Positions 1 to 23,675 of a stretch of DNA of 23,675 bases are shown here, piece by piece. Under the pieces are notes generated by a model. The model was given only the letters and a program-made list of their open reading frames with translations, was not told the DNA's origin and did no database searches. The DNA comes from a virus. Made by a program: the position numbers and the translations under genes. Each line of letters opens with the position of its first letter. The first letter of the stretch is position 1. The stretch lies in the IMG/VR virus record IMGVR_UViG_3300003324_000379, positions 1-23,675 of that record; one strand, 5' to 3'.

Positions 1-1162
1 CTTCCCACCAAAGCTCCGCCTTCAGATTGCGAAACTTGTCTTTCATCGACGGCGCTTCGCTGACGTTGATCGACATCGCCGGCAGACCCATCTCGCGAAG
101 ACGATCAGCGACGCCGGCGCCGAGGCCAATTCCATCGACGGCAATCACTGAGGGGCGAACTGACGGAGGCGTGACATCCCAATCGTTCTTGATCCGTCCT
201 ACAAGCTCCATCGTGTCAAGCTGGTTGAAGACCTTTACTGGCTCCATCAGGACGTTGCCTTGGCGCTTAGCGAGTGCAGAGCGATCTGAGCCGAAACGCG
301 CACAGTCGACGCCCCATATCGGCTGGTGGTTCGTCGGCTTCACGTCGCGATTCATCGCCGCTTCAGCAAGCTCGAACGGGATGATCGTATCGTCTTCAGC
401 GAGCGGGAACTCACCAAGAACGCGGACGCGATAGGCGTTCGATTTCTCACCGTAGGTCAGCGCGACCTGGCGCACGAACTCTTGAGAGACGCGCGGGTGA
501 TTCTCACAGGAGATGTGAATCTTTGTCCACTCCTTCGACATCTCCTCCGACTCATCGAAGATTCGGAAGAAGTAGCCCGAGGAGCGAATTGGGTTTCCCG
601 CAAGGATCATCATCGCGTGCTCACCGGACATCGAGCCGACAGACGCCTCGAACACCTGCTCAGGGATACCCGACGCCTCGTCGCCAATCAGCAGCATGTT
701 GTCGGAGTGTTTACCCGCCAACGCCTCGGGCGTATCAGCACGCGACGTCGAGAACGATATAAAGCTACCAGACGGTGACGCCTTGTGCGTGATGCTCTCG
801 CTCTTGACATCGAGGATGTCCTGTAGCGGCAGTGGCATCTTGCTTATCCAGAACTTTACTTCAGAGGCAAGTGCGTCGAAAAGCTGTTGCGACGTCGGCG
901 CTGTGACGAGAGCCTTCTGCGGCTCACGCGTTACGATATGCCAGATTATGACCCACGAAAGAACGGCAGTCTTCCCTACACCATGACCAGAACGAATCGC
1001 TATACGACGATCTCCGCGTTGCACCGCACGCAGCACCTTGATTTGATACTTATCCGGTTCTACACCAAGCACCTCCTGCACGAACAGGACGGGATCGTTG
1101 TGATAACGCTCGTCAAATTCGAGGAAGGGGTTATTGGCTTGGCCCGGGACCGAAGGAATCAT
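1..1162 (-). CDS. terL: Terminase large subunit (partial, 3' end outside window)
   Basis: This is the ATPase-nuclease motor that packages phage DNA into the prohead. The minus-strand reading starts at the ATG at 1162-1160 (MIPSVPGQANNPF) and is open to the left edge, about 387 residues. Visible motifs in order are Walker A SGHGVGKT at about 58-65, Walker B LLIGDEAS at about 157-164, and LAGNP (coupling motif III) at about 187-191. The RNase H-like nuclease region has GVDCARFGSDRS (Asp286) and VIAVDGIGLGAG (Asp343). The rest of the nuclease domain lies outside the window. The start codon directly abuts the TAG of the upstream tail-spike gene and has no clear Shine-Dalgarno site, so translation is probably coupled. 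Two tail-spike genes separate it from the small subunit, which is unusual. Confidence 0.95.
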   Translation of the reverse strand, partial: MIPSVPGQANNPFLEFDERYHNDPVLFVQEVLGVEPDKYQIKVLRAVQRGDRRIAIRSGHGVGKTAVLSWVIIWHIVTREPQKALVTAPTSQQLFDALASEVKFWISKMPLPLQDILDVKSESITHKASPSGSFISFSTSRADTPEALAGKHSDNMLLIGDEASGIPEQVFEASVGSMSGEHAMMILAGNPIRSSGYFFRIFDESEEMSKEWTKIHISCENHPRVSQEFVRQVALTYGEKSNAYRVRVLGEFPLAEDDTIIPFELAEAAMNRDVKPTNHQPIWGVDCARFGSDRSALAKRQGNVLMEPVKVFNQLDTMELVGRIKNDWDVTPPSVRPSVIAVDGIGLGAGVADRLREMGLPAMSINVSEAPSMKDKFRNLKAELWWE

Positions 1163-2599
1163 CTAGTTGACTGGCGTGAAGGTAATGATGTAGGAGATTG
1201 CGAGAGGACCGCCGGTGGTTTGCGTCGCCTGGATATTATTACCGGCGAGGGTAGTCGTCATGGCTGCCGCATTAGTGCCTTGCATGCGGCTGGCGTTTGC
1301 ACCATCGTAGAAGAAGTCGGCTACCGCGTGAGTCGCTGCCGTATTCGCAACGTAAGCGATAACGCTATATCTTCCTGCGCCGCGTGTGCTGAGATCGAGC
1401 AGCGTAACGGGCGTGCCACTTGCGGTTGATGCCGTGATGCCTGTTATCTGTCCTGCATAGCCTTGAAGCTTGTTAGCGGTGTCAGTAATGATACTTGTTC
1501 CTGTTCCACCAGCGCCGTAACGGAATGCAGCAGTCAGTTGAATCCTGCTGCAGCCAGTTCCAACAACAAGGTTGTCGCAATAGACGGCACCAAGTTCAAT
1601 CCTTGTACAATCCGTCAAGGTGATACGACCTGACGCAACGAGATACCCGCCACCGATAGTTGGCAGCATCTGTGACCCGCCACTGATGATGCAGGCGGAG
1701 CAGGCGTCAAGCTCGAAGTCACTAGTGTTCGATTCGCAATGCAGGTTGCTGATGTTCAGGCCGATGCACGCCTTAGCATAGAAGCCCTTGCCCAGGACAC
1801 CTTCGATCACGCCGGTGATAAAGTTATTACCTTGGCTGATTTGGTCTTCAATCCACACGCCTTCGTTACCGCCTTCGATACGGACATCGAGGACGTTATT
1901 GTTGAAGCTGTAGCCGTTAACAGCATCTCGCTGAACACGAATCTGCGTCAATGCAGGAACGCCCGAGGTATACGGGTAGCCACCGGCAACGACCTGCGTG
2001 ATGTTCGTGACGTTGACGCTGGAGGTTATCTTGATGTTGTTGCTGATACATCCAACGAGGCGAGTACCGTAACGTGCAGTGCTGGCTTTGACATGGACGT
2101 TGACCTCGGACAAGAAGACACGATTCAAGACTAAGGCATCACGTCCAGCGTTGGCGTGACTGGAGAGGATTGCGAAGTTGTCAAGACGGATACGATACAG
2201 CAGACTGCTTGCAGTATTGTTGAAGACAATCGCATCTATGCCGGCGTTGTTCAGATCGGGCACAAAGGCCGAACCAGGACCGAGTCCTACAAGGTTGACA
2301 TTTCGGTTGAATACAAGCTGCGACGTGTGACGATAGGCACCAAGAGGAATCAATCCGGTGCCGCCATCGGGGATGAGCGAATACCAAGTATTGATTGCGG
2401 CAGTGTCGTCTATAATCCCGTTGCCGACCGCATAATCTTTCAGATTGACCTGGCCGGCTGGTGTGAACTTGACCTTGAGATCAGCAATCGTCGTCTTCGA
2501 GGTAACTAACCCCGCGACGATTGGCATGATGTCAGTGTCGAGGATCGACGCGCCGACTACCGCAGGCAGGTTAGTGATTTTGCGATTAATCGACGACAT
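1163..2599 (-). CDS. Tail spike / pectate-lyase-like beta-helix protein, short version
   Basis: This 478-residue protein is a likely receptor-binding or polysaccharide-degrading tail spike. The N terminus (MSSINRKITNLP, then ASILDTDIMPI and TIADLKVKF) resembles residues 1-50 of the neighbouring spike and probably anchors to the virion. A pectate-lyase/epimerase-type start (VNLKDY, VGNGIIDDTAAI, about residues 53-72) follows. It leads into repetitive beta-strand sequence rich in N, G, I and V, as expected of a right-handed beta helix. The last 100 residues (SASGTPVTLLDLS onward) look like a small C-terminal beta domain. The ATG overlaps the TAA of the upstream spike by one base (TAATG). Substrate and enzymatic activity cannot be read from the sequence. 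Confidence 0.8.
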   Translation of the reverse strand: MSSINRKITNLPAVVGASILDTDIMPIVAGLVTSKTTIADLKVKFTPAGQVNLKDYAVGNGIIDDTAAINTWYSLIPDGGTGLIPLGAYRHTSQLVFNRNVNLVGLGPGSAFVPDLNNAGIDAIVFNNTASSLLYRIRLDNFAILSSHANAGRDALVLNRVFLSEVNVHVKASTARYGTRLVGCISNNIKITSSVNVTNITQVVAGGYPYTSGVPALTQIRVQRDAVNGYSFNNNVLDVRIEGGNEGVWIEDQISQGNNFITGVIEGVLGKGFYAKACIGLNISNLHCESNTSDFELDACSACIISGGSQMLPTIGGGYLVASGRITLTDCTRIELGAVYCDNLVVGTGCSRIQLTAAFRYGAGGTGTSIITDTANKLQGYAGQITGITASTASGTPVTLLDLSTRGAGRYSVIAYVANTAATHAVADFFYDGANASRMQGTNAAAMTTTLAGNNIQATQTTGGPLAISYIITFTPVN

Positions 2600-5520
2600 T
2601 ATGTCCAGGTTCCTCTCATGCGTTCAACTAACCACCCTGCTGACGTTACACAACGCAGGGTAACATGCGCACCCAATTCGTTCGCTGCACTGGTTAGCGA
2701 GGTTGCGCCAACACCAGCACCGAGATTAAAGATTGTGTCTGAACCAGAGCGCGCGATAACGATGTTTTGGTTAGCAAACTTCCAGATCGTATAAACCAAT
2801 CCGCGTTTTGCGGCAGGCAACGTAAAGGTGACGGCTCCCGCTGCTCCGATGTTGTTGAAAATCTGGCCGGAGTCTTTAATCGTCAACGAATAGTTCGCGG
2901 TCTTGGCAATACTCTGCACGCTCGCCGGCTGTAGCTGTACGTTCTCACCAATGATGTTAGGTCCATTGGTAGTAGCATCGAAGCTGGCGTCATACGTGAT
3001 GGTGCCGCGAATCGAGGTGCTGTCCGTGCCGATGGTGATGCTATACGCGGTTGCGCCAGATTCAGAATACTTGTCCCCCTTACTCTGAACTGTGGCCGCA
3101 AAGACTGCACCAGGTACGATACTGACGCAGGCCGTACCACTGTTTGTGCAAACCCAATCGTTCGCCTCAGTGACTAAAGAACCGCCTTCATGCACAAGCG
3201 GGGCTGCCGCCGAAACGCGCAAACCGGAGATTTTAGTGACACCACCAGCCTTAATTCGGATTCCGGTATAATCGCTGGAGATATTTCCGCCGTGAATTTC
3301 TCCACGACCCGTCAGCGTGAACATATCGGCTGCGGGTGACAGGTTTGTGGTTGTGCCCGTTGCCTGGAAGCCGTGAATCTCGTAGCCATTTGCTGCCAAG
3401 ACAATTCCGCGCGCCGGCGAGAGACGAATTGGGTTAAACATGCAACCCCGCATCTCTATGCCTTGGCCTGTTGCCTGGTCTGCGTCCATTAGCGCGTCTT
3501 GGAGATCGCCGAAAGTGACGTGATCGAACACGAAGTTATTCTGCTCGCCACCCGCGCCCCAAAAGCCGACTTGAGCTTCAGTCAGATAGACTCGTTTGAG
3601 GAACAGGCCAGAACCGTTGTAGAACGCGAGACACGATGCTGCGTTGTAGAGTGCGGTTCCAGAGCTAACACCAGGTCCACCCAGGTTCACATCTTCCAAC
3701 GAAACTGAGGCCGTCGCGTCGAAATAGAGCAGATGCCCAGTAAACGTGGCGCTGTTGTATTGCAGCGCCATGTTCTTCATCGAGAAGTTTCGAGCGAAGG
3801 TAGTACCAACGACAAACGCGTTAGAGGCGCCGGAGCCGGTGTACATGAGCGTAGTTACCGGCGCCGCAAAGTTCATTGCGTAGCGCCCACCCGCACCAAG
3901 GAACTGGACGTTGGTCTTAGTGGTGATGGAAAACTGTGTGGCATAGGCATACGTACCAGGCGGGAGATAGATGATACCGCCGGTAGTAGGTAGCGCGTCT
4001 ATCGCCGCTTGGATGGCTGCCTTGTCGTTCGTGACACCGTCGCCTACAGCACCGAAGTCTTTGACGTTGTATTTCTCGGTGAAGTACGAACCATCAGCCA
4101 GCGAGTAGTTCGTGGAGTTGGCAGAGCTAATGCTGATGCGCGTCGTAAATCCCACGACCTCGTTTCCGCGCAGTGTGCATGAATCAGTCTGCCCAAACAA
4201 GATTCCAATCGTCGCGACGCCAGTTCCCTTCGTCATCTTGTTGAAGGAGACATCAACAAACGTACTCTTGGTCGCTCCCGAACCACCATCAACACGAATT
4301 GCGAATCCACCAGTGAGGCCAATGTTGTTGCCGGTGTTGGCTGTCACCTTAACGCGCGTGCTCTGGTTGACGTAGATCGCGTACGTCTTCGTGCTGGAAA
4401 TGTTGTTGACTGCAATCGTAACGTCAGCGACGCTAATGCCAGCGAAGATGCCGAAGCCGTTTGTACCGGCGCCGGTGATGTTGCTGATCTCGTTGCCGAC
4501 GACCGTACCGAAGCTTGGCGCAGAAAGGCTCGCGTCCTGAAGTACGGCCACACCGTAGTTGTCGACGGCGTTGGCATTATTCAAGCCGATGTCATAGATG
4601 ACGTTCTCGCTGACAACCCACTTACGGATATCACCCTTGATAGCGATACCAATTCCCTGGCTGGTGCGGCCTGCATTCTGAATGACGTTGCCACTGATCG
4701 TGATATCGAAGTTGCCTTCGGTGATGTTGTGTGGCGCAACCGTATCCGAAGCCGCACGTGAGTCAACCGCGATCCCGTCTTGAGCCGCGAGGTTGATGAT
4801 ATTGTCTACAATGCTGACGTTCTGACCATTCTTGTAGACGAAGATCGCTGTACCACCGATATCCGACAGGTAGTTATCGTGAACGCGGATGACCGAGTTC
4901 TTGATCGTGTTGATGGTGCCGTGATTTCCGTACACCATGATACCGGCCCAATTTGCGCCGGTGATCTTATTGAACGCGATCTCGATGTCAGTATTAACGC
5001 GAGTCTCACCTGCACTCGTCGAGCCGATAAGGATCGCCGGATTCGATCCGGTGGAGGCGGTGGTTGCGTTGCTTGCGCCGACAAGCTCAAAGCCGAAGAT
5101 AGCGCAGCGCGTGCAGCCAACAGCCTGGAAGAAGGCCGTAGTCGTGACGCCGGTGCGTGTGAGCTTCGATCCGAAACCGGAGAGCGTGACGCGTGTGAGG
5201 CCAGAGAGGGTGATTACACTGGAGATAAAAAACGTGTAGCCGGCAGGGAATAGAACCGTTCCGCCTGTTACTGCAGCAGCAGCTACCGTGTTGGTGATTG
5301 CTAACGTGTCATCAGCAATGCCATTGCCGATTGCGCCGTAGTCCATCACGTTGAATACGCGAGTGTTCTCAACAAGCTTCTTACGCAGTTCAGCGACAGT
5401 GACTTTTGAGGTTACGCCAAGTGCTGTCGCAACGCCGACAGAGATCGGTAGGATATCTGTGTCGACAATAACTGAAGCCGTCGTAAGCGGCAGGTTGGAG
5501 ATGCGGACCTGAGAGGACAA
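2599..5520 (-). CDS. Large tail spike with two tandem pectate-lyase-like domains
   Basis: This is a tail-spike protein of 973 residues from the TTG at 5520; the frame is open to a TTG at 5631 (1010 residues). I prefer 5520 because it gives an N terminus beginning (M)SSQVRISNLPL that matches MSSINRKITNLP of the next spike; neither start has a strong Shine-Dalgarno. Domains from that start are an anchor (1-50), a pectate-lyase/epimerase module opening VFNVMDYGAIGNGIADD (about 55-71), and a second module opening KYNVKDFGAVGDGVTND (about 483-499). A C-terminal beta domain of the TINNLAAAGAVTFTLP type follows (about 870-973, with FNNIGAAGAVTFTLPAA). Repeated NNI/GNEI/GNVI turns support a parallel beta helix. 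The likely role is host-surface glycan binding or cleavage. Confidence 0.85.
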   Translation of the reverse strand: MSSQVRISNLPLTTASVIVDTDILPISVGVATALGVTSKVTVAELRKKLVENTRVFNVMDYGAIGNGIADDTLAITNTVAAAAVTGGTVLFPAGYTFFISSVITLSGLTRVTLSGFGSKLTRTGVTTTAFFQAVGCTRCAIFGFELVGASNATTASTGSNPAILIGSTSAGETRVNTDIEIAFNKITGANWAGIMVYGNHGTINTIKNSVIRVHDNYLSDIGGTAIFVYKNGQNVSIVDNIINLAAQDGIAVDSRAASDTVAPHNITEGNFDITISGNVIQNAGRTSQGIGIAIKGDIRKWVVSENVIYDIGLNNANAVDNYGVAVLQDASLSAPSFGTVVGNEISNITGAGTNGFGIFAGISVADVTIAVNNISSTKTYAIYVNQSTRVKVTANTGNNIGLTGGFAIRVDGGSGATKSTFVDVSFNKMTKGTGVATIGILFGQTDSCTLRGNEVVGFTTRISISSANSTNYSLADGSYFTEKYNVKDFGAVGDGVTNDKAAIQAAIDALPTTGGIIYLPPGTYAYATQFSITTKTNVQFLGAGGRYAMNFAAPVTTLMYTGSGASNAFVVGTTFARNFSMKNMALQYNSATFTGHLLYFDATASVSLEDVNLGGPGVSSGTALYNAASCLAFYNGSGLFLKRVYLTEAQVGFWGAGGEQNNFVFDHVTFGDLQDALMDADQATGQGIEMRGCMFNPIRLSPARGIVLAANGYEIHGFQATGTTTNLSPAADMFTLTGRGEIHGGNISSDYTGIRIKAGGVTKISGLRVSAAAPLVHEGGSLVTEANDWVCTNSGTACVSIVPGAVFAATVQSKGDKYSESGATAYSITIGTDSTSIRGTITYDASFDATTNGPNIIGENVQLQPASVQSIAKTANYSLTIKDSGQIFNNIGAAGAVTFTLPAAKRGLVYTIWKFANQNIVIARSGSDTIFNLGAGVGATSLTSAANELGAHVTLRCVTSAGWLVERMRGTWT

Positions 5521-5830
5521 AGACGTACTTACTCGCGCGGAACAAACCAATGAGAACGACTGCAACCAGGGGGTTTGTGTCCCGCTTTGCAGACCGAGAT
5601 TAGCAACAAGCTGGCAACTAACTAACTCCAAAAAATTTTTGAAACTAGTAGTTAGCTCGAACCTTATCGGCGTGTTGTGGCGCCGTCGCCCATCCGGTCA
5701 GGGTAAGGAGGACACACTTTTCCGCATCGACTGCACAGGAGGATCGAAACAGATGCAACCTGACGCGGGGCGAGGAGGTACGCCTGAACAATAGCGCAGA
5801 TCACAAATTTGCGCAAGGGCATCACGTTTG

Positions 5831-5876
5831 TGTGACGGGCCTAGTCACAAAAATTTTTGGCTAAACCCAAATTTTT
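5831..5876. repeat. Two adjacent inverted repeats (TGTGAC/GTCACA and an A/T-rich arm pair)
   Basis: TGTGAC and GTCACA form a 6-bp stem with a 7-base loop (5831-5849). It is followed by an A5T5 block and a second imperfect inverted repeat of AAATTT-type arms around GGctaaacCC (5849-5876). In plus-strand RNA the first hairpin is followed by a T run, so a weak terminator is possible. On the minus strand it could be an operator or a message-processing hairpin upstream of the spikes. The TGTGAC/GTCACA arms resemble the arms of the palindrome at 7545-7558, in inverted arrangement. Confidence 0.35.
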
Positions 5877-5890
5877 CAAGACGTTAACCA

Positions 5891-5901
5891 GGACTTAGTC
5901 C
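5891..5901. promoter_or_regulatory. Palindrome GGACTTAGTCC, candidate operator
   Basis: This is a perfect 11-base palindrome with a one-base centre, GGACT-T-AGTCC, in the gene-free stretch upstream of the tail spikes. The core GACTTAGTC recurs at 8073-8083, and a 9-of-11 match lies at 7137-7147 in inverted orientation. All three lie in noncoding DNA flanking divergent or late transcription, so a shared DNA-binding protein is a reasonable inference. Confidence 0.35.
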
Positions 5902-6117
5902 TCGACCCTCCCATCGCTCAAAGAGGGGGGGGGCCTTAAATAAGCATGCTTTCCCGAGGCCGATTTTCCAGGTTTACATAATGCTGGTTATACGCAGTCT
6001 GCCCGCTCGCAATGTGCGTATGTGTCGACGAGCCAACGCGTTACGAGATCGCATATCACATTTGTGGTAATGTGCGTTGATGACACCGAAGGCGACAGCA
6101 TCACGCCACATTGCGAC

Positions 6118-6138
6118 AGTGTGTCCAAATGACACACT
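6118..6138. repeat. Perfect 8-bp inverted repeat AGTGTGTC-N5-GACACACT
   Basis: The arms AGTGTGTC and GACACACT are exact complements separated by CAAAT, about 40 bases downstream of the terminase small subunit stop on the minus strand. No T run follows on the minus strand, so a classical rho-independent terminator is unlikely. An operator or RNA-processing hairpin is possible. Confidence 0.35.
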
Positions 6139-6179
6139 CTATAGATACGCGCGTGCGAGGGTGATGCTCGGTCTGTGCC

Positions 6180-6764
6180 TTATTCCCCGTCAGACTCGAC
6201 TTCAGTATCGACAGGCTGTGCACCCTCGGCTGTTGGTGAGATCGTGGCTGTAGCTGTCAGCCTGCGCTGACGCAAGGCATCGAGGTGCATGCTCGCGAAT
6301 GATATGCTCACGTTAGTTTGGTTCTGGCTCTTGGCATACTCGCGATTCCACACGGCAGCAAGCCTTTCGCGTGCCTCAAGCTGCCGCACTCGCGCATTCG
6401 TTTGATCGCGGTCAAAGCCTTTATCTTCATCGAGCTTCTGCACGCCATGCTCGACCATTCCATGCGCACCAACCTTTCGCGATGCCGAGTAGATCGCGAC
6501 CGCCTGTTCATCGCCGACGATCTCACGTATGTAGCGATCAATCATGTTGCGCGTGACAGAGAACTGTCCTGGTTTGTTGGGAAGCTGCCCTGGTTCGAGG
6601 TTGTGGATTGATTCGGTCAACGAGACAGCGAGCGCGACGAGCGAGCGGCCTTCCTCGATCCATGCCTGGACATAGTCGGCTGGTGTATGCTGTGCGTCTT
6701 CGAAGTACTCACTTGTACGCCGAAGAAGCTCAGTGACCATTGCGGTTTTGCGTGGCTTAGCCAA
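6180..6764 (-). CDS. terS: Probable terminase small subunit
   Basis: This 194-residue protein probably recognises phage DNA for packaging and recruits the large subunit. The first third holds a helix-turn-helix-like pattern (ADYVQAWIEEGRSLVALAVSL, then FSVTRNMIDRYIREI). It is followed by the small-terminase signature of alternating Ala/Glu/Arg helices (AIYSASRKVGAHGMVEHGVQKLD, RQLEARERLAAVWNREYA) and a variable acidic tail. Translation starts at TTG 6764-6762, supported by GGTGGAG eight bases upstream. That TTG lies inside the 8-base overlap TTGGCTAA with the stop of the 44-residue gene before it. The family assignment rests on residue pattern and on sharing a strand with the large subunit; another phage HTH protein cannot be excluded. 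Confidence 0.65.
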   Translation of the reverse strand: MAKPRKTAMVTELLRRTSEYFEDAQHTPADYVQAWIEEGRSLVALAVSLTESIHNLEPGQLPNKPGQFSVTRNMIDRYIREIVGDEQAVAIYSASRKVGAHGMVEHGVQKLDEDKGFDRDQTNARVRQLEARERLAAVWNREYAKSQNQTNVSISFASMHLDALRQRRLTATATISPTAEGAQPVDTEVESDGE

Positions 6765-6891
6765 CGTGATATCTCCACCATGCGCGCAGATTCCACCAAC
6801 GAAACTCCACAGCGCACGCGTGCTGATGGTTTGGCTTACGAGTGCAATACCAACCTACACCCCAATAGCGATTGCATCGAGGGTTAGTCAT
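6757..6891 (-). CDS. Small cysteine/tryptophan-rich protein, 44 residues
   Basis: The ATG at 6891-6889 opens a 44-residue frame beginning MTNPRCNRYWGVGWYC and ending WWRYHVG. It has two Cys in the first half (CNRYWGVGWYC), then NHQHAC, giving a C-x9-C-x8-H-x-C pattern that could hold one zinc. Aromatic residues are unusually dense. The start overlaps the TAA of the 54-residue gene by eight bases (ATGACTAA), and its own stop overlaps the TTG of the small terminase by eight bases (TTGGCTAA). This strongly suggests a real translationally coupled gene. The function is unknown; small zinc-ribbon-like proteins of this kind are common in phages. Confidence 0.6.
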   Translation of the reverse strand: MTNPRCNRYWGVGWYCTRKPNHQHACAVEFRWWNLRAWWRYHVG

Positions 6892-7048
6892 CACAGGTTG
6901 GACATGCTGAGTACTTGTCGTGCGCACGCTCGAACTGCGTAGCAGCGCGTTTCTTTGTTTGATGTGTGTCACTGAGCATGTGGAGCAGTGGCACGCCAAG
7001 TAAAATTGCTGCAGTGTTGAAACCTGCAATGAACCAAAGAATCTTCAT
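6884..7048 (-). CDS. Small predicted membrane-anchored protein with CPTC motif, 54 residues
   Basis: The frame begins MKILWFIAGFNTAAILLGVPLL. This is one hydrophobic segment of about 20 residues, read as an N-terminal transmembrane helix or uncleaved signal anchor. A charged, polar tail follows (TKKRAATQFERAHDKYSA) and ends CPTCDD. The CxxC near the C terminus could bind metal or be redox active. The gene starts seven bases after the 3' end of the tRNA-Gly on the same strand and has no good Shine-Dalgarno site. It overlaps the next gene by eight bases. I do not recognise a family. Confidence 0.55.
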   Translation of the reverse strand: MKILWFIAGFNTAAILLGVPLLHMLSDTHQTKKRAATQFERAHDKYSACPTCDD

Positions 7049-7054
7049 AGTCAG

Positions 7055-7126
7055 AGCACGATGCGTGGATCGAACACGCGTCTCTAGTTTGGAAGACTAG
7101 CACATAAGCCACTCTGTCAATCGTGC
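7055..7126 (-). tRNA. tRNA-Gly (anticodon TCC)
   Basis: The minus strand folds as a complete cloverleaf. The acceptor is GCACGAT/ATCGTGC (7 bp). The D arm has a short ACA/TGT stem and a loop containing GG. The anticodon arm is CTAGT-CTTCCAA-ACTAG with T33 and anticodon TCC, a four-base variable region follows, and the T arm is GCGTG-TTCGATC-CACGC. CCA is not encoded. It is the only canonical tRNA I find in the window, and it heads the minus-strand packaging/tail arm. Confidence 0.9.
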
Positions 7127-7136
7127 ATAGCATGCC

Positions 7137-7147
7137 TTACTAAGTCC
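7137..7147. promoter_or_regulatory. Near-palindromic copy of the GACTTAGTC motif
   Basis: The plus strand reads TTACTAAGTCC, which matches nine of eleven positions of GGACTAAGTCC, the complement of the site at 5891-5901. It lies just upstream of the tRNA-Gly on the minus strand. It is a candidate binding site controlling the minus-strand transcript. Confidence 0.3.
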
Positions 7148-7342
7148 CACCACTGTGAGCACCGGATTGCACGCCGGACGAAGACATGATCGTAGCTTCT
7201 CGGGAAATTTGATGTTGTTCAAGCGGTGGCCTCGCGCCCGAGAGCTATCGCGCCGCTGCAACAGAATGGTACTTGATTTCACGGCAAGTAGGGAGTGACA
7301 CTTCATAGGATCATCGTCGGCTCATTTTTGTACACTGTGCAG

Positions 7343-7636
7343 CCCGAAGCCATAGAAGACATCTCGAAGCATGTACAATAGTGCTATATATAGAATGGTT
7401 TTTTGTAAGGCTTCATAGTCTTTTAATAATTGCTTCTATAGCTTCTATTGACCCTTCGTAAAACCTTAGCCGATAACGACTCGAAGCTATCTGTGTCACA
7501 TCACACTAAACCCTTCGACTCGAAGGCAAATACCTTCGACAAAGTGTCACATGTGACATTTGAGGTTGGGAGCGCCGGGATAAATACAAATGGATACCTT
7601 CGATTTCGAAGGCATCTCGTAGGCTCTCGAAGCCAT
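7343..7636. repeat. Cluster of CTCGAAGCCAT-like elements (candidate origin iterons or operators)
   Basis: Within about 300 AT-rich bases there are copies of the consensus CTCGAAGCCAT. Direct copies lie at 7343 (CCCGAAGCCAT), 7363 (CTCGAAGCAT), 7480 (CTCGAAGCTAT) and 7626 (CTCGAAGCCAT). Inverted GCTTC or CTTCG versions lie near 7408, 7432, 7441, 7453 and 7533. Two full palindromes are present: CCTTCGA-C-TCGAAGG (7512-7526) and CCTTCGA-TT-TCGAAGG (7597-7612). GCTTCTAT is also tandemly repeated at 7432-7448. The density and strand symmetry fit an initiator or repressor binding array at the divergent junction; which of the two cannot be decided from sequence. Confidence 0.55.
7545..7558. promoter_or_regulatory. 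Perfect 14-bp palindrome TGTCACATGTGACA
   Basis: The palindrome is fully self-complementary and sits between the two CCTTCGA palindromes. A partial relative, TGTGTCACATCACAC, occurs at about 7492-7506. It looks like a dimeric repressor or activator site. No -35/-10 pair can be assigned to it with confidence. Confidence 0.4.
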
Positions 7637-7763
7637 TTTAATGACAGCACATTTGTGATCTGCCACCTCACACAACAGCCACTAGATAAACACTTGATCG
7701 ACGAATTTCAAAATATCATGTTTGTGTACTGGTGCACTTCTGCCAATCCCACTATTCTTCATG

Positions 7764-7787
7764 CGTCGCCCCGATATCACGGCGACG
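7764..7787. repeat. Inverted repeat CGTCGCC-N10-GGCGACG
   Basis: The 7-bp arms are exact complements around CCGATATCAC. No T run follows in either direction, so it is probably not a simple terminator. It marks the left border of the GC-rich structured segment. Confidence 0.35.
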
Positions 7788-7798
7788 GTTGAAGGAGA

Positions 7799-7855
7799 TG
7801 CGCGGAGAGTCTGACTCGAACCCGCAGGCCGACACCGGCCCCTTCAAGTACAGAC
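7799..7855. other. Structured segment with partial tRNA resemblance
   Basis: Hairpins are possible with TGCGcGG/CCCGCA arms, a nested GAGTC-T-GACTC, and GGCCG-ACAC-CGGCC (7827-7840), all inside GTCTG/CAGAC (7809-7813 with 7851-7855). On the minus strand the segment GCGGGTTCGAGTC resembles a T loop, and the GGCC hairpin resembles a class II variable arm. However, the T stem does not pair and no acceptor partner exists, so I do not call a tRNA. It may be a decayed tRNA or part of a larger RNA. Confidence 0.3.
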
Positions 7856-7920
7856 CGAGAGCAGGATTCGCAAGTCCGTGACGCGCGGTGAGCGAATAGG
7901 TCCTCGATCAGATTTATGGA

Positions 7921-8028
7921 ATGATGGTAGCGGTGGCGCAAGGCGGGCACAGCGGTTGAAGCCGACCTTCGGGTCGAGGAGATCACTGACTGAGACGCAA
8001 CCGGCGCGGGTAAGGCCGCTACCATCGT
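7921..8028 (+). ncRNA. Candidate structured RNA of about 105 bases, closed by an 11-bp perfect stem
   Basis: GATGGTAGCGG (7923-7933) pairs perfectly with CCGCTACCATC (8016-8026) and can extend by a wobble and an A-T pair. Inside are CGGTTG/CAACCG (7953-7958 with 7998-8003) and CGACC-TTCG-GGTCG (7963-7976). The last is a C(UUCG)G tetraloop hairpin, which favours the plus strand as the transcribed one. A GCGC/GCGC pairing (7936-7939 with 8004-8007) could add a helix. I do not recognise a known class. It lies about 195 bases before the first early gene and could be an independent RNA, a 5' leader or a structured origin. Confidence 0.45.
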
Positions 8029-8072
8029 GCAGAGAGCGCAACGTCGCAACTGCCCGACTGAACACCAGCAAG

Positions 8073-8083
8073 TGACTTAGTCA
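8073..8083. promoter_or_regulatory. Palindrome TGACTTAGTCA, candidate operator
   Basis: This 11-base palindrome shares the nine-base core GACTTAGTC with the site at 5891-5901. It lies upstream of the first early gene, between the candidate structured RNA and the start codon. It is a candidate binding site for a phage regulator, for example the HTH protein at 15682. Confidence 0.35.
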
Positions 8084-8180
8084 TTCAAAAGACCAGTAAC
8101 CGACATACCCAATAGCGGTGATCCGTTCTGATTGTCTTCGCTGCCAGTCGAGCACGATGCGACGTTAGCGTAATGCGCAT

Positions 8181-8200
8181 GTCGAGTCTCAAGCCTCGAC
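8181..8200 (+). promoter_or_regulatory. Hairpin GTCGAG-N8-CTCGAC in the leader of the first early gene
   Basis: The 6-bp arms are perfect. The hairpin ends about 12 bases before the AAAGGAG ribosome site of the 8223 gene. It could stabilise or regulate the 5' end of the early message. Just upstream, GACGTTAGCGTAA (about 8161-8173) resembles one half of the GACGTTAC operator at 11816. Confidence 0.3.
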
Positions 8201-8222
8201 CAAACCTATAAAGGAGAAGACC

Positions 8223-8435
8223 ATGACACGCAAAGACTACATCAAGTTCGCTGATGCGATTACGTATGCAGGCGAGCTTGTCGAAAACGGCACGATCTAC
8301 AACGCGCAGGCGGCGCTGTTCTTCATGCGGTCGGCTATCGCGGAGATTCTCGCTGCAGACAACCCGCGCTTTGACCGTAATCGCTTCACCGCAGCCGCGA
8401 AGGTGCCAGCGCATAACCTGCTTGGAGGAAACTGA
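8223..8435 (+). CDS. Small conserved-looking phage protein, 70 residues
   Basis: The protein begins MTRKDYIKFADAITYAGELV and ends with FDRNRFTAAAKVPAHNLLGGN. It is mostly helical and soluble. The pattern of a KDY start and a FDRxRFxxA end is seen in small early proteins of many tailed phages, but no function is known to me. The start is supported by AAAGGAG seven bases upstream. It is the first gene of the rightward early cluster. Confidence 0.75.
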   Translation: MTRKDYIKFADAITYAGELVENGTIYNAQAALFFMRSAIAEILAADNPRFDRNRFTAAAKVPAHNLLGGN

Positions 8436-8438
8436 CAA

Positions 8439-8711
8439 ATGGGACGTATGGCCGCTGAAGATATGGTAGCGCAAACGGACACACGCACTGCGCTTGCGTG
8501 GCACCTGCAGTCAAATCACTACCCGCCTGTTCCGCTGTCAATGGTCGAACCGAGTCTGCGCGCAATCAAGCAGGCGAACAAGGGCAACTGGAACGCTCGC
8601 GTGCGGTTGCCGGCTGGTGTCTTGTACAAGGGAATGAAGACCGCGCCTGTTCGCGCGATGATCGAGCAGCACCACTTGGACGTCTTTCTCAACCCTGTCG
8701 AGGAGGAGTGA
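8439..8711 (+). CDS. Hypothetical early phage protein, 90 residues
   Basis: This soluble protein has the stretch AIKQANKGNWNARVRLPAGVLYKGMKTAPVRAMIEQHH; an acidic C terminus (NPVEEE) follows. I do not recognise a named domain. A GGAGG lies ten bases before the ATG at 8439; an in-frame ATG three codons later is a weaker alternative. It follows the previous gene by three bases, and its TGA overlaps the ATG of the 23-codon frame by one base (TGATG). Confidence 0.7.
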   Translation: MGRMAAEDMVAQTDTRTALAWHLQSNHYPPVPLSMVEPSLRAIKQANKGNWNARVRLPAGVLYKGMKTAPVRAMIEQHHLDVFLNPVEEE

Positions 8712-8782
8712 TGGCAAGCACGACGCAATCGTATTGGAGATTCGTCGTCGCGAGAACACTCAGCGCGGAGGCTGCTGAATGA
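8711..8782 (+). CDS. Possible 23-residue small protein
   Basis: The frame reads MASTTQSYWRFVVARTLSAE with a short AAE end. It fits exactly between its neighbours: its ATG overlaps the upstream TGA by one base, its TGA overlaps the next ATG by four (ATGA), and GGAGGAG precedes it. Placement rather than composition is the evidence. Its translation could simply keep ribosomes coupled to the next gene. Confidence 0.4.
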   Translation: MASTTQSYWRFVVARTLSAEAAE

Positions 8783-9162
8783 AGATGACGCTGGAACGAA
8801 ACGGGTCGTTCATGGTGAACGACAAGGCGGAGGATCACGCGCAGTGCGGCTTCCGTCGCGGCGACAGGCAGGTGTTCTTCGAGGTCGTGATCGAGTCAGA
8901 CTCGGCGTGCCTCGACGAGAACGGCTTCATCCTCGACAACAACGAGGTGCAGCATTACTTCGACAGGACGTACTCCGACGTCGAGGTATTTCAGTCATGC
9001 GAGTCCATCGCCATCCGCGCGATTGACGACCTGCGTGAGATCATGGGCTATGATCGGGTCTTCTCGATCCGCTGCACGATCAAGCCGGGGACGCATGCAG
9101 GGATCACGGCGGAGAAGTGTTTTCAATGCAGGATCGACTCAAACCCAGGAGGGCAATCATGA
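8779..9162 (+). CDS. Hypothetical protein with a weak T-fold (QueD-like) pattern, 127 residues
   Basis: The central part (VFFEVVIESDSACLDENGFILDNNEVQHYF, then SCESIAIRAIDDLREI and VFSIRCTIKPG) follows the order strand, D-x-x-G-F-I-x-D-N, helix, S-C-E-x-I-A helix, strand. This is seen in 6-pyruvoyl-tetrahydropterin synthase/QueD-type T-fold proteins and their phage relatives. The zinc-binding histidine motif of active QueD is not visible, so catalysis is doubtful. The start is in an ATGA overlap. The assignment is a pattern-level inference only. Confidence 0.65.
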   Translation: MKMTLERNGSFMVNDKAEDHAQCGFRRGDRQVFFEVVIESDSACLDENGFILDNNEVQHYFDRTYSDVEVFQSCESIAIRAIDDLREIMGYDRVFSIRCTIKPGTHAGITAEKCFQCRIDSNPGGQS

Positions 9163-9410
9163 AGGTAGTAAAAAATCCATCACCGCCACCACCGCCACCA
9201 CCGCCAGTAACCTACGACATTCTCGGTCTAACTGAGAACGAGTTTGCGTTGATGACGGCTATCGCTGGCGCGGCTTTGGACGAAACTCGCGGTAGAGACG
9301 AGCGTGGTGTTGTGAAAAAGCTATTTAACGGTCTAGCTACGCAGTGGACGCCCTGGACTGCACCGGGATCAATGTCGCATAACGTTTACAAGATTCTGCG
9401 TAGATGCTAG
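9159..9410 (+). CDS. Small protein with an N-terminal polyproline tract, 83 residues
   Basis: The ATG at 9159 overlaps the previous stop (ATGA) and follows GGAGGG. The upstream in-frame ATG at 9117 lies inside the preceding gene and lacks a ribosome site. The protein starts MKVVKNPSPPPPPPPPVTYD; the eight consecutive prolines come from CCACCG-type codons. The rest is a compact soluble segment (ILGLTENEFALMTAIAGAALDE, then GRDERGVVKKLFNGLA). LTENEFALM-like helices occur in small phage proteins of unknown role. Eight prolines would normally slow ribosomes and need EF-P. Confidence 0.7.
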   Translation: MKVVKNPSPPPPPPPPVTYDILGLTENEFALMTAIAGAALDETRGRDERGVVKKLFNGLATQWTPWTAPGSMSHNVYKILRRC

Positions 9411-9420
9411 CAAGAGGAAA

Positions 9421-9509
9421 GTCGGGCTAGGCATTGGTCAGTAGGCAATGAGGTCGGGCGCAACGCGATGCGATAGAGCGCCACTTCGCCAACCCTCTAC
9501 CTAGCCGAC
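9421..9509 (+). ncRNA. Candidate structured RNA, 89 bases
   Basis: GTCGGgCTAGG (9421-9431) pairs with CCTAGCCGAC (9500-9509) as ten pairs with one bulged G. Inside are CATTG/CAATG (9432-9436 with 9446-9450) stacked directly on the closing stem, and GGCGC/GCGCC (9457-9461 with 9478-9482). The shape is a multi-branched closed RNA. It does not fit a tRNA because no T-loop motif is present. The function is unknown; it lies six bases from the tRNA-like element. Confidence 0.4.
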
Positions 9510-9514
9510 ATCAC

Positions 9515-9576
9515 GAGCGATGCTGGGTGCCCCGAGGTCGCGGCTCGGAGGGTGGGTTCAAATCCCACTGTCGCTC
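9515..9576 (+). tRNA. tRNA-like element with a single internal arm (possible anticodon CGC)
   Basis: The acceptor stem GAGCGAT/GTCGCTC (7 pairs, one wobble) and T arm GTGGG-TTCAAAT-CCCAC are excellent. Between them are only about 30 bases instead of the usual 43 or so: a 10-base linker, one hairpin CCGAG-GTCGCGG-CTCGG (9532-9548), and two or three bases. The seven-base loop has T at position 33 and G at 37, giving anticodon CGC (Ala) if read as an anticodon arm; the D arm would then be missing. It could equally be a tRNA-like structure used for processing or regulation. It has the same architecture as 19473-19533. Confidence 0.5.
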
Positions 9577-9602
9577 ATTTTCATTCACGCTCGGAGGAGC
9601 TA

Positions 9603-9827
9603 ATGCACTACGACAACCGCAGCAACACGCCCGAGAAGCTCGCACGCCGCATCGCGAAGCAGGTTCGCTATCAAGACCGCAAGCGGCACCGTGATCGCCA
9701 GCAGCACGGCCGCTACGAGAACCTGTGGCGGATGGCGAACGGCGTCGTGACACACGACGACAGCCGCTCGCCGGCTGCGTCGACGTACCTGGGCCACAAG
9801 GCAGTGAACACCATCGGGAGGAAGTAG
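9603..9827 (+). CDS. Small, very basic protein, 74 residues
   Basis: The ATG at 9603 follows GGAGGAG at ideal distance; the open frame further upstream runs through the tRNA-like element and is not used. The N-terminal half is rich in Arg/Lys (KLARRIAKQVRYQDRKRHRDRQQHGRYENLWRMANG), which suggests nucleic-acid binding. The second half is plain. I recognise no family. Its TAG overlaps the next GTG start by one base (TAGTG). Confidence 0.6.
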   Translation: MHYDNRSNTPEKLARRIAKQVRYQDRKRHRDRQQHGRYENLWRMANGVVTHDDSRSPAASTYLGHKAVNTIGRK

Positions 9828-10051
9828 TGACGAAGGAGACAAAGATCGAGCGTTATCGTCGGCTTCTCGGTGTGGCGTTGTTTGGCAAAACACCGAAGCT
9901 ACACCGGAACGCTGCACGACACGCATATCACAAGGCATTCTCGCGCAAAGATCGCAACAGACTGCTCGACCGTCACGGCATGTCGCGCACCGGACGCCAG
10001 TGGCGGCACTTACGCAAGGCGCTACAACGCGCCGAGAGGGGAGCGATATGA
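9827..10051 (+). CDS. Small, very basic protein, 74 residues
   Basis: Translation starts at GTG 9827, with GGGAGGA five to six bases upstream and a one-base overlap with the previous stop. The protein (VTKETKIERYRRLLGVALFG, then KLHRNAARHAYHKAFSRKDRNRLLDRHGMSRTGRQWRHLRKALQRAERGAI) is highly Arg/His rich. It contains no acidic cluster apart from the first residues. It probably binds DNA or RNA, or is a charged accessory protein. I recognise no family. Confidence 0.65.
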   Translation: MTKETKIERYRRLLGVALFGKTPKLHRNAARHAYHKAFSRKDRNRLLDRHGMSRTGRQWRHLRKALQRAERGAI

Positions 10052-10227
10052 GATCAGAAGAGACGCAGCGCGAGACGTACGCGTTGCCAAACGGAGATAC
10101 GATCATTATCACCTATCGCGCTATATTCACATCATTTGGTTTAGGTAATGCGCGGTGGTCGGCAACGATTGATAGCGTGGAGCTTGTCACCAAGAAGCAG
10201 GTGTTACTTCCGAGGGTGACTACATGA
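10048..10227 (+). CDS. Hypothetical beta-rich small protein, 59 residues
   Basis: The start is ATGA-overlapped at 10048, after GAGGGGAGCG. The protein reads MRSEETQRETYALPNGDTII and continues as alternating strands (ITYRAIFTSFG, ARWSATIDSVELVTKKQVL). No known motif is seen. Its tight coupling on both sides (ATGA at each end) supports a real gene. Confidence 0.6.
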   Translation: MRSEETQRETYALPNGDTIIITYRAIFTSFGLGNARWSATIDSVELVTKKQVLLPRVTT

Positions 10228-10421
10228 TCCACGTCACGGAACTGAAGACAGGCACGCGTGTCAGGCTGTGTACCGGCTGGTATATGACGTTGCAGGACGG
10301 ACAGCCACACCCGTTGATGCGCAACACCTCGATGGGTCCGATCTACACCAAATGGATTGACCAAGCGAACGTCGGCGGCGAATGGACTGCTGTCGACCAC
10401 ACACGCAAGGAGCCAACGTGA
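10224..10421 (+). CDS. Hypothetical protein, 65 residues
   Basis: The protein opens MIHVTELKTGTRVRLCTGWYMTL, a small beta-barrel-like pattern (LKxGTRVRL) seen in phage proteins that tune promoter or translation environments, but no function can be assigned. The ATGA overlap sets the start. A GTGA overlap joins it to the membrane protein that follows. Confidence 0.65.
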   Translation: MIHVTELKTGTRVRLCTGWYMTLQDGQPHPLMRNTSMGPIYTKWIDQANVGGEWTAVDHTRKEPT

Positions 10422-10588
10422 ACCACGTCAAGGCTTTTATCGCGACGATTGTCGTCCTCAGCTTTCTTATTTTCTTGGCAGCTTTATATCCATCCATCCT
10501 GGGTTGGGGGCTGTTGATACTCGGTGCAGGATTGTGTACATTCATGCTCTATCTGTCGTTTCTAAACTACTTCGACAGAGGTTTCTAG
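10418..10588 (+). CDS. Small membrane protein with two transmembrane segments, 56 residues
   Basis: Translation starts at GTG 10418 (GTGA overlap) with GGAG five bases upstream. Two hydrophobic stretches, KAFIATIVVLSFLIFLAALY and ILGWGLLILGAGLCTFMLYL, are separated by a few residues, giving a helical hairpin. The tail NYFDRGF is short. The protein probably sits in the inner membrane. The location among early genes makes a holin role unlikely but not impossible. Confidence 0.65.
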   Translation: MNHVKAFIATIVVLSFLIFLAALYPSILGWGLLILGAGLCTFMLYLSFLNYFDRGF

Positions 10589-10589
10589 C

Positions 10590-10931
10590 TTGCTTAAGAA
10601 CACCCCACGTTACGTCATCGGGTCGGGCGACGAGACGTACGAGTTTCCTATCGTCCGTGATGGCAGCACAAACCCACGAGCGGTTGTCGCGGTAAACGCG
10701 CCGTCGTTTGCGTTCGCCCTCGGCGCGGCGTTGGATTGGGCCAAGGCATTCACCAAGAGCGAGCAGGCAGCCGGTGGTGACGCCAAGGACGTCTTTTACC
10801 CGCAGGTGCGGTACAACCATAGCTCGACGCCAGATCGTAGGCTGGTGAAACGTATAGCCGGCGGCATGGCGTGGGCAGAGAACGAGAGTACCGGCGCCTG
10901 GCTGCCGCTCGCAGTCCTGGGGGCGGTATGA
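10590..10931 (+). CDS. Hypothetical protein, 113 residues
   Basis: The frame starts at TTG 10590 with AGAGG nine bases upstream. The protein contains GDETYEFPIVRDGSTNPRAV, NAPSFAFALGAALDWAKAFT and a C-terminal WAENESTGAWLPLAVLGAV. It is soluble, mixed alpha/beta, with no motif I know. The stop overlaps the ATG of the metallopeptidase by four bases. Confidence 0.6.
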   Translation: MLKNTPRYVIGSGDETYEFPIVRDGSTNPRAVVAVNAPSFAFALGAALDWAKAFTKSEQAAGGDAKDVFYPQVRYNHSSTPDRRLVKRIAGGMAWAENESTGAWLPLAVLGAV

Positions 10932-11248
10932 GAGTGAGAGATGCACAACGCAGCAAGCTGTACAAGGCCGAAAACGTCCTGCGGCTGCGCACGTTGGGCC
11001 ATCGAGACTTTCACTCTATCGCGGAGATTGCAATCTACGTCTCGGCGCTCATGATCGAGCCTTGGTTTCAAAAGAAGTTTGGAAAGATCGCGATCCCGAG
11101 GGTAGAAAAGGGACGGGGCAGTAACGCGACGCAGTCTCGGATGCGTATCGCCTCTTGGGGCTATGACAAGATGGTGGTGCTGCATGAGCTTGCACACGTC
11201 ATCGTCCGCAGTACGATGTCGCCTTGGCCTCCGGCGTGTTGCTTATAA
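10928..11248 (+). CDS. Zinc metallopeptidase, N-terminal part (reading frame interrupted)
   Basis: The start is ATG 10928 (ATGA overlap). The protein opens MRVRDAQRSKLYKAENVLR and reaches the zinc-binding helix VVLHELAHVIV (HExxH, about residues 80-91). This is a pattern of small phage and actinobacterial metallopeptidases that need a third ligand in a following HGxxF motif. Here the frame meets TAA at 11246-11248 before that motif. The missing motif HGREFAAVML appears at 11299 in another frame. Residues after about 103 (CCL) therefore come from inserted DNA. Either the gene is broken, or the insert is removed or bypassed. It probably cannot be active as translated from this frame alone. Confidence 0.7.
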   Translation: MRVRDAQRSKLYKAENVLRLRTLGHRDFHSIAEIAIYVSALMIEPWFQKKFGKIAIPRVEKGRGSNATQSRMRIASWGYDKMVVLHELAHVIVRSTMSPWPPACCL

Positions 11249-11298
11249 AGACATCCCTGTCCTATATAAGCAACATAGAGTGCTTATAAGCAACCGCT
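11237..11298 (+). other. 62-base palindrome-rich insert interrupting the metallopeptidase
   Basis: Omitting these bases joins CCG-GCG to CAT-GGC and restores a frame reading PWPPAHGREF, which is what the family needs. The exact edges are inferred. The insert contains GTTGCTTATA and TATAAGCAAC as a perfect 10-bp hairpin (arms about 11238-11247 and 11265-11274). It also carries the self-complementary TGCTTATAAGCA at 11281-11292. TGCTTATAA occurs at both ends, each time in the local reading frame. Its length is not a multiple of three, and stops occur in both relevant frames. It is too short for a group I intron or intein. Confidence 0.6.
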
Positions 11299-11496
11299 CA
11301 TGGCCGCGAGTTTGCGGCGGTGATGCTGAAGCTGGTTGAGCACGAGATTGGTAAGGAGCAGGCGCGTGAACTACGTGAGTCGTTCGTACGGCATGGCGTC
11401 AAGTATCGCGCGAAGAAGACGCTGTCACCCGAGACGCTGGCGCGGCTGCGAGAGCGTGGCAGACAGCTACAGGAGCAGAGGAGGCTCAATGCTTAA
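11290..11496 (+). pseudogene. C-terminal part of the interrupted metallopeptidase
   Basis: After TAA at 11287 the frame is open as ATAHGREFAAVMLKLVEHEIG and continues to RLRERGRQLQEQRRLNA. HGREF supplies the third zinc ligand of the HExxH family, and the helix AAVMLKLVEHEIG matches the downstream helix of such enzymes. No good start codon with a ribosome site exists at its head (GTG-ATG at 11320 would omit the histidine). As a separate product it would lack HExxH. The TAA overlaps the next ATG by eight bases (ATGCTTAA). Confidence 0.55.
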
Positions 11497-11806
11497 GATA
11501 ACGAAAAACGAAGCAAACTTTCAAGTGAGAAGCACAAAAATTTATAGGGCGACGTTCAACAACGGAGCACTTGAAGAGACGTTCTACGCCGCTGACGACG
11601 ATCACGCGTCACGCGTAGCGCACGAGATAGCCGCACGCAACCAGATCACGTTCGACGCGGTGCAGCTTGCAGCGGAGAAGACAGAAGACGGCGGCAACAT
11701 CTATCCGCGCGCTGGCGTTGCTGACGTAGGTTTCGAGACTGACGTGATCGGTCGCGAGGTAGAGCTTGAGGTGGAGCGTAACTGGCCTGAGCCGCGCTGC
11801 ACTTGA
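11489..11806 (+). CDS. Hypothetical protein, 105 residues
   Basis: The ATG at 11489 is preceded by AGGAGG at ideal spacing. The protein MLKITKNEANFQVRSTKIY is followed by ATFNNGALEETFYAADDDHASRVAHEIAARN, reminiscent of small phage proteins that start with a two-strand unit and a DxxxA helix. The C-terminal part is acidic (VGFETDVIGREVELEVERNW). The function is unknown. Its stop codon is embedded in the -35 box of the promoter that follows. Confidence 0.65.
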   Translation: MLKITKNEANFQVRSTKIYRATFNNGALEETFYAADDDHASRVAHEIAARNQITFDAVQLAAEKTEDGGNIYPRAGVADVGFETDVIGREVELEVERNWPEPRCT

Positions 11807-11832
11807 CAGGACTGTGACGTTACGGTAACGTC
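11803..11832 (+). promoter_or_regulatory. Sigma-70-type promoter with overlapping palindromic operator
   Basis: TTGACA (11803-11808), a 17-base spacer, and TAACGT (11826-11831) form a plausible promoter with a perfect -35 and a TAnnnT -10. GACGTTAC-G-GTAACGTC (11816-11832) is a perfect 8-bp-arm palindrome covering the distal spacer and the whole -10, so a bound repressor would block polymerase. The next ATG is at 11873. Confidence 0.55.
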
Positions 11833-11872
11833 CAGGTTGCACAAAAACCGCTACACAAAATGAGAGGAGATC

Positions 11873-12358
11873 ATGGCTACACAGACAGTAAAGGCGACCG
11901 TCAAGGTTGCTAACGTCCCGCTACGCGGGAAGATGAAGAAGGTCATTCGTGACGAGGCAAAGGCGCTGGCGCTGGTAGGCGGGCAGTTCGTGACGAATGG
12001 CAAAATCGTCAAGGAACTCACTACGGAAGACGGCGGCTACGAGGACGTGGTGGTCGTCTGCAAGAGTCCTGGGCATTGCGCGGTAGGCGCGCTGATGTAC
12101 GCCGCTGGTATCCCGAACAAGACGATCAGACTATATCAGGATAGCGCCGTCTCTAGCGGGGTTGCACGCAGGATACGTCAAAAGATGTTTGACACCTATC
12201 ATATTGATCCGACCGATGAGGGTGAGATCATCAGCGCCAACGATTCCATTGGTGAGGGATTAACAGTCTCCAGCTACACGGACTCCGTGCAGACTCGGCT
12301 GGAGACTGTGTTGAAAACCATCGACTCGCTACCGAAGCGGAAACGCTTTCGCCCGTGA
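11873..12358 (+). CDS. Hypothetical early protein, 161 residues
   Basis: The ATG follows GAGGAG and is the first gene after the palindrome-regulated promoter. The N terminus MATQTVKATVKVANVPLRGK is basic. The middle has CKSPGHCAVGALMYAAGIPN, and the second half carries IISANDSIGEG. A Cys/His followed by A-V-G-A-L and a later N-D is reminiscent of a widespread actinophage family of unknown function (DUF6197-like), but the match is weak. The C terminus is basic (LPKRKRFRP). Confidence 0.7.
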   Translation: MATQTVKATVKVANVPLRGKMKKVIRDEAKALALVGGQFVTNGKIVKELTTEDGGYEDVVVVCKSPGHCAVGALMYAAGIPNKTIRLYQDSAVSSGVARRIRQKMFDTYHIDPTDEGEIISANDSIGEGLTVSSYTDSVQTRLETVLKTIDSLPKRKRFRP

Positions 12359-12603
12359 AACAGAGGGAACGCAGTAACCGTTACATCGACATCGTAATCC
12401 GCGTGCCGGTTGAGATAGCGCCGGCGCTGCGGAGTGCGGTCGAGGAAGTAAGTACGATAGTTGGCACGCGACTGGAGAGCCCGCAGGGCTTTGCCAGGGA
12501 GCAGGCGCTAACGGATGCGGCGGAAGCGTTGCTTATCGTCCGCAAGGCAGTTTACTCGAAAATCCCCAAGGAGGATACACATTATGGCCGACAGCAATCC
12601 TGA
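12355..12603 (+). CDS. Hypothetical protein, 82 residues
   Basis: The GTG start at 12355 lies in a GTGA overlap with the previous stop. The protein has a strand IDIVIRVPVEIAPAL followed by helices (RSAVEEVSTIVGTRL, FAREQALTDAAEALLIVRKAV). No known motif is visible. Its last 20 bases overlap the next gene, whose ribosome site GGAGG lies inside it. Confidence 0.6.
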   Translation: MKQRERSNRYIDIVIRVPVEIAPALRSAVEEVSTIVGTRLESPQGFAREQALTDAAEALLIVRKAVYSKIPKEDTHYGRQQS

Positions 12604-13009
12604 ACCACCTGTTGCGCGCATCGTGAAGCCCGGTCCACGTTCATTGACAGAGACGGAGCAGGTGATTCGCGACCTGAAGGAAAGTATTCGCTACAGCAGT
12701 TCGCTCGCGGAACGTCGTCGTATTGATCGCGCCGTGTCGATCCTCGAATCGAATCGCGCAAAGATCGACGGACCTACCAAGCCGGCAGAGCCGGAGTCAC
12801 TGCACATCGAGATGCCCATCGAGACGGGGGAGAAGCTTCTCGCGTTACTCGGGAAGATTCGCTCGGCAGATGGATTCAATCCCTTGTTCCGTGCGCTGAA
12901 TGCGGCAGGCGTCAATCGTCCTGCGATTCACGTCGACTTCGTTGGCTCGGGCGTTCTGCGCGTCGAGACGGCGAAGGAGTATCGCGAACGTACGGGGCTG
13001 TCGTTGTGA
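12584..13009 (+). CDS. Hypothetical protein, 141 residues
   Basis: ATG 12584 (MADSNPEPPVARIV) is preceded by AAGGAGG at suitable distance; the longer frame upstream is not needed. The protein has a charged helical middle (VIRDLKESIRYSSSLAERRRIDRAVSILESNRAK). It then has a mixed segment (EMPIETGEKLLALLGKI, VDFVGSGVLRVETAKEYRERTG). I recognise no family. The GTGA overlap joins it to the HD hydrolase. Confidence 0.65.
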   Translation: MADSNPEPPVARIVKPGPRSLTETEQVIRDLKESIRYSSSLAERRRIDRAVSILESNRAKIDGPTKPAEPESLHIEMPIETGEKLLALLGKIRSADGFNPLFRALNAAGVNRPAIHVDFVGSGVLRVETAKEYRERTGLSL

Positions 13010-13689
13010 AGCCGCATGACTACGTCGTCACCTACAGTGGCGCCGAAGTCTCGCAAACTCGTGGCGTGCCGACTGAGGAGGATTTAGCACTCAGCCTTAG
13101 TCGGCAGCCGCGCTTCGGTGGGTTTTGTCGTCGGCACTGGACGGTGCTTGATCACTCGCTGTTCGTATCAATCCTCGCGGAGCGGGATAACCAGCCGGCA
13201 GCGGTGCAGCTTGCGGCGCTACTGCACGATGCACATGAGTGGACGGGAGATATCCCGACGCACTTCAAGACGGAAGACCAGCGTGATCTGCAGCGCAATC
13301 TCGATTTTAAGGTCGCGTTGGCCTACGCGCCGCAAGTATCGCTTTTGTTTTGGAATAGCGTCAAGGAGTATGATCACCGCGCGCTACTGGCGGAGGCACT
13401 GATCGTTGGACCGCCGCTGTTTCAATTCAGCCGCGATGTTCTTGAACACTTCGGGGCCCGACCAAACCTGCGAGATGTAGTTGCGTTGGTTGTGCGATTG
13501 CGCCGAGGTGAACTTGGCGTCAACCCCAACGAATTGAACTACAAGCTCGATGCACAAAACGTGAAAAATTTTCTGACAAGGCTGCATAGGCTGCAGCTTG
13601 AGGTAGCAATCACCAAAGACCCTGAGGTGCGCAATCGTTGCGCAGAGCCGAAGGGATTTCTTGCACACGAAACGAGGAGAGAGCAATGA
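13006..13689 (+). CDS. HD-domain phosphohydrolase (YfbR-like, probable nucleotidase)
   Basis: This 227-residue HD-superfamily enzyme probably hydrolyses deoxynucleoside monophosphates or related nucleotides during phage replication. Visible metal ligands are VLDHS (His50), ALLHDAHEW (His74-Asp75) and the later EYDHRALLAEA (Asp123), in the order and spacing of YfbR-type 5'-nucleotidases. GDIPTHFK after the HD motif fits the family. The GTG start at 13006 is set by the GTGA overlap. The substrate cannot be deduced; a (p)ppGpp-type substrate is less likely because the longer RelA/SpoT motifs are absent. Confidence 0.8.
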   Translation: MKPHDYVVTYSGAEVSQTRGVPTEEDLALSLSRQPRFGGFCRRHWTVLDHSLFVSILAERDNQPAAVQLAALLHDAHEWTGDIPTHFKTEDQRDLQRNLDFKVALAYAPQVSLLFWNSVKEYDHRALLAEALIVGPPLFQFSRDVLEHFGARPNLRDVVALVVRLRRGELGVNPNELNYKLDAQNVKNFLTRLHRLQLEVAITKDPEVRNRCAEPKGFLAHETRREQ

Positions 13690-14498
13690 GAAAGCAACAA
13701 CATAACGGTACGGTCGCACTCAAGGCGATCAACTTCTTGAAGCCGGTAGCAGAAGACGTTTTGGCCGCTGGTGAAGAAGGGAGGGAAGCAAGCGCGAGAG
13801 CGTTGACGGCGAAGCTGGACGCGATGACGATGGAGGAGATCGAAGATATCGGTCGCAGCTTTGACGCGCTGTTCGAGATCGCTGCGCTGGCGCAGACGAT
13901 GCTAGCAGTGCATTACGTCCGCAGAGAACGGCGCGGTAGTGGAGTTCCCGCACAGACACAGGCTACGGAGAAGATCGACGGCACCAACGCCAGCATATTC
14001 ATCGGCGAAGATGGTGCAGTGCACGCAGCAAGTCGAACGCGCTGGATCACGCCGCAGGATGACAACTACGGCTTCGCGCGTTGGGTAGCGGAGCATGAGG
14101 ATGCAATCCGTGAGGGACTCGGTGTTGGCCATCACTTCGGTGAGTGGTACGGCAGCGGGATTCAACGCGGCTACGGCCTCAAGAATGGTGAGAAGCGATT
14201 CGCGCTGTTCAACGTACAGCGTTGGTATGACGCGATCAATCAGGACTTCGTGTCACGACTTGATTTCGACAAGATGCAGACGCCGCCGTCGTTTATCGAC
14301 GTCGTACCAATCATCGGTATTGGCGTGTTCGATACCAACGCTATTATCGTGGCAGCCAATGAACTTCTACAAGGTGGTTCTGTAGCAGTTCCAGGTTTCA
14401 TGCGTCCAGAAGGGATCGTCGTCTACCACAAGGCTGGCGACGTGCTGTTCAAATACACGTTCGACAAGAATGACGGACACAAAGGGGGCGGAAAGTGA
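13686..14498 (+). CDS. RNA ligase of the T4 Rnl2 type with an unusual N-terminal helical region
   Basis: This enzyme seals nicked or broken RNA through a lysyl-AMP intermediate. Nucleotidyltransferase motifs are KIDGTN (Lys96 is the adenylation site), FGEWYGSGIQRGY (motif III, 151-163), RFALFNV (IIIa, 171-177), PEGIVVY (IV, 241-247) and LFKYTF (V, Lys256). The ligase core is complete but short and lacks an obvious C-terminal domain. In most relatives the lysine lies 30-40 residues from the start. Here about 95 residues precede it, and they form an unrelated helical, acidic segment (EEGREASARALTAKLDAMTMEEIEDIG) in place of the usual N-terminal strand. The start is ATGA-overlapped. tRNA repair is a plausible role. 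Confidence 0.85.
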   Translation: MRKQQHNGTVALKAINFLKPVAEDVLAAGEEGREASARALTAKLDAMTMEEIEDIGRSFDALFEIAALAQTMLAVHYVRRERRGSGVPAQTQATEKIDGTNASIFIGEDGAVHAASRTRWITPQDDNYGFARWVAEHEDAIREGLGVGHHFGEWYGSGIQRGYGLKNGEKRFALFNVQRWYDAINQDFVSRLDFDKMQTPPSFIDVVPIIGIGVFDTNAIIVAANELLQGGSVAVPGFMRPEGIVVYHKAGDVLFKYTFDKNDGHKGGGK

Positions 14499-14674
14499 GT
14501 AACACAACACAAAGCAGAGGCATGAGCCTTTCAGGAGTCTTGACAGTGGTGTTTGTTGTCTTGAAGCTGGTAGGCGTCATCACGTGGTCTTGGTGGTGGG
14601 TTCTCTCGCCGCTGTGGATCGGATTCTTGCTTGGGGTTTTGATTGTTCTACTTGTAGTCGCAGCGACCAAATGA
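14495..14674 (+). CDS. Small membrane protein with two transmembrane segments, 59 residues
   Basis: Starting at GTG 14495 (GTGA overlap), the protein reads SNTTQSRGMSLSGVLTVVFV. It then has LKLVGVITWSWWWVLSPLWIG and LLGVLIVLLVVAAT. The Trp-rich VITWSWWWVLSPLWIG core with a preceding hydrophobic segment is a very common phage and prophage small membrane protein type of unknown role. It lies in the inner membrane. Confidence 0.75.
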   Translation: MSNTTQSRGMSLSGVLTVVFVVLKLVGVITWSWWWVLSPLWIGFLLGVLIVLLVVAATK

Positions 14675-14928
14675 GGTTCATCTACGTCCTGCACGCGTTG
14701 ATGGCCGCACGTCGCGTGCAGGATTTCCTTTGGGGTCCTGGCAAGACTCGGGATCAAGATTGGCAGACATGGATGTCAGTGATCGAGAAGCGTATAGGGA
14801 AGATGGACTCGATCAATCGTACTGGTAGGCATTGGCAGGTGGAGGCACGCAAACGTCTACTGCAGATCGCGGCGGTGAGTATCGCCATGATCGAGTGGAT
14901 CGACAACGGACACGGAGGAGTACAATGA
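14671..14928 (+). CDS. Hypothetical protein, 85 residues
   Basis: ATG 14671 is in an ATGA overlap with the membrane protein stop. The protein has FLWGPGKTRDQDWQTWMSVIEKRIGKMD followed by HWQVEARKRLLQIAAVSIAMIEWIDN. This is a helical pattern (KRLLQIAAVSIAMIEW) found in many small phage proteins without known function. It is mostly soluble. It precedes a membrane protein with another overlap. Confidence 0.7.
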   Translation: MRFIYVLHALMAARRVQDFLWGPGKTRDQDWQTWMSVIEKRIGKMDSINRTGRHWQVEARKRLLQIAAVSIAMIEWIDNGHGGVQ

Positions 14929-15320
14929 TCGTCATCTTGACGCTGGTCATCGCGTGCATCGCGTGGACCGTCACGAAGGAAGAAATCTTCCGTGAACCGC
15001 GCGATCACTGTAAGAAGATGTCGCTCGCATGCCGATATCTCGTGCAACGGAAGTTCTTTTACCTGTTCACATGCGAGTACTGCTTTAGCCACTACGTCGC
15101 CGCCCTTAGCGTATTTGTGACGGGATATCAAGTGCAACGCGGCGTAGTCGGCTTCTTCTTGACGGTGTTCCTACTGGTGATGACCAGCAACATCGTCATG
15201 TCACTGTTCGCACTCCTGCGACAGATAATCAAGTTGGTAGGCAACAAGGCGAAGATAGCTGAAGCAAACGCGAAGCTCGCGGACTATCAGTTACCGCCGC
15301 ATCTCAAGGAGGGCAAGTGA
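14925..15320 (+). CDS. Predicted membrane protein with a cysteine motif, 131 residues
   Basis: The protein begins MIVILTLVIACIAWTVTKEE with a first transmembrane helix, then FREPRDHCKKM and ACRYLVQRKFFYLFTCEYCFSHYVAAL. Further hydrophobic stretches follow at VVGFFLTVFLLVMTSNIVMSL, and a soluble C terminus. The C-E-Y-C and F-S-H-Y-V pattern with preceding Cys resembles small phage membrane proteins of the DUF1360-like group. The function is unknown. The start follows GGAGTACA and overlaps the previous TGA (ATGA). Confidence 0.7.
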   Translation: MIVILTLVIACIAWTVTKEEIFREPRDHCKKMSLACRYLVQRKFFYLFTCEYCFSHYVAALSVFVTGYQVQRGVVGFFLTVFLLVMTSNIVMSLFALLRQIIKLVGNKAKIAEANAKLADYQLPPHLKEGK

Positions 15321-15658
15321 GATTCTTTTTCGCTGTGTTACTGACAGCGTGTACCTTTAGAGGCTCCCAACCCACGCCGGCGAGAGATGTATTTCCCTTC
15401 ACAATTCGTAATGAAAGCCAAACGAATGTGCGTGTGCGAGTGAATGGTTACTCGCTGGCGGAAGTTGGTGCCTATCAAGACAAGACGGTAACGCTGCCGG
15501 CGCATCGACTGGTTAATGGCGGTTGCGCGACAGCGACTGCTACAGGCGAAGCGGGTGGTCGTACTGTGACAGCAGGTCCTGTGTGTATCATATCGCGAAC
15601 CCGCAGTTTCGAGTTCAAGATTTTTGATAGACAGCGACCTGAGTTTATTGCATGGTAG
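15317..15658 (+). CDS. Predicted lipoprotein, 113 residues
   Basis: GTG 15317 (GTGA overlap; GGAGGG seven bases upstream) opens MRFFFAVLLTACTF, a short signal peptide with lipobox LTAC and the acylated cysteine at position 12. The mature part is beta-rich (FPFTIRNESQTNVRVRVNGY, then KTVTLPAHRLVNGG). Two further cysteines may form a disulfide. The protein would be exported and lipid anchored. A superinfection-exclusion or lysis (spanin-like) role is possible, but nothing in the sequence proves either. Confidence 0.65.
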   Translation: MRFFFAVLLTACTFRGSQPTPARDVFPFTIRNESQTNVRVRVNGYSLAEVGAYQDKTVTLPAHRLVNGGCATATATGEAGGRTVTAGPVCIISRTRSFEFKIFDRQRPEFIAW

Positions 15659-15681
15659 GTCAAGCTCATTAGGAGGGCTGG

Positions 15682-15888
15682 ATGAAAAAGCAAACTTTTT
15701 ACACAGGAGATAACTACACCGCCGACCTGAAGGCGCGGATGGAGAAGGAGAAGATATCCATTGGCGCGCTGGCGCGGCAGTCGGGGATTGATAGATCACA
15801 GCTATCCCGCATGTTCAACCGAGGGATGCAGCCGAGACTCGCAAACGTCGCGAGGCTTGAGCAGGCATTCAAGGAGTTGACGAAGTGA
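15682..15888 (+). CDS. Cro/CI-type helix-turn-helix regulator, 68 residues
   Basis: A compact DNA-binding protein whose residues 25-48 (ISIGALARQSGIDRSQLSRMFNRG) form a classical HTH: helix, G-I-D turn, and a recognition helix with SQLSRMF. It has no dimerisation or protease domain, so it resembles Cro-like proteins. GGAGG lies upstream. It could bind one of the palindromic sites at 5891/8073, 7545 or 11816; this is inference. It is followed by a GTGA-coupled gene. Confidence 0.8.
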   Translation: MKKQTFYTGDNYTADLKARMEKEKISIGALARQSGIDRSQLSRMFNRGMQPRLANVARLEQAFKELTK

Positions 15889-16079
15889 AGACCGACGAGT
15901 TCATCATGTACGCCGTGATGGGAAGTCTTCGAACAATGTGCGATGATGGCGACGGTCAACGCGTATTGCTTGCTACATTTCCGACACGTCAACAGGCAAA
16001 ACACTGGTCTGTTGCGAATGCGGGGAAAGAAGACAAGTTAAAGATTCGTCGGGCAAAGGTTAGGTTGTTTTCCAAATGA
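15885..16079 (+). CDS. Hypothetical protein, 64 residues
   Basis: The GTG start is set by the GTGA overlap with the HTH gene. The protein MKTDEFIMYAVMGSLRTMCD is followed by LLATFPTRQQAKHWSVANAG, reminiscent of the small domain in which a strand and a P-T-R-x-x-A helix follow each other (SPOR- or DUF-type). The basic C terminus KIRRAKVRLFSK may contact nucleic acid. The function is unknown. Confidence 0.6.
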   Translation: MKTDEFIMYAVMGSLRTMCDDGDGQRVLLATFPTRQQAKHWSVANAGKEDKLKIRRAKVRLFSK

Positions 16080-16405
16080 GCAAGTCACAACGAAATAAGG
16101 GTGCAGGGTATGAACGGGAAGTGTGCGACGTGCTCACCAGTGCAGCGGGAAGAAAGATTCAGCGTCACATTGGACAGGCGCGTGACGGAGGCAATGACAT
16201 CACTGTCGGCAAACTTATCATCGAATGCAAACGTCGCAAGACGCTTGGGACCGTCGAGGGATGGCTTCGACAAGCAGAGGCTGCTAAGGTGTCTGCGGAA
16301 CAAGCTGCGGTTGTTGTCGCGCGATCCGATGGCGGCCAGAGCATTGCCATCTTGCCACTCACAGATTTACTCAGAATCATCGACAGGAGCGTGATGGATG
16401 TTTAA
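16076..16405 (+). CDS. PD-(D/E)XK nuclease, Holliday-junction-resolvase-like, 109 residues
   Basis: The order of catalytic elements is typical: GYEREVCDVL (Glu13), GGNDITV (Asp41), IIECKRRK (Glu50, Lys52), then a helix (VEGWLRQAEAAK) and a strand (AAVVVARSD). Length and motif spacing match small phage resolvase- or endonuclease-like proteins of the archaeal-Hjc/VRR fold group. It probably resolves branched replication or packaging intermediates. The ATGA overlap fixes the start, and its 3' end overlaps the next gene by eight bases. Confidence 0.8.
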   Translation: MSKSQRNKGAGYEREVCDVLTSAAGRKIQRHIGQARDGGNDITVGKLIIECKRRKTLGTVEGWLRQAEAAKVSAEQAAVVVARSDGGQSIAILPLTDLLRIIDRSVMDV

Positions 16406-16673
16406 TAGAGGTAAACGACTTTGGCGAACGGCGCGTGGCGAACAATTGTCGGTCGAGAAAATAGGCGACGCACATCTAGTAAACTGCCTCAACATGATCG
16501 AGGCGAACGTGCGCGGGCGACCCACACTGTCGGGGTTTCTTCCGAAACGTAACGTCGATATGTACGTGGAACTTGCGGTAGAAGCGATTCGGCGTGGGTT
16601 GTTCATATGGGACCCCGAACGAAAGTATGTTGCGGCGACTGCGTTACTAGCGCGTGAGTATGAAGCGGTGTAA
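16398..16673 (+). CDS. Hypothetical protein, 91 residues
   Basis: ATG 16398 lies in an 8-base overlap (ATGTTTAA) with the nuclease stop. The protein (MFNRGKRLWRTARGEQLS, then LVNCLNMIEANVRGR and DMYVELAVEAIRRGLF) resembles small phage proteins containing I-x-D-x-H-L-x-N, as in families of short accessory proteins next to nucleases. No function can be assigned. Its stop overlaps the start of the endonuclease VII gene. Confidence 0.65.
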   Translation: MFNRGKRLWRTARGEQLSVEKIGDAHLVNCLNMIEANVRGRPTLSGFLPKRNVDMYVELAVEAIRRGLFIWDPERKYVAATALLAREYEAV

Positions 16674-16998
16674 CAAATGCTGTGAAGTCAAGCATGCGAA
16701 CCAGTTTCGCAAAGGCGAATGGGTCTGCAAGAAATGCCGCAGCGAGCAGCGCGGACATCATCGACGACTGCATGAGTACGGACTGACGTTCGAGGAGTAT
16801 TCGGCTTTGCTCGACGAGCAAGAAGGGCGGTGCGCAATCTGTCGAGAGGAGTTTGAAGGCGCGCCGCATGTAGATCACGATCACGAGACGCGGAAGGTAC
16901 GTGGCCTGCTTTGTCATCACTGCAACACAGGCATCGGTCTATTGCGCAACGTGAAGATTCTCAAACAGGCAATATCCTATCTACGGGGAGAGGAATGA
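16660..16998 (+). CDS. Recombination endonuclease VII (His-Me finger), 112 residues
   Basis: This is a branched-DNA or homing-type nuclease. The N-terminal zinc site uses CNKC and CKKC; the core has CAIC, VDHDHETRKVRGLLCHHCNTGIG (catalytic HxDHDH with the His-Me finger) and a C-terminal helix. This is the PF02945 pattern. An in-frame GTG at 16654 would add two residues; I prefer ATG 16660 (MKRCNKC). Free-standing enzymes of this type are common in phages, as resolvases or mobile endonucleases. A second copy is at 21964. Confidence 0.9.
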   Translation: MKRCNKCCEVKHANQFRKGEWVCKKCRSEQRGHHRRLHEYGLTFEEYSALLDEQEGRCAICREEFEGAPHVDHDHETRKVRGLLCHHCNTGIGLLRNVKILKQAISYLRGEE

Positions 16999-17270
16999 AG
17001 ACGGTATTAGTAGCGGTGCAACGTCGACTGCGGCTCGGTTCGTCGCGTCTCAAGAGCGCGCTGAAGGATGTCGATGCGTTGGCGGTCAAACTGGAAAAGG
17101 CAGACACGACGTTGGCGCAAGAGATTGCATTGGAGACGGAAGCCATCGAGGCTGAGCGCGAGCGCCTGGCGATTCGCGAGGCTGCCGCCAAGGCGGCGTT
17201 GGATCGGCTCAACAGCGAGCGCCAGCGGACTCGTCGTATTGCGGATCGAGTCTTTAACTTCACGGCTTGA
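16995..17270 (+). CDS. Predicted coiled-coil protein, 91 residues
   Basis: The start lies in an ATGA overlap. After MKTVLVAVQRRLRLGSSRLK the rest is a continuous charged heptad-type helix (LAVKLEKADTTLAQEIALET, then AIEAERERLAIREAAAKAAL), giving a coiled coil of about 60 residues. It is Ala/Glu/Arg rich. The function is unknown; scaffolding or dimeric adaptor roles would fit. Confidence 0.65.
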   Translation: MKTVLVAVQRRLRLGSSRLKSALKDVDALAVKLEKADTTLAQEIALETEAIEAERERLAIREAAAKAALDRLNSERQRTRRIADRVFNFTA

Positions 17271-17354
17271 CTTGCGGTTGATGGCAGTTTAGGTTGAGAG
17301 ACACGTTAGCCACCGGACGAACGAGGCGTCGATACCACGCCTACAAGGCGCAAG
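17271..17354 (+). ncRNA. Possible structured RNA, 84 bases
   Basis: The closing stem CTTGCG/CGCAAG and internal AGGCGT-CGATACC-ACGCCT hairpin (perfect 6 bp, 7-base loop) suggest a folded RNA. It sits just upstream of a tRNA-like gene, as 9421-9509 does. No T loop or other family mark is visible, so this is weak. Confidence 0.25.
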
Positions 17355-17377
17355 CTGGAGCGGTGGACGGGTCTAGG

Positions 17378-17499
17378 GGCCTGTTAGTTTAATTGTTAAA
17401 ACAGTCGGAGTGCATGAGTAGCGCGTTAGGTGACGACCTTGCGTACGGCGCGCGAAAGACCTTCCGGAGAAGATGGGGGTTAGAATCCCTCACAGGCCA
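17378..17499 (+). tRNA. tRNA-Cys-like gene (anticodon GCA) with about 48 extra bases in the anticodon loop
   Basis: The acceptor GGCCTGT/ACAGGCC, D arm GTTT-AATTGTTA-AAAC and T arm GGGGG-TTAGAAT-CCCTC are all good, though T-loop position 56 is A instead of C. Anticodon-stem arms TCGGA (17405-17409) and TCCGG (17463-17467) are separated by 53 bases rather than 7. The 5' side reads G-T-G-C-A, giving T33 and anticodon GCA. The extra bases form GCGCG/CGCGC (17421-17425 with 17449-17453) around AGGT-GACG-ACCT. Either the tRNA carries a tiny intron, or an insertion has inactivated it, or it is a tRNA-like structure. CCA is not encoded. Confidence 0.6.
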
Positions 17500-17540
17500 G
17501 CGCCCTAGGTTTCAAATGAGTTGGACACCGAGATCACGTT

Positions 17541-18872
17541 TTGACAAAGAAGTTGCCGTTGTTGACTGAGGAGTCTGCACACTCCTCGCTTGGCGCCTCC
17601 ACCGCTGCACGTTGGATGGCTTGCCCAGGCTCCATAAATCTGATCGAGCATCTACCAGACTTCGACTATACAGTCAGTGGCGAAAGCTATGCCGCACGCG
17701 AAGGAACGGCGGCACACAAACTCGCAGAAGCTGCGCTGCATTCTGGTAAACCTGCCTCCGCCTTTATTGGCGGCGTTCTGTACAGCGACATCGAGACAAC
17801 CGAAGATATGGCTGCTCATGTCCAAACCTATCTCGATCACGTCAATAAAGTTCGTTCGATCCCAGGTATCATCTACTGGACCGAACGAAAATTCTCCCTT
17901 GATATTCTAAATCCGCCAGTGCCAATGTTTGGCACCTCAGATCATGCTGCCTATGATCCCGCTACGCGTACGCTCTACATCGACGATCTAAAGTACGGCG
18001 CCGGCGTGACGGTGGAGATCACTGGCAACGTCCAGACGCGCTACTACGCTCTCGGCGTGTGGCTGTCGCTCGATGGCCGGCAGTATCCTGTCGAGCGCGT
18101 CGTTATGACTATTGTGCAGCCGCGCAAAGAGCATCCTGAAGGTTTCATTCGAAGCGAGGAAATTTCCATTGACGACCTTGCAGTATTCGCAAACGAACTG
18201 CTTGAAGCTGCGCGAGCTACTCTTGCGCCTGATGCTCCGCTCAAGACCGGAAACCACTGTCGCTTCTGTCCTGCAAAGGCTATATGTCCTGCGCTGTACG
18301 AGGAGACACGTAACATAGCGGCGAGCGAGTTTGACGTCATTCCAGAACAAGAGCCGGCCATAGTTCAGGTTACGCCGCAAGTCGAACTAAGCGAACCTGA
18401 GATCGTGCTGCCTCCGATTCCTGAGGCTTTATCGCGCGAGGAGATTGCCAAAATTCTCACGAAGCTCCCGATCCTCGATGACTGGTCGGCGGCGGTGAAG
18501 GAGTACGCCGAGAAGGAAGCAAAAGCGGGTCGCCCGATTCCAGGCTTCAAAATTGTTGAACGCCGTGCTGAACGTAAATGGACAAATGAAAACGCAGCGG
18601 CCAAAGCAATCCTCGATCAAACGGAAGGTGTGCCAGAGAGCGAGATATACGAAACGCCAAAACTAAAGTCACCGGCGAAAATTGAAAAGGCACTTGGCAA
18701 ACGTCGCTTCAAGTCGTTAGCTTCGTTCGTCACCAAAAAATCTGCAGGCACCAAGTTGGTTCCTGAATCTGATCCAAGACCTGCATTGACTGCAGGCTCC
18801 GAGTTCGAGCTTCTGCCCGAAGCAACTTCGGATAATGACGAGGGCAAAGACAAAAAGGAAAAGAGTAAATGA
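17541..18872 (+). CDS. DUF2800 Cas4/RecB-like nuclease with iron-sulfur cysteines, 443 residues
   Basis: This is a PD-(D/E)XK exonuclease-type protein of the phage DUF2800 family, probably acting on single-stranded or recombining DNA with the adjacent DUF2815 protein and polymerase. Motifs are SxAARWMACPGS (Cys28), TAAHKLAE (His59), MFGTSDHAAYD (Asp134), LYIDDLKYGAG (Asp149, Lys151) and QTRYYALG (about 165-172). CRFCPAKAICPA follows (Cys240, 243, 249). One N-terminal and three C-terminal cysteines are the 4Fe-4S arrangement of Cas4/AddB nucleases. The last 170 residues include PGFKIVERRAERKWTNE, usual for the family, and a Lys-rich tail. The start is TTG 17541, with only a weak ribosome site. 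Confidence 0.9.
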   Translation: MTKKLPLLTEESAHSSLGASTAARWMACPGSINLIEHLPDFDYTVSGESYAAREGTAAHKLAEAALHSGKPASAFIGGVLYSDIETTEDMAAHVQTYLDHVNKVRSIPGIIYWTERKFSLDILNPPVPMFGTSDHAAYDPATRTLYIDDLKYGAGVTVEITGNVQTRYYALGVWLSLDGRQYPVERVVMTIVQPRKEHPEGFIRSEEISIDDLAVFANELLEAARATLAPDAPLKTGNHCRFCPAKAICPALYEETRNIAASEFDVIPEQEPAIVQVTPQVELSEPEIVLPPIPEALSREEIAKILTKLPILDDWSAAVKEYAEKEAKAGRPIPGFKIVERRAERKWTNENAAAKAILDQTEGVPESEIYETPKLKSPAKIEKALGKRRFKSLASFVTKKSAGTKLVPESDPRPALTAGSEFELLPEATSDNDEGKDKKEKSK

Positions 18873-19459
18873 GCACATCCACGCAGGCTATTACGCCTAC
18901 TGGAACCGCGTCGTATCCACACGTCGCGACACCGCAAGCAGCACTCGATGGCAAGGGTAACCCGAAGTATTCGATGACGGTTATCTTCGACGAAGCTGGT
19001 GTAAAGACTCCAGCGTTCGCTGCGCTGCAGGCTGCAGCCGTTGCTGCCGCTGAAGCTGCGTATCCTGGCAAGGGAGCGCAGATGTTGAAGACCGGCGCAT
19101 TGAAGTCGCCGTTTCGCACCGATTGTGAAGCGAAGAACTATAAGAACTGCAAAGTCTTCATCAACGTCCGCACGGAGAAGAAGCCTGGCGTCGTCTACAG
19201 CTATGCCGATTCCACCACTGGCAAAGCGAAGATCGTCCCCGACGATAAGATCGAGTCCGAGATTTATCCTGGTGCGCAGGTGAAGGCGTCAGTGAATGCC
19301 TTCGCGTACAACAACGCCGGCAACAAGGGCGTCAGCTTCGCGCTGAACAACGTCCAGAAAGTTGGCGAAGGTGAGCGCATCGACGGGCGTAAGGCGGCTG
19401 AAGACGAGTTCGAAGCTGCGGACTTGTCGCAGGCACCAGCAGACGATCTACCGTTCTAA
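18869..19459 (+). CDS. DUF2815 single-stranded-DNA-binding-like protein, 196 residues
   Basis: The protein has GTASYPHVATPQAALDGKGNPKYSMTVIFD near the N terminus, later KSPFRTDCEAKNYKNCKVFINVRTEKKPGVV, then YPGAQVKASVNAFAYNNAGNKGVSFALNNVQKV. It ends in an acidic tail (DEFEAADLSQAPADDLPF). This is the DUF2815 pattern, an OB-fold ssDNA-binding protein type found next to DUF2800 and family A polymerase in many phages. The acidic tail ending in Phe resembles SSB C termini that recruit partners. The ATGA overlap joins it to the nuclease gene. Confidence 0.85.
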   Translation: MSTSTQAITPTGTASYPHVATPQAALDGKGNPKYSMTVIFDEAGVKTPAFAALQAAAVAAAEAAYPGKGAQMLKTGALKSPFRTDCEAKNYKNCKVFINVRTEKKPGVVYSYADSTTGKAKIVPDDKIESEIYPGAQVKASVNAFAYNNAGNKGVSFALNNVQKVGEGERIDGRKAAEDEFEAADLSQAPADDLPF

Positions 19460-19472
19460 CGAACAAATTTCA

Positions 19473-19533
19473 GATCGAGCAGGGAAGCTTTGGCTGGCAT
19501 GCCGGACGCGCGGGTTCGAGTCCCGCCTCGATC
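19473..19533 (+). tRNA. tRNA-like element with a single internal arm (possible anticodon GGC)
   Basis: Acceptor GATCGAG/CTCGATC and T arm GCGGG-TTCGAGT-CCCGC are perfect. Only 30 bases lie between acceptor and T stem. They are a nine-base linker, a hairpin TTTGGC-TGGCAT-GCCGGA (19489-19506, two wobbles) and three bases. The loop contains TGGCA, so if it is an anticodon arm the anticodon is GGC (Ala), with T33 and A37; the D arm is then missing. The hairpin also resembles a D arm with GG, in which case the anticodon arm is missing. It lies seven bases before the polymerase ATG, which has no ribosome site of its own. Confidence 0.5.
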
Positions 19534-19540
19534 TATTTTT

Positions 19541-21604
19541 ATGAAGACACTGAGTATCGACTTTGAGACGAGAGCAACCGTCGACCTGAAGAAGACTGGC
19601 GTGTATCCGTACGCTGAGCATCCTGACACCGACATTTGGGTGATGGCATGGGCGTTTGATGGTGAGGAGCCGCAGCTTTGGTTTCCTACGCTGCAAATTC
19701 CTGGCGAAGCGATTCTCATGCAGCGAGGACTACCGAGTCGCGTAGTCGAACACATAAGAGCAGACGGAAAGATTCGCGCATGGAACGCACAGTTCGAACG
19801 ATTAATGTGGGACTACATTATGGTCCCTCGCTACGGCGCACCGCCTGTTGCTCTCGATCAATGGATCGACACCGCAGCCGAAGCTGCAGCCATGTCGCTG
19901 CCTCGTTCACTTGAGATGGCGGCGAAGGTGACGAAGGTCTTGCAGCAGAAAGACAGCGAGGGATATCGGCTGATGCTGCGCATGACGCGTCCAACGAACA
20001 GGAAGGAGATGGAGAAGACTGGTGCGGCACCGACGTGGAACGATAACCCCGAAGACCTCAAGGCTCTTGGCGAATACTGCAAGCAGGATGTGCGGACGGA
20101 ACAGGCGATGGTCAAGGTTCTGCGTCGGCTTACTGATCGTGAGCAACAGATTTACCATCTGGATCAACGAATTAATGATCGCGGTGTTGCCATAGATCGT
20201 CACCTCATTCTGTCGGCACAGGAGATTGTCGACATGGCGGTCGAGGCTGCTGATGACAAAATTTACGAGCTTACGAAGGGTGAAGTCGAGAGCGTGACGC
20301 AGGCGAAGCGGATTGCGGAATGGCTCGAAGTCGACTCGATAGCGAAGCCGGCGATGAAGGAGATGCTGGCTGGCGAGCTTGCTGACGATGATCGCGCGGT
20401 GCTGATGCTGCGTCACGAGGTTGGTCGTAGCAGCGTCGCGAAGCTGCAGACGATGCTTGACTTCTCGATGACCGACGACCGTGTGCGAGGGATGTTCCTA
20501 TATCACGGCGCAGGTACAGGACGTTGGAGTGGGAAAGGTCCGCAGCCGCAGAACTATCCGCGCGGCGGAGAGATCAAACTCGATCACGACGAAGTCATTA
20601 AGCTGGTACGAGAGAAAAAGTACGTCGAGATCGAGAAGATAGGCGCGCCAGTGATCGTGATTATGGAGATTCTACGGCAGATGCTGACGTCGGCTCCTGG
20701 TCATGACCTGATCGCGTCTGACTATTCTGCCATCGAAGCGCGCGTCCTCAACTGGCTCGCCGGTCAGGACGACATGGTGGAGCTATTCCGTAAGTACGAC
20801 GCGGCGTCCGAGGAAGACAAGCCGAAGTTTGATCCATACCGCATCAACGCGACGCGTATTTACAACATCTCGCTAGACGAGGTGCAGAAGTTTCCGCACC
20901 GTCACACTGGAAAGTTTCAGGAGCTTGGATGCGGATTCGGGATGGGACCTGCAGCGGCTGTCACGCAAGGGAAAGATGTCTATCAAATTGATCTGACGTT
21001 CGAGCAGGCAAAAGATATCGTGATGAACTATCGCTCGACACACTTCAAGGTCACGCAGTTTTGGGAGGATGCAAACAATGCAGTCATCGCGGCGGTTGAG
21101 AATCCTGGCGTTCCTTTTAGATTTGGTGACATGGCGCGCCTTACCGCTATCGTCTCGGGCGCGTATCTCTACATTGGGCTGCCATCAGGACGTCCATTGG
21201 TGTATGCGTCTCCTACGCTCAAGACTCAAAAGATTCACGTTCCTGAAGTAGTGGAGAACGGCGTCATTGTGCAGGAGGAGTCGACGTTCTATAAACGCGG
21301 GGTTGACTTCTTTGGCGTCAACAGCCTCACGAAAAAGTGGGGGCCGCAGCGGTTGTACGGCGGGTTGATCGTCGAGAACATCGTACAGGCTGTTGCGCGC
21401 GACCTGCTCGCTGAGGGTATGTTGCGTCTCGAAGCAGCCGGCTATATTCCGATCATGCATTCGCATGACGAGATCGTGGCTGAAGTTCCTGAAGGGTTCG
21501 GTAGTGTGAAAGAGATGGAGAAGATCATGTCGGAGCTTCCGGCGTGGGCTGCAGGTTGTCCTGTCGCTGCCGAGGGATGGCGCGGTAAACGGTACAAGAA
21601 ATGA
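19541..21604 (+). CDS. polA: DNA polymerase I, family A, with 3'-5' exonuclease, 687 residues
   Basis: This is the replicative phage polymerase. The exonuclease motifs are LSIDFET (Asp7, Glu9), WNAQFERLMWDY (Asn82, Phe85) and EYCKQDVRTE (Tyr179, Asp183). The polymerase motifs are SDYSAIEARVLNWLAGQ (motif A, Asp394), HRHTGKFQELGCGFGMG (motif B region, 453-469) and MHSHDEIV (motif C, Asp643, Glu644). GTGRWSGKGPQPQNYPRGG (325-343) is the usual template-binding segment. There is no 5'-3' exonuclease. I chose ATG 19541; in-frame starts at 19490 and 19499 lie inside the tRNA-like element. No Shine-Dalgarno precedes the ATG, only CTATTTTT, which is odd for an important gene. An ATGA overlap follows. 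Confidence 0.97.
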   Translation: MKTLSIDFETRATVDLKKTGVYPYAEHPDTDIWVMAWAFDGEEPQLWFPTLQIPGEAILMQRGLPSRVVEHIRADGKIRAWNAQFERLMWDYIMVPRYGAPPVALDQWIDTAAEAAAMSLPRSLEMAAKVTKVLQQKDSEGYRLMLRMTRPTNRKEMEKTGAAPTWNDNPEDLKALGEYCKQDVRTEQAMVKVLRRLTDREQQIYHLDQRINDRGVAIDRHLILSAQEIVDMAVEAADDKIYELTKGEVESVTQAKRIAEWLEVDSIAKPAMKEMLAGELADDDRAVLMLRHEVGRSSVAKLQTMLDFSMTDDRVRGMFLYHGAGTGRWSGKGPQPQNYPRGGEIKLDHDEVIKLVREKKYVEIEKIGAPVIVIMEILRQMLTSAPGHDLIASDYSAIEARVLNWLAGQDDMVELFRKYDAASEEDKPKFDPYRINATRIYNISLDEVQKFPHRHTGKFQELGCGFGMGPAAAVTQGKDVYQIDLTFEQAKDIVMNYRSTHFKVTQFWEDANNAVIAAVENPGVPFRFGDMARLTAIVSGAYLYIGLPSGRPLVYASPTLKTQKIHVPEVVENGVIVQEESTFYKRGVDFFGVNSLTKKWGPQRLYGGLIVENIVQAVARDLLAEGMLRLEAAGYIPIMHSHDEIVAEVPEGFGSVKEMEKIMSELPAWAAGCPVAAEGWRGKRYKK

Positions 21605-21963
21605 TCCATTGGTGTCATAACTGCCGCCAGCGGCGGTCGATGATAAATATCAACGGCAAGCATTGGTGTTCAGAATGCTTCAACATAGATCAGAGGAGAA
21701 AATCGAAGAAGATGAAACCTGCATTAGAAGGAGCCGATATGGAACGGGCTGAAATTGTCAGCAAAGAGACGGAGTTGCTAGCACGTATCATCGAGCTTGA
21801 GAGTGAAGTCAAACAAACCTGGAAGCTGCTTTGGCTTCTCGCGAATCGTAAAGGTGGAACGCTGACGTTCACGCCGAAAGAGTTGGCGACGATGAAGGAT
21901 GGCGGGCGTATCTCGCGTACTGTCGATCCTGAGACTGGTGTCGTGACGGTGGAGGCGCAGTAG
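21601..21963 (+). CDS. Zinc-ribbon and coiled-coil protein, 120 residues
   Basis: The N terminus (MIHWCHNCRQRRSMININGKH, then WCSECF) places CxxC and CxxC about 18 residues apart, a small zinc ribbon. A helical segment with heptad character (MERAEIVSKETELLARIIELESEVKQTW) and a beta-rich C terminus (GTLTFTPKELATMKDG, TVDPETGVVTVEAQ) follow. It could be a nucleic-acid-binding accessory of the polymerase. The start overlaps the polymerase stop (ATGA). Confidence 0.75.
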   Translation: MIHWCHNCRQRRSMININGKHWCSECFNIDQRRKSKKMKPALEGADMERAEIVSKETELLARIIELESEVKQTWKLLWLLANRKGGTLTFTPKELATMKDGGRISRTVDPETGVVTVEAQ

Positions 21964-22299
21964 TTGTCGCCGCATAAGGATCGCAAGGTACGCCTTGCTT
22001 ATCTGAAAGACTATCGTACCAAGAATCGAGACAAGCATATTGCGGGAAATCGGGATGCTGCGTATCGACGTAAGTACGGTATCAGCACAGAGCAATATGA
22101 GAAGATGCTCGCTGCGCAGGGCGGAGTATGTTTCTTGTGCGGCAAGCCGCCCAAACGAAAGCGGTTACACGTCGATCACAACCATGACTCAGGAGTCGCG
22201 CGGAAGTTATTATGTGCGTCTTGCAATAGAGGCTTGGCTTATCTCGAACACGCCACTTGGTTTTCAAAAGCACGAGCGTATCTTGCAACCTATGTCTGA
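21964..22299 (+). CDS. Recombination endonuclease VII (His-Me finger), second copy, 111 residues
   Basis: TTG 21964 (MSPHKDRKVRLAYLKDYR) follows GGTGGAGG at workable distance and directly abuts the previous TAG. Key elements are YRRKYGISTEQYEKMLAAQGG, CFLC (56-59), HVDHNHDSGVARKLLCASCNRGL (His69, Asp71, His72 and Cys84, Cys87) and a final helix. The pattern is PF02945. Unlike the copy at 16660 it has no N-terminal extra zinc cysteines but a basic head, usual for free-standing phage nucleases of this type. Location between polymerase and primase genes also fits an invading mobile nuclease. Confidence 0.9.
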   Translation: MSPHKDRKVRLAYLKDYRTKNRDKHIAGNRDAAYRRKYGISTEQYEKMLAAQGGVCFLCGKPPKRKRLHVDHNHDSGVARKLLCASCNRGLAYLEHATWFSKARAYLATYV

Positions 22300-23675
22300 G
22301 AAATTTTTTCCCGAGCAACTTTTTGAACAAGGATTTCGCGATTTAGTCTCGGTCATACCGCCTGGCGCGCAGTTGACGCCATCGAGCAAGATCGCAGCCG
22401 CCCACGTCGGCAAGGTTCCTGGGTTACGTGCGCAGTCCGGCCTCTGGTATGGCTACGACTGGCGCAGACACGTACCTACGCTCGATGACGTCAAGAAGTG
22501 GGCTATCGCTGGCGCCAACGTCGGCTTGCGTGCAGACAAGTTCCCTGCCGTCGACATCGACACGATGGACGAGAAGCTGGCGCAAATTATCGAGGATGTG
22601 GCAATCGCCAAGCTCGGTCCTGCGTCGGTGCGATTCGGGAAGGCACCAAAGCGGCTTCTGATCTATCACACGAAAGAGCCGTTCACGCGTATGCGGCTGT
22701 GGATCGCGCGCGGTGACGAGACGCACCTGGTTGAGATACTCGGGCAAGGGCAGCAATATCTCGTGCACGGTACACATCCAAGCACGCTGCAGCCATATCG
22801 TTGGAACGAACCGCCACAATTCTCGACGCTGACAGAGATCACTCGCGAGTCGGCAGATGCCTTCCTGACTGAACTCAAGGCTGTTATCGAGCAACTCGGA
22901 GCAGGCAGCGTCACGCGTGAAGGCAACGGACGTCCACTGACACGCGTCGAGGCACCAGACCAGACTGGACTGCGTGCGCCAAGCATCGAGCTACTTGAGC
23001 AGGCTATAGCGAAGATACCGAACGATAACGATCTATTCCCTGATAGACAAAGCTATCTGCGGATGGGATATGCGATACGCGCTGCAGCCGGCGAGGAGAA
23101 TGAACCAGAAGCCTATGTTATCTTTTCTGAATGGGCATCGCGCTGGAAAGGGAATGAGCGCGTCGCCGGAAACGATCCTGATACCGTGCGAGCAGATTGG
23201 AGACGGATGCGCGGCCCTTTCGCCGTCGGCTGGTCTTGGATTGCTGAACAAGCAAGAGGGTTCGGGTTCGAGACAGCCACCCTCGACTTTGGCGTTATTG
23301 ATAACGAGCCGCCGCGCGAGGCAACTCTTGAGGCGCCTATGTACAGCGAGCAGTGGCTCGCTGATCGAGTTGTGGAAAGACGAGCAAGTGAACTTCGTTA
23401 CTCTCCCCAACAGGGGCTTTGGTACGTTTGGAGTGAGGGGATGTGGCAGCCTGATGCCGAACTCCTTGCCGAATCTGTAATCGCGAGCGAGCTACGGAAG
23501 ATCGCGGTGGAGCTACTGCGTCACGGCGCAACAGAAAAGGAGAAGAAGGATGCGCAGACTAAAGCCGAGATTATCTGTAGTGCTAGTAAAGCGGCGAACG
23601 TGCGGACGTTCATGCAGAGTGATCGTCGTATCGCTGTCGCCGTCGAATCACTCGACTACGATCCTTGGATTCTCA
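22292..23675 (+). CDS. Primase-polymerase/helicase (bifunctional AEP primase plus D5-type domain), partial
   Basis: The ATG at 22292 overlaps the endonuclease VII stop by eight bases (ATGTCTGA) and the frame is open to the right edge (461 codons). An archaeo-eukaryotic-primase-like N domain is visible: VIPPGAQLTPSSKI, GKVPGLR, WRRHVPTLDDVKKW, NVGLRADKFPAVDIDTMD (Asp88, Asp90), RFGKAPKRLLIY and LVEILGQGQQYLVHGTH. Then come RQSYLRMGYAIRAAAG, WASRWKGNERVAGNDP and a D5-N-type segment (ELRYSPQQGLWYVWSEGMWQPD, VRTFMQSDRRIAVAVESLD, YDPWIL). The superfamily 3 ATPase part would lie beyond the window. It makes primers and unwinds DNA at the fork with the polymerase. Confidence 0.9.
   Translation, partial: MSEKFFPEQLFEQGFRDLVSVIPPGAQLTPSSKIAAAHVGKVPGLRAQSGLWYGYDWRRHVPTLDDVKKWAIAGANVGLRADKFPAVDIDTMDEKLAQIIEDVAIAKLGPASVRFGKAPKRLLIYHTKEPFTRMRLWIARGDETHLVEILGQGQQYLVHGTHPSTLQPYRWNEPPQFSTLTEITRESADAFLTELKAVIEQLGAGSVTREGNGRPLTRVEAPDQTGLRAPSIELLEQAIAKIPNDNDLFPDRQSYLRMGYAIRAAAGEENEPEAYVIFSEWASRWKGNERVAGNDPDTVRADWRRMRGPFAVGWSWIAEQARGFGFETATLDFGVIDNEPPREATLEAPMYSEQWLADRVVERRASELRYSPQQGLWYVWSEGMWQPDAELLAESVIASELRKIAVELLRHGATEKEKKDAQTKAEIICSASKAANVRTFMQSDRRIAVAVESLDYDPWIL

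Follow-up and report, generated by a model that had tools for sequence, protein, structure and literature searches.

The window, the whole 23.7-kb stretch of DNA analysed here, is a fragment of a tailed phage from an IMG/VR record. It encodes a terminase, a tail spike, a family A DNA polymerase, a primase, an RNA ligase and two endonuclease VII-like genes, the latter possibly free-standing homing endonucleases (Table 1). Close relatives of the phage, sought in the collections through its DNA polymerase and DUF2800, were not found. Within the window, a gene of the TIGR04338 family of HEXXH metallohydrolases is split between its HELAH and HGREF motifs, and the coordinates and frames that an earlier note, made from the sequence alone, had given for a 62-nt insert at this place were right, namely HELAH at about 11183, a TAA at 11246 and HGREF resuming from 11299 in another frame. 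The upstream open reading frame begins at an ATG that overlaps the upstream neighbour by ATGA and, after PWPPA (11236), reads TGT TGC TTA before the TAA at 11246-11248, giving 106 codons in total, and the end of the downstream part at 11496 overlaps the ATG of the next gene at 11489.

Table 1. Coordinates of the split gene, the insert with its putative operator sites, and other features of the window
Feature	Position	Strand	Remarks
Metallohydrolase, N-terminal part	10928..11236	+	103 codons; HELAH at about 11183
AT-rich insert, 62 nt	11237..11298	.	39% GC; shifts frame, introduces stops
Perfect inverted repeat, 11 bp	11237..11275	.	TGTTGCTTATA 11237-11247 / TATAAGCAACA 11265-11275
Putative operator half-site 3, inverted	11238..11247	+	GTTGCTTATA; N17 from site 2 (N16 in L227, L228)
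Putative operator half-site 2	11265..11274	-	GTTGCTTATA; N10 after site 1; 20-bp repeat spacing as in L227, L228
12-base palindrome	11281-11292		TGCTTATAAGCA
Putative operator half-site 1	11285..11294	-	GTTGCTTATA; overlaps palindrome TGCTTATAAGCA
Metallohydrolase, C-terminal part	11299..11496	+	CAT at 11299, HGREF...; 65 codons plus TAA; other frame
RNA ligase gene	13638-14498	+	PHROG 548 3.6e-34; Pfam PF09414 4.2e-15
HTH_3 protein of the phage, 68 aa	15682-15888
Endonuclease VII-like gene, first	16654-16998	+	Pfam PF02945 5.1e-22
Interrupted tRNA gene	17378-17499	+	Rfam 42.2 bits; 122 nt vs 71-nt model
Endonuclease VII-like gene, second	21964-22299	+	Similarity to same region of L121, i.e. 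to first gene

Both halves of the gene match the TIGR04338 family colinearly, although the matches of the NCBIfam model to the N part (3.2e-7, model positions 41-123) and to the C part (0.015, model positions 128-161) fall below its curated cut-off of 90 bits. Against a profile built from 67 viral relatives, the N part scored 83.7 bits (profile positions 14-113) and the C part 52.3 bits (profile positions 120-184). Removal of the 62 nt restores a continuous frame, as the earlier note had claimed, and the halves, joined in silico as an empty site, then form one family member that scores 144.0 bits with the same profile. Third-position GC is 0.70 and 0.71 in the two halves, and the C part ranked 23 of 68, above the median, in leave-one-out scoring and is thus not degraded. 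Given this state of preservation, the break would be recent by the standards of the family, or else the C half would still be in use, or the insert would be an artefact, and the sequence alone is indecisive among the three.

The gene proved uninterrupted wherever intact alleles could be looked for in related phages, a check that had been proposed beforehand: in every readable locus among 80 relatives retrieved from IMG/VR, of which L143 was left unparsed by the script, HExxH and the H-G motif stand in a single frame. In the window, HExxH and the third-ligand motif HG..F/Y are separated by the stop and the frameshift. The distance between the two motifs ranges from about 4 to 20 residues in the relatives and comes to 13 residues in the window when the insert is subtracted, as in Brevundimonas phage Bajun; since this spacing varies, the insert lies in a loop that tolerates changes of length.

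The insert itself has a lower GC content than its surroundings (about 55%). Its ends can be placed only to within a few codons, since the frames are rejoined equally well by removing 59, 65 or 68 nt, and the GC pair at 11234-35 and 11296-97 adds a boundary ambiguity of up to 2 nt. The perfect hairpin described earlier is real, with a stem of 11 rather than 10 bp; it has an inner 4-bp stem, spans 39 nt overall and has a folding energy of -15.0 kcal/mol. The 12-base palindrome was likewise borne out. Taken alone, palindromes and inverted repeats of such length are no rarity within the window, which holds 7 palindromes of 12 bp (7.5 expected) and 9 start pairs of 10-bp inverted repeats (2.0 expected). 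A further inverted repeat, of 18 nt (89%; 5631-5648 and 5841-5858, with 192 nt between the arms), lies beyond the start of the tail spike gene. The insert had no match in Rfam, and a BLAST search against phages and plasmids returned matches at chance level only. The proposal that it is a tiny mobile palindrome stood in so far as the palindrome appears to come from elsewhere, and gained no support as to mobility: the 23.7-kb contig (a fragment), where a search for further copies had been suggested, holds no second one, target duplication does not exceed the 2-bp GC repeat, and no related repeat family was found.

A different picture emerges when the insert is read on the minus strand, where the 10-mer GTTGCTTATA occurs three times in the arrangement GTTGCTTATA-N10-GTTGCTTATA-N17-TATAAGCAAC, a triple for which a first-order model predicts about 2e-14 chance occurrences in the window. 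A scan of a genome collection of 84,980 species with the pattern TGTTGCTTATA-N8..30-TATAAGCAAC returned 8 loci. Three of these lie in regions of high GC content (63-64%), in which chance would hardly ever produce an AT-rich pair of this kind (about 0.02 expected by our own estimate), and one of the 8, in a member of the Gemmatimonadota, has a third copy at the position that it takes in the window. The triple turned up in a second genome in a scan of 395 Gemmatimonadota genomes, in which a reversed control pattern had no match, and both genomes (L227 and L228) have the form GTTGCTTATA-N10-GTTGCTTATA-N16-TATAAGCAAC. Among 399 Mycobacteriales genomes the pair pattern recovered only the genome already known, which lacks the triple, and scans of IMG/VR for the inverted repeat (104 contigs) and for the N10 direct pair (3 contigs) yielded no contig with the triple. 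As the half-site was the search key, its match is by construction, while the third copy, the N10 spacing and the gene context are independent of it; with the triple found in two genomes only, it is the triple together with its spacing on which the operator claim is built.

In both genomes the triple ends 18-22 nt upstream of the start codon of an operon whose first genes are 82% identical and encode proteins of 318-319 aa that combine a winged-helix part (HTH_IclR, 7.7e-10) with a nucleotidyltransferase-like one, the latter a match to the candidate defence family PDC-M05A (1.1e-9), and whose second gene encodes a DUF6036 nucleotidyltransferase. PDC-M05 pairs a nucleotidyltransferase with a HEPN protein and is a candidate system whose antiviral role is unconfirmed (PMC12988326). 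Homologs of the winged-helix protein were present in 15 of 150 Gemmatimonadota genomes, with the DUF6036 partner adjoining most of the longer ones (operons L227, L228 and L230-L245; the copy at L245 has two in-frame TGA codons). The homologs, about 30-45% identical, have a different repeat sequence with the same 20-bp spacing upstream of their starts, the design being a direct repeat at this spacing and, immediately ahead of the start, an inverted copy; for 12 of 17 upstream regions, including the two triples, no more than 2 of 60 mononucleotide shuffles scored as well. A repeat sequence that changes with the protein while its spacing is kept is the pattern expected of autoregulated operators, and the winged-helix protein would thus be predicted to bind the repeats in its own promoter.

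By analogy, the operon may encode an AbiE-like toxin-antitoxin pair. AbiEi, the antitoxin of the type IV system AbiE, represses its own operon by binding two 23-bp promoter repeats, and Rv2827c binds four repeats (PMC7319586). The likeness lies in the presence of several repeats shortly ahead of the start codon in a two-gene operon of the winged-helix/nucleotidyltransferase kind, and in the presumed autorepression. The AbiE repeats are 3 or 13 bp apart, whereas here 10-bp half-sites recur at 20-bp spacing; the first protein here is HTH_IclR-like with a degenerate nucleotidyltransferase part and the second is DUF6036, and in the phage the operator stands alone inside a gene.

We consider it probable that the insert is a copy of the operator/promoter region from such an AbiE-like, bicistronic operon of Gemmatimonadota type, in which the gene for a DUF6036 nucleotidyltransferase follows that for a winged-helix protein whose nucleotidyltransferase part is degenerate, and that this stray copy disrupts the phage gene. 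It is called a stray copy, and not a working operator of that operon, because the operon is absent from the window, which encodes no relative of either operon protein; nor does the insert lie upstream of its operon's start codon. The promoter region would have been captured by illegitimate recombination into the loop between the zinc-ligand motifs, or, by an alternative route, the operon may once have inserted there and later have been lost except for its operator. A GGAGG stands on the minus strand just past the sites, in phage sequence, and since the bacterial promoters have a GGAGG too, the donor segment may reach a few bases into the sequence read as PWPPA. At present the split most likely deprives the phage of the full-length enzyme, the remaining product presumably being truncated at 106 residues and devoid of the third zinc ligand. 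The insertion event, which we infer from comparison with the family, the collections holding no close phage relative with an empty site, would be apparently recent. For the host of the phage, the operator gives no more than a hint at Gemmatimonadota; the N part of the metallohydrolase had no match in 150 Gemmatimonadota genomes in a search run without a positive control.

If the stray-operator reading is right, a suspected recoding signal becomes an identified DNA element, and the lesson would be that what looks like an RNA hairpin in an insert that shifts the frame can be a DNA operator. Attention would also be drawn to a repeat-controlled winged-helix/DUF6036 operon of the Gemmatimonadota in which the operator sequence diverges among homologs while the 20-bp spacing is kept. 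A phage with the operator and without the operon, moreover, makes operator capture or a decoy function testable.

Such a function is the first alternative to be weighed, namely that the phage has gained a functional operator, either as a replicated decoy that titrates the winged-helix regulator of the host or as a repressor-controlled antisense promoter. This we hold to be unlikely, even though the insert stands without the operon and has all three half-sites intact, as there is one copy only and a broken gene is a costly location. A decoy role, suggested by the orphan sites, is possible; replicating phage genomes might soak up the regulator and upset a defence operon at the cost of one non-essential gene, a scenario we regard as doubtful, since in an AbiE-like system more toxin would be expected once the autorepressor is titrated, and a search of the literature returned no precedent for such a decoy.

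It also seems improbable that the operator serves a small repressor of the HTH_3/XRE type, such as the 68-aa protein that the phage itself encodes, instead of belonging to the winged-helix operon. The window does encode this HTH_3 protein, and TGTTGCTTATAG sites lie 33-36 nt upstream of small HTH_3 genes in 8 phage contigs; however, the sites in those contigs are single, without the N10 triple, and the window has no comparable further site, including near its HTH_3 gene. A wider assignment of all such sites to XRE or controller-protein operators was dropped once the triple had been traced to the winged-helix operon. The C-box operators of restriction-modification controller proteins resemble the insert in having tandem dyads in the promoter of a small autoregulated helix-turn-helix gene, but the regulator has another fold, and the core of the insert is GTTGCTTATA and not the GACT/AGTC of C-boxes (PMC5282649).

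An artefact of assembly or amplification, which a single metagenome contig and the failure to find a close relative would allow, is quite unlikely in our estimation, given that the continuity of the gene is exact on both sides and that the insert, not being of local origin, matches a real promoter layout.

Programmed bypassing, by which ribosomes would take off at the Ala codon GCG at 11234 beside the 11-bp hairpin, resume after the Ala codon GCT at 11296 and so make the full-length enzyme, appears very unlikely. Several features speak for it, including a gap of 62 nt that is close to the 50-nt gap of T4 gene 60, a stable hairpin that begins at the first inserted base, good conservation of both gene halves and synonymous Ala codons on either side. 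The earlier note, which had raised bypassing, pointed to TGC-TTA-TAA in frame at both ends; this run is indeed there, at 11240 in the upstream frame and at 11281 in the downstream one, yet it is unusable for landing, because a TAA follows the landing TTA directly in the landing frame, so that the TTA/TTA pair is excluded and the bypass element is left poorly supported. The pair GCG/GCT agrees in two letters only, a match that by our own estimate has a probability of about one in three of arising by chance with some six codon pairs, and the stop is three codons away; nor is there an SD-like stretch before the landing site, and bypassing does not predict an operator layout with two-turn spacing. 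T4 gene 60, likewise a phage gene with a short out-of-frame hairpin insert, has matched GGA codons, an adjacent stop, an SD-like sequence before the landing site and a nascent-peptide signal (PMC5009743), whereas the insert in the window lacks matched take-off and landing codons, an adjacent stop and an SD-like signal. The byps of Magnusiomyces capitatus mitochondria are also short frame-disrupting blocks in otherwise intact genes, but there are many per genome (81 positions; PMC5009743), while the insert is present in one copy and matches the promoter DNA of another gene. Archaeal-type bulge-helix-bulge splicing was rejected by eye on the junction fold (a 3x3 loop, 4 bp and a 1-nt bulge, not 3-4-3), as were integron attC sites, transposons and REP-type elements for want of matching ends.

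The half-site GTTGCTTATA is not unique to the winged-helix operon, as it is also found in promoters of other genes, and the half-site alone therefore does not identify a regulator. Paired half-sites occur between ParB-like and PAPS-reductase-like genes in mycobacterial plasmids and genomes. There, four loci (L188, L193, L219 and L220) have in common a long inverted repeat, TGTTGCYTATAGNCTACA...TGTAGNCTATARGCAACA, beside these genes (examples are NC_018022 and NZ_AP022602), an apparent conserved operator. In eight phage contigs (L196, L201, L202, L204, L206, L212, L215 and L218), TGTTGCTTATAGNNTACA stands 33-36 nt upstream of an HTH_3-type gene for a protein of 64-66 aa and is apparently the operator of this repressor family.

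The window also contains an interrupted tRNA gene; a relation of its insert to that of the metallohydrolase gene was considered and dropped, the two differing in composition and sequence. The acceptor, D and T arms of the tRNA are intact and its anticodon loop has 53 nt instead of 7; ARAGORN matched it in intron mode only, with a 46-nt insert at 35/36 and Val GAC as an uncertain anticodon. By eye, U19-A56 takes the place of the usual G19-C56, which would suggest that the tRNA has not simply decayed. So short an insert in the anticodon loop is unusual for a phage of bacteria. The RNA ligase gene lies about 3 kb from this tRNA, and its product may play a part in repairing or splicing the tRNA.
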